64,000 nt of DNA from Ruminococcus sp. FC2018 (GTDB taxonomy: Bacteria; Bacillota; Clostridia; Oscillospirales; Ruminococcaceae), in contig NZ_JHXH01000007.1 of assembly GCF_000621805.1 (NCBI RefSeq), forward strand, positions 1 to 64,000, in the 5' to 3' direction. Below, piece by piece: positions 1 to 64,000 of the stretch; positions within the stretch are counted from its first letter, which is position 1, and the number at the start of each line of letters is the position of its first letter. The notes below the pieces were generated by a model that did not search any database, was not told the origin of the DNA, and saw only the letters and a program-made list of their open reading frames with translations. A program made the position numbers and the translations under genes.

Positions 1-222
1 CTTTGTAGGACGGCCTGTCGACTTGCGTCCTCGGCGTTCAACATAAAAACCTTCTTTGCCTTCTTCAAGATAGATGCGCTCCCAGTCTGAGACTCTATTA
101 TGATTACTCACATCGAATTCCCGTGCTGCTTCCCTGTGGCTCAACTTTTCTTTGTGCATCGTTTCAACAACCTTGATTTTGAATTCCGGTGTGTATCTCT
201 TATTTGGTATTCCTTTAGGCAT
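1..222 (-). CDS. IS3-family transposase OrfA, partial
   Basis: This is the N-terminal 74 codons of a helix-turn-helix protein that binds the ends of its insertion sequence. Reading starts at ATG 222 (MPKGIPNKRYTPEFK) behind an AAGGGGG ribosome binding site. Features typical of OrfA are YTPEFKIKVVE at the start, the HTH segment with SHREAAREFDVS, and the WERIYLEEGKEGF stretch. In IS3 elements OrfA is joined to the DDE integrase OrfB by frameshifting; OrfB would lie left of base 1. The reading frame is intact to the window edge, so the copy may be functional. Confidence 0.85.
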   Translation of the reverse strand, partial: MPKGIPNKRYTPEFKIKVVETMHKEKLSHREAAREFDVSNHNRVSDWERIYLEEGKEGFYVERRGRKSTGRPTK

Positions 223-301
223 AAAAATGCCCCCTTCCGTTAGATTTCTAATTGGTATATTTTTATTATACCACATTGTCTAACAAAAGGGGAGCATTTC
301 A
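1..301 (-). mobile_element. IS3-family insertion sequence, one end only (continues left of window)
   Basis: The left edge holds the 5' end of an IS3-type transposase gene on the minus strand, with a terminal-repeat-like sequence to its right. Read on the minus strand from 301, the end begins TGAAATGCTCCCCTTTTG, and IS3 elements start with TG. The element stops 28 bases beyond the stop codon of the neighbouring gene (330-2183). The other end lies outside the window, so length and target duplication cannot be checked. The exact boundary at about 301 is an inference. Confidence 0.7.
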
Positions 302-329
302 AGATCCGGTCTGCATAAACCTTATTGTG

Positions 330-2183
330 TCAGAGTACGCCGGCTATGTAAAGCAGGAACAGCAGCAATATTACCAGGAAGAGAATAAATACGAATTTGA
401 TCATCGCAACGCTTCTCTTCTTTTCCTTAGCCTTGTGGCTCTGATACTCGTAAACAGCATCCTGCTTGAACTGCTGAGTAAACTTTGTGGGAGAGATAGG
501 ATTGAGCATATCGTCAATGTTTATGCCCTTGTACTTTTCAGCCATGATCTTCTTGGGGTCTGTCTCGTTAGGATCAAGCTCATAGAATGAGTTGGAAGTA
601 AGAAGCTTCTTGTCCATCTTCTTCTCATTTATAGCATCCATTTCAAGCGCAGGTTCTGTGCCTGCAACACCAAGAGCATCACCGTTATCGTAGATGTGGG
701 AGGTGTCAACGCCCTTCATTGTCTCCGCTCTGTTGGAACGAAGCATCTTGATAAGTGCATTTGTGTAGAGGTTCTCTTCCTCTTCCTCTTCTTCCTCAAC
801 ATCGATCTGTGGTTCTTCAACCTGATCTACCAGATCAGCAAGCGATCTGCTGCCCTTCTTGAAGCTTCCCTTTGGAACAGTAACAGAACCGGGCTCCACA
901 GCAGGGAGAGTTCTCTTTTTTACAACAGGAACAGGCTGCGAAAGAACAGGTGTCTGATCTGCGCTTGTAAGAGAGCTTGAAGCTGGAGTGCCTGCACTCT
1001 TTGGAGGTATCTTGACTCTCTGTCTTCTTGTAGGAATGAGCATATCTCCGTCGTCGTCCACTGCAGGTGCAGCTTGCTTGATTTGTGACGGAGGAGGAGC
1101 GACCGGCTTCGGAGCAGCAGAAGGCGGCGTAAGAGGTACCTGTTCTGCCTGTTCCTGCGGCTGATCCACTGCAGGTTCTTCACTTTTTGGAACGATATTA
1201 GCAGCAGGTCTCAGCGGCTGCTTCGGCGGGATAGGCTTGATCTTTTCAAGCTGATCTGCTTCCGGAGGAGCAGGCTCAGTGTGATCCGGCTCAGGAGGAA
1301 TAATATCGCTCATATCTGCCGGTGCCTTGTCGCCGATAATATATGCTGCGGAAATGGAGGATGTGCTTGTATCGAAGCTGTTGGACTCAACTGCCTCTGT
1401 GTCGGTCTTGAAGCTGACCATCTGCCCCTGAGCAACATCGAAATACTCCTCACCGTCTTTAACAGCTATCTTCAGAAGAGGAGGCTGCTCACCGGGCTTT
1501 GGAAGATTAGCCTGAGGAATCTCAACGAACTCAAATTCTTCGTCAACGTCAACTCCTGCGATCTTAAGTATCTCCGTTGCGGTGGAGCATCTCATGGAGC
1601 CTCTTACCATTTCCTTGATAGGAAGCAGAATGATGTCGCAGAATGTTGCGTAAAGGGTCCTGAGCGTAGAAACCTTGTCTCCGGGCATATTCTCCGGGAA
1701 ACGGTGGTCAAAAAGCTTTCCCCACTGATCGGGAGTTGAGATGATCATGCTGTCGATGTGCTTGCAAAGAAGTATCCACAGCTCATGCTCCTCAAAGCTC
1801 CTGTCGTTGGTTATAAGCCACATATAGCATCTCAGAAAACAGTCGTAGCAGGTAATATCACGAAGGTTGAGCATGATGTCGTCAACGTTCAGCGGCGCAG
1901 AGAACTGCTCGCTTGAATAAGCAAAGCATCTGTAACCGTTGCTGGCGATCTTTGCATAGGCTGTTTTAAGATCACCCACGCCTCTTTCAAAAGGCGGAAG
2001 TGAACCGTCAAAATCAAAATCAGTCTTATACTGGCTTATAGTGCCACCTTCAGCCATAGAGATGAGCTTGTCGTACAGCTCTGTGATCTTCTCCGCAGGA
2101 GTATCAACAGCTGTTCCAAGCACTCTAAATGGGTTAAAGGTGAAAAGCTCTGTAGCGGTTACTCCAAGTTTCAAGTTCGGCAC
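330..2183 (-). CDS. Tail-anchored membrane protein with J-domain-like N-terminus
   Basis: A 617-residue protein that I do not recognise by name. It starts with GTG at 2183 behind AGGAGGG. Residues about 15-45 (FNPFRVLG followed by a helix) resemble the degenerate J-domain-like opening of some clostridial proteins, but no HPD motif is visible. Residues about 50-215 look helical and globular. Residues about 290-450 are rich in Pro, Glu, Gln and Ala and probably disordered, followed by a run of glutamates. One hydrophobic segment ends the chain (about 595-615), so the protein is probably tail-anchored with its bulk in the cytoplasm. It is monocistronic; an IS3 end lies 28 bases past its stop and may have removed its terminator. 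Confidence 0.7.
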   Translation of the reverse strand: MPNLKLGVTATELFTFNPFRVLGTAVDTPAEKITELYDKLISMAEGGTISQYKTDFDFDGSLPPFERGVGDLKTAYAKIASNGYRCFAYSSEQFSAPLNVDDIMLNLRDITCYDCFLRCYMWLITNDRSFEEHELWILLCKHIDSMIISTPDQWGKLFDHRFPENMPGDKVSTLRTLYATFCDIILLPIKEMVRGSMRCSTATEILKIAGVDVDEEFEFVEIPQANLPKPGEQPPLLKIAVKDGEEYFDVAQGQMVSFKTDTEAVESNSFDTSTSSISAAYIIGDKAPADMSDIIPPEPDHTEPAPPEADQLEKIKPIPPKQPLRPAANIVPKSEEPAVDQPQEQAEQVPLTPPSAAPKPVAPPPSQIKQAAPAVDDDGDMLIPTRRQRVKIPPKSAGTPASSSLTSADQTPVLSQPVPVVKKRTLPAVEPGSVTVPKGSFKKGSRSLADLVDQVEEPQIDVEEEEEEEENLYTNALIKMLRSNRAETMKGVDTSHIYDNGDALGVAGTEPALEMDAINEKKMDKKLLTSNSFYELDPNETDPKKIMAEKYKGINIDDMLNPISPTKFTQQFKQDAVYEYQSHKAKEKKRSVAMIKFVFILFLVILLLFLLYIAGVL

Positions 2184-2629
2184 CCAAAAGCCCTCCTTTT
2201 TCTTTCGTAATTACTTCATTTACCGCTGTATATCCCGAGTTTTATGCAGATGAGGCATTCACCTGTCAGCCAAATTTAAAATTTCAAAAATTTAAAAAAA
2301 GGCATAATTTGCTCAAAAGAATACAACTTTATGTTATTATAACAAATTCTTTTCGTTCATATATCAACAAAATAATAACATTATATGTCTAAAAGGTGAA
2401 TGTGTAACGTAATGCACAAAAAACTACCTGAAAATTATACGGTCTGTTATCACTAAAGTATTTGCAATTTCATGCGAAATATAGTATAATGTAATAGAAT
2501 AAATGCGTATATGTGGATATTGTTTGCTTATTGCGCTCACAATATATAGTTATTTCCGACCTCTCCGGGTCGATATGCAGACGTGTTTTTTCAAATATGC
2601 TCCCCAAATCATAATCGGAGGTAAAATAT
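2184..2629. other. AT-rich divergent intergenic region
   Basis: These 446 bases separate the minus-strand gene ending upstream from the plus-strand gene at 2630. The stretch 2280-2500 is very AT-rich. One good plus-strand promoter is visible (2462-2490); no convincing minus-strand promoter, RNA gene or small ORF with a ribosome binding site was found. A TATAAT-like hexamer on the minus strand at 2336-2341 lacks a matched -35. Confidence 0.5.
2462..2490 (+). promoter_or_regulatory. Promoter of the 2630 gene cluster
   Basis: TTGCAA (2462-2467), a 17-base spacer and TATAAT (2485-2490). The start site would be near 2497, giving an untranslated leader of about 130 bases before ATG 2630. Confidence 0.6.
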
Positions 2630-3337
2630 ATGGGATTATTCGGAAAGAAGAAAGAGGAAATAAAATCGCCGTCCGCACCTGTGAACAAGGTCAATGCCGA
2701 CGACATCTGGAATGCACCGATAAAGAAAAAAGAGACCGTTTCCATAAAGGAATCAAAATATGACGATGCAAGGGAAGAAGTGGTTGACGGCGTAACGCCT
2801 GTTGACCCTGAGGTCCTTAAAAAGAATATGGCCGAGCTTGATAAGTTTGTTGAGGAGCGTGATGCACGTCCCGCAGTTACTTATCATGACTTTGATACCG
2901 ACCCTGTGCATCAGGACGAGGTAACAAAGGCTCAGGAGGGCTTTGAAAAGGACTATGCTATTTCTCATAAGGCGTTTGTGGATTCACATAAGGAAGACAT
3001 ATCCGTGGCTAATCTTGAGGAGATCGACGATAAACTCAAGGTGATGATCGAGGAGCATAACAATAAGCTCCATGAGCTTGAAACTATGGACTATGATTTC
3101 AAGACCGTATCTGACAGCGAGGTGCAGGAGAAAATGGCTGATCTGCCGTATGCCCTCAAAGAGGAGGAGTACGAGCATTATAAAGACATCAAGGGTGTCA
3201 GCGTGTCTCAGGACGAGGTGGATAAGCTTGGTTCCATCGACCATAGCAACGATCCCGATGAGATTGGCGAGGTGACCGCTGAACAGCTGGCTCAGGCCAC
3301 CGACGAATTTGAGAGAAGCCGCCGGGATAAGAAATAA
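2630..3337 (+). CDS. Charged cytoplasmic protein of unknown function
   Basis: A 235-residue, strongly charged protein with no signal peptide or membrane segment; I do not recognise it. ATG 2630 follows GGAGG with good spacing. The N-terminus MGLFGKKKEE is a short basic opening also seen on scaffold-like proteins. Residues about 60-175 are predicted helical, rich in Glu, Asp, Lys and His, and could form coiled coil. It is the first gene of a co-directional run with the unknown protein at 3367, a cyclophilin and a cohesin-like membrane protein, with a 29-base gap to the next gene, so it is probably co-transcribed with them. Confidence 0.75.
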   Translation: MGLFGKKKEEIKSPSAPVNKVNADDIWNAPIKKKETVSIKESKYDDAREEVVDGVTPVDPEVLKKNMAELDKFVEERDARPAVTYHDFDTDPVHQDEVTKAQEGFEKDYAISHKAFVDSHKEDISVANLEEIDDKLKVMIEEHNNKLHELETMDYDFKTVSDSEVQEKMADLPYALKEEEYEHYKDIKGVSVSQDEVDKLGSIDHSNDPDEIGEVTAEQLAQATDEFERSRRDKK

Positions 3338-3366
3338 GCACATTTTAATTTTAGGAGAGACTTAAA

Positions 3367-3876
3367 TTGGAGATCAATACCGATAACGCAATAGTAAAGT
3401 TTTCAGCTAAAGGAAAGCCGTTCCCTTATGATAAGCTTTTTTATGAAACAGTGAATAAATACATCCTGGAGTATAAGAACGCACGCCTTGATAAGCTCAC
3501 CGAGAAGGACGCTTCCATTTGTCTTGCAAGGATAATCAGAAAAATGGAGGTCAATGACGTTCCCGTACAGCAGTTTTTCAAGCAGGAGCTTGACAGCTGG
3601 ATTGATGAGTCCAACTATCAGCGTGTGCTGAAGCTGGTGGATCTTATGGCAAAGGATATTTTCTGCTGCTTTGATAAGAACAGAGACCTGCCTAACGGCG
3701 ACTTCTGCCGCACCGACAGGATCTACTGTGTAAACAATGACGGCGAAAGGGACTATATCGTGTGCAACGATATGCATAAACAGGGTATGTTCAAGAAAGT
3801 CCCCACAGCATACACATTGTACTTCAACGAGCTTATGGAGCGTAATAAGCGTGGAATGCTGCCTAAGTCAAAATAA
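3367..3876 (+). CDS. Hypothetical cytoplasmic protein
   Basis: A 169-residue soluble protein I do not recognise. The start is TTG 3367, chosen because TAGGAGAG lies at the right distance and no ATG is available nearby. The chain looks like a compact alpha/beta domain with a helical first half (PYDKLFYETVNKYILEYKN, then a long helix near residue 70) and a second half with several Cys residues (ICLARI, IFCCFDKN, DFCRTDRIYCVNN, YIVCND). The cysteines are not arranged as an obvious CxxC metal site. It sits 29 bases after the 2630 gene and 23 bases before the cyclophilin, consistent with one operon. Confidence 0.7.
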   Translation: MEINTDNAIVKFSAKGKPFPYDKLFYETVNKYILEYKNARLDKLTEKDASICLARIIRKMEVNDVPVQQFFKQELDSWIDESNYQRVLKLVDLMAKDIFCCFDKNRDLPNGDFCRTDRIYCVNNDGERDYIVCNDMHKQGMFKKVPTAYTLYFNELMERNKRGMLPKSK

Positions 3877-3899
3877 ATCACCCTTTAAGGAGTAATAAT

Positions 3900-4370
3900 A
3901 TGGTTGTAATCGAAATGGAAAACGGCAAAAAGATCAGGATCGAGCTTTATCCCGATAAAGCCCCTATAACCGTTGCAAACTTTGAAAAACTGGTGAATGA
4001 AGGCTTCTATAACGGACTGACCTTCCATAGAGTCATCAGCGGCTTTATGATCCAGGGCGGAGACCCTCTGGGCAATGGCACAGGCGGCTCAAAGGAAAAG
4101 ATAAAGGGCGAGTTTGCATCAAACGGTGTACCAAACGATATAAAGCACGTCCGTGGCGTTTTGTCCATGGCAAGATCCATGAACCCCAACTCTGCAAGCT
4201 CTCAGTTCTTTATCATGCATAAGGACGCTCCTCACCTTGACGGTCAGTATGCCGCATTCGGAAAGGTAGTGGATGGCATTGAGGTAGTTGACGAGATCGC
4301 AGCCGTTGATACCGATTTTCGTGATAAGCCTGTGATCCCACAGGTCATGAAGTCTGTGACCATTGAATAA
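3900..4370 (+). CDS. ppiB: Cyclophilin-type peptidyl-prolyl cis-trans isomerase
   Basis: A 156-residue cytoplasmic cyclophilin that isomerises proline peptide bonds during protein folding. It shows the family hallmarks: FHRVISGFMIQGGDP (catalytic Arg and the Phe/Met/Gln of the active site), GEFASNG, ARSMNPNSASSQFFI and LDGQYAAFGKV. Its length is close to a single-domain bacterial cyclophilin, with no signal peptide, so it acts in the cytoplasm. ATG 3900 follows AAGGAG. It is the third gene of the 2630 cluster; 74 bases separate it from the next gene, with a weak hairpin near 4384-4410 that may reduce read-through. Confidence 0.93.
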   Translation: MVVIEMENGKKIRIELYPDKAPITVANFEKLVNEGFYNGLTFHRVISGFMIQGGDPLGNGTGGSKEKIKGEFASNGVPNDIKHVRGVLSMARSMNPNSASSQFFIMHKDAPHLDGQYAAFGKVVDGIEVVDEIAAVDTDFRDKPVIPQVMKSVTIE

Positions 4371-4444
4371 ACAAACAGCCTGTCCTCTGTGAGATGTTCT
4401 TTCAGAGGATTTGTCATGCAATAAAAATACGATTGGATAATAGT

Positions 4445-5626
4445 ATGAAGCTTTTGAAAAATCTTATTGCTATTACAGCAGCCGCTGCGTGTATCTTTTC
4501 CGTGAGCATTTGCTGCTTTGCCGAGCCCGATGAAAAAGATGAGGGCAGGGATGATGAAAACTATGTTATAACTACCACCACAGGAACCTCTGCCAAGGGC
4601 AAGGACGTTGTCTGGACACAGGTTACCGAAAAGAAACAGGTCAACGGGCTGGATAACGACGCCGTGCAGGTCAGTGTGAATGTTACCGCCGTTGAGGGCA
4701 AAAAGTTTACCGCCGTTATCGACGTTCAAAGTCCTAAGCACAGCATAACTTATGCCGAAGGTTCTGTGGGATACGAAAAGACCGCTTTCAAACTTGTTTC
4801 CGCCTCTGTTTCCGAAAAAGCAGGAGGCAGCCTTGAGGATACAAAGGAAGAGGGAAAGTACAGCTTTAAGTATTCAAACCCACAGGGAAGCAGCTATAAA
4901 GGCGAGTATATCGTAATGGAGTTTGAAACACTCAGCGAGGAGAAAAAGGACGATGTGCTTTTTCTTACCGTAAACTATATACTTGATGAGCAGAGCAACG
5001 CTGTAAGCTTCAATAAAACCGACGGCATGGTCAAGCTTACCGAAACTCCCGACGTTTCATCGGATGTGAAAACTATCCGACTTTCTACCAACGCCGAGCC
5101 GTATACCTTTGAGCAGCTTGGATTTAAAGACATTATCAACTGCGAGATAGAGGATTCCCAGGTCGCTAAGTATGCCGACAACGGTATAGTTGCCATGATG
5201 CCGGGAAAGGTGCAGGGCAAGCTTATAAATAAAGATTACAGCATACAGAAGATAACCATAGAGGTCTTCCGTTCCGACGGGGATACCGGTGAAAATGCGC
5301 CGGCGGACACCGAGGACGGTAAGAGCGATGATAAAAAGCAGATGCCTGCCAAAAAGAGCGTTAATCTGGGAGTACCTGTCCTGCTTATAGTTTTCGGAGC
5401 GTTTGCTTATTACCTTACACTGCGCAGAATGAAGATCCAGAGGATCCATTCGCCACGCCAGACACCGCCGAGAGGGGCTTATGATCCAAGAGCATATGCT
5501 CGTCCGCAGCGACCTGCGCCTTACCGTAGAGCGCAGAATAACAGCTACCAACGCCGCAGACCTGCATCGCCTCCTTCGAGGAATGTTCCCAGAGACAATA
5601 ACAGACCTCCGTACGATTATTATTGA
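4445..5626 (+). CDS. Membrane-anchored surface protein with cohesin-like domain
   Basis: A 393-residue exported protein. ATG 4445 is preferred over an in-frame upstream ATG (4394) because it opens a clear signal peptide (MKLLKNLIAITAAAA, cleaved near CCFA). Residues about 70-215 have the beta-sandwich pattern of cohesin or related carbohydrate-binding folds: an alternating start VQVSVNVTAVEGKKFTAVID, a GSVGYEKTAFKLVSASVS segment and a VLFLTVNYIL strand. One transmembrane helix follows near residue 310 (VPVLLIVFGAFAYYLTL), then about 70 cytoplasmic residues rich in Arg, Pro and Tyr. Cohesin identity is an inference from pattern. A strong terminator lies directly downstream. Confidence 0.72.
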   Translation: MKLLKNLIAITAAAACIFSVSICCFAEPDEKDEGRDDENYVITTTTGTSAKGKDVVWTQVTEKKQVNGLDNDAVQVSVNVTAVEGKKFTAVIDVQSPKHSITYAEGSVGYEKTAFKLVSASVSEKAGGSLEDTKEEGKYSFKYSNPQGSSYKGEYIVMEFETLSEEKKDDVLFLTVNYILDEQSNAVSFNKTDGMVKLTETPDVSSDVKTIRLSTNAEPYTFEQLGFKDIINCEIEDSQVAKYADNGIVAMMPGKVQGKLINKDYSIQKITIEVFRSDGDTGENAPADTEDGKSDDKKQMPAKKSVNLGVPVLLIVFGAFAYYLTLRRMKIQRIHSPRQTPPRGAYDPRAYARPQRPAPYRRAQNNSYQRRRPASPPSRNVPRDNNRPPYDYY

Positions 5627-5634
5627 TCACAAAT

Positions 5635-5668
5635 AGCTCTCCCGTTTATAAGCGGGGGAGCTTTTTTA
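5635..5668 (+). terminator. Intrinsic terminator of the 2630-5626 cluster
   Basis: Ten-base stem AGCTCTCCCG / CGGGGGAGCT (one G-U pair) followed by a run of T. Confidence 0.85.
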
Positions 5669-5687
5669 TAAAAATCAATCAATGTAC

Positions 5688-5716
5688 TTTACAAATTATT
5701 TCTTTTGTGTTATAAT
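5688..5716 (+). promoter_or_regulatory. Promoter of prmA
   Basis: TTTACA (5688-5693), 17-base spacer, TATAAT (5711-5716), ending 54 bases before the prmA start. Confidence 0.75.
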
Positions 5717-5770
5717 AATGTGTATAATCTGTACAATAAATATAGACTTATTGGAAGTGAGGTGACTGCT

Positions 5771-6733
5771 ATGGATTGGATAGAGGCGGAAATAGCCACA
5801 TCTACAACGGGTATCGAGGCTGTGACAGGACGTCTGCTGGAGCTGGGGATAGACGGCTTTGTTATAAAGGACCCCGGGGATTTTCAGGCGTTCCTTGACG
5901 ATAAGGAGGGCAACTGGGACTATATCGACGACGACCTTATGGGCTTGAAGGACTGCGAAACAACGGTCACAGTCTACCTTGAAAACAACAGCAGCGCACC
6001 GGAAATGATAAGCGCAATACGGTCTGAGCTTGATGTGCTCAAGTCTCTTGGAGAGGATATGGGAAGGCTGGAGCTTGAGCTGAAAAATATCCGTGAGCAG
6101 GACTGGGCAAACAACTGGAAAAAGTATTTCAAACCTCTTTGTGTAGGCGAGAAGCTGCTTATTAAACCCAGCTGGGAAACTGTGGCGGAAGACGAAAAAA
6201 GAAAGATAGTGGAGATTGATCCTGCCGCATCTTTCGGCACCGGTCAGCACCATACCACGCAGCTTTGCCTTGAACTTCTGGAAAAGAATATCACCGACGG
6301 GTGTTCGCTGCTTGATCTTGGCTGCGGAAGCGGTATACTTTCCATAGCCGCCATGGTTATGGGCGCAGGCAGTGCCGCTGCGGTGGATATTGACGAAAAC
6401 TCAGTGAGGATAGCCGCAGAGAACGCAGGGAAAAACAATATCGCACCTGACAAGTATAAAACCTTTGCAGGCAATATTGTTACCGATAAAGCCCTTGTTG
6501 AAAGCATAGGAACGGGCTACGACGTGGTATGCGCCAATATCGTCGCAGACGTGCTCGTGGCGATGAGCGGTCTGTTTGGAAGGTTCCTGAAGCATGGCGG
6601 AAAGCTTGTCGTTTCGGGCATTATTGATTCCCGTAAAGATGAGGTGCTTGACAGGATAACCTCGCAGGGATTTGAGCTTATCGAGGAGAAAAATAGGGAC
6701 GACTGGAACGCAGCGTCCTTTGTATACAGATAA
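5771..6733 (+). CDS. prmA: Ribosomal protein L11 methyltransferase
   Basis: A 320-residue SAM-dependent methyltransferase that trimethylates ribosomal protein L11. ATG 5771 is chosen because GTGAGGTG lies just upstream and the chain then opens with MDWIEAEIATSTTGIEAV, the usual PrmA N-terminus. The substrate-recognition half spans about residues 1-120. The catalytic half shows the diagnostic PAASFGTGQHHTT loop, the SAM-binding LLDLGCGSGILSIAA motif and the NIVADVLVAM segment. Length is normal for the Bacillota form. It has its own promoter and is followed after 21 bases by the PII-like gene, so the two are probably co-transcribed. Confidence 0.96.
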   Translation: MDWIEAEIATSTTGIEAVTGRLLELGIDGFVIKDPGDFQAFLDDKEGNWDYIDDDLMGLKDCETTVTVYLENNSSAPEMISAIRSELDVLKSLGEDMGRLELELKNIREQDWANNWKKYFKPLCVGEKLLIKPSWETVAEDEKRKIVEIDPAASFGTGQHHTTQLCLELLEKNITDGCSLLDLGCGSGILSIAAMVMGAGSAAAVDIDENSVRIAAENAGKNNIAPDKYKTFAGNIVTDKALVESIGTGYDVVCANIVADVLVAMSGLFGRFLKHGGKLVVSGIIDSRKDEVLDRITSQGFELIEEKNRDDWNAASFVYR

Positions 6734-6754
6734 AAAAGAAAGGATGAAACAAAT

Positions 6755-7093
6755 ATGCAGCTTTTATTTTTGGTAATTAAGAGGGTGGAGCTTGTAGACG
6801 AAATAATGATAGCTCTTGCCCAGGCAGGTGTCAGAGGCGGCACAAGCATTGATAGCGTTGGAATGGCAAAATCCATAAGCGGTGCTGAAAATCTGGCAAC
6901 TATCGGTCTGCTCAGCTCTATACTCAAAGGTGTGGACCCAACGCAGAAAGGCAAAACAGTCTTTGTTGTGGTCGACGATGAGCAGGTACAGTCCGCTATC
7001 GCAGCTATCAAAAGCGTAACGGGCGAACTTACACAGCCCAATGCAGGCGTACTTTTCACGGTACCTATAACCTATGCTGAGGGTATAAACTAA
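6755..7093 (+). CDS. PII-like small signalling protein
   Basis: A 112-residue protein with the alternating beta-alpha-beta pattern of the GlnB/PII ferredoxin-like fold: a first strand QLLFLVIKRVE, a helix VDEIMIALAQAGVRGGT, a flexible middle (GMAKSISGAENLATIGLLSS) where PII proteins carry the T-loop, and a strand KTVFVVVDDEQ followed by a helix. The conserved T-loop Tyr of classical GlnB is absent, so uridylylation is not expected. No ammonium transporter or glutamine synthetase gene is nearby. ATG 6755 follows AAAGGATG. It lies 21 bases after prmA and before a strong terminator. What it senses is unknown. Confidence 0.7.
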   Translation: MQLLFLVIKRVELVDEIMIALAQAGVRGGTSIDSVGMAKSISGAENLATIGLLSSILKGVDPTQKGKTVFVVVDDEQVQSAIAAIKSVTGELTQPNAGVLFTVPITYAEGIN

Positions 7094-7106
7094 TAATTTG
7101 CAAAAG

Positions 7107-7139
7107 AAAAGACTGCTGCGCTGTGCAACAGTCTTTTTT
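7107..7139. terminator. Bidirectional terminator between convergent genes
   Basis: Stem AAAAGACTG / CAGTCTTTT with T-runs on both strands; serves the PII-like gene (plus) and the SH3 protein (minus), whose 3' ends face each other. Confidence 0.85.
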
Positions 7140-7147
7140 GTTTGTCT

Positions 7148-7795
7148 TTAGTACTGAGCCGCAGTGGTGACCTTTGCCGTTTCAAAAAACTGGTTCCATG
7201 CGTAGCCGGTAACATTGTTATATTTTATAAGATACCAGCCGTTTTCGTCTTTGATAAGGTCTACAACAGCGCCGGTAGGTATTGTGCCGATGTCACCTGA
7301 TTTTGAGTTTGGCTTAGGGTGGACAAGTACAGCCGATATGCACTTTATACGCTGTATAGCAGCAGCCCCTCCGCCTTCACCGGTTTCGGTTTTGCTGTCA
7401 ACATTGTACCTTACCCGCTCCTTGGTGGTCTTAGCCTGATGCTCAACACCGGTTGTGGTGGCAACAGTAGTACCTGTTGGAAGGGTGACGGTTATCGTTC
7501 CTGTCTTAGCCGATACGTTCGCATCGTGAAGAAAAAGCACCTTTGCAAAAAACAGAATTACCAGCATTACAAGCGCAAGAGCCACAAGCATACCGATTAT
7601 TCCCTTGGTGGTCTGGGAGAGCAGAGGAGCCTTCTCGGCGTAATCAGCATCAGCCTGTGCCAGCCCGTCATGGAAATGCCTTCCCGCATCTCTTGCGTTT
7701 CTTCTGCGCTGAGCAAAATCACCTGCTCTGTCGCTTCCGCCTGCCGAGTCAAGGTTTTTATCTATATCCTTTTGATAATTAGGATTGTCTGACAT
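7148..7795 (-). CDS. Single-pass membrane protein with extracellular SH3b domain
   Basis: A 215-residue protein. The N-terminal 60 residues are polar and basic (cytoplasmic, QRRRNARDAGRHF), followed by one transmembrane helix near residues 66-90 (GIIGMLVALALVMLVILFF). The outside part begins with a Thr-rich linker and ends in a bacterial SH3-type domain at about residues 150-208 (IPTGAVVDLIKDENGWYLIKYNNVTGYAWNQFF), a fold that commonly binds cell-wall peptides. ATG 7795 follows GAGAGGAAG. It is a monocistronic minus-strand gene divergent from the phosphofructokinase. A role at the cell wall is inferred. Confidence 0.8.
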   Translation of the reverse strand: MSDNPNYQKDIDKNLDSAGGSDRAGDFAQRRRNARDAGRHFHDGLAQADADYAEKAPLLSQTTKGIIGMLVALALVMLVILFFAKVLFLHDANVSAKTGTITVTLPTGTTVATTTGVEHQAKTTKERVRYNVDSKTETGEGGGAAAIQRIKCISAVLVHPKPNSKSGDIGTIPTGAVVDLIKDENGWYLIKYNNVTGYAWNQFFETAKVTTAAQY

Positions 7796-7995
7796 TTTTT
7801 TCTTCCTCTCATAGGGTTTTGTTCATATACATAATTATTATACTTTTTTCCGCACTTTTTGTCAAGCCTAAAAACGGATATTTTATCCCGCTTTTGGAGT
7901 TTTGTCCTTTGATCGTCAAGTTAGTCAATATAGGAGAAATAAAGCAGGCGTAAGTTGTATTTATCGCAGAAAAATAAAAAATCGTGCCGATCTGC

Positions 7996-8023
7996 TTGAA
8001 AAATAATCTGTATATGTTATAAT
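7996..8023 (+). promoter_or_regulatory. Promoter of the PPi-phosphofructokinase gene
   Basis: TTGAAA (7996-8001), 16-base spacer, TATAAT (8018-8023), 48 bases before the start codon. Confidence 0.7.
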
Positions 8024-8071
8024 AAATAAGAAAGACCTGTAAAATAAAATGAAGGATAAAAGGTGAAGAAT

Positions 8072-9277
8072 ATGAATATTGCAGTTGCACAGTCCGGCGG
8101 TCCCACCAGCGCAATAAACGCCTCCCTTGCAGGCGTGGTAAAAGAGGCACTCAGACACCCTGAGATAGAGAACATCTATGGTTCGCTCAACGGTATTGAG
8201 GGAGTTCTGTCCCGGAGAATGGTGGACCTTAAAGAGGCTCTGTCCGCCCCTGAAGATATGGAGCTGCTGAGAGTGACCCCTTCAACGGCACTGGGTTCCT
8301 GCCGTTATAAGCTTCCCGATGCAGACAGCGGAAGCGACGTGTATAAGAAGATAGAGGACTGCTTTGAGGAGTATAGTATCGGTGCATTTTTCTACATAGG
8401 CGGCAACGATTCCATGGATACCGCCGCAAAGCTTTCCGATTATTTCAAGTCCAGGGGGATAAAGATAAAGGTCGTTGGGGTGCCAAAGACAATAGACAAT
8501 GACCTGCCGGGTACAGACCATACCCCGGGCTTTGGAAGCGCAGCAAAATATGTTGCAGCCACAATGTCGGAGATAATCTGTGACAGCACCGTTTATGCCC
8601 TTGAATCTGTTACCATAGTTGAGATAATGGGCAGACACGCAGGCTGGCTCACCGCATCTTCCTGCGTTCTCAGAGCAGCAGGAGAGTGTGCGCCCCACCT
8701 TATCTACCTGCCCGAGTGCAAGTTTTCCGCACAGGGCTTTATCGAGGATATAAAACAGCAGCAGAAAAAACATAAAGCGGTCATCGTCGCCGTTTCCGAG
8801 GGTGTACAGTTAGAGGACAGCAAGTGCCTGCGCAATGATAAGCTGGATGTTTTCGGTCACCAGCAGCTTTCAGGTATAGGCAAGACACTTGAGGAGCTTG
8901 TGAGGGACAAGATCGGCTGTAAAGTACGCTCGATAGAGCTTAATGTAATGCAAAGATGCTCGGCGCATATCTGCTCCAAAACGGATATAGACGAGGCAGA
9001 GACTATCGGAATGGAAGCCGTAAAGGCAGCCATTGTGGGCAACAGCGGCATAATGATGGTCTTCAAGAGAGTATCCGATCAGCCGTATGCTGTTGAAATA
9101 GGCTGTATTGATGCCCACGATACAGCTAATAAGGAGCAGTTTTTCCCGGAAAAGTGGATCAGCGAAAGCCACAATAATGTCACCGACGATGCTGTAAACT
9201 ATTTTCTTCCGCTTATCCAAGGCGAGATCCCCGTACCTATGAAAAACGGTATGCCCGTGCATTTCAGGATCAAATAA
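8072..9277 (+). CDS. pfp: Diphosphate-dependent 6-phosphofructokinase
   Basis: A 401-residue enzyme that phosphorylates fructose 6-phosphate, using diphosphate rather than ATP. ATG 8072 is chosen because AAGGTG sits eight bases upstream; an in-frame GTG at 8063 overlaps that site. The nucleotide-site residues point to PPi: in GGNDSMD (residues 110-116) Asp113 replaces the Gly of ATP enzymes, and in VPKTIDNDLPG Lys139 replaces the second Gly. Substrate motifs MGRHAGWL and the N-terminal SGGPTSAINA are intact. The reaction is reversible and serves both glycolysis and gluconeogenesis. The gene has its own promoter and terminator. Confidence 0.93.
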   Translation: MNIAVAQSGGPTSAINASLAGVVKEALRHPEIENIYGSLNGIEGVLSRRMVDLKEALSAPEDMELLRVTPSTALGSCRYKLPDADSGSDVYKKIEDCFEEYSIGAFFYIGGNDSMDTAAKLSDYFKSRGIKIKVVGVPKTIDNDLPGTDHTPGFGSAAKYVAATMSEIICDSTVYALESVTIVEIMGRHAGWLTASSCVLRAAGECAPHLIYLPECKFSAQGFIEDIKQQQKKHKAVIVAVSEGVQLEDSKCLRNDKLDVFGHQQLSGIGKTLEELVRDKIGCKVRSIELNVMQRCSAHICSKTDIDEAETIGMEAVKAAIVGNSGIMMVFKRVSDQPYAVEIGCIDAHDTANKEQFFPEKWISESHNNVTDDAVNYFLPLIQGEIPVPMKNGMPVHFRIK

Positions 9278-9279
9278 GC

Positions 9280-9321
9280 AAATGGCTTACTGTACAATAA
9301 AACGTACAGCAAGCCATTTTT
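9280..9321 (+). terminator. Terminator between pfp and the Cof-type phosphatase
   Basis: Long hairpin: AAATGGCTTACTGTAC (9280-9295) pairs with the arm at 9304-9320 with one bulge, followed by a short T-run. Confidence 0.75.
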
Positions 9322-9334
9322 GAGAGGTCATAAT

Positions 9335-10129
9335 ATGGGAAAGAAACTTGTTTTTCTTGATATCGACGGAACGCTTGTGGATAAGCTTGAAACGATACAT
9401 CCGTCAACGATAAAAGCTTTGGAGCTTGCAAGAAAAAACGGCCACAGATTGTTTATAAGCTCCGGCAGGTATAAGGGGATCGTGCCTCGCTGCCTTGCCC
9501 CGCTGCATATTGATGACGGCGTATTTGCTGCGGGCGCAAACGTCTTTTGCGGCGGGGAAGTGATCTTCAACAGCACATTTGAGCCCGGTGCTTATGACAG
9601 AATAATTGACGTGCTGATAAAACACCGTGCCATGATAGTCGCTGAAACGCTGGAAAGCGAAATGCTCTTTGGCGAGAACTGGCGCAGCGAGTTTGAGGGA
9701 ATGAAACAGTGGATACTCAGCCTTGGCGGAAGCTTTGTCCGCCGTGCTCCGAAAGGTCTTTCCACCGTGGGCAAATTCGTGTACAAATCAGCCGACTGTT
9801 CAAATGAGCAGCTTCGCAGTGAGCTTGCTGATATCTGTAATGTCATAACCCTTAGTTACCCTGATTCTTCCACCGGCGGCGAGATAATGCAGCCCGGTGT
9901 CAATAAGTCTGTGGGAATACAAAAGGTGCTTGAATATTACGGCGCTGATATTTCGGACACTATTGCTGTGGGTGACGGGGCGAATGATATTGAGATGCTT
10001 GAATTCTGCGCTGTGGGAGCTGCTATGGGCAACGCTTCCGAAATTGTAAAAGCTCACGCCGATATAGTAACCGACAGGATCGAAAACGACGGACTGTACA
10101 AGGCTTTTGAGCTTTGCGGACTGATATGA
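9335..10129 (+). CDS. HAD-superfamily phosphatase, Cof type
   Basis: A 264-residue haloacid-dehalogenase-fold phosphatase, probably acting on sugar phosphates or related small metabolites. Motif I is FLDIDGTLVD (the two catalytic Asp), motif II is the Ser in LFISSGR, motif III is a Lys near NKSVGIQ, and motif IV is AVGDGANDIEML. A Cof-type C2 cap occupies the middle. ATG 9335 is chosen over the in-frame AGG/ATG region upstream because GAGAGG precedes it. It lies after the pfp terminator, so any transcription either reads through or comes from an unseen promoter. The substrate cannot be told from sequence. Confidence 0.85.
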   Translation: MGKKLVFLDIDGTLVDKLETIHPSTIKALELARKNGHRLFISSGRYKGIVPRCLAPLHIDDGVFAAGANVFCGGEVIFNSTFEPGAYDRIIDVLIKHRAMIVAETLESEMLFGENWRSEFEGMKQWILSLGGSFVRRAPKGLSTVGKFVYKSADCSNEQLRSELADICNVITLSYPDSSTGGEIMQPGVNKSVGIQKVLEYYGADISDTIAVGDGANDIEMLEFCAVGAAMGNASEIVKAHADIVTDRIENDGLYKAFELCGLI

Positions 10130-10166
10130 AAACAGGGAGAACCGTTTGTGAGTTCTCCCTGTTTCT
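10129..10166. terminator. Bidirectional terminator between the HAD gene and cotJC
   Basis: Perfect 13-base stem AAACAGGGAGAAC / GTTCTCCCTGTTT with a short loop, between two convergent genes. Confidence 0.85.
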
Positions 10167-10763
10167 TTACTTATCAAAGCTTGGGTTGAATGCGTAGAAG
10201 TTCTTAGAATCAAGCATCTCCTGAACCATTCGCTGTGCCTCACCGAAGCGCTGGAAATGCACGATCTCCCTTGCACGCAGGAACTTGATCGGGTCACGTA
10301 CATCCGGATCGTCTGCAAGACGCAGAATGTTGTCGTAGGTCACTCTTGCTTTCTGCTCTGCGGCAAGGTCTTCGTTGAGGTCTGCAATAGCGTCGCCTGT
10401 GCTCTGGAAGGTCGCCGCCGTGAAAGGCACGCCCGAGGCTGCGATAGGATAAACCCCTGTGGTGTGGTCCACAAAGTAAACGTCAAAGCCGCTTTCCTTG
10501 ATCTCCTTCATGGACAGGTTTCTCGTCAGCTGGTAGAGGATAGTGCCTATCATCTCCATGTGGGAAAGCTCCTCGGTACCGATGTCCGAAAGCACTGCCT
10601 GTACCTCACGGCAGGGCGCAGAGTACCTCTGATTGAGGTAACGCAGAGCAGCACCCAGCTCACCGTCCGGACCGCCCAGCTGGCTGACAATTACCTTTGC
10701 AAGGGCAGGGTTAGGGTTCTTGATGTTTACAGGATACTGTAATTTCTTTTCATATTGCCACAT
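10167..10763 (-). CDS. cotJC: Spore coat protein CotJC, manganese-catalase fold
   Basis: A 198-residue ferritin-like four-helix protein of the manganese catalase family that is built into the spore coat. The dinuclear-metal ligands are visible: the Glu of CREVQAVLSDIG, EELSHME, DLAAEQKARVTYD and REIVHFQRFGEA. Length is typical of CotJC and shorter than soluble Mn catalases. It is the last gene of cotJABC; its ATG overlaps the stop of cotJB by one base, so translation is probably coupled. Catalase activity is possible but unproven for most CotJC proteins. Confidence 0.95.
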   Translation of the reverse strand: MWQYEKKLQYPVNIKNPNPALAKVIVSQLGGPDGELGAALRYLNQRYSAPCREVQAVLSDIGTEELSHMEMIGTILYQLTRNLSMKEIKESGFDVYFVDHTTGVYPIAASGVPFTAATFQSTGDAIADLNEDLAAEQKARVTYDNILRLADDPDVRDPIKFLRAREIVHFQRFGEAQRMVQEMLDSKNFYAFNPSFDK

Positions 10764-11026
10764 CAGCTTTCACCCCTTTCCCATGGGAACGGAGTGGTTA
10801 CCCAGCCCCACTTTTCCTCGGTGCTTGACTGTTCAGCCCTTATTGGACCGTATTTTTCAGCGTATTCGTCCATAAGCTGCTCGTGCTCCTTTTTGTGCTG
10901 TGCATAGTATTTCAAACCATAGGGACAGGTCGGGTGGCTGTCAAGATACAAATTGGCTTCCACAAGTGCAAAGGAAGCCTGTTGGATCTTGCGCATAAGC
11001 TTCTGTTTGTCATTTAGCAGGGGCAT
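10763..11026 (-). CDS. cotJB: Spore coat protein CotJB
   Basis: An 87-residue protein of the CotJB family. The diagnostic stretch is LVEANLYLDSHPTCPYGLKYY, followed by a charged helix and the Trp-rich end KWGWVTTPFPWERGES. It lies between cotJA and cotJC and overlaps cotJA by 17 bases, the tight packing usual for this operon. It has no enzyme motif; in sporulating Bacillota it is needed for placing CotJC in the coat. Expression under a mother-cell sigma factor is expected from the family, but I could not identify such a promoter upstream of cotJA. Confidence 0.95.
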   Translation of the reverse strand: MPLLNDKQKLMRKIQQASFALVEANLYLDSHPTCPYGLKYYAQHKKEHEQLMDEYAEKYGPIRAEQSSTEEKWGWVTTPFPWERGES

Positions 11027-11264
11027 TTTTCACAGCCTCCTCTCCTATGAACGGTTTGTCAAGGGCAGCAAATATCGTACCTCTGCATAGTGCCGTCTCC
11101 TCGTCGTAAGGTTCTTCCCATGTCTGGAAGGGCACATAAGCCATGGCAAGGGGAGTGCTTTTTGGGAAAGCCCCCGTAACCACAGGGCAGCTCATGACCG
11201 GCTCGCTCTCTTCCTTTTTGCCGAAAAGCTCAAAGAAAACTTCTTTTTCGTTTTCCAAATACAT
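11010..11264 (-). CDS. cotJA: Spore coat protein CotJA
   Basis: An 84-residue protein that opens the cotJABC operon. The family core is PLAMAYVPFQTWEEPYDEETALCRGTIFAALDKPF, which identifies CotJA. The first 35 residues are a variable extension. ATG 11264 follows AAGGAGATG. Its 3' end overlaps the cotJB start. Presence of the whole operon, together with dpaA at the right edge, indicates that this organism keeps sporulation genes. Confidence 0.93.
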   Translation of the reverse strand: MYLENEKEVFFELFGKKEESEPVMSCPVVTGAFPKSTPLAMAYVPFQTWEEPYDEETALCRGTIFAALDKPFIGEEAVKNAPAK

Positions 11265-11443
11265 TCATCTCCTTAACTGAAAACAAAGGTCTTAAAAGCC
11301 TGCGGAAGCAACCGTACGGCTTTGGAACATAATATGCAGATGCCACGGAAAATGTAACTTTTGTAGTATAGCGCTATAAAGCTTTAATGTGAAAAATAAC
11401 CAATTATTGATTTGCGTTATAAGTATCTTTGTTTTTTTTGACA

Positions 11444-11472
11444 TTGACAAAGTGCGTAAATAGGTGTTATAT
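11444..11472 (+). promoter_or_regulatory. Promoter of livJ
   Basis: TTGACA (11444-11449), 17-base spacer, TTATAT (11467-11472), 55 bases before livJ. A second overlapping TTGACA lies at 11438-11443. Confidence 0.75.
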
Positions 11473-11527
11473 TTATATTGACCAGTAATATGCGGTCTTT
11501 TTAAGTTTATAAAGGAGTGAATTAAAA

Positions 11528-12712
11528 ATGAAATTGGCTAAGAAATTTATGGCACTTTCACTTGCTGCTGTTATGGCAGGTTCGTGCCTTACAGCCTGCG
11601 GCGATTCCAGTAAGTCCGACGGCAAGGGCGGCGACGAGAACACTATCGTCATTGGCGGAAGCGGTCCTTTAACAGGTGATGCTGCGCAGTACGGCGTTGG
11701 CGTAAAGAACGCTGCTCAGCTGGCAGTTGACGAGATCAACGATGCAGGCGGAGTGAACGGCGTAAAGTTCAAGCTCGTTTTTGAAGACGATGAGGCTGAT
11801 AAGGGCGATAAGGCTGTAAATGCCTACAATGCACTTAAAGATAAGGGTATGCAGATAATGCTGGGTACCGTTACAACAGGTTCCTGCCTCGCAGTTATCG
11901 ACAAGACAAAGCAGGATAACATTTTCCAGATCACACCTTCCGCATCTGCTCAGGACGTTATCAAGAACGATAATACATTCCAGATCTGTTTCACAGACCC
12001 TAACCAGGGTAAAGCTTCTGCTGACTATATCGCAGAGAACAACGTAGCTAAGAAAATCGCTGTTATCTATGACAGCTCTGACGCTTATTCTTCCGGTATC
12101 TTCAATACCTTCAAGAGCGAAGCTTCTGAAAAGGGACTTGAGATCGTTGCAGAGCAGTCCTTCACAAGCGATTCCAAGACTGACTTTTCTGCACAGATCA
12201 CAGCTGCAAAGAACGCAGATGCAGAGCTTCTCTTCCTGCCTATCTACTATCAGCAGGCATCTCTTATCCTTGCACAGTGCAAGTCTGCAGGTTTCGCACC
12301 TAAGTTCTTCGGCTGCGACGGACTTGACGGACTGCTTGACGTTGAAAACTTTGACAAGTCACTTGCTGAGGGCGTAATGCTTCTTACACCGTTTGCAGCT
12401 GACGCTTCCGACGATGCAACTCAGAAGTTTGTAAAGGCTTACAAGGAAAAGTATAACAACGAGACTCCTAACCAGTTCGCAGCTGACGCTTACGACGGAA
12501 TCAAGATCATCGCAAAGCTGGTTGAGAAGGAAAGCATCAAGGGCAACATGAGCACAAGTGATATCTGCGATAAGCTCAAAAAGGCTATCAGCAGTGACGA
12601 CTTCAGCTACGACGGACTTACCGGTGTAAGCATGAAGTGGGGCGCTGACGGTGCAGTTTCCAAGAATCCTAAGGCTGTTGTTATCAAGGACGGCAATTAC
12701 AGCGCACTTTAA
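11528..12712 (+). CDS. livJ: Branched-chain amino acid ABC transporter, substrate-binding lipoprotein
   Basis: A 394-residue lipoprotein that captures leucine, isoleucine, valine or similar amino acids outside the cell. The signal peptide ends in the lipobox LTAC, with Cys24 as the lipidation site, followed by a Ser/Gly/Lys-rich linker. The mature part is a type I periplasmic-binding fold, opening with IVIGGSGPLTGDAAQYG and VDEINDAGGVNG, hallmark LivJ sequences. AGGAGTGA precedes ATG 11528. It has its own promoter and is followed by a moderate terminator, which would let the binding protein be made in excess over the membrane subunits. Confidence 0.93.
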   Translation: MKLAKKFMALSLAAVMAGSCLTACGDSSKSDGKGGDENTIVIGGSGPLTGDAAQYGVGVKNAAQLAVDEINDAGGVNGVKFKLVFEDDEADKGDKAVNAYNALKDKGMQIMLGTVTTGSCLAVIDKTKQDNIFQITPSASAQDVIKNDNTFQICFTDPNQGKASADYIAENNVAKKIAVIYDSSDAYSSGIFNTFKSEASEKGLEIVAEQSFTSDSKTDFSAQITAAKNADAELLFLPIYYQQASLILAQCKSAGFAPKFFGCDGLDGLLDVENFDKSLAEGVMLLTPFAADASDDATQKFVKAYKEKYNNETPNQFAADAYDGIKIIAKLVEKESIKGNMSTSDICDKLKKAISSDDFSYDGLTGVSMKWGADGAVSKNPKAVVIKDGNYSAL

Positions 12713-12732
12713 TATTCAGCATTTATATCAGA

Positions 12733-12767
12733 TGAGCTGCTGCATTTTTGCGGCGGCTCATTTTTTT
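12733..12767 (+). terminator. Partial terminator after livJ
   Basis: Eleven-base stem TGAGCTGCTGC / GCGGCGGCTCA with G-U pairs, then seven T. Likely attenuates transcription into livHMGF. Confidence 0.75.
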
Positions 12768-12800
12768 GTATAAAAAAGTGATTTATTTATAATAAAAGTG

Positions 12801-12829
12801 TTGCAAAAATATGGGTTATGTGGTACAAT
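12801..12829 (+). promoter_or_regulatory. Internal promoter of livHMGF
   Basis: TTGCAA (12801-12806), 17-base spacer, TACAAT (12824-12829). The start site near 12836 leaves a leader of about 65 bases before ATG 12901 and argues against the in-frame GTG at 12841 as start. Confidence 0.65.
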
Positions 12830-12900
12830 TATAAAAGATTGTGTCCTATGTCGTTCCGACGTGGGGTATCACTCTTTTAAACTATGGAAGGATGTTTTAT

Positions 12901-13782
12901 ATGGCTTTTCTTGAGACCCTGATAAACGGCATAAGTCTTGGAAGTATTTACGCCGTTATTGCATTGGGTTATACGCTTGTTTACGGAATTGCAAAAATGC
13001 TGAACTTTGCCCATGGAGATGTAATAATGGTGGGCGGCTATGCGGTGTTTACCGCCATGGTCACATGGAACTGGTCACCCTGGCTGGCAATGCTCTTTGC
13101 AGTGGTTGTTTGTACACTGCTTGGTATCACTATCGAAAAGGTGGCTTATAAACCACTCAGAAAGGCAAGCAGCTTGTCTGTGCTTATTACAGCCATTGGC
13201 GTGAGCTATTTTCTTCAGAATATGGCTTTGCTTATTTTTAAGGAAAAGCCAAAGGTATTCACATCTGTTGTCAATATCCCGAAGATCACCCTTTTTGACG
13301 GTAAGGTCGTTATCAAGGGCGAAACAACAGCCGCTATAATCACATCGGTTGTGATCGTTGTGGCACTTTCACTTTTTATAAACCATACACAAAAGGGAAG
13401 AGCTATGCTTGCGGTCTCCGAGGATAAGGACGCAGCCCAGCTTATGGGTATAAACGTCAACAGCACCATCTCCCTGACCTTCGCCATTGGCTCGGGACTT
13501 GCCGCAGTGGCAGGTATGCTGCTTTGCTCCTCTTACCCTACCCTTACCAATACCACAGGCGCAATGCCGGGCATCAAAGCCTTTGTTGCAGCTGTTTTCG
13601 GCGGTATCGGTTCTATCCCCGGAGCAATGATAGGCGGAATTCTTATCGGCGTCATCGAGATACTGGGAAGAGCCTATATCTCCCCTCAGCTTGCAGATGC
13701 TATCGTCTTTGCAGTGCTTATACTGGTGCTTATGGTAAAGCCTACCGGCATCATGGGCAAGAAGATAAATGAAAAGGTCTGA
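12901..13782 (+). CDS. livH: Branched-chain amino acid ABC transporter permease LivH
   Basis: A 293-residue integral membrane permease with about eight transmembrane helices. ATG 12901 is preferred because GGAAGG precedes it and a promoter lies so close to the upstream GTG (12841) that a longer product would be leaderless. Family motifs are NGISLGSIYAVIALGYTLVYGIAKMLNFAHGD (residues about 9-40) and the C-terminal GGIGSIPGAMIGG, the loop that contacts the ATPases. It pairs with LivM to form the translocation path. Confidence 0.93.
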   Translation: MAFLETLINGISLGSIYAVIALGYTLVYGIAKMLNFAHGDVIMVGGYAVFTAMVTWNWSPWLAMLFAVVVCTLLGITIEKVAYKPLRKASSLSVLITAIGVSYFLQNMALLIFKEKPKVFTSVVNIPKITLFDGKVVIKGETTAAIITSVVIVVALSLFINHTQKGRAMLAVSEDKDAAQLMGINVNSTISLTFAIGSGLAAVAGMLLCSSYPTLTNTTGAMPGIKAFVAAVFGGIGSIPGAMIGGILIGVIEILGRAYISPQLADAIVFAVLILVLMVKPTGIMGKKINEKV

Positions 13783-13824
13783 TAGAGCTATACAGCCTTA
13801 ATCTATGGAAAGGATCGATCAAGT

Positions 13825-14910
13825 GTGAAGAAAAAGATCAAACCGATGACCAGAAAAAGCTTTATTACATATGGCTTGTTGCTCATCGTTTTTGTGGCTG
13901 TGGAGATTCTTATCTCAACAGGTAATATATCAAGTATGCTCAAGGGACTTCTTGTGCCCATATGTGTGTATTCAATCCTTGCTGTGTCCCTTAACCTTAC
14001 GGTAGGTTTTCTGGGCGAGCTCAGCCTGGGACAGGCAGGATTTATGTGTATAGGTGCTTATTCAAGCGCAATTTTCTCCAACCTGGTGAAGGAAACCATT
14101 ACACAGCCGCTTATAAGATTCCCCCTTGCAATACTGGTGGGCGGCATTTTTGCAGCTCTTTTCGGCATCATAATCGGAATACCTGTGCTCAGACTCCGTG
14201 GTGACTACCTGGCTATCGTTACCCTTGCATTCGGCGAGATAATTAAAAACGTATTTGCCGCACTCTATATCGGCTACGACAGCGCAGGACTGCATATCTC
14301 CCTGAAGAGTCAGGGCGACCTGGGGCTTGCACCCGACGGCAAAATGATAATCAACGGTGCGTTGGGTATAAGCGGTACCCCAAACGATTCTACGTTTGAG
14401 ATCGCCGCAGCAATTTTGTTTATTACCCTTATTATAGCCTATAATTTTGTTAATTCACGTACCGGAAGAGCGGTAATGTCCATAAGGGATAACCGTATCG
14501 CTGCCGAGTCCGTGGGACTGAATATCACCAAGTATAAGCTTATGACCTTTGCCCTTACTGCCTTTCTGGCAGGCGTTGCAGGCGTGCTCTATTCCCACAA
14601 TTTCTATTCACTCCAGGCGTCGAAGTTCGATTACAACCTGTCCATACTGGTGCTTGTTTTCGTGGTGCTGGGCGGAATCGGAAATATAAGAGGAAGCGTT
14701 ATCGCAGCAATAATTCTGACAATGCTCCCGGAGCTTCTGAGAAGTATAAACAACTATCGTATGCTTATGTATGCAATAGTTCTTATCGTAATGATGATTT
14801 GTACATCCAACGAAACCATAAGGTCCTTCTTTGTGCGTAATATTGAAAAGTTCAAAGGACTTTTCAAAAAGAATAAAGCACAGACCGAAACGGTAAAGGA
14901 GGGTGAATAA
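13825..14910 (+). CDS. livM: Branched-chain amino acid ABC transporter permease LivM
   Basis: A 361-residue permease, the second membrane half of the importer. GTG 13825 is chosen because GGAAAGGATC lies upstream. The core motif LGQAGFMCIGAYSSA and LAVSLNLTVGFLGELS are typical, as are LRGDYLAIVTLAFGEIIK in the middle and GGIGNIRGSVIAA near the end, the ATPase-coupling loop. An N-terminal basic stretch and a charged Lys-rich tail flank about ten helices. It lies 42 bases after livH and its stop is one base short of the livG start. Confidence 0.93.
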   Translation: MKKKIKPMTRKSFITYGLLLIVFVAVEILISTGNISSMLKGLLVPICVYSILAVSLNLTVGFLGELSLGQAGFMCIGAYSSAIFSNLVKETITQPLIRFPLAILVGGIFAALFGIIIGIPVLRLRGDYLAIVTLAFGEIIKNVFAALYIGYDSAGLHISLKSQGDLGLAPDGKMIINGALGISGTPNDSTFEIAAAILFITLIIAYNFVNSRTGRAVMSIRDNRIAAESVGLNITKYKLMTFALTAFLAGVAGVLYSHNFYSLQASKFDYNLSILVLVFVVLGGIGNIRGSVIAAIILTMLPELLRSINNYRMLMYAIVLIVMMICTSNETIRSFFVRNIEKFKGLFKKNKAQTETVKEGE

Positions 14911-14911
14911 A

Positions 14912-15670
14912 ATGGCTCTTCTTGAAGTAAAAAAACTTGGTATATCCTTTGGCGGTCTGCGTGCAGTGGATGAGTTTTCCGTTAAGATAGAAAAAGGAGA
15001 GCTTTACGGTCTTATCGGACCAAACGGCGCAGGAAAGACCACCGTGTTCAACCTGCTCACAGGCGTGTATAAGCCCACCGACGGCTCTATTATCCTTGAC
15101 GGCGTGGATATCACAGGCAAAAACACAATTCAGATAAACCATGCCGGAATTGCAAGAACATTCCAGAATATCAGGCTTTTCAGCAATCTGAGCGTTATAG
15201 ATAACGTTAAGGTCGGACTGCATAATCATTATAAGTATTCTGCCGCAACAGGTGTTTTCCGTCTGCCTAAGTATTTCAGGACCGAAAAGGAAATGGACAA
15301 AAAAGCTCTTGAGCTTTTGAAGGTCTTTGACCTTGATAAGCAAGCGTATCTTCCTGCTTCTGGACTGCCATACGGTAAACAGAGAAAGCTGGAGATAGCA
15401 AGAGCGCTTGCTACCGAGCCAAAGCTTCTGCTTCTGGACGAGCCTGCGGCAGGTATGAACCCCAACGAAACAGCAGAGCTTATGAATACCATTAAGGCTG
15501 TCAGAGACGAATTTGATATGACGGTGCTGCTTATCGAGCACGACATGAGCCTTGTTTCGGGTATCTGTGAAAAACTGTCGGTGCTTAACTTCGGACAGCT
15601 CCTTTGCCAGGGCAAAACCGGCGAGGTGCTTTCAAATCCCGAGGTAATCACCGCATATCTTGGAGAATAA
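14912..15670 (+). CDS. livG: Branched-chain amino acid ABC transporter ATP-binding protein LivG
   Basis: A 252-residue ATPase. Walker A is GPNGAGKTT, Walker B is LLLLDEPAAGMNP, the switch His is in LLIEHDM, and the signature is the LivG-type LPYGKQRKLEIARAL rather than LSGGQ. ATG 14912 is used because AGGAGGG lies in the end of livM and an earlier in-frame GTG (14903) overlaps that site. The FQNIRLF segment is the Q-loop. It forms a heterodimer with LivF to power LivHM. Confidence 0.95.
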   Translation: MALLEVKKLGISFGGLRAVDEFSVKIEKGELYGLIGPNGAGKTTVFNLLTGVYKPTDGSIILDGVDITGKNTIQINHAGIARTFQNIRLFSNLSVIDNVKVGLHNHYKYSAATGVFRLPKYFRTEKEMDKKALELLKVFDLDKQAYLPASGLPYGKQRKLEIARALATEPKLLLLDEPAAGMNPNETAELMNTIKAVRDEFDMTVLLIEHDMSLVSGICEKLSVLNFGQLLCQGKTGEVLSNPEVITAYLGE

Positions 15671-15683
15671 GGAGGGCGATATT

Positions 15684-16394
15684 ATGGCAATGCTTGAGAT
15701 AAAAGACCTTTGTGTCAACTATGGCGTTATCAAAGCCCTCAAAGGTATAACATTCGAGGTCAACGAGGGAGAGGTCATCGCTCTGATCGGTGCAAACGGC
15801 GCAGGTAAGACCACTACGCTGCACACCATCACAGGACTTCTCAATGCCAGATCCGGCTCGATAGTCCTTGACGGAAAGGATATAACCAAAACACCCGCCC
15901 ATAAGATAGTTAAAATGGGTATCGCCCATGTTCCCGAGGGCAGACGCATATTCCAGAACCTTACGGTTCTTGACAATATCCGCCTTGGTGCCTTTACAAG
16001 AAAGGATAAAGACGGTATCGCACAGGATATCGAGAAGGTCTATAAGCTTTTCCCAAGGCTTGAGGAGAGAAAGACCCAGATCGCAGGAACGCTCTCCGGC
16101 GGCGAACAGCAGATGCTGGCAATGGGCAGAGCGCTTATGTCCAAGCCAAGGATCGTGGTAATGGATGAGCCTTCAATGGGACTTTCCCCGATACTCGTAA
16201 GCGAGATATTTGATATAATACAGTCTATAAGACAGCAGGGAACAACTGTGCTGCTTGTGGAACAGAACGCTAAAAAAGCCCTTTCCATAGCAGACAGAGC
16301 TTATGTTCTTGAAACAGGAAAGATAGTGCTTTCCGGCAAGGCGTCGGATCTTATAAACGATGAGTCTGTTAAGAAGGCTTATCTTGGAGAGTAG
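15684..16394 (+). CDS. livF: Branched-chain amino acid ABC transporter ATP-binding protein LivF
   Basis: A 236-residue ATPase, partner of LivG. It has Walker A GANGAGKTT, signature LSGGEQQMLAMGRALM, Walker B IVVMDEPSMGLSP and the switch His replaced by Gln in LLVEQNA, which is normal for LivF. ATG 15684 follows AAGGAGGGCG, 13 bases after livG. The PEGRRIFQNLTV motif is a family marker. The next gene starts only 10 bases after its stop, so transcription very likely continues into the kinase-like gene. Confidence 0.95.
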   Translation: MAMLEIKDLCVNYGVIKALKGITFEVNEGEVIALIGANGAGKTTTLHTITGLLNARSGSIVLDGKDITKTPAHKIVKMGIAHVPEGRRIFQNLTVLDNIRLGAFTRKDKDGIAQDIEKVYKLFPRLEERKTQIAGTLSGGEQQMLAMGRALMSKPRIVVMDEPSMGLSPILVSEIFDIIQSIRQQGTTVLLVEQNAKKALSIADRAYVLETGKIVLSGKASDLINDESVKKAYLGE

Positions 16395-16404
16395 GAGGAT
16401 AGCC

Positions 16405-17025
16405 ATGGCAAGGATAATAACTATTGCAAGAGGAATGGGAAGCGGCGGAAGAACCATCGGTAAAATGCTTTCCGAACAGCTTGGAATGAAGTATTATGAT
16501 AAGGAGCTTATAAGGCTTGCAAGTGAGGAAAGCGGAATAAACGAGGCGTTTTTCGGAAGAGTGGATGAAAGACTGAAATCTTCCTTTATCCGCAAGAACG
16601 GAGTGTATAAAGGCGGTCTTATTGACCCGGCAAGCAAGGATTTTACCAGCGATGCCAATCTTTTCAATTTCCAGGCAAAAATAATAAAACAGCTTGCTGA
16701 TATGGAGCCTGCGGTGATCGTGGGCAGATGCGCAGATTATGTCCTTAAAGACTATGACAATGTGATAAGGCTGTTTATCTTCTGCGATATCCGGACCGCT
16801 GTTCATAACGTTATCGAGGCTTACGGCGGAAATGAAAAGGACGCAAGAAAGCTTATTGAAAAGACAAACAAGGACAGGTGCGCCTATTATAAGCATTATA
16901 CAGGCAGGGACTGGGAGGACGCCAGAAACTATAATATATGCCTTGATACCAGCCATATGGATTACCAGACCTGCGTTGACGTTATCAAGGGCTATATAGA
17001 TATAATCGACAAAAAATCTGAATAA
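16405..17025 (+). CDS. Cytidylate kinase-like protein
   Basis: A 206-residue P-loop protein of the cytidylate-kinase-like family, distinct from housekeeping Cmk. It opens ARIITIARGMGSGGRTIGKMLSEQLG, in which the glycine-rich GSGG-R-T replaces the classical GxxGxGK; this is usual for the family. YYDKELIRLASEESG and the LID-like region with NKDRCAYYKHYTGRDWEDARNYNICLDTS also match. ATG 16405 follows AGGAGG. Its substrate has not been established for the family. It sits 10 bases after livF and 25 before the sirtuin. Confidence 0.85.
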   Translation: MARIITIARGMGSGGRTIGKMLSEQLGMKYYDKELIRLASEESGINEAFFGRVDERLKSSFIRKNGVYKGGLIDPASKDFTSDANLFNFQAKIIKQLADMEPAVIVGRCADYVLKDYDNVIRLFIFCDIRTAVHNVIEAYGGNEKDARKLIEKTNKDRCAYYKHYTGRDWEDARNYNICLDTSHMDYQTCVDVIKGYIDIIDKKSE

Positions 17026-17050
17026 GCATAAGCTCAGGGAGGGATAGTTC

Positions 17051-17758
17051 GTGACTTTACAGGAAATGATAAATGATTCAAAAAGCATTGTGTTCTTCGG
17101 AGGGGCAGGTGTTTCCACCGAGAGCGGGATACCTGATTTTCGTTCCGTTGACGGACTGTATAACCAGAAATACGATTATCCCCCCGAACAGATCCTGTCC
17201 CATACCTTTTTTGTTCAAAATACAAAGGAGTTTTACGACTTTTACCGTGACAAGATGATATGTCTTGACGCTAAGCCCAATAAGGCGCATCTGAAGCTTG
17301 CAGAGCTTGAAAAAGCGGGCAAGCTCACTGCCGTTGTTACCCAGAATATTGACGGTCTGCATTCTCTTGCAGGCAATAAAAAAGTCTATGAGCTCCACGG
17401 AAGTGTCCACCGCAACTATTGTACCAAGTGCGGAAAGTTTTTTGGTATTGAAGCCATAACAAATTCCACCGGCGTTCCCACCTGTGAGTGCGGAGGGGTC
17501 ATAAAGCCGGATGTGGTGCTTTATGAGGAAGGGCTTGACAATGATACTATCCAGGGCGCAGTCAAAGCTATAGCAGGCTGTGATATGCTTATTATCGCAG
17601 GTACTTCAATGACCGTTTATCCCGCCGCAGGGCTTGTGCGCTATTTCCGTGGCAAGTACCTTGTGGAGATAAACCGTGATCCCACCGCAATAGACGACCG
17701 GTGTGACCTTGTTATTCACGGCAAGGTGGGGGAGACACTTGATAAGATAGAGGTTTGA
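17051..17758 (+). CDS. cobB: NAD-dependent protein deacylase, sirtuin
   Basis: A 235-residue Sir2-family enzyme that removes acyl groups from lysine using NAD. Motifs seen are GGAGVSTESGIPDFRS, TQNIDGLHSLAG, the catalytic His in ELHGS, and the zinc cysteines CTKC and CEC, then PDVVLYEEGL and AGTSMTVYPAAGL. All key residues are present. GTG 17051 follows GGGAGGG. The small C39-like gene begins 7 bases after its stop, so the two are likely translated from one message. Targets cannot be told from sequence; acetyl-CoA metabolic enzymes are common sirtuin substrates. Confidence 0.94.
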   Translation: MTLQEMINDSKSIVFFGGAGVSTESGIPDFRSVDGLYNQKYDYPPEQILSHTFFVQNTKEFYDFYRDKMICLDAKPNKAHLKLAELEKAGKLTAVVTQNIDGLHSLAGNKKVYELHGSVHRNYCTKCGKFFGIEAITNSTGVPTCECGGVIKPDVVLYEEGLDNDTIQGAVKAIAGCDMLIIAGTSMTVYPAAGLVRYFRGKYLVEINRDPTAIDDRCDLVIHGKVGETLDKIEV

Positions 17759-17765
17759 AAAAAGC

Positions 17766-18122
17766 TTGGATATTAAGTATATACATGAGCCTACCGACCT
17801 CCAGTGCGGGCAGGCTGTGCTGGCAATGGTGCTGGGCAGGACCGTTGAGGAGATAGTCGGATATCTTGATAATGACAAAGAAACTACGCTGAAACAAATG
17901 CGCCTTTGCTTTGAAAACGGCGGGTTCAGACTTTCGGATAGGCGTATGCAGGCGCAGGATAAGACCGACCTGCCGCAGCTATGCCTGTTGAGCCTGGAAA
18001 CTCCCCGCTGCTGGCATTGGTCTCTTTTCTGCCAAGGTACATTCTACGATCCCGAGCATGGGGTAATGGAGGATTTCCCTGCTTGTGATCGCAAATACTA
18101 TTGGGAGATAACACATATTTGA
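17766..18122 (+). CDS. Small stand-alone C39-like cysteine peptidase-fold protein
   Basis: A 118-residue protein without signal peptide or membrane segment. The pattern matches a minimal C39/papain-like domain: Cys14 in LQCGQAVLAMVLG, His84 in RCWHWSLFC and Asp95 in FYDPEHG form a plausible Cys-His-Asp triad. Six residues before Cys14, where peptidases of this family usually carry an oxyanion-hole Gln, there is Glu8. The start is TTG 17766, with AGAGGTTTG overlapping the sirtuin stop; no in-frame ATG is near. C39 domains normally trim double-glycine leader peptides inside ABC exporters, and no such exporter is adjacent. Function unknown. Confidence 0.65.
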   Translation: MDIKYIHEPTDLQCGQAVLAMVLGRTVEEIVGYLDNDKETTLKQMRLCFENGGFRLSDRRMQAQDKTDLPQLCLLSLETPRCWHWSLFCQGTFYDPEHGVMEDFPACDRKYYWEITHI

Positions 18123-18133
18123 GGTGAAACATA

Positions 18134-20215
18134 ATGAAACTGTTTGATTTTCTCACGGCTGCACCGCCAAAGCCTGAAAAGCATGGGATAATTATAGGCA
18201 GCGTCATTATGTTTTTGTTTTCTGCTGCATCGGTTTATCTTTCCTATTCATATGAACTTCCCCTCGCAGCTGTCCTTGTATTCTTAGCAGGCTTTGGATT
18301 TGTGTATTATAAGTCAAAGCTCTATATGCTGTATTTCCGCCTGCCGGTCATATTCCATATCATAATGCTGCTGGTGTCGTCGTATGTTTCCTTTATCGGA
18401 TTTAAAAGCTATGCCGGCGATACAGCTGCAAAGGTCCTGACATCGGTCTCATGCGGCATTTTTATTCTGACGCTTGCCGATATCTTTTTATCTGTTATAC
18501 TCAGACCCCTTTGCGGAAAAAGGGCTGTGCGTAAAGGCTTTGTCAAAGCACTTGCGGCATTCTTCCCATTGTTTTTTACTATCTTTGCATACCTGCCGTT
18601 AGAGCTGTTTTTAAATAACCGCAAAGACTTTTTTGTCAGCTTCCCGGACATCGCACCTTATTTTTTCGTTAAGACTATTGTGTTTACCCTGCTGGCATCA
18701 GTGGCAGCCTGCGTGTTCAAGGAAAAGGTTTTCCGTGTTGTCTGTGCCATTGCAGTGGGGCTTTCACTGGGATGCTATTGCCAGTATGTGTTTATGAACA
18801 GCGTGCTTCCGCAGACTCTTGGCGAGCCTGTGGACTGGGATTCCATGACCACAAGAAAGTTGATCAATGCAGTTATCTGGCTCGTTATTCTTGTCCTTCC
18901 CACAGTGTATGTTATTGTCTGCAATAAGGTCAAAGCAATGGGTAAAAATGCGGCGGTTAAAAACGGTCATCTGATCCTCAATGCCTTTGTTGGGGGAGTG
19001 CAGGTGCTTTCCCTGGCAATTCTCATGATATCATCCGCAAGTTCCCTTTTTTCCAGCGAAAAGTATATCCTGGATAATTCACAGCAGTTTACCGTTTCCT
19101 CAAAGAAAAATGTAATAACCTTTATCCTTGATGCATCCGACAGACATTATTTTGATAAAGCCTTTGAGCAGTCACCTGAGAAATTTGACTTTTTAAAGGA
19201 CTTTACATACTATACAAATGCCTGCATGATGTATGATTCAACCTATCTGTCCATACCTCAGATGCTCTCCGGTACGACCGAGCTTCCGCAAACGACGATC
19301 AAAAGCTGGTTCACTAAAGCCTGGTCCTCCGAATCCTGCGAGGCATTCTATTCCCGTCTGCATGATGCGGATTATCAGGTGAATTTTTACGGCGATTTCT
19401 GCTACGGATACGAGTATGATCCCCTTGCAGGAAAGGTGGATAACTGTGTAAAGATGTCTGATGACGATATGAAGATAGATAAGCAGGCTCTTTTTGACAG
19501 CTTCAACTCTCTTTCTTCATACAGATTCATGCCCCTTATGTTTAAGAAAAATTATGAGATCACAACAAAGGATCTTAATAGTTCTGTAGATATAGAAAAC
19601 TCATGTATTATGGACAATAACGAGTACCTGTCTGATCTTGAGCTGAAAAAATCCGATTCGGATAAGAATTACTTTATTGTCGAGCACCTTATGGGTACAC
19701 ACCTTGAAGCAGGTAAAACATCGGATAACGTTTTGGTTTGCCTTGATATTCTTAAAAGCTATATTTCACAGCTGAAAGAAATGGGCGTGTACGACGACAG
19801 CGTAATAATTATTACCGGTGACCACGGTACTCACGGATCGGCTGATAATATGCCTATATGGTATATTAAAACAGCAGGAGCAAAGAACGATAAAATGCAG
19901 TATTCAACTGCTCCCATACACCATATGGATTACGTTGCCACCTGCGTTGATGCCGCAGGGATCAAAAAGGACGGAGATGACAAACTGTTCGGCAGGTCTA
20001 TCTTCCAGATCGGTGAAAACGAAAAAAGACAGCGTCTTGTGTTTCAAAGATCGGAATTTGAGTATGTGGGACCTGTAAACTGGGAAAAATATTCCGACAG
20101 CTCCCATAGGTGTGCAGCCTTCGGGTATTATTTCACAGGTGACCGTGAAGACCTTGTAAAGCATGAAAAGACCGATCCGCCTGATATCCTGCTGGAGCTT
20201 GACGAATACTACTAA
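18134..20215 (+). CDS. Membrane-anchored sulfatase-fold protein (phosphoglycerol transferase/LTA synthase-like)
   Basis: A 693-residue protein. Residues 1-310 hold about eight transmembrane helices; residues about 325-690 form an outside alkaline-phosphatase/sulfatase domain. Metal-site features include FILDASD near residue 335, a candidate Thr nucleophile in MMYDSTYLSIPQMLSG, and IITGDHGTHG. This layout is that of lipoteichoic acid synthases and phosphoethanolamine or phosphoglycerol transferases that decorate surface polymers. ATG 18134 follows GAGGTG, 11 bases after the C39-like gene. The true substrate is unknown. A small membrane protein follows 77 bases later. Confidence 0.78.
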   Translation: MKLFDFLTAAPPKPEKHGIIIGSVIMFLFSAASVYLSYSYELPLAAVLVFLAGFGFVYYKSKLYMLYFRLPVIFHIIMLLVSSYVSFIGFKSYAGDTAAKVLTSVSCGIFILTLADIFLSVILRPLCGKRAVRKGFVKALAAFFPLFFTIFAYLPLELFLNNRKDFFVSFPDIAPYFFVKTIVFTLLASVAACVFKEKVFRVVCAIAVGLSLGCYCQYVFMNSVLPQTLGEPVDWDSMTTRKLINAVIWLVILVLPTVYVIVCNKVKAMGKNAAVKNGHLILNAFVGGVQVLSLAILMISSASSLFSSEKYILDNSQQFTVSSKKNVITFILDASDRHYFDKAFEQSPEKFDFLKDFTYYTNACMMYDSTYLSIPQMLSGTTELPQTTIKSWFTKAWSSESCEAFYSRLHDADYQVNFYGDFCYGYEYDPLAGKVDNCVKMSDDDMKIDKQALFDSFNSLSSYRFMPLMFKKNYEITTKDLNSSVDIENSCIMDNNEYLSDLELKKSDSDKNYFIVEHLMGTHLEAGKTSDNVLVCLDILKSYISQLKEMGVYDDSVIIITGDHGTHGSADNMPIWYIKTAGAKNDKMQYSTAPIHHMDYVATCVDAAGIKKDGDDKLFGRSIFQIGENEKRQRLVFQRSEFEYVGPVNWEKYSDSSHRCAAFGYYFTGDREDLVKHEKTDPPDILLELDEYY

Positions 20216-20292
20216 GCTCTTGACACAGCTTTTTACAGGTGCTATAATATTTGACATACAGACGTATTATATGTGTTAAAGAAGGTATTTCA

Positions 20293-20604
20293 ATGAAAAG
20301 ATTTGTCCCGTCAACCGTAAGGTTTGCGTTTTATCTGATAGGTTCTGCCGTTATTCTAACCCCAACAGTTCATGCGTATGTTGACCCGGCTACCACAAGC
20401 TATGTGGTGCAGATAATTGCCGGCATAGTTATTGCCTGCGGCACGGGTATAGGTATCTTCTGGAATCGCATGAGAAGAAAGATGAAAAAGAAAAAAGAGG
20501 ACGGAGCGGATCAGATCCCGGAGAATGCAGAAAGAAAAACTCAGGGCGGTGTCCTTACCGCTTCTGATCTTCTTGATGATGAATCTGAAAACAAAGATGA
20601 GTAA
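20293..20604 (+). CDS. Small exported membrane protein with YVDPATTSYVVQ motif
   Basis: A 103-residue protein. ATG 20293 follows AAGAAGG; it opens with an N-terminal signal-like helix (RFAFYLIGSAVILTPTVHA), then the motif YVDPATTSYVVQ and a second helix (IIAGIVIACGTGIGIFW) and a charged cytoplasmic tail. Small proteins with a Y-x-DP-x-T-x-S-Y-x-x-Q segment between two helices recur next to sulfatase-fold membrane enzymes, from general knowledge of such neighbourhoods. It directly follows such an enzyme here and precedes a strong terminator. Function unknown; an accessory subunit is a guess. Confidence 0.7.
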   Translation: MKRFVPSTVRFAFYLIGSAVILTPTVHAYVDPATTSYVVQIIAGIVIACGTGIGIFWNRMRRKMKKKKEDGADQIPENAERKTQGGVLTASDLLDDESENKDE

Positions 20605-20610
20605 ATGGAA

Positions 20611-20648
20611 AAACCGTACTGTATTGATGCAGTACGGTTTGTTTTTTT
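20611..20648. terminator. Terminator between the small membrane protein and the MATE gene
   Basis: Perfect stem AAACCGTACTG / CAGTACGGTTT with a T-run after it on the plus strand; it ends the long run of genes from livH and also faces the 3' end of the MATE gene. Confidence 0.85.
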
Positions 20649-20653
20649 CTTTA

Positions 20654-22027
20654 TCAGCTATATGCCTTTGCAGTTTCCCGGTGTTTAAGTTTTGAGGAGC
20701 CCAAGCCCAGTTTTTTGCGGGTGATGTAGAAGTATGCGCACACGTTAAGAGTAAGTGCTCCCGTCCATGCAGCGATCTCTGCAAATGATGTTGCCATGAA
20801 GCCGGCACGCTTTATGAATATCATTATCACGCCAACTCTCATTACCATTTCCATAATACCCGAAAGCATCGGGATAAGAGGTCTGCCCAGACCCTGTACG
20901 CAGCTTCTGAAAACAAACAGGAAATCCACAGTGAAAAGTGCTGCACCGCAAAGTCTGAAATAACCTGCGGCAATACTTATCGGCTCATCGCCGTCAAGGA
21001 GTATGTTGCCCAGAAACTCAGGAGCAAATACCATTATTGAACCAAGAATAAAGTAGGATATGCTTGCAATGATAATACATACGCACATTCCGTCCTTAAT
21101 GCGGCTGTATTTTTTAGCTCCGTAGTTCTGGCTTGCAAAAGCGGACATTGTGTAACCTGCTGTGCAGGCAGGCTGCATGAACATATTTATAAATCTGCTG
21201 CAAGCGGAGAATGCAGACGTGTAAGCAACGCCCAGTCCGTTTACGAAGTACTGTACTGTCATGCACCCGATAGCTGTGATGGAGTTCATAAGTGCCATGG
21301 GAACGCCGTTTTTCAGAAGCATTCCGTCCAGTCTGAGGGAAAAGGAAAAGTCCGAACGGCTTAATCTGAGAAATTCTATCTTTCTGAGCTTGTAAAGACA
21401 AACAGCCGATGAAAGTACCTGTGACATTATCGTTGCAGCGGCTGCGCCCCATACTCCTGTTTTGAGTATGAATATAAAATAGCTGTCCAGCAGGATATTT
21501 ACAATAGTGGATATTATTATTGCGATCAGAGGGGTCTTGCTGTCGCCCAGAGCACGGAGCACTCCTGAGCACATATTGTAAAGCAAAGCCGTGGAAAGCC
21601 CGGAGAATATCACAAGACCGTATGATAGACTGTCGTCCATAATGCTCTCGTCTGTCTGTAAAAGCACAAGTACATCTTTGAGGAAAAATACGCTGAGCGC
21701 AGTGAGGGCAGCAGCGATAAATACGCAAAGTCTTACAGACGCACCCAGGTATCTGCGCAGCTGCTTGTAGTCGCCTGCGCCGAAGCTTTGTGCCGTAAGT
21801 ACGTTGAAGCCGTTGGCAAGTCCCATGGAAAATCCGATAATAAGGAACGTGAGCGAGGATATGTTTCCCACAGCCGCAAGTGCGTTGTCACCAAGTCCTT
21901 TTCCCACAATGGCAGTGTCTGCTATTGAGTATACCTGCTGCAGCATATTAGTAAGCAGCATAGGAAAGAAAAAGCTTACTATAAGCTTTGATGATTTTCC
22001 TTTTGTAAGATCATAAGTCTTTGTCAT
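20654..22027 (-). CDS. MATE-family multidrug efflux transporter
   Basis: A 457-residue, 12-helix Na+ or H+ driven exporter. The start is ATG 22027 because GGAGGG lies nine bases upstream; an in-frame GTG at 22048 precedes that site and is unlikely. MATE features are FFFPMLLTNMLQQVYSIADTAIVG in helix 1, GNISSLTFLIIGFSMGLANG, and the repeat of the same pattern in the second half (SITAIGCMTVQYFVNGLG). The order of hydrophobic segments is complete and there is no frameshift. It is divergent from an AraC-type regulator with tandem repeats between them. Confidence 0.93.
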   Translation of the reverse strand: MTKTYDLTKGKSSKLIVSFFFPMLLTNMLQQVYSIADTAIVGKGLGDNALAAVGNISSLTFLIIGFSMGLANGFNVLTAQSFGAGDYKQLRRYLGASVRLCVFIAAALTALSVFFLKDVLVLLQTDESIMDDSLSYGLVIFSGLSTALLYNMCSGVLRALGDSKTPLIAIIISTIVNILLDSYFIFILKTGVWGAAAATIMSQVLSSAVCLYKLRKIEFLRLSRSDFSFSLRLDGMLLKNGVPMALMNSITAIGCMTVQYFVNGLGVAYTSAFSACSRFINMFMQPACTAGYTMSAFASQNYGAKKYSRIKDGMCVCIIIASISYFILGSIMVFAPEFLGNILLDGDEPISIAAGYFRLCGAALFTVDFLFVFRSCVQGLGRPLIPMLSGIMEMVMRVGVIMIFIKRAGFMATSFAEIAAWTGALTLNVCAYFYITRKKLGLGSSKLKHRETAKAYS

Positions 22028-22151
22028 TGTTTTTGTCCCTCCGTTCACTTATCGCAGGGGCTTTCCCTCCTTTCCATTCAGATGGATCTTTAATTCATTT
22101 TACTTTTCTTACTCTTTTCTTACTGCCTACATTATATTTCATTGAGAATAA

Positions 22152-22184
22152 TTTTTTATCAAAACTATTGTTTTTTTATCAAAA
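22152..22184. promoter_or_regulatory. Tandem direct repeats between MATE and AraC genes
   Basis: The sequence TTTTTTATCAAAA occurs twice with the ATC cores at 22158-22160 and 22178-22180, exactly 20 bases apart (two helical turns). A TACAAT hexamer (22190-22195) follows for the AraC gene. Such spacing suits an AraC-type activator binding as a tandem dimer; binding is an inference. Confidence 0.5.
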
Positions 22185-22243
22185 ATATGATACAATATCA
22201 GAAAGTTTCATAACAAGCATTGCATTTAGTTCAGGAGGATACC

Positions 22244-22975
22244 ATGAATACTAACCGTGACCTTAACTACCGCCTTTATATACAGAAAGAAACGGGCTTT
22301 ATCCGTACCGATATAAACAGCGAATTTGCCAGATACAATAATATCGTAGAGGGCAACCTGAACGCTCTGCACGAGCATTTTCAGCGTCCCCGCTCCGAGT
22401 TCTATAACGGCAAAGGACAGCTTTCCGATGACCCGCTGCGCAACGTTATCTACCACCATGTTGTTTGCGTAGGCGTAGTAGCAAGGCTTTGCGTAGATGC
22501 CGGAATGGATATGAACGTTGCCTATACCCTGAGCGATATATATATTAAAAAAGCCGATGTAGCCAGAACTCCCGACGAGGTCCTTGATATAATGGAGGAG
22601 TTTCAGATGGATTTTGCTATGCGAATGCGTGACATTAAAAAGGGAGGGGCAGTGAGCCTTCACGTCAAACGCTGTGCAGATTATATCTATGACCACCTCC
22701 ACGAGAGCCTTACCCTTGAAATGCTTGCCCGAAAAGAGGGATTGAACCCCAGCTACCTTTCTAAGCTTTTTGCAAAGGAAATGGGCATGGGTGTAAAGGA
22801 CTATATTATAAATGCAAAAATAAATACTGCCAAAAACATACTTCGTTATTCCGAGTTTTCCATACTGGATATTTCCATTTCTCTGGGGTATTCCTCCCAA
22901 AGCGCATTTACCGCCGCATTCCGAAAGGCAACGGGAATGACTCCCAAGAAATACCGTGACATTATGTCCGAGTGA
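22244..22975 (+). CDS. AraC-family transcriptional regulator
   Basis: A 243-residue regulator. ATG 22244 follows AGGAGG; an in-frame ATG at 22220 has no such site. Residues 1-135 form a helical N-terminal domain without the cupin of classical AraC (HHVVCVGVVARLCVDAGMDMNVAYTLSDIYI). Residues about 145-240 carry two helix-turn-helix units: LTLEMLARKEGLNPSYLSKLFAKEMG and FSILDISISLGYSSQSAFTAAFRKATGMTPKKYR. A paralogue with the same layout lies at 33286. It is followed by a two-component system 24 bases later and is divergent from the MATE pump. Confidence 0.92.
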   Translation: MNTNRDLNYRLYIQKETGFIRTDINSEFARYNNIVEGNLNALHEHFQRPRSEFYNGKGQLSDDPLRNVIYHHVVCVGVVARLCVDAGMDMNVAYTLSDIYIKKADVARTPDEVLDIMEEFQMDFAMRMRDIKKGGAVSLHVKRCADYIYDHLHESLTLEMLARKEGLNPSYLSKLFAKEMGMGVKDYIINAKINTAKNILRYSEFSILDISISLGYSSQSAFTAAFRKATGMTPKKYRDIMSE

Positions 22976-22999
22976 GTTTAATATATCAGGAGGCTTATT

Positions 23000-23707
23000 A
23001 TGGCAAACCGATCCGATCTGAGAGCAAGGATACTTATTGTTGACGACGATAAGGAGCTGTCCTTTATTATCAAGAAGATGCTTGAAAACTATTCCTATAA
23101 CGTTACCGTTACCCATACCTGTGACGATGCCTTTGAAATACTGGGCGATTCCAGCTTTGACCTTGTGCTGCTGGATGTTAATCTTCCCGACGGAACAGGC
23201 TTTGATGTGTGCAGGCAGCTGCGAAATGCCTGCAATGTCCCGGTCATATTTGCCAGCGCAAGGTGCAGCGAGGACGACAGAGTAACAGGCTTTGATATAG
23301 GCGGTGACGACTACCTTCCAAAGCCCTATTCCATGCGTGAGCTGCTGTCAAGGGTGAATGCCCTTATAAGGCGGACATTTAAAAATACCCCTGACGACAA
23401 AACAGTCTGTTTTGGAGATATAAAGGTTAATATATCCGCTCGCACCGTTGAAAAGGCAGGCAGCCAGGTGCAGCTGTCTTTGAGAGAATTTGACCTGCTG
23501 GCGTATCTGTGTGAAAACATGAATACGGCGGTAAGCAAGGAAAGCATATTAAACCGTGTGTGGGGTGCCTTTTCACGGGTTGAGCCTGCAACTCTTGCGG
23601 TGCATATCCGCTGGCTTCGTGAAAAGCTGGAAAACGACCCTGCCGACCCTGAGTTTATAAAGACCGTCCGTAAGGTGGGGTATATGCTGGAGGTGAAGGA
23701 TAGTTGA
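23000..23707 (+). CDS. Response regulator, OmpR/PhoB type
   Basis: A 235-residue two-component response regulator. The receiver domain (about 8-122) has the acidic pair DDD, the phospho-acceptor Asp in LVLLDVNLPDGTG, and the Lys of YLPKPYSMREL. The C-terminal winged helix (about 135-232) has SLREFDLLAYLCENMNTAVSKE and a recognition helix ending in HIRWLREKLE, DPEFIKTVRKVGYML. ATG 23000 follows AGGAGG. Its stop overlaps the kinase start by four bases. It probably controls the ABC transporter downstream, where CTTAA direct repeats precede the gene. Confidence 0.95.
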   Translation: MANRSDLRARILIVDDDKELSFIIKKMLENYSYNVTVTHTCDDAFEILGDSSFDLVLLDVNLPDGTGFDVCRQLRNACNVPVIFASARCSEDDRVTGFDIGGDDYLPKPYSMRELLSRVNALIRRTFKNTPDDKTVCFGDIKVNISARTVEKAGSQVQLSLREFDLLAYLCENMNTAVSKESILNRVWGAFSRVEPATLAVHIRWLREKLENDPADPEFIKTVRKVGYMLEVKDS

Positions 23708-24846
23708 GATATAAACCTTTTGTAATAGGCGTGCTTTTGTCGCTGGTGCTGATAGCTACCGCACTGCTTTCCTATACCGACACGGATAAGTATGAGCCGG
23801 ACAAGCAGGCATCTGTTGCTGTGGGGGCAAACGAGGTCTATAACCTTATAAATTCAGGCGACACCAAAGCTGCCGCCGAAAGAGCAAGACAGCTTTCCGC
23901 TGAGGCAGCTCAAAAAGATACCCGGGTGCGCAGCAACTCAAAAACATGGGTATGGATACTCTGCGGCGTGGGCATCGTTTGCATAAACGGCGTGATAGCC
24001 TATGTGTGGCTGAGTATAATAAAGCCTTTTCATAAGCTTGAACGCTATGCCGACGACCTTGCAGCAGGGAAGTTCGATAACGGACTGGATTATGAGCGCA
24101 GCAACTATTTCGGCAAGTTTACCTGGGCGTTTGACAGTATGCGCCGTGAGATAATAAAGGCACGAAGCTGTGAAAGGGAAGCTATCGAAAACAACAAGAC
24201 CGTTATAGCCTCTCTCTCCCACGACCTGAAAACTCCTGTGGCGTCTATAAGCGCATACTCAGAGGCGCTTGTGAACGGTTTTTATTCCGACACCGAGGAG
24301 ATGTATTCCTATCTTGACGTTATAAGCAAAAAGTGTGACGAGATATCAAAAATTACAGGGGATATGCTTGTGCACGCCATAGGTGAGCTTGATGCTCTTA
24401 AAATGTCGCCTGAGCCCCTTGAGCTTTCCGGTCTTATTGAAACTACCGTAAAGGAAACAGGCACAGGTGACAGTATAAGATTTGAAAAGCCCATGTTTCC
24501 TGTGAATGTGTGTGTTGACAAAAACAGGTTTTCTCAGCTTATCGGCAACCTTATCGGAAACGCACAGAAATATGCCGACGGGGAAATGGATATAAGCGTT
24601 ACGAAAAACGGCGCAGCCTATGCCGTTCACTTTTGTGACCACGGCAAGGGTATCCCCGATGAGGATATGCCTTTTGTACTTGATAAGTTTTACCGTGGCT
24701 GTAACACAGGGGATAAAAGCGGCTCGGGACTGGGGCTTTACATAGTAAGATATATCGCACAGCAGTCAGGGGGAGATGTTTTGCTTGAAAACAAGGACCC
24801 CGGGCTTGAGGTGACAGTAACTGTGCCCGAATATAAGAAGGTGTAA
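23704..24846 (+). CDS. Sensor histidine kinase
   Basis: A 380-residue membrane kinase partner of the preceding regulator. Two transmembrane helices (about 7-23 and 78-102) bracket a short outside loop of about 50 residues, followed by a HAMP-like segment, the H-box SLSHDLKTPVASISAYSEAL, the N-box LIGNLIGNAQKYADGE, and the G-box GSGLGLYIVRYIAQQSGG. TTG 23704 is the start; GGAGGTGAAGGA lies in the end of the regulator gene. The small sensor loop is like those of kinases that sense through a partner transporter or the membrane, which fits the ABC genes that follow. Confidence 0.93.
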   Translation: MRYKPFVIGVLLSLVLIATALLSYTDTDKYEPDKQASVAVGANEVYNLINSGDTKAAAERARQLSAEAAQKDTRVRSNSKTWVWILCGVGIVCINGVIAYVWLSIIKPFHKLERYADDLAAGKFDNGLDYERSNYFGKFTWAFDSMRREIIKARSCEREAIENNKTVIASLSHDLKTPVASISAYSEALVNGFYSDTEEMYSYLDVISKKCDEISKITGDMLVHAIGELDALKMSPEPLELSGLIETTVKETGTGDSIRFEKPMFPVNVCVDKNRFSQLIGNLIGNAQKYADGEMDISVTKNGAAYAVHFCDHGKGIPDEDMPFVLDKFYRGCNTGDKSGSGLGLYIVRYIAQQSGGDVLLENKDPGLEVTVTVPEYKKV

Positions 24847-24861
24847 AAGAAATATTGAAAC

Positions 24862-24895
24862 CTTAAAGATTTCTTAATGTTTCCTGTGTTACACT
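24862..24895 (+). promoter_or_regulatory. Candidate response-regulator box and promoter of the ABC operon
   Basis: CTTAA at 24862-24866 and again at 24873-24877, an 11-base period, followed by TACACT (24890-24895) as a -10. No good -35 is present; the second repeat ends 12 bases before the -10. This is the geometry of an OmpR-family activated promoter. Confidence 0.55.
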
Positions 24896-24943
24896 GTACT
24901 CACAGCAGAAAACTTGTGTTAATTAAAGAAAGGAAACAACGCC

Positions 24944-25705
24944 ATGAAAGAAACCGTGCTTTCAGCAAGAAAACTATGTAAATCCTTTGCCGCAAACGGA
25001 GTGCAGAACCATGTCCTTACAGGTATAGACCTTGATGTATATAAGGGGGACCTTACCGTTGTTATGGGTGCATCAGGCTCCGGCAAATCCACCCTTTTGT
25101 ATGCTCTGAGCGGAATGGACAGAGCAACTTCCGGTGAGGTCATCTACAATGACAAAGATCTTGTAAAGCTCAGCGAAAAGGAGCTTACTCTGCTTCGCCG
25201 CAAGGACTTTGGCTTTGTCTTTCAAAAAATGCACCTTGTAAGTAATATGACTTTGTTTGAAAACGTGGTGGTGCCTGCATATCTTGATAAAAGTGTACCG
25301 TCAGGGGAGACCGACAAAAAAGCAAAAGAGCTTTTTGACACCATGGGTATATCCGAAGTCAAGGATCACCTGCCCTCACAGTGTTCGGGAGGAGAGCAGC
25401 AAAGATGCGCTATTATCCGAGCTGTCATAAGTCAGCCTTCGGTGCTCTTTGCTGATGAACCCACAGGTGCTCTTAACAGGCGTAATACAATCGAAGTGCT
25501 TGACCTTCTCACAAAGCTTAACCAAAACGGACAGTCTGTTTTTATGGTCACCCATGACGTAAGAGCAGCCGTGAGAGCCACCCGCCTTATATATATCGAG
25601 GACGGCACGATAAGCGGAGAAATGACAATGCCGCCCTTTGAAGCTGAAAAGGAAAAGAGCCGTGAAACGCAGGTAAACGCATGGCTCAGCTCAATGCAGT
25701 GGTAA
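24944..25705 (+). CDS. ABC transporter ATP-binding protein (MacB/BceA-type)
   Basis: A 253-residue ATPase of the lipoprotein/antimicrobial-peptide exporter class. Walker A is MGASGSGKST, the Q-loop is FVFQKMHLVSNMT, the signature is CSGGEQQRCAI, Walker B is VLFADEPTGALN and the switch His is MVTHD. ATG 24944 follows AAAGGAAAC. It ends 13 bases before the permease gene. Two-component genes immediately upstream are the usual arrangement for peptide antibiotic sensing and detoxification modules. The exact substrate is unknown. Confidence 0.93.
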   Translation: MKETVLSARKLCKSFAANGVQNHVLTGIDLDVYKGDLTVVMGASGSGKSTLLYALSGMDRATSGEVIYNDKDLVKLSEKELTLLRRKDFGFVFQKMHLVSNMTLFENVVVPAYLDKSVPSGETDKKAKELFDTMGISEVKDHLPSQCSGGEQQRCAIIRAVISQPSVLFADEPTGALNRRNTIEVLDLLTKLNQNGQSVFMVTHDVRAAVRATRLIYIEDGTISGEMTMPPFEAEKEKSRETQVNAWLSSMQW

Positions 25706-25718
25706 GGGAGGCATAAAT

Positions 25719-28070
25719 ATGAAGTCTGTACTTTACCTTGTAAAAAACAATATAAGATTTAAGACAGGAGCATTCCGGAGCGTTATTATCCTTATGGCGA
25801 TAATCGTCTTTTCCTACTCCTGTTCGGTGAGTAATTCAAAGAACTTGAACACAGCTCTCAGTCAGTCCCTTGACCATTATGGCGTGGGCGATCTGGTAAT
25901 GACTTACAAGGGCAGCGAGATACCCACCAAAGTTATCGACGGGCTTGCTGCAAACGAAAATGTAAGCTCCTGCCGCAGCGACGATATGCTTTTTGTTGCA
26001 ATGGATTGCTATGGCGACGGCAAGGAGCTGGAGTTTGAAACAAGACTTATAAAGCAGAAAAAGGAGCTTAAAGTTTTTAAAGAAAACTCTGACGGATTTG
26101 AAAATGAACCTCCATTGCTATCTGAGGGACAGGTGTATGTGTCTTTCTGCTTCGGAAAAATGTATGGACTGGAGCGGGGAAGCAAGCTTGAGATACAGAC
26201 ATCTCCCAATACCCGTGAGAGCTTTGAAATAAAGGGCTTTGTGGAAGATCCTATCTATGGCACAAGCCTTGTGGCTTACGAGAATTTCTATATAAACGAA
26301 AATGACTGGGATCGAATTGCCGAGGGTATAAAAGAAGGCAGCGTCAATAATAACTATATCTATCCCACAAAGATGCTGCATATTTTTAAATCAGGCGATA
26401 TCAAGGATTTTGAGCTTGTAAAGCAGCTCAATGACCAATGCGGACTTGTTGACGAGTCAATGCTTTATGTTACCCGCAGTGAGCTTGTGAGCTATACCGA
26501 GATATACGCCGATGTGGGCACCAGCCTGCTGTATGCCTTTGTGGGACTGCTTGCGGTCGTGGTTGGACTTATGATGCTCAACAGTATAAATTCCACAGTG
26601 GAAATGCAGTATGTAGATCTTGGCATTTTAAAGTCACAGGGGTTCACCGTGTGGCAGATAAGACTTTCTTATATTGTACAGTACGTGTTTGCCCTCATCT
26701 GCGGAACGGTCATAGGTCTGTTGGTTTCTGTGCCGATGCTTTCGGTAATGGGCAAGCTATTTATGACCGTGACCGGAATATGGACCGATTGTTCCATAGA
26801 CTTTTTAAGCAACAGCATAATAGCCATTGCGATGATAGCGGTATTTGTGCTTTTTATACTTTTCTCAACACGCAAATTAAAGAAAATATCCCCTGTAAAT
26901 GCCCTTAATAATGCTCATAAGGACGTCCACTTCACAGGCAGACTTAGTATGCCCATGAAGCAAAGATCCCTGCCTGTGTCCATGTCAATGCGTGCGCTCA
27001 CATCAGGACTCCGCCATTATATATTTGTCTTTCTGATAACCGTTCTGCTGATGTTCTTTATGGTCACTATCTTTAATCTAACCAATGGCATAAATTTTGA
27101 AGAAATGTTCGGATACAACTGGTCAAATGTCTCCGCCAAGCTGTTCAACGAGTTTGAACAGAGTGATATGGAGCTTGTCCGTGATAAGATCAAACAGATC
27201 GACCCCAAGGCAGAGGCTGACTTTGTTGCTTACACCGATAATATCCTTGCAGATGACGTGCTTTACGGCTCAACTGCTACGGATAACCTTGAAAGATATT
27301 ATAAACCCATAAAGGGAAAGCTTGCCGAGTACGACAACGAGGTGATAATTACGAAAATTGTTGCCGACGAGCTTGAAAAGGGGATAGGCGACAGTATCAC
27401 AGTTTCCAATTCGGGAAACAAGGCAGACTATACCATAGTGGGTATCGTCCAGACCACAGCCCAGTCCGGAAGACTTTTCTGCACCACATTGGACGGTGCA
27501 AAGCGAATAGGGATCAAGCCTTATCTGACAAATATCTATCTTGATGATAAGAGTAAGGACGAAGAAGTAGTAAAAGCCCTTAATGAACAAATGGGCGACA
27601 GGCTCTTTGCCAAAGCGGCAAACAAAACATCTATATATGAGACCACAGAGGACTTGGTAAATATGTTCCTTGTGCTGATCGTGGTGATCGTTGTGGGAGT
27701 TTCGGCAATATTCCTGCTGGTAGCAGTAAGCCTTATCTGCAAAGTTACCTTCCTGCGTGAGCGCACCGATATAGGCATCTTCAAAGCCACAGGCTTTACA
27801 ACAGGAAATCTGCGGGCACAGTTTTCTGTGAGATTTCTGATGATCGGGGTGCTTGGCTGTATCGTCGGAACAGTGATCGCTGTGTTTGCCACAAATCCAC
27901 TGCTGTCAATGCTTATGAAGATCGTGGGAATGACTGATTTTATGCACTCGCTTACAGTTTTTGAGGTGATTATCCCTGCCGCAGTAATATGCCTTTGCTT
28001 TGCAGGCTTTTCTTATATGTCCTCAAGGCGCATCAGGACTGTACAGACCACTGAGCTTATATGTGAGTAA
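25719..28070 (+). CDS. ABC transporter permease with two FtsX domains
   Basis: A 783-residue membrane permease partner of the preceding ATPase. It has an N-terminal helix (about 18-38), a large outside domain (about 45-255), three helices (about 260-390, GTSLLYAFVGLLAVVVGLMMLNSI), another helix near 430, a second outside domain (about 455-640), and a last group of three helices (LVLIVVIVVGVSAIFLLVAVSLI onward). This is the two-repeat FtsX layout with about eight helices rather than the ten of BceB. ATG 25719 follows GGGAGG. Its intrinsic terminator is split by an IS4-like insertion. Confidence 0.88.
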   Translation: MKSVLYLVKNNIRFKTGAFRSVIILMAIIVFSYSCSVSNSKNLNTALSQSLDHYGVGDLVMTYKGSEIPTKVIDGLAANENVSSCRSDDMLFVAMDCYGDGKELEFETRLIKQKKELKVFKENSDGFENEPPLLSEGQVYVSFCFGKMYGLERGSKLEIQTSPNTRESFEIKGFVEDPIYGTSLVAYENFYINENDWDRIAEGIKEGSVNNNYIYPTKMLHIFKSGDIKDFELVKQLNDQCGLVDESMLYVTRSELVSYTEIYADVGTSLLYAFVGLLAVVVGLMMLNSINSTVEMQYVDLGILKSQGFTVWQIRLSYIVQYVFALICGTVIGLLVSVPMLSVMGKLFMTVTGIWTDCSIDFLSNSIIAIAMIAVFVLFILFSTRKLKKISPVNALNNAHKDVHFTGRLSMPMKQRSLPVSMSMRALTSGLRHYIFVFLITVLLMFFMVTIFNLTNGINFEEMFGYNWSNVSAKLFNEFEQSDMELVRDKIKQIDPKAEADFVAYTDNILADDVLYGSTATDNLERYYKPIKGKLAEYDNEVIITKIVADELEKGIGDSITVSNSGNKADYTIVGIVQTTAQSGRLFCTTLDGAKRIGIKPYLTNIYLDDKSKDEEVVKALNEQMGDRLFAKAANKTSIYETTEDLVNMFLVLIVVIVVGVSAIFLLVAVSLICKVTFLRERTDIGIFKATGFTTGNLRAQFSVRFLMIGVLGCIVGTVIAVFATNPLLSMLMKIVGMTDFMHSLTVFEVIIPAAVICLCFAGFSYMSSRRIRTVQTTELICE

Positions 28071-28085
28071 ACTAAAAAAGAGTAC

Positions 28086-28096
28086 CTTTAAACAGG
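28086..28096. repeat. Target site duplication, left copy
   Basis: CTTTAAACAGG, identical to 28888-28898. The central nine bases are the loop of the ancestral terminator. Confidence 0.85.
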
Positions 28097-28115
28097 CAAT
28101 ATCATTAAGCTAACG

Positions 28116-28152
28116 AAGAGTTCACATCAAAAAGATGTGGGCTCTTTTTTTT
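28116..28152 (+). terminator. Terminator-like hairpin inside the left end of the IS4-like element
   Basis: A 13-base stem (28116-28128 with 28134-28146, two G-U pairs) followed by eight T. It would stop transcription entering from the ABC operon and so replaces the terminator that the insertion broke. Confidence 0.75.
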
Positions 28153-28242
28153 ACCGTGAGTATTAAATAACTGTAAACTTTAGCTGCAATGGCTTGACAA
28201 AATTGCGATTTTGTGCGGTTTCATTGCCTATGGCAATGAAAC

Positions 28243-28280
28243 CCTTTGAAATAGGTATAGTAGTTTTACCATTTCAAAGG
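28243..28280 (+). promoter_or_regulatory. Hairpin covering the transposase ribosome binding site
   Basis: CCTTTGAAAT (28243-28252) pairs with ATTTCAAAGG (28271-28280), extended by GGTA/TACC. The 3' arm contains AAAGG of the AAAGGAGG ribosome binding site (28276-28283), so the site would be hidden in transcripts that include the 5' arm. Confidence 0.6.
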
Positions 28281-28291
28281 AGGACTCAAGT

Positions 28292-28735
28292 ATGAAATTT
28301 GCAGGCAGATTGAGAAAAAAACTGAATGGTTCCATCAATCGCATTTGTACCAAGCACAGCAGCTTCTTTGTATCACCCGATAAAGACTTTACTCGCAAAG
28401 GCAAATTTAAACCTCAGGATATTTTTATGTCTTTGTTGTCTATGGAAGGTTCATCTTTGTCTCACGAACTTCTGAACTATTTCCAATTTAGCTCAGCGAC
28501 ACCTTCTAATTCTGCTTTTGTTCAGGCTCGCAGCAAGATATCTCCCTCTGCCTTCGAAGATTTGTTTTATGATTTTTCTAATAATGCCTGCGGTAAAGAG
28601 CTTTCCTTTTGCGAAGAATACCTCCGTCTAATGTTGAAGTACTTATTGCAGCTCACATCCTGCCGATCCGACCCGGCGGGAGCAATCCTCGTGCCCCTTC
28701 ACGAAAGCACGCTGCATACTTCATTTACAGGGTAG
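28292..28735 (+). pseudogene. Truncated IS4-family transposase
   Basis: A 147-codon frame. Residues 1-115 match the N-terminal part of IS4-type transposases: KDFTRKGKFKPQDIFMSLLSMEG, SLSHELLNYF, and TPSNSAFVQARSKISPSAFEDLFYDF. After about residue 115 (LMLKYLLQ) the similarity stops and the frame ends in unrelated residues. The catalytic DDE domain is missing, so the product cannot transpose. A full-length family member would be about 400 residues. ATG 28292 has a perfect AAAGGAGG, but it lies within a hairpin. Confidence 0.8.
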
Positions 28736-28818
28736 CATAATCCCATCAATTTTGTCAAGTCATTTTGGGCAGTCGATTACTTCTTCGACGGCTTTCTTTG
28801 ATATGCCTACTTTAAAAT

Positions 28819-28862
28819 AATGCAGTCATTGGCTGTTTTTGTTTGCCAATGACTGCATTTGT
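28819..28862. terminator. Hairpin near the right end of the IS4-like element
   Basis: Perfect 15-base stem AATGCAGTCATTGGC / GCCAATGACTGCATT with an 11-base loop. T-rich sequence follows on the plus strand; probably the transposase terminator. Confidence 0.65.
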
Positions 28863-28887
28863 TTGATTCCTTAGCTTAATGATATTG

Positions 28888-28898
28888 CTTTAAACAGG
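28888..28898. repeat. Target site duplication, right copy
   Basis: CTTTAAACAGG, identical to 28086-28096. Confidence 0.85.
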
Positions 28899-28929
28899 GT
28901 ACTCTTTTTTTGGGGGGAAAACCAATATC

Positions 28930-28969
28930 TGATAAAATAAAAGTACCGCCTGCCGATGCAAACGGTACT
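28930..28969 (-). terminator. Terminator of the tRNA cluster
   Basis: On the minus strand, AGTACCG / CGGTACT stem (28963-28969 with 28942-28948) followed by a T-rich run, just after tRNA-His. Confidence 0.75.
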
Positions 28970-28973
28970 AAAG

Positions 28974-29049
28974 GGTGAGTAGAGAGATTTGAACTCTCGG
29001 TCTTCAGAGCCACAATCTGACGCGTTAGGCCAGCTACGCTATACCCACC
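28974..29049 (-). tRNA. tRNA-His (GTG)
   Basis: Clover-leaf on the minus strand with acceptor GTGGGTA / TACTCAC, an extra 5' G (G-1) opposite C73 as required for tRNA-His, anticodon loop TTGTGGC (anticodon GTG) and T-arm GAGAG-TTCAAAT-CTCTC. Third gene of the cluster; CCA is not encoded. Confidence 0.95.
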
Positions 29050-29082
29050 ATAAAAATAATACCTGACACAAAATCAGGTAAA

Positions 29083-29156
29083 CACGCCATACTGGATTCG
29101 AACCAGTGACCTACCGCTTAGAAGGCGGTTGCTCTATCCAACTGAGCTAATGACGC
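29083..29156 (-). tRNA. tRNA-Arg (TCT)
   Basis: Minus-strand clover-leaf: acceptor GCGTCAT / ATGGCGT, D-arm GCTC/GAGC, anticodon stem ACCGC/GCGGT with loop CTTCTAA (anticodon TCT, reading AGA/AGG), T-arm ACTGG-TTCGAAT-CCAGT. The first acceptor pair is G-U. AGA is a frequent Arg codon in this window. Confidence 0.95.
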
Positions 29157-29213
29157 ATACATTAGCATAAAAAATGCACTGCGGAGTTACCGGAAGTGCA
29201 AGCTTGTGCTTAA

Positions 29214-29284
29214 AGCGGGTGATGAGAATCGAACTCACATGACCAGCTTGGAAGGCTGGGGTTCTACCACTGAACTACACCCGC
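29214..29284 (-). tRNA. tRNA-Gly (TCC)
   Basis: Minus-strand clover-leaf: acceptor GCGGGTG / CACCCGC, anticodon stem CCAGC/GCTGG with loop CTTCCAA (anticodon TCC), T-arm GTGAG-TTCGATT-CTCAT (one G-T wobble). First gene of the Gly-Arg-His cluster. Confidence 0.95.
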
Positions 29285-29326
29285 AAAAGTATCAAATCTC
29301 AGGCATTGCCTCAATCGACGCTATTT

Positions 29327-29355
29327 ATTATAACACACACGCCTTAATTTGTCAA
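29327..29355 (-). promoter_or_regulatory. Promoter of the tRNA cluster
   Basis: Perfect consensus on the minus strand: TTGACA (29355-29350), 17-base spacer, TATAAT (29332-29327), 43 bases before tRNA-Gly. Confidence 0.9.
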
Positions 29356-29383
29356 GCACTTTTTATCTATTTTCAACTATTAA

Positions 29384-29424
29384 CAAAAAGTTCATCATAA
29401 CCGGAACACAAGCTATGATGAACT
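29384..29424 (-). terminator. Terminator after the 29426 membrane protein
   Basis: Perfect 11-base stem AGTTCATCATA / TATGATGAACT followed on the minus strand by TTTTTG. Confidence 0.8.
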
Positions 29425-29425
29425 G

Positions 29426-29980
29426 TTATTTTTTCCTCAATATCTTTTTTCTGAACCAGTTTACATAAAGATCTATCATCTGGGTAAGGGCGACCTCGTA
29501 TAGCAGAAAGAAGAAGTTTGCCGCCAGCCATAGCACAAGAATTGCATACTTTCCGAAGTTTTCCATTCCGTCCATCATATCCTGTGATACGAAGATCTTT
29601 GTGAAGATAATAAAGAACATAGCCATAGCCACGTTGAAAACCAGGAATTTGATCAGCCATCGTGTCACTTTGCTTATTTTGCTCCGGTCAAGACCAAATT
29701 TCAGTATAGGGTAGTATCCCATGAAGATTATGAACAGCACCGAAGCCTGTATGTTCGGGGTTATGAGCGGGCAAAGCAGAGCCACAGCAACATATGTGGC
29801 GATAGCCCAGTTGCGGTCCACCTCAACTATCATGACCACCATGAGAAAGCCTGCAAAGGTGGGAATAGCGTAGTCCAGCATGGGAAGAAAGCCCGAACAG
29901 AACATTGAAAGCAGACAAACTGCGCTGATAATGCCGCCAAGAGCCACCTTGAAGCTTATCTTTTTTTTCTTTTTATCCAT
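29426..29980 (-). CDS. Polytopic membrane protein of unknown function
   Basis: A 184-residue protein with about five transmembrane helices, starting after a very basic MDKKKKKISFK. The segment CSGFLPMLDYAIPTFAGFLMVVMIVEVDRNWAIATYVAVALLCPL resembles the substrate-binding (S) components of ECF-type transporters in its helix pattern, but this is only a resemblance. ATG 29980 follows GGAGATAATC. It is the last of three minus-strand genes (DUF5685 protein, J-domain protein, this one), 68 bases after the J-domain gene, and is followed by a terminator. Confidence 0.7.
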   Translation of the reverse strand: MDKKKKKISFKVALGGIISAVCLLSMFCSGFLPMLDYAIPTFAGFLMVVMIVEVDRNWAIATYVAVALLCPLITPNIQASVLFIIFMGYYPILKFGLDRSKISKVTRWLIKFLVFNVAMAMFFIIFTKIFVSQDMMDGMENFGKYAILVLWLAANFFFLLYEVALTQMIDLYVNWFRKKILRKK

Positions 29981-30048
29981 TTATGATTATCTCCGTTGAT
30001 AATGTCCGTGTGAAGTCTTTGCTGTCCGTAACAGTCCGTCGTATAGCA

Positions 30049-30657
30049 TTAACAGCAGGGGATAAGGTCACCGCCCATACATTCACAGCAGGAATCAAGG
30101 CATATCAGATCACAGCAGCAGTTCATAGCATCTGCGTTACTGTTGCGGTATGTACCCATTGGATTGCCCGCCATTGAGCCGCTGCGCTGGGAATTGAGCT
30201 GATTGAGTGCAGCAGCGTATTCTGCGTTGCCCGGATTTATGGAAGCAGCACGGCTGAAATTCTCGTAGGCCTCGTTGAACCAACCACGCTTGTAGCAAAC
30301 CGAGCCTTTAAGGAAGTACCATTCCGCATCACGGCGTGTGGGGTCAACCGCCGAAAGCATATCGTCCGCTTGGGTAATGTTGCCTGATTGTATAAGATAT
30401 CTGATCTGCTGACTGTCGAAATTTGCGCTTGCAGAGTATCTGCTTGAAGCCTCGCTGTTTCTGATGTTGTTGATTATCTCGTCGTAAGCCTGATTGACCT
30501 CGGACATCTTCTCGGCTGCAACATCTTTCAGCGGGTTGTTTTCGTACTGGTCAGGATGATATTTTTTTACAAGTTCCTTGTATGCCGCCTTTACCTCTTC
30601 CTCTGTGGCACTTCTCTGAACACCCAGTATAACGTATGGGTCTTTTCCGTTTATCAT
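30049..30657 (-). CDS. J-domain protein with TPR region and Cys-rich tail
   Basis: A 202-residue co-chaperone-like protein. Residues 5-70 form a J-domain with the essential HPD (residues 34-36) between helices II and III (VKAAYKELVKKYHPDQY), which stimulates DnaK ATPase. Residues about 88-155 contain TPR-like helical repeats (WYFLKGSVCYKRGWFNEAYENFSRAASINPGNAEYA). The last 28 residues hold nine cysteines (CCC, CC, CxC and a terminal CC), suggesting metal binding or oxidised cross-links. It lacks the Gly/Phe and zinc-finger parts of DnaJ. ATG 30657 overlaps the stop of the DUF5685 gene by four bases. Confidence 0.85.
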   Translation of the reverse strand: MINGKDPYVILGVQRSATEEEVKAAYKELVKKYHPDQYENNPLKDVAAEKMSEVNQAYDEIINNIRNSEASSRYSASANFDSQQIRYLIQSGNITQADDMLSAVDPTRRDAEWYFLKGSVCYKRGWFNEAYENFSRAASINPGNAEYAAALNQLNSQRSGSMAGNPMGTYRNSNADAMNCCCDLICLDSCCECMGGDLIPCC

Positions 30658-31568
30658 ATTACTGCCTTTCCTTTCTTAGGTTTATTTCTTTTGTTGAATT
30701 TTTCCTCTTTAACAAGATCATATGTGTTTTTAAGCCCAAGGTATACAATATTGTCAAGAATATCCCTGAACCGTTTAAGCCTGAGAGCATAGTAGCTGTC
30801 CGCCAGGACTCCAAGCGACATATTGACCGTCCAGTTGCAGAACTGCTTTACCTCCCGGGGAACCTTTCCACCATCGGTGAGCTTAATGCCTTTTTGCTGC
30901 ATATATATCCTCAGCGGATTGTAGTTATCCTGCTTTATGTCGTCTTTAAGGTCGTCAAGAGCGTCTGTAACATAGATATACCGTCCAAGACAGTAACCGA
31001 AACGTCTGAGCAGCTCTCTTTCCTTACTGTTTCTTCCCAGCCCTTCAAATACCGCCTGCATCATCAGTGCCGTAGGTTCACAGGCAGCATCTATCCCTGC
31101 GGTCTTTTGCTTTTCTATTTCATTCTGAAGCTTCATAGCCTTGGCAATGCTCTTACTTATTTCCTTATGCGCAGCGCAAGCTTTTTTGTAAGGCTTTATG
31201 AAAAACGGCAGCGCAATGGCAGATAACAGCTTTTTGCCAAAGCCCTTGTCGGAAAAGTCGTCCCTGAGCTTGTGATATGTGAGCAATACCGACATATCCG
31301 ACGCATAGGAAAGATCGTTCTCACAGCCTGCACACATAGTCTTTTTCCATGGGTGTGCGATACACCTTTCGCTTTTTTCCACAAGCTTTCTGTCATGTAC
31401 CGAAAGGTCCATAAGAGCAAGAAATGCTGCATCGTAGGATAGGGTGAAGCGGGTAAAAAAGCCGAATCGGCGGTGCATATCCTTGCATATCCCGCAATAG
31501 ATGCTGCGGTAGATCTCAAATTCATACACACGCATATAGGGCTTGTACGCACGTATATACCCGAACAT
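30654..31568 (-). CDS. DUF5685-like protein
   Basis: A 304-residue, mainly helical protein. ATG 31568 is chosen because AAGGAGGTAGAGG precedes it and MFGYIRAYKPYMRVYEFEIYR is, from memory, the usual opening of this family; an in-frame upstream ATG (31607) has no such site. Cys pairs Cys25-x-x-Cys28 and Cys79-x-x-Cys82 plus Cys69/His71 could form a metal site. An Asp-rich helix at about 202-210 (TDALDDLKDDIKQDNYNP) recalls the second Asp motif of squalene/phytoene synthase-type enzymes. The role is unknown. It is translationally coupled to the J-domain gene. Confidence 0.75.
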   Translation of the reverse strand: MFGYIRAYKPYMRVYEFEIYRSIYCGICKDMHRRFGFFTRFTLSYDAAFLALMDLSVHDRKLVEKSERCIAHPWKKTMCAGCENDLSYASDMSVLLTYHKLRDDFSDKGFGKKLLSAIALPFFIKPYKKACAAHKEISKSIAKAMKLQNEIEKQKTAGIDAACEPTALMMQAVFEGLGRNSKERELLRRFGYCLGRYIYVTDALDDLKDDIKQDNYNPLRIYMQQKGIKLTDGGKVPREVKQFCNWTVNMSLGVLADSYYALRLKRFRDILDNIVYLGLKNTYDLVKEEKFNKRNKPKKGKAVI

Positions 31569-31640
31569 ATCCTCTACCTCCTTGCAGGCATTCATACACC
31601 CATACATTATACAACCTTTTAATAGCTTTTGTCAACACCT

Positions 31641-31676
31641 AAAAAAGTCCCTGCATAGCTTTCGCTGCAGGGACTT
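31641..31676 (-). terminator. Terminator of the GH16 gene
   Basis: Perfect 11-base stem AAGTCCCTGCA / TGCAGGGACTT, followed on the minus strand by a run of T. Confidence 0.85.
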
Positions 31677-31708
31677 ATCAAAATCATTCTGTTTTTCATG
31701 TGCAGATC

Positions 31709-33109
31709 CTACTTTATTTCCTCCACTCTGACATTTGAGATGTGGATCGTTGCAGTTGATCCGCACTTGCCCATGTTGAACTCAAGTCTACCGTTGGGAT
31801 CGGTTTTTGCCGTCATGTCAAACTCATAGGTGAATTTCTGTTTTTCCTTTGTAAGTTTGAGCTTGGTGTCTTTAAGATATCTTACCCAGCCTGCGGTGGG
31901 AGCAGAAACGCATACGATCATGTCTCTTGGCTCATCCGCATATGCCTCAAAGGTCGCACGGTATTTCTTGCCTTTTATCATAGGCAGCTCTGGCTGTACC
32001 AGCTGTACGGAATATTCCTCTGTGCCTTCCTTGCTTGAATTTATAACGATCTCGTTGTTCTCGATTTTTGCAGCTCCTTCGCCGCCGTTGAACAACAGGA
32101 ACTTCCAGTTTTTATCGTCAGTCAGATCCTCAGCCTCTGCAAAGCTGCCGTTGTAGATGTAGTTGCCGTCTTCAAGAGCCTGTCGCATGGTCACCTCGGG
32201 CTTCTTTACATTCTTATCGTAGTTTGGCTTCTGATATACTCTTACGTAGTCTATCTCGAATTCTGCCTTATCGAAGTTGGTGTCCGCATCGGGGTTGCCC
32301 GGCCAGTCGCCGCCAACTGCAAGGTTCATCTGAACAAAGAACGGCTGATCGAATGGAGCAGGATAAGGCTTGTCGTCCTCACCCTCAACAGCGGTAAACC
32401 AGTCGTTTACCTTGAGGTATTCGTGACCGTCAATGTACCATCTTATCTCGCCCGGTTCCCATTCAACAGAGAATTCATGGAACTCTTTTTCAAAGTCGCT
32501 TTCAATAAGCTTGTATGTCTGCTGCTGTTCGGAATGAGGCTCGCCGTAGTGAACTGTTCCGTAGGCTGTGGAAACGTCATTTCCCAGCACTTCCATTATG
32601 TCTATCTCGCCGCATTTAGGCCACTGACCGTAGTGCTGCTCGTCTGTGGGCATCATCCACAGTGCAGGCCATAAACCCTTTCCGAATGGGACCTTTGCGC
32701 TTATGGAAACCTTGCCGTATGTAAAGTCCTTCTTGTTTTGTGATTTTATCTTTCCCGAGGTGTAATAGTCCTTGCCGTCTTTTTGGGACTTTATTGCCTT
32801 GAGTATTACCTTGCCGTCCTTTACAAAAACATTGTCTGTGGACGTGGTGTACTCCTGAAGCTCGTTGTTTGTCCAGCCCGGCTCGTGGGGATCGTAGCTC
32901 CAGATGTCCTCGTTGAGCTTGTCACCGTCAAATTCATCGCTCCACAAAAGCTCGTATCCATCAAGCTTTGGGGCCTCGGTCTTGTTTTGTGATGCGTTTG
33001 ATGAACCTGATGAGGAACTGTCGCCATCAGAGCTGGAGCTGCCGCAGGATGCCATTGAAAGTGCCATTGTACAGGCAACGATCAGGGAAAGCAGTTTTTT
33101 GCTTTTCAT
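31709..33109 (-). CDS. GH16 beta-glucanase lipoprotein with C-terminal carbohydrate-binding domain
   Basis: A 466-residue surface enzyme that cleaves beta-1,3 or mixed beta-1,3-1,4 glucans (laminarin, lichenan, cereal glucan). The signal peptide ends in lipobox SMASC (Cys22), followed by a Ser-rich linker. The GH16 domain covers about 55-295; its catalytic motif GEIDIMEV gives Glu168 as nucleophile, Asp170 as helper and Glu173 as acid/base. The beta-bulge form E-x-D-x-x-E is typical of laminarinases. Residues about 310-465 look like a CBM4/9-type beta-sandwich (YIYNGSFAEAEDLTDDKNWKF). ATG 33109 follows CGGAGG. It is divergent from an AraC-type regulator. Confidence 0.93.
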   Translation of the reverse strand: MKSKKLLSLIVACTMALSMASCGSSSSDGDSSSSGSSNASQNKTEAPKLDGYELLWSDEFDGDKLNEDIWSYDPHEPGWTNNELQEYTTSTDNVFVKDGKVILKAIKSQKDGKDYYTSGKIKSQNKKDFTYGKVSISAKVPFGKGLWPALWMMPTDEQHYGQWPKCGEIDIMEVLGNDVSTAYGTVHYGEPHSEQQQTYKLIESDFEKEFHEFSVEWEPGEIRWYIDGHEYLKVNDWFTAVEGEDDKPYPAPFDQPFFVQMNLAVGGDWPGNPDADTNFDKAEFEIDYVRVYQKPNYDKNVKKPEVTMRQALEDGNYIYNGSFAEAEDLTDDKNWKFLLFNGGEGAAKIENNEIVINSSKEGTEEYSVQLVQPELPMIKGKKYRATFEAYADEPRDMIVCVSAPTAGWVRYLKDTKLKLTKEKQKFTYEFDMTAKTDPNGRLEFNMGKCGSTATIHISNVRVEEIK

Positions 33110-33195
33110 ATCTCTTAACCTCCGTATAATTACAGTTTCAGTTTTTTCCTTGATATAATTGTATTATAAGCGTGAAAAGAATTATATAAAAATCG

Positions 33196-33224
33196 TTGCT
33201 TTTTTATAATAATTATGCTATAAT
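33196..33224 (+). promoter_or_regulatory. Promoter of the 33286 AraC-type regulator
   Basis: TTGCTT (33196-33201), 17-base spacer, TATAAT (33219-33224), 61 bases before the start codon. Confidence 0.65.
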
Positions 33225-33285
33225 ACCGGTGATACAATGCGCTTGAATGACGGGACGATGTCCCATATCGAAAGGTGGACTGAAA

Positions 33286-34050
33286 ATGGCTTTGAATATA
33301 GATAAGGAGCTTACTGTGCGTGAGTATGCCTTGAGAGAAAACTCTGCCTTTCATGCACCCTATATCCCCGAGTTTGACTTTTATTACGCTGTTAAAAACG
33401 GCGACATTGAAAAGGTCTCACGGCTTTGTGCGGAGGATTTTGATAAAAAGGGAGGCTTTGGGAAGCTTTGCGAGGATAAGCTCCAGAATTTGAAGTATCA
33501 TTTTGCCATAACCGCAGCCATGGTGGCGAGATACTGTATCGAAGCGGGAATGGAGCATGAAACTGCGTACAGCCTCAGCGATCTTTATATACAAAGCTGC
33601 GACAGGTGCACCACCCCACGTGAGATATCCGGTCTGCACCGTAATATGTGCATGGACTATACCAAGCGAATGAGAGAGCTGCGCAAGGACAGGGTATATT
33701 CAAAGCAGATAGTTCTGTGCATCAACTATATTTATAATAACCTGCATAAAAAGGTGAGCACAAATGAGCTCGCACAGTACACAGGTCTTAGCCGAAGCTA
33801 TCTATCACGCCTTTTCAAGAAGGAAACAGGGGAGAGCATAACCGATTATATCATAAGACGAAAGATCGGAGCAGCAAAGAATATGCTTAAATACTCCGGG
33901 TATTCTCTTTCGCAGATCTCCGAGACACTGGCTTTTTCCTGTCAGAGCTATTTTACAAAGATATTCAGAGTTTATGAGGGCGTGACACCGAAAAAATACA
34001 GGAATATGTTTTCCTTTAATACGGAAATATCTCAGGGCAGGAAAGAATAA
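33286..34050 (+). CDS. AraC-family transcriptional regulator
   Basis: A 254-residue regulator of the same type as the one at 22244. ATG 33286 follows AAAGGTGG; an earlier in-frame ATG (33247) lies upstream of that site. The N-terminal domain is helical (YHFAITAAMVARYCIEAGMEHETAYSLSDLYIQSCD), not a cupin. Two helix-turn-helix units follow: VSTNELAQYTGLSRSYLSRLFKKETG and YSLSQISETLAFSCQSYFTKIFRVYEGVTPKKYR. It is divergent from the GH16 glucanase across 176 bases, so control of that gene is plausible. The next gene, tcdA, starts 21 bases after its stop. Confidence 0.92.
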   Translation: MALNIDKELTVREYALRENSAFHAPYIPEFDFYYAVKNGDIEKVSRLCAEDFDKKGGFGKLCEDKLQNLKYHFAITAAMVARYCIEAGMEHETAYSLSDLYIQSCDRCTTPREISGLHRNMCMDYTKRMRELRKDRVYSKQIVLCINYIYNNLHKKVSTNELAQYTGLSRSYLSRLFKKETGESITDYIIRRKIGAAKNMLKYSGYSLSQISETLAFSCQSYFTKIFRVYEGVTPKKYRNMFSFNTEISQGRKE

Positions 34051-34071
34051 ACGATGTAAGAGGTTTTTTAT

Positions 34072-34773
34072 ATGGAAGAAAGATTTGAACGCCTGGAAAT
34101 GCTGTATTCACAGCAGGGCATAGAAAGATTGAAAAGCGCAAAGATAGCCGTGTTCGGCGTTGGGGGAGTAGGAGGCTATGTTGTGGAAGCCCTGGCAAGA
34201 AGCGCCGTGGGCAGGATAGATATATTCGACAATGATACCGTGGCAGAGTCAAACCTTAACAGACAGATAATCGCCACCACCCGTACCATCGGCATGAAAA
34301 AGACCGATGCGGCAGCAGAGCGTGTGAAAAGCATCTCGTCGAACTGTGATGTGCGGGGCATGGATATATTTTATGCTCCCGACAACGCAGACAGCATTGA
34401 CCTTTCACAGTATGACTATGTGGTGGACGCAGTGGACTTTGTCCCTGCAAAGATCGAACTTGCCGTGAGATGCGAAAAACTTGGAGTGCCCCACATTTCA
34501 GCTATGGGTGCAGGGAATAAGCTTTTCCCCCAGCTGCTTGAAGTTGCGGATATATACAAGACATCTGTCTGCCCCCTGGCGAGAGTGATGAGAAGGGAGC
34601 TGAAAAAACGTGGAGTAAAAAAGCTCCTTTGCGTTTATTCCAAAGAGGAACCTGTAAGACCCACCGTCAAGGACGGGGAAAAGCTTTGTCCCGGAAGTAA
34701 TGCCTTTGTTCCTCCCACAGCCGGTCTTATCATCGCTTCTCAGGTTGTAAATTCCATAACAAAGGGACTGTAA
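34072..34773 (+). CDS. tcdA: tRNA threonylcarbamoyladenosine dehydratase
   Basis: A 233-residue E1-like enzyme that cyclises t6A at position 37 of ANN-decoding tRNAs to ct6A using ATP. It shows the ThiF/MoeB nucleotide site GVGGVGGYVVEALAR, the Asp/Asn/Arg cluster FDNDTVAESNLNRQ, the DAVDFVPAK segment and the C-terminal FVPPTAGLIIASQVV typical of TcdA (CsdL). It lacks the CxxC zinc pairs of MoeB, as expected. ATG 34072 lies after a weak site (AAGAGG). It is 21 bases after the AraC gene. Confidence 0.92.
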   Translation: MEERFERLEMLYSQQGIERLKSAKIAVFGVGGVGGYVVEALARSAVGRIDIFDNDTVAESNLNRQIIATTRTIGMKKTDAAAERVKSISSNCDVRGMDIFYAPDNADSIDLSQYDYVVDAVDFVPAKIELAVRCEKLGVPHISAMGAGNKLFPQLLEVADIYKTSVCPLARVMRRELKKRGVKKLLCVYSKEEPVRPTVKDGEKLCPGSNAFVPPTAGLIIASQVVNSITKGL

Positions 34774-34793
34774 GTGCAATTTTCATAAAATAC

Positions 34794-34822
34794 TTGACAA
34801 ATCTTAGTGCATAGTGTATAAT
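34794..34822 (+). promoter_or_regulatory. Promoter of the NlpC/P60 gene
   Basis: Perfect consensus: TTGACA (34794-34799), 17-base spacer, TATAAT (34817-34822). Confidence 0.9.
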
Positions 34823-34825
34823 AGG

Positions 34826-34852
34826 GTTACAAATGAGTTACAAAGTATTACA
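34826..34852. promoter_or_regulatory. WalR-like triple repeat at the transcription start
   Basis: GTTACA at 34826-34831 and 34837-34842 with five bases between, plus ATTACA at 34847-34852. On the minus strand this reads TGTAAC-N5-TGTAAC, a perfect match to the known WalR (YycF) consensus TGTWAH-N5-TGTWAH. It covers the expected start site near 34829. Confidence 0.6.
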
Positions 34853-34888
34853 ATTTGAATAAAGTATTAACAGTTTGGAGAGTATTTT

Positions 34889-36226
34889 ATGCGAAAGTTA
34901 CGATTTTTTAAAAGCGTTGTTGCGGCAACCGCTGCTGTGGCAATATCTGTAACTGCTATCGGTTCATATAACGATAGCTTTGCGGATAAAGAATCTCTTA
35001 TGACAGAGATGAGCAGCATCGAAAGTGAGCAGGCTGATGTAAATGCAAAGATATCCTCTGCCGACAGCGAGCTTTTAAAAGAAAAGGACAACCTGGCAAG
35101 TATAAATAAGGACTATGCACAGGTCCGTGAAAAGGTTGAAAAGGTACAAGCCGAGGCAAGCGAACTGGAAAAGAAGATAGCTGACCTTGACGAGAAGATG
35201 CGTGATAACGAGCGTTCTATTGAAAGCAAGACACAGCAGATAAAGGTTGAAACAGACGAGTTTATGAAGCGCATAAGAGCAATGTATGTTGCAGGCGGTT
35301 CAGATACATATATGAGCGTTCTTGCAGGCTCTGACGATTTTTATGACATCCTTATGAGGCTTGAGCTTATGAAGCGTGTGGCTGCTCACGATAACGAACA
35401 GCTTGACAAGCTTATCCAGCAGAAGAAGGAGCTTGAGACGCTCAAAAAGCAGTACAGCGACCAGAGAAAAGAACTTGATACTTCTATGGTCCGCTACGGC
35501 GATAAGCTTAAAGAGCTTTCCGAGCAGGAAAAGAAGCTTGCCGACCTTCAGGCAGCATCAGGAAAGAATATTGACAAAATAGAGTCCGAAAAACAGACCC
35601 TTGTTTCCAGAGCAAACGACCTGGAGCAGAAATATTCCCAGGTAAGCTCACAGCTTCTTACCACAACTACAACAACAACTTCTGCCACAACCAAGCAGAC
35701 TACCACCGCAAAGCCGCAGACAACTACCACAAAGAAGTCTTCTGTTCAGACACAGGCTGCTCCCGCAACCCAGAGAACACAGGCTGTAACCCGGAAGACG
35801 CAGGCTACACAAAAGACAACACAGAAAACACAGCCTGCCACCCCTGCTTCAAGCAACGAAAAGATCAATAAGGTAATTGCTTATGCAAAGAGCAACGTTG
35901 GCGGTGCTTATGTCTGGGGAGGTGCAAGATACCGTGCAACTGACTGCTCAGGTCTGACAATGCTCTCATATGCACAGGTAGGCATTAGCCTTCCTCACTA
36001 TGCACAGTCACAGGCTTCCTGCGGAAGAGCCGTAAGCTACAATCAGATGCAGCCGGGTGATATCATAACCTTCGGAAGTGCTTATAATGTATACCATGTT
36101 GCAATGTATATCGGCAACGGACTTATGGTACACGCTGAGAACTCAAACACAGGAATAGTTATCTCAAACGTTGCATCTTTCTCAAGATACAACCCAATTT
36201 ATAACATCAGAAGAATTATCGGCTGA
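34889..36226 (+). CDS. Secreted NlpC/P60 peptidoglycan endopeptidase with coiled coil (CwlO-like)
   Basis: A 445-residue exported hydrolase that cuts within peptidoglycan stem peptides. Signal peptide about 1-32. Residues about 35-245 form a long coiled coil with Glu/Lys/Asp heptads, like CwlO or PcsB, proteins held inactive until FtsEX engages the coil. Residues about 250-320 are a Thr/Gln/Lys-rich linker. The NlpC/P60 domain (about 325-445) has catalytic Cys in YRATDCSGLTMLSYAQ, His in YHVAMYIGNG and a third polar residue in VHAENS. ATG 34889 follows TTGGAGAG. It has its own promoter, a WalR-like box and a terminator. Confidence 0.92.
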   Translation: MRKLRFFKSVVAATAAVAISVTAIGSYNDSFADKESLMTEMSSIESEQADVNAKISSADSELLKEKDNLASINKDYAQVREKVEKVQAEASELEKKIADLDEKMRDNERSIESKTQQIKVETDEFMKRIRAMYVAGGSDTYMSVLAGSDDFYDILMRLELMKRVAAHDNEQLDKLIQQKKELETLKKQYSDQRKELDTSMVRYGDKLKELSEQEKKLADLQAASGKNIDKIESEKQTLVSRANDLEQKYSQVSSQLLTTTTTTTSATTKQTTTAKPQTTTTKKSSVQTQAAPATQRTQAVTRKTQATQKTTQKTQPATPASSNEKINKVIAYAKSNVGGAYVWGGARYRATDCSGLTMLSYAQVGISLPHYAQSQASCGRAVSYNQMQPGDIITFGSAYNVYHVAMYIGNGLMVHAENSNTGIVISNVASFSRYNPIYNIRRIIG

Positions 36227-36235
36227 TAAGATTTT

Positions 36236-36270
36236 AAGCTGCAAGTTTTCACCTGCAGCTTTTTCTTTTT
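36236..36270 (+). terminator. Terminator of the NlpC/P60 gene
   Basis: Stem AAGCTGCA / TGCAGCTT followed by a T-rich run. Confidence 0.8.
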
Positions 36271-36274
36271 GAAT

Positions 36275-36310
36275 AATTGTATACTAATTGTATTGCGCTT
36301 GTTGACAATT
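36275..36310. promoter_or_regulatory. BirA-like biotin operator
   Basis: AATTGTATAC (36275-36284) and GTTGACAATT (36301-36310) form an inverted repeat (8 of 10 positions) with a 16-base spacer, close to the Bacillota BirA site AATTGTTAAC-N14-16-GTTAACAATT. Its right arm contains the -35 of the bioY promoter, a layout for repression when biotin is plentiful. Confidence 0.65.
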
Positions 36311-36330
36311 TTGGCTCGGTGTGGTAAAAT
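36302..36330 (+). promoter_or_regulatory. Promoter of bioY
   Basis: TTGACA (36302-36307), 17-base spacer, TAAAAT (36325-36330), 13 bases before the start codon, so the leader is very short. Confidence 0.75.
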
Positions 36331-36343
36331 CAATTCAGAAGGA

Positions 36344-36913
36344 ATGATGAACTTGAATGAGAAAAAAGTTTTCACCACACGTAATCTTGTTTTTATGGGA
36401 CTTTTCGCAGCTGTAACAGCAGTTTTGTCACAGATATCCCTGCCGCTGCCAACAAATGTTCCACTGACCCTCCAGACCTTTGCCGTGGCACTTGCGGGAT
36501 ATTTTCTCGGCTGGCTTAAAGGGGGTATATCCATTTTGGTCTATGTACTTGTGGGAGCAGTTGGCGCACCTGTCTTTGCGGGTTTCAAAGGCGGTTTCGG
36601 CGTTATCACCGGTCCTACAGGCGGCTTTATAATCGGATTTGTTATCATGGCTGTGCTTTGCGGACTTGGAAGCAATTTTTTTAATAAAAAGAATGCGATT
36701 TCCGTGATTGCGGGAATTCTGTTTGGTATTGCCGGACTTGCCGTTTGCCATGCCTTTGGCTGTGTCCACTTTGCAATAACCTCGGGACAGAGCCTTTGGA
36801 ATGCGTTTCTTGTTGTATCGGTCCCGTATCTTGTAAAAGATGTTATATCTGTTGCGGCGGCTTATTTTATATGCCGTGAGCTCAGACACCGACTCATTAA
36901 ATCAGGTGCGTGA
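36344..36913 (+). CDS. bioY: Biotin transporter BioY
   Basis: A 189-residue membrane protein that binds and imports biotin, alone or with the shared ECF energy module. It has about six helices; family marks are AVTAVLSQISLPLPTNVPLTLQTFAVALAGYFLG, GGISILVYVLVGAVGAPVFAGFKGGFGVITGPTGGFI. ATG 36344 or the adjacent ATG 36347 is the start, with AGAAGGA upstream; a distant in-frame ATG at 36269 lies before the promoter and is excluded. The gene stands alone with a BirA-like operator and a terminator; ECF ATPases are not in the window. Confidence 0.94.
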   Translation: MMNLNEKKVFTTRNLVFMGLFAAVTAVLSQISLPLPTNVPLTLQTFAVALAGYFLGWLKGGISILVYVLVGAVGAPVFAGFKGGFGVITGPTGGFIIGFVIMAVLCGLGSNFFNKKNAISVIAGILFGIAGLAVCHAFGCVHFAITSGQSLWNAFLVVSVPYLVKDVISVAAAYFICRELRHRLIKSGA

Positions 36914-36941
36914 TCTCAAAAGAACGCCTGATATAAATACA

Positions 36942-36974
36942 CCCTCCATTATCCCCTTTGGAGGGCGTTTTTTT
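36942..36974 (+). terminator. Terminator of bioY
   Basis: Stem CCCTCCA / TGGAGGG, short loop, then CG and seven T. Confidence 0.85.
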
Positions 36975-36994
36975 GAAAAAAAGCACAATACCTC

Positions 36995-37023
36995 TTGACA
37001 ATAAAGGAATTATAGTGTATAAT
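36995..37023 (+). promoter_or_regulatory. Promoter of tRNA-Thr
   Basis: Perfect consensus TTGACA (36995-37000), 17-base spacer, TATAAT (37018-37023), 27 bases before the tRNA. Confidence 0.9.
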
Positions 37024-37050
37024 ATATAACTGTTGCAGATACTTCTGCTT

Positions 37051-37123
37051 GCTGTTATAGCTCAGTTGGTAGAGCACATCCTTGGTAAGGATGAGGTCAC
37101 CGGTTCAAATCCGGTTAACAGCT
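37051..37123 (+). tRNA. tRNA-Thr (GGT)
   Basis: Clover-leaf with acceptor GCTGTTA / TAACAGC, D-arm GCTC/GAGC, anticodon stem CATCC/GGATG with loop TTGGTAA (anticodon GGT), T-arm ACCGG-TTCAAAT-CCGGT. Single gene with its own promoter and terminator; CCA not encoded. Confidence 0.95.
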
Positions 37124-37128
37124 TTCAG

Positions 37129-37154
37129 GCTCCCGATGATCGGGAGTTTTTTTT
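37129..37154 (+). terminator. Terminator of tRNA-Thr
   Basis: Stem CTCCCG / CGGGAG with a five-base loop, then eight T, immediately after the tRNA. Confidence 0.85.
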
Positions 37155-37163
37155 GCCATAATA

Positions 37164-37190
37164 AAAAGGACAGTTTTAAGCTGTCCTTTT
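37164..37190. terminator. Terminator of lysC (works on both strands)
   Basis: Perfect stem AAAAGGACAG / CTGTCCTTTT; on the minus strand it follows the aspartokinase stop by 26 bases. Confidence 0.8.
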
Positions 37191-37215
37191 GTTATTTTGA
37201 AATTTGCTGAACAGA

Positions 37216-38541
37216 TCAGTTTTCAAGCTGTGTGTCAACAAAAATGCTGTAAATTGCCTGCATAGCCTTTTCAAAGTCGCTCTCGCTTACTCCGATAATA
37301 ATGTTAAGCTCGCTGGAGCCCTGGTCTATCATCTTTACGTTGACCCTTGCGTGTGCCAGCGCAGAGAATATCCTGCCTGCTGTACCTCTGTTGGACTTCA
37401 TGGCTCTGCCCACAACGGCGATAAGCGCAAGGTCTGTTTCGATATCTACAACGTCAGGCTTGCAGTTTCTGTGGATACCTGCAAGTATCTCCTGCTCCTT
37501 GGGAGCAAATTCCTGCTGGTGAACAACAATGGACATTGTGTCGATACCTGAAGGCATATGTTCAAAGCAGATGCCGTTTTTCTCGAACACTTCAAGCACT
37601 CTTCTGCCAAAGCCAAGCTCAGCGTTCATCATGTCCTTTTCAATGTTGATGGCGGTAAAGCCCTTTTTACCCGCAATACCTGTAATGGTGAACTCAGGCT
37701 TCTGTGATGTAGACTCAACAATGAATGTTCCGCTGTCCTGGGGAGCATTTGTGTTTTTGATATTGATAGGGATACCTGCTTTTCTTACAGGGAAGATAGC
37801 GTCCTCGTGAAGTACGGTAGCACCCATGTAAGAAAGCTCACGAAGCTCTTTGTATGTGATGATCTTAATGGTCTGAGGATCATTTATTATTCTTGGGTCT
37901 GCAAAAAGAAATCCGGAAACATCTGTCCAGTTTTCATAAAGATCTGCGCCAACAGCTGCTGCAACGATAGAACCGGTTATATCCGATCCGCCTCTTGAGA
38001 AAGTCTTTATTGTGTCGTTTGGCATGGAGCCGTAGAAGCCGGGAATAACGGCGTTTTCAACTCCTTCAAGCCTTTCTCTGAGAGCCTTGTTTGTCTTTTT
38101 GGAGTCAAAGTGACCCTGCTCGTCAAAGAAGATAACGTCTGCTGCATCGATAAAACCATATCCAAGATAGTTTGCAAGCACGATACCGTTGAGGTATTCA
38201 CCCCTTGAAGCGGCATAGTCACGTCCTGCCTTGCCGATAAAGCAGGCATTGATTATCTCAAACTCCTGATCCAGCGACAGGTCAAGCCCAAGCTCACTGA
38301 TTATCCCGTTGTATCTCTCTTTTATTTTATCAAATGCGTCCTTGAAGTCCTTGCCCTTTGCCGCAAGATCGTAGCAGCCGTAAAGCATATCGGTAACTTT
38401 TGTATCTTTGCTGTTTCTTTTTCCCGGTGCGCTGGGAACAACGAACCTTCTGGAGCTTTCAGCAGTGATGATAGCTTTTACTTTTTTGAACTGCTCTGCG
38501 CTGGCAAGGGAACTGCCGCCGAATTTTACAACCTTAGTCAT
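37216..38541 (-). CDS. lysC: Aspartate kinase
   Basis: A 441-residue enzyme that phosphorylates aspartate, the first step to lysine, threonine, methionine and diaminopimelate. KFGGSSLASAEQFKKV opens the kinase domain, FSRGGSDITGSIVAAAVGADLYENWTDVSGF is the substrate site, and two ACT domains fill about 300-441 (feedback control by amino acids). It is the monofunctional type without a homoserine dehydrogenase domain. ATG 38541 follows AATGAGG. It has a promoter at 38616-38644 and a terminator; the leader is about 65 bases, too short for a lysine riboswitch. Confidence 0.95.
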   Translation of the reverse strand: MTKVVKFGGSSLASAEQFKKVKAIITAESSRRFVVPSAPGKRNSKDTKVTDMLYGCYDLAAKGKDFKDAFDKIKERYNGIISELGLDLSLDQEFEIINACFIGKAGRDYAASRGEYLNGIVLANYLGYGFIDAADVIFFDEQGHFDSKKTNKALRERLEGVENAVIPGFYGSMPNDTIKTFSRGGSDITGSIVAAAVGADLYENWTDVSGFLFADPRIINDPQTIKIITYKELRELSYMGATVLHEDAIFPVRKAGIPINIKNTNAPQDSGTFIVESTSQKPEFTITGIAGKKGFTAINIEKDMMNAELGFGRRVLEVFEKNGICFEHMPSGIDTMSIVVHQQEFAPKEQEILAGIHRNCKPDVVDIETDLALIAVVGRAMKSNRGTAGRIFSALAHARVNVKMIDQGSSELNIIIGVSESDFEKAMQAIYSIFVDTQLEN

Positions 38542-38615
38542 ACCAAAACCTCATTTTCAATTTAGATTGGGCGTTTATAACACATTTAAAACGCCGGTTA
38601 AACAGTACAATAAAC

Positions 38616-38644
38616 AGTATACAAAAATAATTCTTTTAAGTCAA
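38616..38644 (-). promoter_or_regulatory. Promoter of lysC
   Basis: Minus strand TTGACT (38644-38639), 17-base spacer, TATACT (38621-38616). The transcribed leader contains a GGCGTTT/AAACGCC hairpin at about 38568-38596 without a T-run. Confidence 0.75.
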
Positions 38645-38748
38645 TGTGTATTTTGACAAATAAATATTAAATTTTATCTGTTCGTTTGTGAAATACGCTT
38701 GTTCACCCTCGGCAAACACAACGTGCGTGAGCGGAGTGCAGGTGTTTG

Positions 38749-39411
38749 TCAAAGCAAAACATCAAGCTTAGCGCAAAAATCGTATAAAGACGGAAAACAA
38801 TCATAAAGCATAGGCTTGGTGTCCCGGTCCGGCTGGGAGAGATCGGGGATCATCACAGGCTTGCAGCCGGCACGGTACGCAGACAGTATCCCGTTAGGGG
38901 AGTCCTCAAGAGCAATGCAGTTTTTACAATCAAGCCCAAGAGCCTCTGCTGCTGCCAGATAGATGTCAGGCGAGGGCTTTCCGTTTTGTATCATGTCGCC
39001 TGTAACTATTGCATCAAAATAACCTATCACACCCGTTTGTTCAAGGTATCTCCCAGTCCGTTCCCTGTTTGTGGTTGTGGCAACGGCGAGCTTTATCCTT
39101 CGCTTTGAAAGCTCGGTCAGAAGCTCATCCAGCCCATTTTTCTTTTCAACTCCGTTCAGCGCAATATATTCGTCCATAAGCTCTTTGCGCTTTTCACGTA
39201 CAGCATAATAATCAAAGCTGTCGCCGAATATTCCTTTAAGATGTACACAGGCGTATTTTGCCGCCATTGACCGTATGCCCAGTATGTGTTCATCAGTCAT
39301 TTCAAATCCATAATAAGCTGCTGCCTGTTTCCAGAAGCGTGTGTAAAGCTTTTCCGTGTCAAGCATAAGCCCGTCCATATCAAATATAACTCCCAGTATC
39401 CTGTCTTTCAT
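38749..39411 (-). CDS. HAD-superfamily phosphatase/phosphomutase-like protein
   Basis: A 220-residue HAD subfamily I protein with a helical cap, close in pattern to beta-phosphoglucomutase-like phosphatases. Motif I is VIFDMDGLMLDTE, motif II is the Thr of LAVATTTN, motif III is the Lys of NGKPSPDIYL and motif IV is CIALEDSPNGILSA. The typical cap-2 feature of Cof-type proteins is absent. ATG 39411 follows AAGGAGGCGG. It is monocistronic. Substrate cannot be set from sequence; sugar phosphates or nucleotides are likely. Confidence 0.88.
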   Translation of the reverse strand: MKDRILGVIFDMDGLMLDTEKLYTRFWKQAAAYYGFEMTDEHILGIRSMAAKYACVHLKGIFGDSFDYYAVREKRKELMDEYIALNGVEKKNGLDELLTELSKRRIKLAVATTTNRERTGRYLEQTGVIGYFDAIVTGDMIQNGKPSPDIYLAAAEALGLDCKNCIALEDSPNGILSAYRAGCKPVMIPDLSQPDRDTKPMLYDCFPSLYDFCAKLDVLL

Positions 39412-39533
39412 CGTGCCGCCTCCTTGCCGCTTTTCATATTATACTTCCTTTAATGGGAAAAATCAATGGATAGTTCATTGACAACAGGTGTAAAATGTGT
39501 TATTATAAAATTTACGGTAGGAGGTGTGTAACA

Positions 39534-41114
39534 GTGAATTATTATATCTACGGTCTGACCTCAAAGGGCAATGTCCGTGAGAATAACGAGGACAGGATCC
39601 TTATATATAAAGATGTTGTGTCCGATGGCAGCTGTTGTACAACTCTTTCTGCACCATTTATCGCTGCTGTATGCGACGGTGTAGGCGGTGAAAACGCTGG
39701 CGAAGTGGCTGCACAGCTCTGTCTTGAACAGCTCTCGGACATAGTTTACCATGCAGATGTTGATCTGAAGCGTGAGGTGCTGAATATACACCATGACATT
39801 AAGCGAAAGGGGATAGGGGAAAGTCTTTCTGTTAATATGCAGACCACCCTTTGTGCCCTTGCGGTTGATGAAAATGGCGAAGCTATGTGCGTAAACGTGG
39901 GCGACAGCCGTATGTACAGGTTTGTAAACGCCGCAATAAGGCAGATCTCCACTGACCAGTCTTACAGACAGTTTGTCTATGAGCATGGCGATGAGGGAGC
40001 CGTGGCAAAGATCGCACCTAATCTTGAAAATGCTATCGTATCCTCTGTGGGCAGTGTTACAAATGACCCTGAGGTGGAGCTTGTTCCGCTTGTTACAAGC
40101 TTCGGAAAAGAGCCTGACGACACTATTCTTATAGTTTCCGACGGTATTTCCGATTACGTCACCGAGCAGCAGCTGGAGATAGGTATGGGACTTGACCTGC
40201 CCCTTTCTCAGAGGCTGGAAGCCATCGCACAGCTTGCCCTTGATAACGGAAGCGTGGATAATCTTTCTATCGTGGGCATCAAGCCTTATATAACAAAGAG
40301 AGAGCTTGAAAATATAACTTCTGAAAACGTGGAAAAGACCGTTAATATCCGAGATCTTATAAGAGAAACCGACGAGCTGGGCGAGATACTGACCCTTGAT
40401 ATCAACGAGATAATATCTCAGCCTTATGTGAGAATGGAACCTGATCCTTTGCCGGATAAGCCAAACAGAAGCGTGCAGGAGGCTGAGGAAACAATTATTC
40501 GTGAAAGCATGGCGGAACAGAAGGCTGAAATTGAGCCTCAGCCGCAGCAGGAGCCTGAAGCACAGGTCATGGCTGATGATACTGCTGTTGTGACGGCGGA
40601 TGATAAACAGGCTGAGCCTGAGGAAAAGGCACAGGAAGCCGCCGAGGATACATATGAGCATAATTTACAGACCGATGACGGACAGGCTGAGGATGACCTT
40701 ATAGAGGCTCTGCTGAATGCCAAGGCTGCAAAGGATTCTCAAAAGCAGGAGCAGCAGGAGATCAAAGCTGCATATGACAGCACAGACGAGCCTGAGGAGC
40801 TTGATCTGTATACCCTTGGAGAGCGTGCTGTAAGCGCAGTTGTGTCCAATGCGGAAAATACTGCCCAGACCATAAGGGAGATAGAGGTCATGGGGAGCGC
40901 AATGCCCGGACACGTTAAGGGACCTGCTGAAATGGAAAGAGAGTTCCTTGAAAGAATGTCAAAGCTTTCTCTGGGCGATTTTAACCTTGATGAGGAGGAT
41001 GATGCGCCGCAAAGCTCTGAAAGTGAGTCCGGTCCGGAGCTTAATACGGTCGAGCTTCTCCACCAGTCCGCATCAAGCCTTGCAAAGCTGGAAAACCTTT
41101 TGGGAAAGAAATAA
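39534..41114 (+). CDS. PP2C-type protein phosphatase with long acidic tail
   Basis: A 526-residue protein. GTG 39534 is chosen because AGGAGGTG lies nine bases upstream; an in-frame ATG at 39495 lacks a site. Residues 1-250 are a PP2C Ser/Thr phosphatase with metal-binding motifs NNEDRIL, AVCDGVGGENAGE, NVGDSRMYRF and IVSDGISDYV. Residues about 270-526 are low-complexity, rich in Glu, Ala, Gln and Asp, with short helical patches such as the last 40 residues (LLHQSASSLAKLENLLGKK). There is no transmembrane helix. Most PP2C genes of Bacillota sit with a PASTA kinase; none is here. Confidence 0.9.
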   Translation: MNYYIYGLTSKGNVRENNEDRILIYKDVVSDGSCCTTLSAPFIAAVCDGVGGENAGEVAAQLCLEQLSDIVYHADVDLKREVLNIHHDIKRKGIGESLSVNMQTTLCALAVDENGEAMCVNVGDSRMYRFVNAAIRQISTDQSYRQFVYEHGDEGAVAKIAPNLENAIVSSVGSVTNDPEVELVPLVTSFGKEPDDTILIVSDGISDYVTEQQLEIGMGLDLPLSQRLEAIAQLALDNGSVDNLSIVGIKPYITKRELENITSENVEKTVNIRDLIRETDELGEILTLDINEIISQPYVRMEPDPLPDKPNRSVQEAEETIIRESMAEQKAEIEPQPQQEPEAQVMADDTAVVTADDKQAEPEEKAQEAAEDTYEHNLQTDDGQAEDDLIEALLNAKAAKDSQKQEQQEIKAAYDSTDEPEELDLYTLGERAVSAVVSNAENTAQTIREIEVMGSAMPGHVKGPAEMEREFLERMSKLSLGDFNLDEEDDAPQSSESESGPELNTVELLHQSASSLAKLENLLGKK

Positions 41115-41120
41115 TAATTG

Positions 41121-41148
41121 CACCGCAGTTTGTTCTGCGGTGTTTTTT
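41121..41148 (+). terminator. Terminator of the PP2C gene
   Basis: Stem CACCGCA / TGCGGTG followed by six T. Confidence 0.85.
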
Positions 41149-41161
41149 GTGTACGATATTG

Positions 41162-41190
41162 TTGACTTTGGAGCTTGTATGAGTTATAAT
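41162..41190 (+). promoter_or_regulatory. Promoter of pyk
   Basis: TTGACT (41162-41167), 17-base spacer, TATAAT (41185-41190), 28 bases before the start codon. Confidence 0.85.
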
Positions 41191-41218
41191 TATATTGTTT
41201 GATCAAGGAGGATATGTT

Positions 41219-42637
41219 ATGAAAAAAACCAAAATAGTATGCACTATCGGTCCGTCCACCGATAATGATGATATATTGCGTGAAATGATGAAAAGCGGCA
41301 TGGACGTTGCCCGTTTCAACTTTTCTCATTCCGAGCACAGCGTCCATGAAAAGCGTTTTGAACAGGTGTGCAGGCTGCGCAGCGAGCTTGGACTTAATAT
41401 CGCAACTCTGCTTGACACAAAAGGTCCCGAGGTGCGGCTGAAAACCTTTAAAGAGGGCAGCGCTGTCCTTGCCGAAGGCGAAAGCTTTACCCTTACCACC
41501 CGTGATGTTCAAGGGGATAACACGATCTGCTCCATAAGCTTTGCTAACCTTCCAAAGGACGTTTCCCTTGGTACAAGTATCCTGATAGATGACGGTGCTA
41601 TCGAGCTTAAAGCTGAAAGCGTGAACAGCACGGATATCGTGTGCAGAGTTATCCGAGGGGGCAAGGTGTCCGACAGAAAGGGAATAAACGTTCCCGACGT
41701 GAACCTTTCTATGCCATACATTTCTGATGCGGACATGAAAGACCTTGAGTTCGGCGCAAAAATGGGCTTTGACTATATCGCTGCATCGTTTGTAAGAACA
41801 GGTGCAGACGTTATATATCTTAGAAAATTCACCCAGTCTCTTGGCTGGTTCAATCCCAGGATAATTGCCAAAATAGAGAATGCACAGGGCGTAGAAAATA
41901 TCGACGAGATACTGGAAGCTGCCGACGGAATAATGGTGGCCCGTGGCGATATGGGTGTAGAGATACCCTTTGAAAGAATACCCGCTATCCAGAAAACGCT
42001 TATAAGAAAGGCTTATAATGCCGGAAAGAACGTTATTACCGCCACCCAGATGCTTGAGTCAATGATATCAAATGCACGCCCTACAAGAGCAGAGATAACC
42101 GACGTTGCCAATGCGATCTATGACGGCAGCTCTGCAATAATGCTCTCCGGCGAGACCGCAGCAGGAAAATACCCTGTTGAAGCAGTAAAGACCATGAGCA
42201 GGATCGCAGAGACCACAGAGGGTGCCATTGATTACATAAGCCGCTTTAAAAAGCACGCTGATGAGCTTGACCCCACAATAACCGATGCTATCGCTCACGC
42301 AAGCGTTACCACCGCACACGATCTGAACGCAGCTGCTATACTTACCGTAACAAAGAGCGGAGGAACGGCAAGGACACTCTCCAAGTTCCGACCAAACTGC
42401 CCGATAATTGCCCTGACTACGGACGAAACGACCTGTCACCAGCTTAATCTCAGCTGGGGCATAAAGCCGGGACTTATGGACGAAAAGACCAATACCGACG
42501 AGCTTATCGAGCACGCAATAAAGGTATCTCTGGAAAAGGGCTACCTTAAAAAAGGCGACCTTGTTGTTGTCACAGCAGGCGTTCCCCTTGGAGTAAGCGG
42601 AACTACCAACCTTCTGAAGGTGGAGAGAATAGACTGA
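41219..42637 (+). CDS. pyk: Pyruvate kinase
   Basis: A 472-residue glycolytic enzyme that makes ATP and pyruvate from PEP and ADP. ATG 41219 follows AAGGAGG. It shows TKIVCTIGPSTDND at the start, MDVARFNFSHSEH, LLDTKGPEVR, the catalytic Lys region IIAKIENAQGVENIDEI, and MVARGDMGVEIPFERIPAIQK. The length matches the form without the extra C-terminal PEP-utiliser domain of Bacillus enzymes. It has its own promoter and terminator. Together with PPi-phosphofructokinase it belongs to the same glycolytic route. Confidence 0.96.
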   Translation: MKKTKIVCTIGPSTDNDDILREMMKSGMDVARFNFSHSEHSVHEKRFEQVCRLRSELGLNIATLLDTKGPEVRLKTFKEGSAVLAEGESFTLTTRDVQGDNTICSISFANLPKDVSLGTSILIDDGAIELKAESVNSTDIVCRVIRGGKVSDRKGINVPDVNLSMPYISDADMKDLEFGAKMGFDYIAASFVRTGADVIYLRKFTQSLGWFNPRIIAKIENAQGVENIDEILEAADGIMVARGDMGVEIPFERIPAIQKTLIRKAYNAGKNVITATQMLESMISNARPTRAEITDVANAIYDGSSAIMLSGETAAGKYPVEAVKTMSRIAETTEGAIDYISRFKKHADELDPTITDAIAHASVTTAHDLNAAAILTVTKSGGTARTLSKFRPNCPIIALTTDETTCHQLNLSWGIKPGLMDEKTNTDELIEHAIKVSLEKGYLKKGDLVVVTAGVPLGVSGTTNLLKVERID

Positions 42638-42646
42638 TAAAAAGCG

Positions 42647-42683
42647 AAACGGACTGTTGCATATCGCAGCAGCCCGTTTTTTT
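42647..42683. terminator. Terminator between pyk and the convergent 42685 gene
   Basis: Fourteen-base stem (42647-42660 with 42666-42679, one mismatch) followed by T on the plus strand; it abuts the stop of the minus-strand gene. Confidence 0.8.
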
Positions 42684-42684
42684 G

Positions 42685-43839
42685 TTACTCACCCGTTTTG
42701 CTTTCGTCTGTCCCGGATCGTTCCTTTTGTTCATTGGCGTTTTCGGCGTTTTGGCTGTTGTCACCTTCCCGGTAAACAAGCTCGTAGCCTTTGCAGTTGT
42801 TCTTAACGTAATCAATAATGTTTTTCGCCTTTTCTTCCCCGATATTGAATATCAATGCCTTGTTAAGAATGTTGGTGAAAAGATAGCCGTTCTCGCTTAT
42901 TGAAATACTTTTGTTCTCGCAGCCAAGTACGGGGATATTGGTGCTTATATCCAGCTTCTGTTTGAAATTCCCGTTCAACAGCAGTTTGTCGGGATCATCC
43001 ACCAATGTGTATTTCTCGCCATTGGAAAAAAGAATATCCCAGACCTTCTGCTTGTCGATCCCCTGGAACTCAATAGTTTTTCCGCCGTCGGTATAGTAAT
43101 ACGCAGACCCGTAGGAGCCGTTCTCCTTCAGATTAGTCTCAAATCCAAGCTGATAAAGTGTGGACACCTTGTAATCCTCGTTGATATATACGTAGAAATC
43201 CGTTGGTTTATGGCTTTGTATATAGTTCCATCTCTCGACATTGAGGTTTAAATTATCATTATTTTTCTCAATTTTACGGTAGAAATCACTCATGTCAATA
43301 AAGCCAACGGCAACAGCCAGATCCGAACTAATGCCTTGTAAAATATATGTTTTCGCTATATCATAATTTTTATATTTCTCGTATCTCATCGTTAACTCAT
43401 TTATATCATGATATTCGCCTATCTCTTTACCTATCAAATCCTTTTTTATTTCCTTATGTGTCGATATATATTTTGTATACAAAGACTGTTCAAAACTGTA
43501 TTTATTGCGCAGGAAAATCTCTGTATAGAACTCGTTGGGTTTCTGCGCTGTTGTTTCTGAATCAAGTGCATCGGAAGAGCTGTCCGTTTTGACTATCTTT
43601 TTCTCATAATCTGTTTCCTCTGTCACAGAGGTATCCGCACTTTCCGAGGCTGTGTCCACATCTTTTCTGCTGAACACCAGAGCCATTGCCAGAAAGCAGA
43701 AAACTAAAGCTATACTCGATGCAATGGCTGCATATTTCCACGGGAAGGTCTTAACGACTATTTTCTTTTTAGGTGCAGCTTCGGTTATGAGGCTGTCGTC
43801 GATGCCGCCCAGAAGCCGTGCAAAATTCAACTCGTTCAT
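42685..43839 (-). CDS. Putative membrane anti-sigma factor
   Basis: A 384-residue single-pass protein encoded directly after an ECF sigma factor and overlapping it by four bases. Residues 1-32 are cytoplasmic (MNELNFARLLGGIDDSL, the place where a sigma-binding segment would lie), a transmembrane helix covers about 33-57 (YAAIASSIALVFCFLAMALVF), and the rest is an outside domain without recognised motif, ending in a low-complexity Asn/Glu/Lys tail. The His-x3-Cys-x2-Cys zinc site of many anti-sigmas is absent. The role is inferred from gene order. Confidence 0.65.
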   Translation of the reverse strand: MNELNFARLLGGIDDSLITEAAPKKKIVVKTFPWKYAAIASSIALVFCFLAMALVFSRKDVDTASESADTSVTEETDYEKKIVKTDSSSDALDSETTAQKPNEFYTEIFLRNKYSFEQSLYTKYISTHKEIKKDLIGKEIGEYHDINELTMRYEKYKNYDIAKTYILQGISSDLAVAVGFIDMSDFYRKIEKNNDNLNLNVERWNYIQSHKPTDFYVYINEDYKVSTLYQLGFETNLKENGSYGSAYYYTDGGKTIEFQGIDKQKVWDILFSNGEKYTLVDDPDKLLLNGNFKQKLDISTNIPVLGCENKSISISENGYLFTNILNKALIFNIGEEKAKNIIDYVKNNCKGYELVYREGDNSQNAENANEQKERSGTDESKTGE

Positions 43840-44390
43840 ATGTCAAACCCCTCCTTTTGCAAATGCTTGCGCAGTTTTTCCTTTGTCCTTGAAAGCCGCA
43901 TCTTGACCTTGCTTTCCGTTATCTCCATTTGCACAGCTATTTCCTTTATGCTGCAAAAGTACCAGTATCTTTGCACGAATATTATTCTGGACTCTTTGTC
44001 AAGCTCTTTCAGAAAGCTGTTTATCGCCTCACGTATCGCCAGCGTCTCGGATATCTGTATATTTGACGTGCCGATAAATCCTGCAAGTTCCTCAAACACC
44101 GCCTCGGTCTGACCGCCTCCACGTTTTTGTGCACGGTTCTTTTCCAGCCTGTCAAGGGAAAGGTTGCGCACGATGCATCCTAAATATGCTTTAAGCGATT
44201 TAGGCTTTTCAGGGGGTACACTGTTCCACAGCTTCAGATATGCGTCGTTTAAACATTCCTCCGAGTCCTGCTTGTCCGAAAGGATATTTGTGCTTATGAC
44301 CCTGCAATATGTATCGTATTTTTCCCTGGTCTCGTTAATAGCCTCCTGAGACCTTTTGAAAAACAGCTCTATTATTTTCTCGTCGTCCAT
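43836..44390 (-). CDS. ECF-type RNA polymerase sigma factor
   Basis: A 184-residue alternative sigma factor. ATG 44390 is chosen because GAGGTGAAGG lies just upstream; in-frame ATG 44414 is earlier but off-site. Region 2 covers about 20-85 (DSEECLNDAYLKLWNSVPPEKPKSLKAYLGCIVRNLSLDRLEK), region 4 about 115-170 (LDKESRIIFVQRYWYFCSIKEIAVQMEITESKVKMRLSRTKEKLRKHL). No extra C-terminal domain is present. It overlaps the putative anti-sigma gene by four bases and is probably self-regulated (see promoter 44420-44445). Confidence 0.93.
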   Translation of the reverse strand: MDDEKIIELFFKRSQEAINETREKYDTYCRVISTNILSDKQDSEECLNDAYLKLWNSVPPEKPKSLKAYLGCIVRNLSLDRLEKNRAQKRGGGQTEAVFEELAGFIGTSNIQISETLAIREAINSFLKELDKESRIIFVQRYWYFCSIKEIAVQMEITESKVKMRLSRTKEKLRKHLQKEGFDI

Positions 44391-44419
44391 ATCCTTCACC
44401 TCGCTCCCTTGCACATAAA

Positions 44420-44445
44420 GACGGAGTATCTGTGCCTATGGTCAC
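44420..44445 (-). promoter_or_regulatory. Candidate ECF-type promoter of the sigma/anti-sigma operon
   Basis: Minus strand GTGACC (44445-44440), 16-base spacer, CGTC (44423-44420). The start site would be near 44413, 23 bases before ATG 44390. The -10 CGTC and the 16-base spacing resemble ECF promoters; no sigma-A promoter was seen. Confidence 0.45.
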
Positions 44446-44446
44446 A

Positions 44447-44478
44447 TTTTAAAAGCCCACTTAATAAAAAGCGGGCTT
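44447..44478 (-). terminator. Terminator of the DAHP synthase gene
   Basis: Stem AAGCCCGC / GTGGGCTT on the minus strand followed by TTTTAAAAT. Confidence 0.65.
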
Positions 44479-44484
44479 GTTTTA

Positions 44485-45504
44485 TCATATGTAGAATTTC
44501 TTGCCTTCAAACTCAACTCTGCGCTTGAGGTCTGTCATCAGATCGTCAAACTGCTGCGGATTAAGTGACTGTGCGCCGTCGCACCAAGCCTTCGGAGGAT
44601 CGTTGTGAACCTCGACCATGATTCCGTCCGCACCTGCGCTGACCGCAGTTTTTGCCAGCTGCGGAACCATCCATGAGATACCTGTTGCGTGGCTCGGGTC
44701 AATGATAACAGGCAGGTGAGTCTTGTGCTTGAGCATCGGTACAGCGGAAATGTCAAGTGTGTTTCTTGTGGCTGTTTCAAAGGTTCTTATGCCTCTTTCG
44801 CAGAGAATTACGTTCTCGTTTCCGCCTGCCATGATGTACTCTGCGCTCATGAGCCACTCTTCAATGGTGTTTGCAAGTCCTCTTTTGAGCAGGATAGGCT
44901 TATCGCACTTGCCAAGCTCTTTGAGCAGGTCAAAGTTCTGCATATTTCTTGCGCCGACCTGGATAACGTCAACGTCCTGGAACATATCAAGGTGAACCAA
45001 GTTCATTATCTCGGTAACGATAGGCAACCCTGTTGCCTTTTTGGCTTCCAGAAGAAGCTTCAGACCCTCGCCGGCAAGTCCCTGGAAAGAGTAAGGTGAA
45101 GTTCTGGGCTTGAAAGCACCGCCCCTGAGAAGCGTTGCACCGCTTTTCTTAACGTCCTGTGCTACCTCGATGATCTGTTCTTCCGTCTCCACCGAGCATG
45201 GACCTGCGATAACATTGAAAATGCCCTCGCCGAAGGTCACCTTGTCTGTGACCTTGATGTATGAATCATCCGGGTGCATCTTGCGGTTTGCCTTTTTGTA
45301 AGGCTCGGAAACTCTTTTTACGTCGGCAATGTAGCTTGCGCTCTTAATGTTGTCAATATCGAGCCTTGTGGTGTCGCCGATAATTCCCACCAGTGTGGTG
45401 TGGTCGCCTTCGCTGAGGTGGGTTTTAAGTCCCTTGGCGTGAATATCCGCAATAAGCTCCTGGACGTTCTCCTTGGTAGCCTGGGAGTTGAAAATAATGA
45501 TCAT
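44485..45504 (-). CDS. aroF: 3-Deoxy-7-phosphoheptulonate synthase (DAHP synthase)
   Basis: A 339-residue enzyme that joins PEP and erythrose 4-phosphate in the first step of the shikimate pathway. Residues 1-70 form the small ferredoxin-like regulatory domain of type I-beta enzymes (MIIIFNSQATKENVQELI); residues about 85-339 are the TIM barrel with AGPCSVETEEQ, LRGGAFKPRTSPYSFQG, RGLANTIEEWLMSAEY and DPSHATG. The N-terminal domain usually gives feedback inhibition by Phe or Tyr. ATG 45504 follows GAAAGGATATG. It has its own promoter with tandem repeats over the start site. Confidence 0.95.
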   Translation of the reverse strand: MIIIFNSQATKENVQELIADIHAKGLKTHLSEGDHTTLVGIIGDTTRLDIDNIKSASYIADVKRVSEPYKKANRKMHPDDSYIKVTDKVTFGEGIFNVIAGPCSVETEEQIIEVAQDVKKSGATLLRGGAFKPRTSPYSFQGLAGEGLKLLLEAKKATGLPIVTEIMNLVHLDMFQDVDVIQVGARNMQNFDLLKELGKCDKPILLKRGLANTIEEWLMSAEYIMAGGNENVILCERGIRTFETATRNTLDISAVPMLKHKTHLPVIIDPSHATGISWMVPQLAKTAVSAGADGIMVEVHNDPPKAWCDGAQSLNPQQFDDLMTDLKRRVEFEGKKFYI

Positions 45505-45540
45505 TTCTAATTCATATCCTTTCGTTACTGTTATGCTTTA

Positions 45541-45566
45541 AAGCTTTTATCCTTTTAAGCTTTTAT
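45541..45566. repeat. Tandem repeat at the DAHP synthase transcription start
   Basis: AAGCTTTTAT occurs at 45541-45550 and 45557-45566, a 16-base period, just downstream of the -10 (45574-45579) and including the expected start site. A possible operator of an aromatic-amino-acid repressor; unproven. Confidence 0.45.
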
Positions 45567-45573
45567 GTGTTAA

Positions 45574-45602
45574 AGTATATCACTCTTTCTTTAAACTGTC
45601 AA
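45574..45602 (-). promoter_or_regulatory. Promoter of the DAHP synthase gene
   Basis: Minus strand TTGACA (45602-45597), 17-base spacer, TATACT (45579-45574). Confidence 0.85.
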
Positions 45603-45686
45603 GAGTAAATTGTAATGTTTTCATTTTGTTCATCTTGTTCATCTTTTTTAGCATTTTACACAAAACAGGTCAAGCCCTGTGAATAT

Positions 45687-46124
45687 TTAAAGCCATTGTA
45701 CAAAGGCTGTTTTGTCGTTTTTGTTATAACCTGCCTGTTCATAGAATTTCAGAGTGCTTTCCTCTTTTGAGCCTGTTAAAAGCATCATTTTATAACAGTT
45801 TTTACTTTTTGCAATATCTCTTGCATAGTTAAGGCAGGCTTTTGCAAGTCCATTTTTTCTGTGATCTTTGTCTGTTATAACATTTTCTATAAATGCGTAA
45901 GGTCTTTGACCACGAGTGAGATTAGGTATTATAACGCAAACACAGGACGAAACAATAGTTCCGTCCTCATCCGCAACGATAATATGGTGGTTTTCATCAT
46001 TTAAAATGCCTTCCCAAACTTCCATGACCCTTTCATCTTTTGCGGGAAAAGGGTTGTCATGGAGCTGCATATAAAGTTTGAGCAGACCGTCAAAGTCTTT
46101 ATCTGTGATCTCTCTGATGATCAT
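45687..46124 (-). CDS. GNAT-family N-acetyltransferase
   Basis: A 145-residue acetyl-CoA-dependent acetyltransferase of unknown target. ATG 46124 follows AAGGTGAG; longer in-frame starts run back into the end of ispF. The acetyl-CoA site is FIENVITDKDHRKNGLAKACLNYARDIA with the usual R-x-x-G-x-A pattern slightly changed (RKNGLA), followed by CYKMMLLTGSKEESTLKFYEQAGY, the last strand and helix of the fold. It follows ispF by 14 bases and is the last gene of the pheA-ispF operon. Confidence 0.88.
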   Translation of the reverse strand: MIIREITDKDFDGLLKLYMQLHDNPFPAKDERVMEVWEGILNDENHHIIVADEDGTIVSSCVCVIIPNLTRGQRPYAFIENVITDKDHRKNGLAKACLNYARDIAKSKNCYKMMLLTGSKEESTLKFYEQAGYNKNDKTAFVQWL

Positions 46125-46138
46125 TTTCTCACCTTGCC

Positions 46139-46660
46139 TTATCTTAAAAATGGCATATTCCCCGTGAAAGCACCGAAAAAGCCCACATTTCTCTCTGTTA
46201 CAAGGCACACAGCAGTTGCCGATATGCCTTCAAGATTGCCTGTGAAGCCCAGACCTTCCTCGGTAGTTGCTTTGATGGACACCTGTGAAACATCTATCCC
46301 ACAGGCTCTTGCGATATTAAGCCTCATATGATTTATGTGACCGGCAAGCTTAGGCTCTTGCGCACAGATAGTGGAATCGATATTTACAATACGAAAACCT
46401 CTCTGCTCGATAAGCCTTGCAACCTGCCTCAAAAGCTCGATGCTGTTTGCACCTTTATATCTTTCGTCTGTATCCGGGAAAAGCTTTCCGATATCGCCAA
46501 GAGCAAGAGAACCAAGAAGGGAGTCCATTATTGCATGGGTGAGAACATCAGCATCGGAGTGTCCCAGAAGTCCCATATCATTTACTATCCTCACACCGCC
46601 GAGAATAAGCTTTCTGCCCTTTACAAGCTTGTGTACATCATAACCGTGTCCGATCCTCAT
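46139..46660 (-). CDS. ispF: 2-C-methyl-D-erythritol 2,4-cyclodiphosphate synthase
   Basis: A 173-residue enzyme of the non-mevalonate isoprenoid pathway. It has the zinc-binding IGHGYDVH at the start (Asp8, His10 region), [45 protein letters not shown] and the end [15 protein letters not shown]. It is about 12-15 residues longer than usual at the C-terminus, an extra tail after CLVTE. ATG 46660 follows CGGAGGTG and overlaps the pheA stop by four bases. Isoprenoid precursor supply is not obviously related to pheA; coupling is probably economy of expression. Confidence 0.95.
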
Positions 46661-47784
46661 TTCTGCACCTCCGTAATGAACTCATAGTTTCCTAAGAATT
46701 TAAAGTAGCCGAGCTCGTCCTCAAGCTGGTTTATAAGCATTGCAACTTTGGGATCTTTGATACTGCCCTGGAAATCAAGATAGAAAACCGCTTCAAAATC
46801 GGTATTTGCCAGTGGACGTGATTCTATCATGGTCAGATTCAGACCTGCAACCGAAAACTTTGTAAGCAGTCTGTAAAGCGCAGATCTTTCGTGGGGCAGC
46901 GAAAGGGAAACCGATATAACGTCCGCCTTTTCCGTGCAAAGTGTTTTCTTGGAAATTACAATAAATCTCGTGTAGTTTTCCGATGCGTTGGCAATATCAT
47001 CGGCTAATATTTTCAAACCGTTGTTCAGAGCACATTCACGGGAACATATCGCTGCAACAGGACGGTCGCTTTGGGCAACGAACTGAGCGGCAAGTGCGGT
47101 ATTTGCATAGTTGTGTCCTTTGTATCCGTGATGTAATATAAATTCTGAGCACTGCATAAGTGCCTGCTCATGAGAATAGACTATCTGTATATCCTCGGGA
47201 TCGGTATCCTGCCTTGCAGCAAGACAATGAGAGATCCGCAGTTTTGTACCGGCACAGATCTTCAGATCATATTTTTTCAAAAGCTCATATGTTGCCGTAA
47301 CAGATCCTGCTGTGGAGTTTGCAATGGGTACAACTCCAAAATCAAAACGTTTGTCGTCGACCGCTTCAAATACCTGCTCAAAACCGTTGAAGAAAGTAAT
47401 TTCGCCGTTTGGAAGAAGCTTTTTGCACGCCATTTGCGAGAAAGAACCCTCCGTTCCCGGAACAGCAGCTTTGCATTTTGCGTTTAGGTCAACATACTCA
47501 CTTTCAATGCTGTTTTTATCGGAAAAGAAATCCTGATACTGAAGACACTTGGAAATATCCATGATCGTCTGATAAAGTACCTGTGATGAGTTTTTCAATT
47601 CCTCCGGGAACATATCCTTCATTCTCTGAAGTATCTGTTCTTCACGTCCTTTCTGAAAAACGGGAAGATCGTTTTTGATCTTATATTCGGAAACATCCTT
47701 GCAAAGCTTCATTCTTTCAATAAAAAGCTCAGCGATCCTGTCGTCGGTAACATTTATCTTCTTTCTTAATTCTTCAAGTTCCAT
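46657..47784 (-). CDS. pheA: Chorismate mutase / prephenate dehydratase (P-protein)
   Basis: A 375-residue bifunctional enzyme for phenylalanine synthesis. Residues 1-85 are the AroQ chorismate mutase ([30 protein letters not shown]), about 105-285 the prephenate dehydratase ([44 protein letters not shown]), and about 295-370 an ACT domain with [24 protein letters not shown] for phenylalanine feedback. The catalytic Thr of the dehydratase (TRF) is present. ATG 47784 follows AAGGGGGAG. A promoter lies 25 bases upstream. Confidence 0.95.
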
Positions 47785-47808
47785 TTGATCTCCCCCTTGC
47801 TTTTATAA

Positions 47809-47837
47809 AGTTTATCACATCTATTGTGTTTTTTCAA
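47809..47837 (-). promoter_or_regulatory. Promoter of the pheA-ispF-GNAT operon
   Basis: Minus strand TTGAAA (47837-47832), 17-base spacer, TAAACT (47814-47809). Confidence 0.65.
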
Positions 47838-47904
47838 GGGGTGAAAACAAACATTTCACAAAAGACTGTCACTTTTTTTGTATAAGTTTATTTGTAGAAA
47901 TTTA

Positions 47905-47933
47905 TTGACTCTTTGGGATAAATATGTTAAATT
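47905..47933 (+). promoter_or_regulatory. Promoter of the FIST-GGDEF gene
   Basis: TTGACT (47905-47910), 17-base spacer, TAAATT (47928-47933), 36 bases before the start codon. Confidence 0.6.
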
Positions 47934-47969
47934 GGTTATATACATAAAACAAATTTGGAGGTGACTGTG

Positions 47970-49757
47970 TTGAAACAGATCGTGATCGAGTATCACACAA
48001 AGATAGATGTTATTTCCCAGCTCAGAGAAGTAAAGTCTGAAATGGACAGCGGGAAGTACAAAAGTCTTTTGTTTCACGTTTACAGTGGTATACTTGATGA
48101 AAAGATACTGCTCAGCCTGTGTCAGGATCTGAAATCCGGATTTCCCGGCTGTGTCCTTGTGGGATCTGTTTCTGCAGGTGAGATCATCGAAGGAAGGCTG
48201 ATGGATAGGGGGATCCTTATCTCTGCTATGCTTTTTGAGCAGACAGATATCAGATTTACAAGGTTTAACGACGTAAACGGCAGAGAGAAAATGGTTGGAC
48301 AGCAAATTGCCTCCATTATAAATGAAACAGAGCATATAAAGGCTGTTGAAGTGCTTTTGCCGGGTACGGAAATAAATACCCGTTTTATCTGGGAAGCTGT
48401 AAGCGCATCAAAGCAAGGTGTTCAGGTATTTGGCGGATATGCCGGGGGACACGATATGAATATCGGGGAACACTTTGTTTTTGATGAACAGGGTCTTACA
48501 GATGATACATTGTATCTTGTGTCGTATGTTGGGAAGAATTTTCATATAAACGTTGATAAATCGGTGGGCTGGCAAACTCTCGGTCATGCCTTCAAGGTAA
48601 CCAAGTCTGATGAAAACAGGCTTATTGAAATAAACAATATACCTGCTGTGGAGATATATGAGAAGTATCTTCAGATCAACAGGCATGATAATTTTGAAGA
48701 AAACACCTTTGAGTTCCCGCTTATCGCCAAGACGGACGGTGATGAGCTTTTAAGACACACCCTTAATGTTGAGGAAGACGGAACGCTGAACATGGCGGGA
48801 TATGTTACCGAGGGAATGGATATCTATCTTTGCTACGGTAATCCCGGACTTATTGTGGAGGGTGTAAACAAGCGACTTAAAGAGGTCGCTGAGTTCAGAC
48901 CTGAGGCTATCTTGCTCTATTCCTGCTCGGTGCGTAAGTCTTTCTGGGAGAATTACGTCAACATCGAAATGATCCCGTTCCAGAAAATAGCCGAGACCGC
49001 AGGCTTCCATACCTGGGGCGAGGTAAAGAGAGATCCAAACACAGGAAATGTCTGGGAGTACAATATAACACTTTTGTCCATTGCCATGCGTGAGGGTGAA
49101 AGACCGGAGGGCGACCTTGGTGAGATCGTTGTAGACGATTCCGTTCTCAAGGGGCAGGCTTCACTTATAAAGAGATTGTCACAGCTTGTTTCGGCTACCA
49201 CCAGCGAGCTTCAGAACGCCTACGATGATCTTGAAAAAGTCAATGAGCAGCTCAGGATCCTGTCTAACCATGACGCTCTGACCGGGCTTTATAACCGCAG
49301 AAGGCTGGACGAGTTTGCAAGCGATGTTATTGACAATGCAGAGCAGACGGGAGCATATGTGACAATGCTCATGCTGGATATCGACTACTTCAAGAATGTC
49401 AACGATACATATGGTCATGATGTTGGTGACGGCGTGCTTGTAGAAATAGCACACCTGCTTGATGAACACGTTTCATCACATAAATGTGCCGCTGTGGGAC
49501 GCTGGGGCGGTGAGGAATTTCTTGCTGTTATCCCGGATATGGATCCGGATCAGGCTGCCGATTTTGCCGAGGAGGTTCGCAAGGCGGTGGAAGCGCATGA
49601 GTATAAAGATATACCAGAAAAAATAACCATAAGTATCGGCTGTCTTTGTTTCAGAGGAGAGGTCTTTGACAGAACAAAGCTGTTTAAGGACGTTGATGAC
49701 TGTCTTTATGAGGCTAAACGCAGGGGCAGGAACCGAGTTATACAAATAAAACTGTAA
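47970..49757 (+). CDS. FIST-domain sensor diguanylate cyclase (GGDEF)
   Basis: A 595-residue cytoplasmic protein that probably makes cyclic di-GMP in response to a small ligand. TTG 47970 is chosen because TTGGAGGTG lies eight bases upstream. Residues about 1-370 are the FIST N and C domains (LFHVYSGILDEKILLSLCQDLKSGFPGCVLVGSVSAGEI, ILLYSCSVRKSFW), a fold thought to bind small molecules such as amino acids. A coiled coil (about 395-430) leads to the GGDEF domain (about 430-595): NHDALTGLYNRRRLDEF, MLMLDIDYFKNVNDTYGHDVGD and GRWGGEEF. The inhibitory RxxD site is absent (SHKCAAV at that position). Confidence 0.9.
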   Translation: MKQIVIEYHTKIDVISQLREVKSEMDSGKYKSLLFHVYSGILDEKILLSLCQDLKSGFPGCVLVGSVSAGEIIEGRLMDRGILISAMLFEQTDIRFTRFNDVNGREKMVGQQIASIINETEHIKAVEVLLPGTEINTRFIWEAVSASKQGVQVFGGYAGGHDMNIGEHFVFDEQGLTDDTLYLVSYVGKNFHINVDKSVGWQTLGHAFKVTKSDENRLIEINNIPAVEIYEKYLQINRHDNFEENTFEFPLIAKTDGDELLRHTLNVEEDGTLNMAGYVTEGMDIYLCYGNPGLIVEGVNKRLKEVAEFRPEAILLYSCSVRKSFWENYVNIEMIPFQKIAETAGFHTWGEVKRDPNTGNVWEYNITLLSIAMREGERPEGDLGEIVVDDSVLKGQASLIKRLSQLVSATTSELQNAYDDLEKVNEQLRILSNHDALTGLYNRRRLDEFASDVIDNAEQTGAYVTMLMLDIDYFKNVNDTYGHDVGDGVLVEIAHLLDEHVSSHKCAAVGRWGGEEFLAVIPDMDPDQAADFAEEVRKAVEAHEYKDIPEKITISIGCLCFRGEVFDRTKLFKDVDDCLYEAKRRGRNRVIQIKL

Positions 49758-49825
49758 AAAAATAACCCAAGGAAATACTGAATTGATCCCCAAAAGTCAG
49801 ACAAACATTTTAAAGAATAATTATA

Positions 49826-49857
49826 AAAAGCGACTAAGAGAAATCTTGGTCGCTTTT
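49826..49857. terminator. Bidirectional terminator between convergent genes
   Basis: Stem AAAAGCGAC / GTCGCTTTT with flanking A and T runs between the GGDEF gene and the 49873 gene. Confidence 0.75.
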
Positions 49858-49872
49858 GTTATTCAAGTGTTG

Positions 49873-50865
49873 TTATTGTGATGAACTGTCTGTGCTTACC
49901 TGTGGAAGATCAAGCTTTTTGGGTGGTGTAGAAAGTCCGGGATCATCGCTATCCTTTGCCTTTTGTGTCAGATCTTTTATCATCTTTTCAAGGTATTTGT
50001 AAGCTGTATCATAATTCTTTTTTGCAGTCTCAAGGCTGTCCTCTACGGTCGCCACAGGCTGCCTTATTGATATATGTACATCATTTGGCATATCCTTGTA
50101 ACCTATTTTGTCGGCAACAAGCTGCATATTAAGGGAGAACCCGATCTCGTCCACATATTTGTTCCCGGGGAATTTCTCGCTTAGCTTGTGATCCATTATC
50201 TCAAGATATTGATACTCTGTGTTGGTATCTGTAATTACCAGCATACTCTCTGTGCTGTACAGATTAGCCAGGAACTTGCTGCGGGTGTCCTTCTGATCCT
50301 GGGAATTTGATGTTGGATCAAGTGGCATAACGATAACGTTCACATGAACATAACCGTTGCCGTCAATGTCATCCACATATTCCTCAAACAGCTCCTCAAG
50401 CTCCTTTTCTTTAGTGGTAAGACCGTTGTTGGCTATCATCATAACCGTAAGGTCTGCTTTTTTGATCTGAAGCTGATGATAGATTATAAATGCCGCAATA
50501 AATACAACAAAGCCTGCAAGAATAAGCCACCACTTATTCAGATAAATGAAATTCTGTATTTTCTTTTTTGGACTGAGCTTTACAGCCGTTTCCTGTGCTT
50601 CTTGGGCATCTTCCTCCTGCCCTGACTCTTGCAGCGTGGAGTCCTCTGTGTTCTTCTTTTTCATCAGCTCTATCCTCTCACGAGCAAGCTGACGCTCACG
50701 CTCCTTTATGGCTTCTTTTTCACGCTTTTTTCGTGCAGCGATCGCAGCCTGTTTTTTTGCCTCAAGCTCCTGCTGCCTGCGTTTTTCATCTTCATATATC
50801 TTTTTCTCGTATTCGTAATCGCTCTTGTCAAGTATCTCACGAGCCTTGTCATTTTTGTCGGACAT
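49873..50865 (-). CDS. Single-pass membrane protein with N-terminal coiled coil
   Basis: A 330-residue protein I do not recognise. Residues about 15-75 are an extremely charged single helix or coiled coil (KKIYEDEKRRQQELEAKKQ and further Arg/Glu/Lys repeats), then a short acidic linker, one transmembrane helix at about 112-132 (WWLILAGFVVFIAAFII) and an outside alpha/beta domain (about 138-300) starting ADLTVMMIANNGLTTKEKELEELFEEY. The domain has alternating strands and helices but no known catalytic motif. The tail is Ser/Pro/Lys-rich. ATG 50865 follows GTGAGGTGAG. Monocistronic; the unusual arm resembles those of proteins that touch RNA or the ribosome, but this is a guess. Confidence 0.7.
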   Translation of the reverse strand: MSDKNDKAREILDKSDYEYEKKIYEDEKRRQQELEAKKQAAIAARKKREKEAIKERERQLARERIELMKKKNTEDSTLQESGQEEDAQEAQETAVKLSPKKKIQNFIYLNKWWLILAGFVVFIAAFIIYHQLQIKKADLTVMMIANNGLTTKEKELEELFEEYVDDIDGNGYVHVNVIVMPLDPTSNSQDQKDTRSKFLANLYSTESMLVITDTNTEYQYLEIMDHKLSEKFPGNKYVDEIGFSLNMQLVADKIGYKDMPNDVHISIRQPVATVEDSLETAKKNYDTAYKYLEKMIKDLTQKAKDSDDPGLSTPPKKLDLPQVSTDSSSQ

Positions 50866-51024
50866 TTTCTCACCTCACTGACTCGTTGATTATACATGAT
50901 ATTTATGAACTGCTAATTAACAAAATTGATACATAAAATTTAGTGATAATGCCAGTATACTTAAAATGAGTATTGTTTTATAATAGTTTTAAAGGAAAAA
51001 TAATAAAGAAACGAGGTGCTTTTA

Positions 51025-52533
51025 ATGCTTAATGACGTTAAACAGAACAATGTGAATAAAGAGCTTGTTTCGGAACAGATCGAGATGTACCGTGCAAGAC
51101 TTTCGGGACTTGAGAACAAGATCAAAGAAAGCAAGCTTCCGGTCATAATTACTATTGACGGCTGGTCTGCCTCAGGTAAAGGCTCTCAGATCGCACAGCT
51201 TATAAAATGCCTTGACCCGAGGTTTTATAAGGTCATGTCTTTTGGTAAGCCAAACGAGGTGGAAAAAAGAAAACCATGGCTTTGGCGTTTTGCCTGTGCT
51301 ATGCCGATGCAGGGCAATTTCCTGATCCTTGACCGAAGCTGGTACCGTGACACTGCAAACGCATATCTTTACGATGAGATCAGCAAATCCGAGATGCGCA
51401 AACGTCTTGACGACATCAACGTATTTGAAAGACAGCTTGCAGACGACGGCTATCTTATAGTCAAGTTCTTTTTGCATATCACCGAGGAGGAGCAGAAAAA
51501 GCGCATCAAAAAGCTTACCTCGTCAGATTATACCAGCTGGCGCATTGATGAGCACGACCTTTATAACCTTAAAAAGCGTGAGAAATTTGCAAAGTATTAT
51601 GAGGAAATGATAACAAAGACAAACACTCCGAGCGGCGTGTGGAATATTATCGGCGGGGACGATAAAACAGGTGCAAAGCTTGAAATGATAAAAGCTCTTG
51701 TGCTTGCTGTTGAAGGAAAGCTTGAAGCAAAAGCCTCCGGCAGTACATTTGTGCCCAAAAATCAGTTTCCGTTTGCAGATGTTAAACCACAAGAGTTTAA
51801 AATGGCAAACGTCCAAAAAGTCAGTGAAGCTGCACTTGACAAAACACTTACTGACGAGGAATATGAAAAACAGCTGGAAAAATGCCAGGATAAGCTGTTC
51901 AAGCTGCAAAACCTGTGCTATCAGAAAAAAATACCTGTTATCATATGCTATGAAGGCTGGGATGCAGCAGGAAAGGGCGGAAATATCCGCCGTGTGGCAA
52001 ACGCCCTTGACCCAAGAGGATATGAGGTCGAACCTATTGCAGCACCGGATAAATACGAGCTTGCAAGGCATTATCTGTACCGTTTCTGGATACGTCTTGA
52101 AAACGACGGACATTTTACTATCTTTGACCGTACCTGGTACGGCAGGGTAATGGTGGAGCCTATTGAGAATATAACACCGCCCGATAGGGTAGAGCAGGCT
52201 TATCAGGAGATAAACGAGTTTGAGAAGCTGCTTATACAGTGGGGCGCTGTCGTTATAAAGTTCTGGATAAATATCGACAAGGAGGAACAGCTCAAACGCT
52301 TTACCCTGCGACAGAACACTCCTGAAAAGCAGTGGAAGATAACCGATGAGGACTGGCGAAATCGTGAAAAGTGGGACATCTACGAAAAGTATATCGATAC
52401 AATGATCGAAAAGACCTCGACCAAGGCAGCTCCGTGGACAATAATCGAGGGTAATGATAAAAAGTATGCCCGCATAAAAGCTATGAAAACTATAATTGAA
52501 AAGATAGAAGAAAAACTGGAGAAAAATAAATAA
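51025..52533 (+). CDS. pap: Polyphosphate:AMP phosphotransferase, tandem PPK2
   Basis: A 502-residue enzyme with two PPK2 domains, the architecture of class II PPK2 that phosphorylates AMP to ADP with polyphosphate. Domain 1 (about 1-235) has the Walker A IDGWSASGKGSQIAQL and the lid DRSWYRD; domain 2 (about 265-500) has YEGWDAAGKGGNIRRV, FDRTWYGRVMVE and the Arg-rich lid. In characterised tandem enzymes the second domain is the catalytic one. ATG 51025 follows CGAGGTG; an in-frame GTG at 51016 overlaps that site. It stands alone with a terminator. ADP made this way can feed pyruvate kinase and acetate kinase. Confidence 0.93.
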   Translation: MLNDVKQNNVNKELVSEQIEMYRARLSGLENKIKESKLPVIITIDGWSASGKGSQIAQLIKCLDPRFYKVMSFGKPNEVEKRKPWLWRFACAMPMQGNFLILDRSWYRDTANAYLYDEISKSEMRKRLDDINVFERQLADDGYLIVKFFLHITEEEQKKRIKKLTSSDYTSWRIDEHDLYNLKKREKFAKYYEEMITKTNTPSGVWNIIGGDDKTGAKLEMIKALVLAVEGKLEAKASGSTFVPKNQFPFADVKPQEFKMANVQKVSEAALDKTLTDEEYEKQLEKCQDKLFKLQNLCYQKKIPVIICYEGWDAAGKGGNIRRVANALDPRGYEVEPIAAPDKYELARHYLYRFWIRLENDGHFTIFDRTWYGRVMVEPIENITPPDRVEQAYQEINEFEKLLIQWGAVVIKFWINIDKEEQLKRFTLRQNTPEKQWKITDEDWRNREKWDIYEKYIDTMIEKTSTKAAPWTIIEGNDKKYARIKAMKTIIEKIEEKLEKNK

Positions 52534-52540
52534 GCAATAA

Positions 52541-52576
52541 AAAAGACTTGCCGCTTTTTAAAGTGACAAGTCTTTT
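52541..52576. terminator. Bidirectional terminator between pap and ackA
   Basis: Stem AAAAGACTTG / CAAGTCTTTT between convergent genes. Confidence 0.8.
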
Positions 52577-52592
52577 AATTTATAAGCCTGTG

Positions 52593-53792
52593 TTATTTGC
52601 TGATAAGTGCCAGAGTATCTCTTGCGATAAGCAGCTCCTCGTTGGTAGGAACGACCCAGACCTCAACCTTGGAATCTGCTGCGGAGATCTTGCAAAGCTT
52701 GCCTCTGATGGACTTGTTAACTTCCTCGTCAAGCTTGATGCCGAAGAAATCCATGTCAGCACAAGCCATTGAACGAACAAGGCTCTCGTTCTCACCGATA
52801 CCGCCTGTGAACAGAACAGCATCAAGTCCGTTCATAGCTGCTGCAAAGCTTCCTATGTATTTCTTGATCTCGTATGTGAGCATATCGTTTACAAGCTCGC
52901 ATCTCTTATTGCCCTCGTTAGCACCGGCAATGATGTCTCTGTTATCGGAGGAAACACCGGAGATGCCCAGGAATCCGGACTTCTTGTTAAGATAATCACT
53001 CATCTGTGAAGGTGTAAAGCCGTGCTTGTCCGCAACAAATGTTACCGCCGAAGCATCAACGCAGCCTGAACGTGTGCCCATTATAACACCGTCAAGAGGA
53101 GTAAAGCCCATTGTTGTATCAACAGATTTTCCGCCGTCAACAGCTGTGATGGAAGAACCGTTGCCAAGGTGGCAGGAAACGATCTTCAGATCCTTGACGT
53201 CTCTGCCCATAGCCTTTGCAAGAGCTGCGGAAACAAATCTGTGAGATGTGCCGTGGAAGCCGTACTTTCTCACGTGCAGCTGCTCGTAATCCTCATAAGG
53301 AAGACCAAACATATAAGCCTTCGGAGGCATTATCTGGTGGAAAGCTGTATCAAATACAACTACCTGCGGAGTTGTTGCAGGCATAACCTTTTTGCAGGCT
53401 CTCAGTGCAAGAGCGTGCGCGTGGTTGTGAACAGGAGCAAGCTCAGCCAGACCGTCGATCTTGTCTATAACTTCGTCTGTTACAAGGCAAGCCTCGGAGA
53501 ATACCTCAGCACCTTGCACGATACGGTGACCTACTGCGGAGATCTCGTCCATAGAGTCGATAACCTTTGTATCACCGGAGGTAAGGACCTCTACCAGCTT
53601 TTCAAAAGCTTCTGTGTGAGTAGGGAAATCACAGTCGGCTTCAAACTTTCTGCCGTCGCCCGTCTTTGCGCTTACATGACCGCCAATGCCGATCCTGTCG
53701 CAGTTTCCCTTTGCGATAACAGACTCATCTGTCATATCAAGCAGCTGATATTTAAGGGATGATGAACCTGCGTTTACTACCAATACTTTCAT
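52593..53792 (-). CDS. ackA: Acetate kinase
   Basis: A 399-residue enzyme of the ASKHA superfamily that makes ATP and acetate from acetyl phosphate, the main energy step of mixed-acid fermentation. It opens MKVLVVNAGSSSLKYQL, with VGHRIVQGAEVF, FDTAFHQIMP, YGFHGTSHRFVS, CHLGNGSSITAVDGGKSVDTTMGFTPL and FTGGIGENESLVR, all diagnostic. ATG 53792 follows GAGAGGAG. A promoter lies 77 bases upstream. It is divergent from tmcAL. Phosphotransacetylase is not in the window. Confidence 0.96.
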   Translation of the reverse strand: MKVLVVNAGSSSLKYQLLDMTDESVIAKGNCDRIGIGGHVSAKTGDGRKFEADCDFPTHTEAFEKLVEVLTSGDTKVIDSMDEISAVGHRIVQGAEVFSEACLVTDEVIDKIDGLAELAPVHNHAHALALRACKKVMPATTPQVVVFDTAFHQIMPPKAYMFGLPYEDYEQLHVRKYGFHGTSHRFVSAALAKAMGRDVKDLKIVSCHLGNGSSITAVDGGKSVDTTMGFTPLDGVIMGTRSGCVDASAVTFVADKHGFTPSQMSDYLNKKSGFLGISGVSSDNRDIIAGANEGNKRCELVNDMLTYEIKKYIGSFAAAMNGLDAVLFTGGIGENESLVRSMACADMDFFGIKLDEEVNKSIRGKLCKISAADSKVEVWVVPTNEELLIARDTLALISK

Positions 53793-53868
53793 CAAGAAAT
53801 ACTCCTCTCAAAAATGATGTACAATATTACTGTTGCTTGACTTTGAAGCTACAATATAATATAATAAC

Positions 53869-53897
53869 AGTATAACAATTCCGGGACAAAATTTCAA
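53869..53897 (-). promoter_or_regulatory. Promoter of ackA
   Basis: Minus strand TTGAAA (53897-53892), 17-base spacer, TATACT (53874-53869). Confidence 0.75.
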
Positions 53898-53993
53898 GTG
53901 TATTTTTACCATTTATTCGATTTACACATTTTTAGCAATAAAATTTAGTATTCTATTAACATATTTTGCTTATAAAACATTGAGGTGACTGAG

Positions 53994-55151
53994 ATGTTTG
54001 CCGCAGGGATAGTGGCTGAATACAACCCGTTTCATAACGGGCATAAATATCATATAGAGCAGACCAAAAAAATGGGCGCAGACCATATAGTTGTGATCCT
54101 CAGCGGTGATGCTGTCCAGCGAGGCGACACTGCGGTTTTTTCCAAATATGACAGAGCACAGATGGCAATAGATCAGGGAGCAGATCTTGTGATCGAGCTT
54201 GCTGCACCATATTCATGCGCCCCTGCACAGGTATTTGCTTTAAATGCAGTCAGACTGCTTGCCGGCTTTGGCGAGAACGTTATACAAGCTATTTCATTTG
54301 GCTGTGAATGCGCCGATCCGGACAAGCTTAACAGCACTGCTGATCTGATCGGCAGACTGGAGGAAAGCGACAGGTTTAAAGAGCTTATCTCTGCCGGTCT
54401 GACCTATCCGCAGGTCGTCAGCATTGTGGCACAGGAGATGTCCGAGGATGTAAAAGATATTCTGTCCGATGCCAATAATGTGCTTGGTATAGAGTATATC
54501 CGTGCAGCACACGCCCTTGCTCCCTGGATAGCTCCTTTGTGTATAAAAAGGACAGGCCCCGGACATGGGGATACCACAGTGTCTGAGGGATTTGCAAATG
54601 CCACACTTTTGCGTGATCGTCTGAAACACGGCGAGGATATATCTTCGTTTGTCCCCCAATTACCTGAAGTACCTGCCGCATTTATCCGAAAGGCTGACAA
54701 AGCACTTTTGTATAAGATAATCAGCGCAGATAAAAAGACCGTTGAAAACTGTCCGTTTGTTACTCAGAGTATCATAAACCGCTTTAATAAAGCAATTATG
54801 CAGTGCCCGGGATCCCTTGATGAGCTGGCAGAGCTTATAAAAAGCAAGGACATCACAATGTCAAGGGTAAGACGTTTTCTGATCCATATTGCCCTTGGAG
54901 TAACCCACAAGGATATGCTCACGCCCGTGCCTTATGGCAGGATACTTGCACTAAACGGCAAAGGTGCCCGGGTGCTTGTAAAAGCAAAAAACAGGTCGAT
55001 AGACTATGATACCTCTCTTGCAAGACTGGAAAAGAATGACGAATGTAAACGAGTTGCTTTTCTTGAGTGTAATGCGGTAAGACTAAGAGAACTCTGCTCG
55101 GATGTTTCATTTTCCAACGAGTATAAACGAAAGATCGTTATTACGAAATAG
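53994..55151 (+). CDS. tmcAL: tRNA(Met) cytidine acetate ligase
   Basis: A 385-residue nucleotidyltransferase-fold enzyme (YlbM family) that acetylates the wobble cytidine of elongator tRNA-Met using acetate and ATP. Hallmarks: [22 protein letters not shown] (HxxH-type adenylylation site), [38 protein letters not shown]-like stretch here ending VIELAAPYS, and [10 protein letters not shown] as [16 protein letters not shown] 53994 follows TTGAGGTGAC; an in-frame GTG at 53985 lies inside that site. It is divergent from ackA, whose product acetate is its substrate. Its stop overlaps the next gene by one base. Confidence 0.93.
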   Translation: [385 protein letters not shown]

Positions 55152-57409
55152 TGGTGATAATTATTAAAAGAACAAGCAGAGTACTGAGCTTTCTTATAAT
55201 ACTTGCGTTATGTATTTCATGCTTTCCGTTGATTGTATATGCCGACGGTGATAATAAGCTTCCCGAAAAGTTTGATCCCCGTGAAAGCGGAAAGGTGACA
55301 CCTGTAAGACAGTCTCCTGAAAAATATGATATCTGCTGGGCTTATGCCACCGTGGGAGCAATGGAACAAAGCATTGTTTTCAGCGGTCTGGACAACACGT
55401 CTGTTGACCTTTCCGAAAGCTCGATGGTCTGGTTTTCCGCACAGAGCGAAAAAGAGAACGTCGCCCCTCAGCAGCGTTACTCCACAAACTATATAACATC
55501 TCCCATGTTTGCCGCCGCAAGGATTCAGGGCATTGAGTACGAGGTCGATGAACCTACACTTTTGAACACACCGTATCTTAATCCTGTGTCATATTCCCAG
55601 CAGGGAGTGGCTGACTATGAGCTTGATAAGGTGGAAAGGGTAAGCGGTGACATAAACGCAATAAAAGAGAAGCTTATGGAGTACGGCGGCGCAGCAGTAT
55701 GCTATCACAGCGATACGGATTATTTCAGCAGCGACCATAAGAGCTATTATCAGGATAAGGAAAAGTCTGTTAACCACAGCGTTACCGTTATCGGCTGGGA
55801 TGATAATTACAGCAGGGATAATTTCGGGAGCGTAAAACCGGAAAGTGACGGAGCGTGGCTGGTAAAAAGCGTCTGGGGTACTCGCAATGAAGACGGATTT
55901 TATTGGATATCGTACTGTGAAAGTGAGCTTAAGGACTTTTACTTCTATAAGCTTCAAAGATCCGTAAGTGACGATGTCTATACCCATAATAAAGGAAATG
56001 ATAAGATAATTGTCTCTGCGCAGGGTGCCGTGCAGGCTGCAAATGTGTTTACCGCCCGTGATAATGAGAGTCTTGAACAGGTCTCGTTTTTTATTGAAGG
56101 CAACGGCGGTAAGGGCACAGAGTATATGGTGCGTATTTTCAAGGATGTGAAGGATAATTCCCCTGTAAACGGCATCGAGATACTTGATAAAATAGGCACA
56201 GTTCAGTACGATGGCTATGTTACAGTTAAATTTCCCGAGCATATCAGGTTTTCCAAAGGGGACAGATTTTCTGTTGTTGTTTCATTGAAATCGGAAAACG
56301 GCAATAACTATTTTGTGGCTGAGAGTGCTGCCTGTGAGAGAAACAGGGGCGAAAGCTATTATTTCAGCGAGAAAAGCGGCTGGCAGGACAGTATACAAAC
56401 CAGCTTTGCAAACGCATATATCAATGCGTATACCTCAAAAAGCTCTGCTGCGGATGTCTCGGAGCTGAAGGAAAAGATAGAGCAATATGAAAATACAAAA
56501 GGAATGCAGCGTGCGGTGGAGTATGCAAGAAATGTTGCCTACCGTTCTCAGCTAACAAATATAGTTGTCAATAAAGCTAACAGGCTGCTTGAAGCTGCTA
56601 AAAATGAGCGTGACAGCTATGTTGTAATCACAAATTCTGATGAGTGGAACGACTTTGCCAAAAGTGTGAGCGGCGGTACCGAATTCACCGATAAGATAGT
56701 TATGCTGGAATCGGATATTGACTTTTCGGATAAAGATTTTGTTTCTGCCGGCACACCGGAAAAAGGGGAGTTTAACGGATACTTTTACGGTAACGGTCAT
56801 GTTATGCGAAATATACGATCCTCCTCTTCGGGAGTTTTTGCAAAGCTCGGGAATTATGCCGTTGTAAGAGAGCTTGTTATCCAAAGCAGCAGCTTTACCG
56901 CTGAATCTGTCGGGGGTATCGCAGGATCATGCGAAAGAGGGACAGTCATTGCCTGCGGATTTTACGGAGAGCTTAATGCACAGCGTAAAGGCGGTATTGT
57001 CGGAGACCTCCGAAGCGGAACAATAAGTGATTGCTATTTCTGCGTCAACGGTGTTGACAGCCCTGCAGCAAGGTATGCAGACGACGGTAAGTACAATGTC
57101 CAAAACTGCTATGCTTTGTCTGCACAGGATGTGAATGAGGCAGAACGCACAGCAAAGCTGCTTAATACAAATGGGGAAAGAAATGTTTTTACCCAGAGGT
57201 TTATTGTGTCGGATAATACTATCCTGCCAATATCAAAGGACACTAATGTTATCCATGGAGAGCTTGATATAGAAAACAAAAGTCCAAGTGTAAGAAAGGG
57301 ATTTGTTATAGCTGCCGTTTCATGTGTAGCAGTTATAACAGCCGTTATCGCTATTTTGGTATTATCCGCAAGAAAAAAACACAAAAGAAAGCTTAAAAGC
57401 AAGCGTTAA
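55151..57409 (+). CDS. Surface-anchored papain-fold (C1) protein with lectin-like and GLUG-like regions
   Basis: A 752-residue exported protein. Signal peptide about 5-31; C1 domain about 38-262; a beta-sandwich lectin-like region about 280-430; a helical FIVAR-like stretch about 435-485; a GLUG-like beta-helix about 505-670; a transmembrane helix near 715-738 and a Lys/Arg tail. Cys62 (DICWAYATVGAME) and His209 (NHSVTVIGWDD) are present, but the catalytic Asn is Ser240 (WLVKSVWG instead of WLVKNSWG) and the oxyanion Gln is at -8 rather than -6. Start GTG 55151 is uncertain: no clear ribosome binding site, so coupling to tmcAL is likely. Confidence 0.8.
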   Translation: MVIIIKRTSRVLSFLIILALCISCFPLIVYADGDNKLPEKFDPRESGKVTPVRQSPEKYDICWAYATVGAMEQSIVFSGLDNTSVDLSESSMVWFSAQSEKENVAPQQRYSTNYITSPMFAAARIQGIEYEVDEPTLLNTPYLNPVSYSQQGVADYELDKVERVSGDINAIKEKLMEYGGAAVCYHSDTDYFSSDHKSYYQDKEKSVNHSVTVIGWDDNYSRDNFGSVKPESDGAWLVKSVWGTRNEDGFYWISYCESELKDFYFYKLQRSVSDDVYTHNKGNDKIIVSAQGAVQAANVFTARDNESLEQVSFFIEGNGGKGTEYMVRIFKDVKDNSPVNGIEILDKIGTVQYDGYVTVKFPEHIRFSKGDRFSVVVSLKSENGNNYFVAESAACERNRGESYYFSEKSGWQDSIQTSFANAYINAYTSKSSAADVSELKEKIEQYENTKGMQRAVEYARNVAYRSQLTNIVVNKANRLLEAAKNERDSYVVITNSDEWNDFAKSVSGGTEFTDKIVMLESDIDFSDKDFVSAGTPEKGEFNGYFYGNGHVMRNIRSSSSGVFAKLGNYAVVRELVIQSSSFTAESVGGIAGSCERGTVIACGFYGELNAQRKGGIVGDLRSGTISDCYFCVNGVDSPAARYADDGKYNVQNCYALSAQDVNEAERTAKLLNTNGERNVFTQRFIVSDNTILPISKDTNVIHGELDIENKSPSVRKGFVIAAVSCVAVITAVIAILVLSARKKHKRKLKSKR

Positions 57410-57430
57410 TAAAATATTTATATTCTTGGG

Positions 57431-57459
57431 TTGGCAAAAAATATAAAATATGCTATACT
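57431..57459 (+). promoter_or_regulatory. Promoter of the ACT/DUF711 operon
   Basis: TTGGCA (57431-57436), 17-base spacer, TATACT (57454-57459), 42 bases before the first start codon. Confidence 0.7.
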
Positions 57460-57501
57460 TATTATTTGTAAGTTAAACTGATTGAAAGGTTGGTATTGAA
57501 T

Positions 57502-57771
57502 ATGAAAGCAGTTGTAACAGTTATAGGTAAGGACGCAGTTGGTATACTGGCAAAGGTAAGTACTAAATGCGCTGAGTATAATGCAAATGTCATCGAGGTG
57601 ACACAGTCTGTTATGCAGGAAATGTTCGCTATGATAATGATGGTGGATATTACTAAGCTCAACAGCGATTTTGCCGCTATGGCAGAGTCACTGGAAAAGC
57701 TGGGTGAGCAGAACGGTCTTAAAGTTACCGTTATGCATGAAAATATTTTTAACTGTATGCACCATATTTGA
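57502..57771 (+). CDS. ACT domain protein (UPF0237)
   Basis: An 89-residue single ACT domain, a small-ligand-binding unit. The pattern is MKAVVTVIGKDAVGILAKVSTKCAEYNANVIEV followed by a Met-rich segment (QSVMQEMFAMIMMVDITK), the usual order for this family. ATG 57502 follows GAAAGG at somewhat long spacing. It is the first gene of an operon with the DUF711 protein 18 bases later; the two families are very often neighbours, so they probably act together, with the ACT domain as ligand sensor. The ligand is unknown. Confidence 0.92.
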   Translation: MKAVVTVIGKDAVGILAKVSTKCAEYNANVIEVTQSVMQEMFAMIMMVDITKLNSDFAAMAESLEKLGEQNGLKVTVMHENIFNCMHHI

Positions 57772-57789
57772 TGAGAGGGATACTGCAAA

Positions 57790-59145
57790 ATGATAAATGT
57801 TTACGATATACTTGAAACCATAAGAATGATACAGGACGAGTGCCTTGATATCCGTACCATAACCATGGGCATCTCGCTTCTTGACTGTATCGACAGTGAT
57901 ATAGATGTTGCCTGCAAGAAGGTATATGATAAGATAACTACAAAGGCAGCCCGACTTGTTGAGGTAGGCGAGCAGATCGAAAGGGAATATGGCATACCGA
58001 TCATAAACAAGCGTATTTCTGTAACTCCGATCGCTATTGTTTCAGCTGCCTGCAAGTGTTCACCGGTTAAGTTTGCAAAAACCATGGATGAAGCGGCAAA
58101 AGCGGTAGGTGTAAACCTTATCGGAGGGTATTCCGCCCTTGTTCCAAAGGGATTTTCGGCAGGTGATATAGAGCTTATCAAGTCTATCCCTGAAGCACTT
58201 GCCTCTACCGAGAGGGTGTGTTCATCGGTCAATATCGGTTCCACAAAGACCGGTATAAACCTTGATGCCTGCAAAATGATGGGACAGATAGTGAGAGAAT
58301 GTGCGGAAAGGACAGTGGAGCAGGCTTGCTTCGGCGCAGCAAAGCTTGTGGTTTTCTGCAACGCTGTTGAGGATAATCCGTTTATGGCGGGAGCATTCCA
58401 CGGCGTGGGTGAACCTGACTGCATGATAAATGTGGGAGTATCAGGACCGGGCGTCGTAAGAGCGGCACTTAAAAAATATCCTGATGCAGATATAACAAAG
58501 ATCTCCGATGTTATAAAGGAAATATCCTATAAGATCACAAGAGTTGGTCAGCTTGTGGGAACAACTGCCTCAGAAAGACTTGGTGTCCCATTTGGCATAG
58601 TGGATCTTTCTCTTGCACCGACACCCGCTGTGGGTGACTCTGTTGCACATATCCTTGAGGAGATCGGCCTTGAAAGATGCGGTACCCACGGTACTACCGC
58701 TGCACTTGCACTTCTTAACGATGCTGTGAAAAAAGGCGGCGTAATGGCTTGTTCGAGAATAGGAGGACTGTCGGGCGCATTTATTCCTGTTTCCGAGGAC
58801 GCAGGAATGATCGATGCCGCAAAGAGCGGTGCTTTATGCATAGAAAAGCTGGAGGCTATGACAGCAGTATGCTCTGTGGGACTTGATATGATCTGTGTTC
58901 CCGGCGATACACCTGCGGATACTATATCTGCAATTATCGCCGATGAAGCGGCTATCGGAATGGTAAACAGCAAGACCACTGCGGTGCGTATAATCCCGGC
59001 TATCGGCAAAAAGGTCGGAGAGGAGCTTGACTGGGGCGGACTGTTTGGATGTGGTCCTGTAATGCCGCTGAAAAAAGAGTCTCCGAGCAAGTTTATAAAC
59101 AGAGGCGGACAGATACCTGCACCTCTTCATTCACTTAAAAACTGA
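57790..59145 (+). CDS. PFL-like DUF711 family protein (UPF0210)
   Basis: A 451-residue cytoplasmic protein of the UPF0210/DUF711 family, related in fold to pyruvate formate-lyase but without a radical glycine site that I can see. Family stretches are [91 protein letters not shown] and [21 protein letters not shown]. Biochemical function is not established. ATG 57790 follows GAGAGGGATAC. It is followed 24 bases later by a TIM-barrel protein. Confidence 0.92.
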
Positions 59146-59169
59146 TATCCCGATGGGAGCGTGATCGTA

Positions 59170-59943
59170 ATGATCCTTGCGGTTAATACCAACTATACCA
59201 AAACAACTCCCTTTGAGGAGCGGATCAGACTTATAAAAAACGCCGGCTTTAAAGGCGTGATCATGACATGGAACGGAAGCGATGTTTTTCAGCAGGAGCT
59301 TTTGTGCGTAAAGGAAAACTGTTTGCGTATTGAGAGCGTGCACGCACCTTTCCACATGATGAACAACCTGTGGACCGATGAAAATCCCATGGAAAGCCTT
59401 ATCAAACTACATGGTGCCATTGATTCGTGCCATAACTTTGCAATAAAAACTTTGGTCGTCCACTGTACCGATACACTTGATCCCCCCGCTGTCAGCGAGT
59501 GCGGAAAAAAGTATTTCAAGGGCTTGATAAGATATGCCAAGAGCATGAATGTTGATCTTGCTTTTGAAAATATCGAGCGTCCGGAGTATCTTGATGTAAT
59601 TTTTGGAGAGTGCGATGACACAAACGTTAAGCTCTGCTATGATGTGGGACATGAAAACTGTTTTTCCAAAGGCAGCGATGTGCTGAGCAAGTACGGTGAC
59701 AGGCTTAAAACACTGCATATACATGATAATGACGGCACAGCAGACCAGCATATCATCCCCTTTGACGGCAATATAGATTACAGCAGGTTTATCGCTAAGC
59801 TCAAAGAACTTGACTTCTATGGTATAATTGCCCTTGAGGTCATGCGTAACAGAACGGATATGTATAATGACCTTTCTGATGAACAGTTCCTTGCCAAGGC
59901 TTTTTCAGCTGCAAAGAAACTGTTTGAAATGAGACAGGGGTGA
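59170..59943 (+). CDS. Sugar phosphate isomerase/epimerase-like TIM-barrel protein
   Basis: A 257-residue AP-endonuclease-2-type TIM barrel. ATG 59170 is chosen because GGGAG is 11 bases upstream; the in-frame GTG 59161 is too close to it. Metal-ligand positions of the family are recognisable: ESVHAPFHMMNN, TLVVHCTD, LAFENIERPEYLD (Glu), CYDVGHENCF (Asp, His), LKTLHIHDNDG (His, Asp), IALEVMRN (Glu). These suit a divalent-metal isomerase or epimerase. The substrate is unknown. The PHP-domain gene starts four bases after its stop, so both are in one operon, continuing from the ACT/DUF711 genes. Confidence 0.85.
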   Translation: MILAVNTNYTKTTPFEERIRLIKNAGFKGVIMTWNGSDVFQQELLCVKENCLRIESVHAPFHMMNNLWTDENPMESLIKLHGAIDSCHNFAIKTLVVHCTDTLDPPAVSECGKKYFKGLIRYAKSMNVDLAFENIERPEYLDVIFGECDDTNVKLCYDVGHENCFSKGSDVLSKYGDRLKTLHIHDNDGTADQHIIPFDGNIDYSRFIAKLKELDFYGIIALEVMRNRTDMYNDLSDEQFLAKAFSAAKKLFEMRQG

Positions 59944-59947
59944 TATA

Positions 59948-60796
59948 GTGAATGTAAACGGTCTTTTGGATTGTCATACCCACTGTATGTTTTCTCCGGA
60001 CGGAAATGACGACCCGGTCGAACTTGTAAATAAAGCTGTTGATCTGGGGCTAAAAGCTCTTGCTGTTACCGACCACTGTGAATGCAATACCTGGTTTGAG
60101 CCTGAGTATTATGGAATTGACAGTAAATCGGCTGATGAAGACGATATTTTGATGTATAACTGTAAAGAATACCATAATAAAAGCCTTGAAAAAATGCAAG
60201 AGCTGAAGCAAAGACATTATGATGACGGCTTTGAGTTTATTCACGGGGTCGAGCTTGGGCAGCCGTTACAGGCACCTGAGATCGCAAGAGAAATTACCTC
60301 GGATAAGAGCATAGACTATATAATCGGCTCGCTGCATAATAATTCGGGGGAGAAGGATTTTTATTTTCTTAGCTTTGACCGTTTGAGCATGAATGACATC
60401 TATTCGCTCCTTGATGATTATTATGCACAGGTGCTTGAAATGTGCCAACAGGCGGAGTTTGACATTCTCGGTCATCTTACATATCCTTACAGATATATCT
60501 GCGGAAAGTACGGAATACAAATTGACAATAGCAGATATAAGGATATAAGTGCCGAAATATTCAGAACACTGATCGCAAAAGGAAAGGGCATAGAGATCAA
60601 TACGTCGTCCCTTTTTACCCACCTTGCCAGCACAATGCCGGGTGAGGAGCTTGTAAGGCTGTACAGGGATCTGGGAGGAGAGATACTTTCTCTGGGTTCC
60701 GATGCACACTGCGCCGAAAATGTCGGGCAGGGAATAGACATTGGTGCTCAGCTCGCAAAGAGCTGCGGATTTAAGTACGCTGCTTATTTCAAATAG
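59948..60796 (+). CDS. hisK: PHP-domain phosphatase, histidinol-phosphatase type
   Basis: A 282-residue metal-dependent phosphatase of the PHP superfamily. Metal motifs are DCHTHCMFSPDGNDDPVELV, VTDHCECN, GVELGQP, IGSLHNN, DILGHLTYPYR and LGSDAHCAENVGQGID, in the order of Bacillota HisK (HisJ-type) histidinol phosphatases. No other histidine genes are in the window, so activity on another phosphate ester is possible. GTG 59948 follows AGGGGTG. It is the last gene of the operon starting at 57502, closed by the terminator at 60830. Confidence 0.85.
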   Translation: MNVNGLLDCHTHCMFSPDGNDDPVELVNKAVDLGLKALAVTDHCECNTWFEPEYYGIDSKSADEDDILMYNCKEYHNKSLEKMQELKQRHYDDGFEFIHGVELGQPLQAPEIAREITSDKSIDYIIGSLHNNSGEKDFYFLSFDRLSMNDIYSLLDDYYAQVLEMCQQAEFDILGHLTYPYRYICGKYGIQIDNSRYKDISAEIFRTLIAKGKGIEINTSSLFTHLASTMPGEELVRLYRDLGGEILSLGSDAHCAENVGQGIDIGAQLAKSCGFKYAAYFK

Positions 60797-60829
60797 CATA
60801 AACCATATTTTATATCTTTATAAAAAATA

Positions 60830-60868
60830 AGAGAGGCTTTTCCATCTGAAAAAACCTCTCTGTTTTTG
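60830..60868. terminator. Bidirectional terminator between hisK and the EF-G paralogue
   Basis: Stem AGAGAGG / CCTCTCT extended by A/T pairs, with T-runs on both strands. Confidence 0.8.
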
Positions 60869-60877
60869 TTTTATTTA

Positions 60878-62959
60878 TCAGTCGCCCATTGCGTTTTTAG
60901 CAATAACATCTGCAAACAGGTTAGCAGGAAGCTGCTCATAACGTACCTTTTCAAACGTGTAGGAGCCTCTGCCCTGAGTTGTCTGTCTCAGATACATAGT
61001 GAAGTCGGACATTTCAGCCATCGGGACTTCAGCAATGACCTCGGTCAGTCCTGCCTTATCAGAAGGATTCATTCCAAGGACCCTGCCTCGCCTCTTGTTA
61101 AGCTCACCCATAATATCACCGGTGTTGTCATCGGGAACCAGAACATTCAGCGCACCGATAGGCTCCAGCAATACAGGATCAGCAAGTCTCATGCCTTCCT
61201 TGTAAGCAATGCTTGCAGCCATTTTAAATGCCATTTCCGAGCTGTCCACCGGATGATAAGAGCCGTCCACCAATATAGCTTTCAGACCTACCACAGGGAA
61301 TCCTGCAAGAACACCCTTCTTGATGCTTTCCTGAAGCCCCTTTTCAACAGCAGGGAAGAAGTTTTTAGGAACAGCGCCGCCAAATACCTTTTCCTCAAAT
61401 ATAAGCTCGTCGGAAACGCATGGCTCAAACTCGATCCATACATCACCGTACTGACCGTGACCGCCGGACTGTTTCTTATGGCGACCCTGAACTTTGACCT
61501 TCTTTCTTATGGTCTCTCTGTATGCGATCTTAGGAACGGATATGTCTACATCAACACCAAAACTATTGCCCAGCTTGCAGATAATAGAATCCAGATGTAC
61601 ACCACCCAGTGTGCTTATTATCTGCTCCAAAGTATCCGGATCCTGCTCGTAAGTAACAGTCTTGTCTTCTTCGAGGATCCTTGAGATAGCGTTGCTGATC
61701 TTGCTTTCATCACCCTGTGAAGCGGCTTTAACTGCCATTTTATAGCTTGGCTTTGGAAATTCCATTGAAGGGAACTTTACAACCCTTGCTGCATCACATA
61801 TAGTATCGTTGGTGTTTATATTCATTTTAAGAGCAACTACGATGTCTCCACAGCCTGCCTGAGCAACATCAGTCTGTTTCTTTCCCAGAAGTGTAACAAG
61901 CTTTCCAACCTTTTCTGTACTTCCGGTCGAAGCGTTTACCACCGATTTGTTAGGAGCTAAGCTTCCCGAAAATACTTTTATAAAGGACATTTTGCCTACA
62001 AACGGATCTGCGACAGTCTTGAAAACAAAGGCTGTGAGCGGATCGTTCTCATTACATTCAATCTCAACAAGCTCGCCGTTTGCATCCTCGCCCACCATTG
62101 CATCCTTTTCGGAAGGAGGAGGAAGCAGCAGGTCGATCTCCTTCAGGAGCATATCGACTCCGGAGAGATCGGTGCTGGATACACATACAACAGGCGTTAT
62201 AGCACCGCTGTTCATTCCCTTATGGATACCGTCTGTAAGCTCTTTCTGTGTAAAAGCTTCACCGGAGAAGAACTTTTCAAACAATGCCTCATCTGTCTCT
62301 GCGACAGCCTCGGAAACTGCCTCGACAAGACCGTCGATACGGTATTCCATATTTTCTGCGATCTCTGCGGTAGGCATATCTGTTGGTTCTGCCTTACCGT
62401 TAACGTACTTGTATGCCTGCATCTCAATGAGGTTTACGTAGGAAACGATCTTTCTGTCCGCTATTACAGGAACAACAACAGGGCACACCGTTGGTCCGAA
62501 CTCAGCCTTGAGCTGTGTAAGAACGTTGTTGAAGTTTGCGTTTAAGTCATCAAGCTTTGTTACAACGAACATGGTTGGCTTATTGTATTTTTTTGCACAG
62601 TCATATGCCTTATGTGTTCCGACCTTAACGCCGGATTTTGCGGAAACTGTTATAAGCACACATCCGCTTGCATAGATCCCTTCGATCATCTCGCCTTCGT
62701 AGTCAAACAGACCCGGGGTATCAAGCATATTTACCTTGAACTCACCTGTCTCCATTGTTGTGAGAGAGGTGTAAACCGAGGTCTTTCTTGCGATCTCGTC
62801 AGGGCTGAAGTCTGAAACGGTGTTGCCGTCTGCTACCTTACCCAGTCTGTCAGTAGTTCCGCTTTTGTATAGTAATGCCTCTGTAAGTGATGTCTTACCT
62901 GAACCTGCATGACCTGCAATGGCAATATTTTTGATTTTGGTGCTGTCATATTTTTTCAA
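60878..62959 (-). CDS. Elongation factor G-like GTPase
   Basis: A 693-residue EF-G paralogue. TTG 62959 is the start because TTGGAGAG lies eight bases upstream; longer in-frame starts exist (63058) but have no site. G1 is GHAGSGKTS (residues 16-24) in place of the AHIDAGKTT of translational EF-G; G2 region ARKTSVYTS, G3 LDTPG, G4 VVTKLDD (Thr for Asn). The C-terminal domains IV and V follow with QSGGHGQYGDVWIEFEP and GRVLGMNPSDKAGLTEVIAEVPMAEM. This P-loop form marks the EF-G-like group whose cellular role is less clear than that of FusA. It is not next to ribosomal genes. Confidence 0.92.
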   Translation of the reverse strand: MKKYDSTKIKNIAIAGHAGSGKTSLTEALLYKSGTTDRLGKVADGNTVSDFSPDEIARKTSVYTSLTTMETGEFKVNMLDTPGLFDYEGEMIEGIYASGCVLITVSAKSGVKVGTHKAYDCAKKYNKPTMFVVTKLDDLNANFNNVLTQLKAEFGPTVCPVVVPVIADRKIVSYVNLIEMQAYKYVNGKAEPTDMPTAEIAENMEYRIDGLVEAVSEAVAETDEALFEKFFSGEAFTQKELTDGIHKGMNSGAITPVVCVSSTDLSGVDMLLKEIDLLLPPPSEKDAMVGEDANGELVEIECNENDPLTAFVFKTVADPFVGKMSFIKVFSGSLAPNKSVVNASTGSTEKVGKLVTLLGKKQTDVAQAGCGDIVVALKMNINTNDTICDAARVVKFPSMEFPKPSYKMAVKAASQGDESKISNAISRILEEDKTVTYEQDPDTLEQIISTLGGVHLDSIICKLGNSFGVDVDISVPKIAYRETIRKKVKVQGRHKKQSGGHGQYGDVWIEFEPCVSDELIFEEKVFGGAVPKNFFPAVEKGLQESIKKGVLAGFPVVGLKAILVDGSYHPVDSSEMAFKMAASIAYKEGMRLADPVLLEPIGALNVLVPDDNTGDIMGELNKRRGRVLGMNPSDKAGLTEVIAEVPMAEMSDFTMYLRQTTQGRGSYTFEKVRYEQLPANLFADVIAKNAMGD

Positions 62960-63279
62960 TTTAATCTCTCCAATCGTGTCTTTGGACTGTTTCGTTTGAC
63001 CATGTCCATATGAATATTTGCGGATATGTACTAAATATACAAAAAAGTGTGTCCGCATAGGTTAATTATATACTATTTAAACTACCTTTACAATAGATTT
63101 TTAGAAATTTCTTTTCGTTAATATGAACAAATTTTATACTTGATTTTCTACAAACTGAACATTGAACATATTTTTGATGCCTTTCGGGTTTTAACATATT
63201 ACTGCTTCGTGGCATATAATTTAAGCATAGACAGGTGTTAAATTTAAGATTCTGGCAACTGCGGGACGGAGGCATAAAT

Positions 63280-64000
63280 ATGGATAGACCGGTGATTTTG
63301 AGTGTGGGCGGAGATAACAGAATGATATATGCCTGTGGTGAGCTTTCCAAGGTTTGGAAAGTATATTCATATGCTGCCCCCGGGAAAAGCGGGGATACGA
63401 TCATTCTTACAGATCCCGGAACTATGAATGAAAAAGCCGATATACTCCTGCTTCCCTTAATGCATGATGATAGCTTTTATGTTTCCTCTGCCGCAGGGGA
63501 TATCCCGTTTGAAAGCTTTATCTGCCATCTGAATGAAAACGCACTTGTCCTCGGAGGAAGAATGGCAGAACCGGTGTGCGATCACTTTAAGTCAAAGGGC
63601 TTTGAGGTCTGCGATTATTATTCCCGTGAGGAACTTGTAATTAAAAACTGTGTACCTACTGCGGAAGGAGCTCTTTTTATTGCAATGCAGGAGCTGATAG
63701 TTGATATTTGCGATACAAGGACTCTCATAACCGGATACGGCAGAGTTGCAAAAAGCTGCGCAAAAGCTTTCTCGGCTCTTGGGTCTGAGGTCGCTGTTGC
63801 CGCAAGAAAGACTGCTCAGCTTGCAGAGGCGGAAAATAACGGTCACAAGCCTGTCAGACTGACCGAGCTTGAAAAGGAGATAGAATATTACGACATTGTT
63901 ATAAATACAGTTCCTGCTATGATATTCGGAGAAAAGCAGCTTGAAAGGCTTAACAGCAAGGCGGTGCTCATTGACCTTGCGTCCGGCAAGGGCGGGGTAG
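63280..64000 (+). CDS. dpaA: Dipicolinate synthase subunit A, partial (runs off window)
   Basis: The first 240 codons of the spore-specific enzyme subunit that, with DpaB, converts dihydroxytetrahydrodipicolinate to dipicolinic acid. ATG 63280 follows ACGGAGG. The N-terminal half ends in SREELVIKNCVPTAEGALFIAMQ, a DpaA marker; a Rossmann-type NAD(P) site follows with LITGYGRVAKSCAKAFSALGSEVAVAARK and DIVINTVPAMIF. The frame is open to base 64000. DpaB should lie to the right of the window. No sigma-A promoter was seen upstream; a mother-cell sigma factor is expected from the family. Confidence 0.9.
   Translation, partial: MDRPVILSVGGDNRMIYACGELSKVWKVYSYAAPGKSGDTIILTDPGTMNEKADILLLPLMHDDSFYVSSAAGDIPFESFICHLNENALVLGGRMAEPVCDHFKSKGFEVCDYYSREELVIKNCVPTAEGALFIAMQELIVDICDTRTLITGYGRVAKSCAKAFSALGSEVAVAARKTAQLAEAENNGHKPVRLTELEKEIEYYDIVINTVPAMIFGEKQLERLNSKAVLIDLASGKGGV

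Follow-up and report, generated by a model that had tools for sequence, protein, structure and literature searches.

An IS4-family relic at the dyad of a predicted transcription terminator in Ruminococcus, and the probable preference of its relatives for terminator-like sites

The insertion sequence IS1272/TnSha1 is a member of the IS1182 family. It targets hairpins with little base specificity, several of them confirmed transcription terminators; its blunt cut in the stem removes a portion of the hairpin, and no duplication arises (PMC4923244). Copies of ISRm22, an element of the IS4 family (IS4Sa subgroup), are located in REP palindromes, with 10 of 10 copies in a table and nine in the text of the source (PMC1525189). 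REP elements are one repeated sequence, in contrast to the targets considered here, which are common in form and not in sequence. The target of IS231A is the palindromic GGG-N5-CCC. Unlike the element described here, IS231A belongs to another subgroup and has CAT ends, and no mention of terminators was found in the accessible part of its literature. The relatives of our element resemble bacterial MITEs and mobile insertion cassettes: some are short, share the ends, and lack a transposase gene, and one of 1149 bp carries a foreign gene. They differ from them in that terminator-centred insertion is the common rule. Papers on a P. gingivalis MITE and on pneumococcal repeats reportedly mention rho-independent terminators. 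Targeting of hairpins and terminators (IS1272) and of palindromes within the IS4 family (ISRm22) was known before, and the case presented here is a duplication-making variant of the IS4 type. An earlier note on this DNA regarded hairpin targeting as less known for IS4-type elements. No description of terminator targeting by such elements was found in the accessible parts of the open-licence literature, but insertion of ISRm22 into palindromes had already been published.

The window analyzed here is a stretch of 64,000 nucleotides from Ruminococcus sp. FC2018, in which an IS4-family element interrupts the predicted terminator of an ABC operon (Table 1). Three bases separate the stop codon of the permease gene from the 5' arm, which begins on the fourth base. 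The target has the form of an intrinsic terminator, namely a G+C stem and a run of 7 T located just 3' of a gene, and is predicted to be one. RNA folding of the rejoined empty site gave -18.1 kcal/mol (z -4.6), with none of 200 shuffles equally good; the computed fold puts extra pairs inside the 9-base loop. Since the duplication consists of this loop and one base of each 13-base arm, its centre coincides exactly with the dyad of the terminator (offset 0.0, taking 13-base arms). Unlike IS1272, which replaces hairpins with partial loss of the stem and without duplication, the window insertion keeps both 13-base arms and duplicates the loop (11 bp). The placement of the element exactly in the loop of a terminator, as well as the duplication and the stem and loop that are rebuilt on its excision, had been proposed from the letters alone and were borne out by direct reading and repeat search. 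Downstream of the insertion, convergent tRNA genes (His, Arg, and Gly) have a terminator-like site of their own.

Table 1. Positions in the window of the ABC operon, its interrupted predicted terminator, and the parts of the inserted element.
Feature	Positions	Strand	Basis or remark
ABC ATPase gene	24944-25705		Upstream of the permease gene in a two-gene ABC transporter
FtsX-like ABC permease gene	25719-28070	+	Its predicted terminator is the insertion target
Predicted ABC-operon terminator, 5' arm with A-tract, AAAAAAGAGTACC	28074-28086	+	Pairs with 28898-28910
Target duplication, left copy, CTTTAAACAGG, 11 bp	28086-28096	+	Terminator loop plus one base per arm
IS4-family deletion relic, 791 bp	28097-28887	+	Repeat search, relatives
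Left terminal inverted repeat, CAATATCATTAAGCTAA, 17 bp	28097-28113	+	Perfect match to right end
Element's own T-tailed hairpin, terminator-like	28115-28152	+	Fold; similarly placed hairpin in relatives
Subterminal inverted repeat arm, contains TTGACA	28188-28205	+	Partner 28747-28764; near copy 2 deletion edges
N-terminal transposase fragment, 147-aa reading frame	28292-28735	+	Catalytic part deleted
Right terminal inverted repeat, 17 bp	28871-28887	-	Perfect match to left end
Target duplication, right copy, CTTTAAACAGG	28888-28898	+	Direct reading and repeat search
Predicted ABC-operon terminator, 3' arm with T-run, GGTACTCTTTTTT	28898-28910	+	Direct reading, fold

The 17-base terminal repeat of the earlier note was found as perfect inverted ends, for which chance would give a mean of 0.05 matches in the window at ≤2 mismatches. 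The reading frame between them encodes no more than the N-terminal portion of a transposase, which marks the element as a deletion relic. This fragment is 54% identical over about 100 aa to the transposase of Ruminococcus bicirculans 80/3. At the DNA level, the match between the window copy and its R. bicirculans counterpart covers positions 1-440 and 506-645. The two aligned blocks lie about 900 bases further apart in the R. bicirculans element, and the window copy therefore lacks the part encoding the catalytic residues. The R. bicirculans transposase is an IS4-type DDE transposase (NF033592 IS4, 165.6 bits with a cut-off of 115; DDE_Tnp_1, E 5e-24), and through this relative the proposed IS4-like identity of the window element was confirmed. 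The window fragment itself reaches 20.8 bits to the IS4 model, which is below the cut-off, and matches no Pfam model; the weak score is explained by its truncation. The Y-(2)-R-(3)-E-(6)-K signature, YSMRWGIETSFRDLK in the R. bicirculans transposase, aligns with that of E. coli IS4 and is deleted in the window copy.

The ends of the IS4 subgroup have the consensus -AATR--------WTW---- (PMC2266710, Table 1). The end of the relatives, CAATGTCATTAAGTTAA, fits this consensus at 7/7 positions, and that of the window copy at 6/7 (C at position 14). Relatives with a whole transposase and two ends have sizes of 1615 bp (G219) and 1642 bp (L046), within the 1400-1650 bp of the subgroup. As in the IS4 family, there is a single reading frame and a duplication of about one helix turn, 11 bp in the window copy and 10 bp in the second genomic copy. 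The subterminal repeats surround CTTGACAAAA and were found in L046 too. The full-length copy of R. bicirculans (L014, 1044-2571) has a whole transposase frame with a TGA shortly after the expected start. No right end was found in place for this copy, and because of both features it is probably dead too.

The source genome (2.40 Mb in 32 contigs, 99.6% complete) contains only one further copy that was found, herein referred to as copy 2. This 251-bp copy consists of two blocks corresponding to the window copy's positions 1-118 (97% identical) and 653-791 (99% identical); what it is missing is roughly the sequence between the subterminal repeats. Copy 2 is flanked by a perfect 10-bp duplication centred in the terminator-like sequence AATAAGAGCATCC-AAAGGC-GGGTGCTCTTTTTT. 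Thus, both of the two genomic copies split predicted terminators with centred duplications, and in both the duplication comprises the loop and one or two bases per arm. No full transposase of this kind was found in the genome at E 1e-20, the single match being the window fragment, and both copies are non-autonomous relics.

Homologs of the permease were found in 17 of 29 genomes of the genus, the source genome included; seven others are 60-85% identical. Among six readable ortholog operons inspected by eye, a terminator without insertion follows soon after the stop codon in four (L222, L224, L225, and L226), and in L226 it is followed by the same tRNA-His sequence. No terminator was seen after the stop codon in L221. 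The closest ortholog (L220, 85%) has just a stretch resembling the 5' arm there, and no clean terminator. The comparison with uninserted relatives proposed by the earlier note was thus borne out in four of six operons but not in the closest one. The sequences support a terminator older than the insertion, and the orthologs do not give the exact empty site.

The T-tailed hairpin that the earlier note had placed inside the element was also recovered by RNA folding, with pairing up to 28147, and has an energy of -19.1 kcal/mol (z -6.2). Hairpins at the same place were found in copy 2 (-22.4 kcal/mol), where one change improves the pairing, as well as in R. bicirculans (-22.7 kcal/mol) and genome G202 (-24.4 kcal/mol). 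Among these four sequences, three pairs are changed on both sides, and no covariation beyond shuffles was detected (69 of 500 as high). The element would in this way supply a second T-tailed hairpin, right behind its left terminal repeat. Additionally, the inverted-repeat ends of the element allow the terminator arms to pair across it in RNA. In the folds of three whole interrupted sites this pairing of the arms was indeed obtained; the duplications form an internal loop, and the inverted ends stack within the terminator stem. With ends that can be stacked inside the stem and a second T-tailed hairpin, termination of the host operon is probably kept after the insertion, judging from these models. 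A joined stem across the element is plausible for copies of 160 bp. For the window copy, we trust the internal hairpin over the joined stem, since an element of 800 nt is unlikely to be folded before the polymerase has passed. An insertion that is near-neutral for the host, with its own predicted terminator and arms able to pair across it, is therefore plausible.

Relatives were collected nearly all by the terminal-repeat sequence, i.e., by ends and duplication and not by target. The ends were searched in 29 genomes of the genus (5 matched), 396 genomes of the family (18 matched), 16 genomes of one MITE-rich genus (9 matched), and 394 genomes of the order (17 matched). The genus-level matches in G003, G006, and G014 have one mismatched end each, and 7 of 37 matches of the order-level search were left out of the analysis. 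A transposase search of genome contigs gave 4 relatives among 80 candidate stretches, including one site of the strict set (L046). The strict rule called for a duplication of 10-12 bp with ≤1 mismatch and for one end with ≤1 mismatch; it drops one-ended copies and those with decayed duplications. After removal of repeats, and with tandem copies of G219 treated as units, the strict set contained 24 insertions from 14 genomes. Their duplications are 10-11 bp long, where the selection already required 10-12 bp. In this set, the short copies, which share the ends but lack a transposase gene, are 111-261 bp long (the 111-bp copy contains N). Before the last search, 82 one-ended ends were counted, with chance matches or repeats among them. 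A loose pairing of ends (49 pairs) accepted chance partners and was replaced. No DNA relatives of the element were found in plasmid and phage collections. The 17-base end occurs in five viral contigs, three of which share flanks; none shows an element adjoining the match.

A site was assigned a centred hairpin if a gapless stem with a score of at least 8 had its dyad ≤2.5 nt from the centre of the duplication, and was called terminator-like if such a stem had at least 3 G-C pairs and TTTT after or AAAA before it. As controls, 5000 intergenic positions were sampled from 10208 in the strict-set loci and six further ones, along with 5000 coding positions. Centred hairpins were found at 17 of the 24 strict sites vs. 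6.92% of intergenic controls (binomial p 4e-15) and terminator-like sites at 14 of 24 vs. 2.30% (binomial p 2e-17); the coding controls gave 4.68% and 0.58%, respectively. Both AAAA before and TTTT after are present at 12 of the 14 terminator-like sites, and the best dyads of the strict set scatter up to 2.5 nt from the duplication centre. One MITE-rich genus supplies 14 of the 24 sites (hairpin at 11, terminator-like at 9), and the ten sites outside it include six with hairpins and five terminator-like ones. Three sites (L058, L076, and L110) have hairpins that fail the terminator rule. Two of these are soft: the element of L076 includes 10 N, and the stem of L110 is long, A/T-rich, imperfect, and weak. 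Without them, the hairpin count is 15/22. An earlier, smaller strict set gave 13/20. No centred hairpin was found at seven strict sites: L046, L028, L029, L079, L134, L158, and L178. The first three of these have the diverged ends CAACACC / CAATCCC. Collecting terminal-repeat copies, rebuilding their empty sites, and looking for T-tailed hairpins had been suggested as a check, which here gave terminators at both genomic copies and hairpins at 17/24 sites overall.

The left end of E. coli IS4, TAATGCCGATCAGTTAAGG, aligns with CAATGTCATTAAGTTAA of the relatives, and its transposase shares the Y-2-R-3-E-6-K motif, although it is just 21-22% identical to that of R. bicirculans. This left end matched 2542 of 5426 E. 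coli genomes. From 25 full-length regions, hand-picked among 60 matches listed, ten distinct usable sites were obtained, with the same adhE place in L203 and L214 counted as one site and the places lacking a right end or a duplication (L194/L216, L202, L208, and L218) left out. At three of the ten sites, IS4 is located in the gene-end terminators of eno, adhE, and bamD with centred duplications of 12-13 bp. The K-12 nanX, ycgL-ycgM, ydcO, yicI, ygeA, and DUF554-gene sites are not gene-end terminators, though several of them have A..T tracts; no hairpin was found at the K-12 nanX site. Locus L209 passed the terminator rule but lies inside the ygeA coding region and was not counted among the terminators. 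The set also includes a strong palindrome, L210, whose near flank is the same in L215, beside glcA. The IS4 sites, coding ones included, have 7.5 of 14 tract bases vs. 3.8 in the control (p 7e-7; n=11, adhE twice). IS4 duplications are 11-13 bp long and mostly 12, unlike the 10-11 bp seen here, and fewer of the examined IS4 sites are terminators. As this sample is small and hand-chosen, we claim a resemblance and no rate. An older study reportedly found IS4 in the pheST attenuator.

We regard it as quite probable that the window holds the dead relic of a cut-and-paste IS4-family element at a terminator dyad and that its branch, defined by the terminal repeat CAATRTCATTAAGYTAA and near variants, prefers sites composed of an A-tract, a G+C-rich inverted repeat, and a T-tract, with cuts 10-11 bp apart. 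We infer that the transposase, probably as a symmetric dimer, would capture two-fold symmetric DNA of this kind, most often an intrinsic terminator, and would cut it 10-11 bp apart around the dyad. Such cuts around the centre would account for the duplicated loop and for the survival of both arms, one on each side of the element. Two coincidental inverted repeats in the source genome are a practically negligible explanation: 2.3% of intergenic positions are terminator-like under the rule applied, but both genomic copies and 14 of the 24 strict sites are terminator-like, and the counts against controls refute chance. Random insertion with survival of copies in terminators, as the least harmful place, is improbable too. 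Terminators are tolerant, and the inverted ends and the own hairpin probably keep termination; the remaining intergenic DNA should, however, be equally tolerant and is far larger, the control positions are themselves intergenic and terminator-like at only 2.3%, and selection leaves the centring to within 2.5 nt of the dyad unexplained.

Recognition of the tracts alone is possible, though rather unlikely. A symmetrically placed pair of A-tract and T-tract, with about 29 bp between their centres, would then be read as bent or narrow-groove DNA with the stem unread, and terminators would be hit as the commonest match to the tract pair. In a base profile built from the 18 sites whose duplication is 10 bp, combined with their reverse complements, the strongest base signal is indeed A, which reaches 64-81% at the 8th to 12th position outward from the duplication, with T on the opposite side by construction of the pooling. 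Hairpin sites have a mean of 11.2 tract bases of 18 vs. 5.6 in the control. The tracts are part of the signal because the non-hairpin sites (8.7 vs. 5.6, p 0.0015; weaker side 3.1 vs. 1.9, p 0.015; n=7) and the E. coli IS4 sites also exceed their controls. They do not, however, seem to explain it alone. When arms were exchanged between sites, the stem score fell from an average of 10.8 to 6.1 (sd 0.5; n=21, without the diverged ends). An inner stem of at least 6 was found at 13 of 17 two-tract insertion sites vs. 14.2% of 1057 intergenic positions, matched for tracts only roughly (averages of 12.0 and 10.1 tract bases, respectively), and at the laxer 4.5 the values were 14/17 vs. 39.1%. Site L076 is a strong palindrome without tracts, though with N in its element. 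Zero-offset pairing (15 positions per side, n=18) showed a weak excess, with 323 of 5000 swaps as good. The hairpin-loop targeting proposed by the earlier note thus stands for 17/24 sites, but it leaves out seven, and the tracts also belong to the signal. As to the state of the captured DNA, it is possible, though rather unlikely, that an extruded cruciform or hairpin DNA exposed by transcription is recognized and nicked at the loop-stem junction of each hairpin. This would agree with duplications made of the loop and one or two bases per arm in the window copy and copy 2, and with the little base consensus inside the duplication (≤0.25 bit per position), but a pure cruciform model does not predict the tract signal outside the stem. 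Targeting of a hairpin loop may instead mean recognition of symmetric duplex DNA.

The preference for A-tract/inverted repeat/T-tract sites suggests that this transposon family exploits the signals at gene ends as safe insertion sites. Picking of terminators, with the arms kept and an own terminator brought along, would explain the low-cost spread of the elements and their short non-autonomous copies. Tentatively, though as a realistic possibility, an entire branch within the IS4 subgroup, archetype IS4 included, could be guided by shape to terminators, open the loop, and re-close the hairpin with its inverted ends, so that element and cargo are safely housed and termination is unbroken. If so, terminators would be found genome-wide by their two-fold symmetric form, perhaps as an extruded cruciform. 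Picking by form would further suggest that terminators can be read from insertion maps, and would offer a testable answer to the site choice of IS4, a long-known insertion sequence.

Several of the relatives deviate from the simple arrangement. Locus L103 (G548:C204, 2933-4081) is an element of 1149 bp that shares the ends and lies, flanked by a perfect 10-bp duplication, in a predicted terminator; the gene before this terminator reads like an ABC exporter. In place of a transposase, the element encodes a HipA_C-like protein of 347 aa (29.7 bits, slightly below the Pfam cut-off of 30.5), and by its sequence it is a mobile cassette housed in a putative terminator. In L096 (G560:C48, 1260-2781), two such ends flank 1522 bp with a 402-aa frame, for which no Pfam match was found at E 0.01. 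Its outer flanks, ACCGGCATCC and GGGGATGCCGTTTTTT, form terminator arms; no duplication was found. Loci L028 and L029 (G219:C2) are tandem pairs of a full-length relative with one 10-bp spacer, TCTTATGAAA, between the copies. In L028, this spacer is unlike the outer duplication, GATTATCACG, and the two copies seem to have transposed together. In the short copy L130 (G580:C181, 1355-1517), the duplications mismatch at 6 positions and the arms still pair over 16 stem positions, as if the arms had been kept by selection and the loop copies had not.
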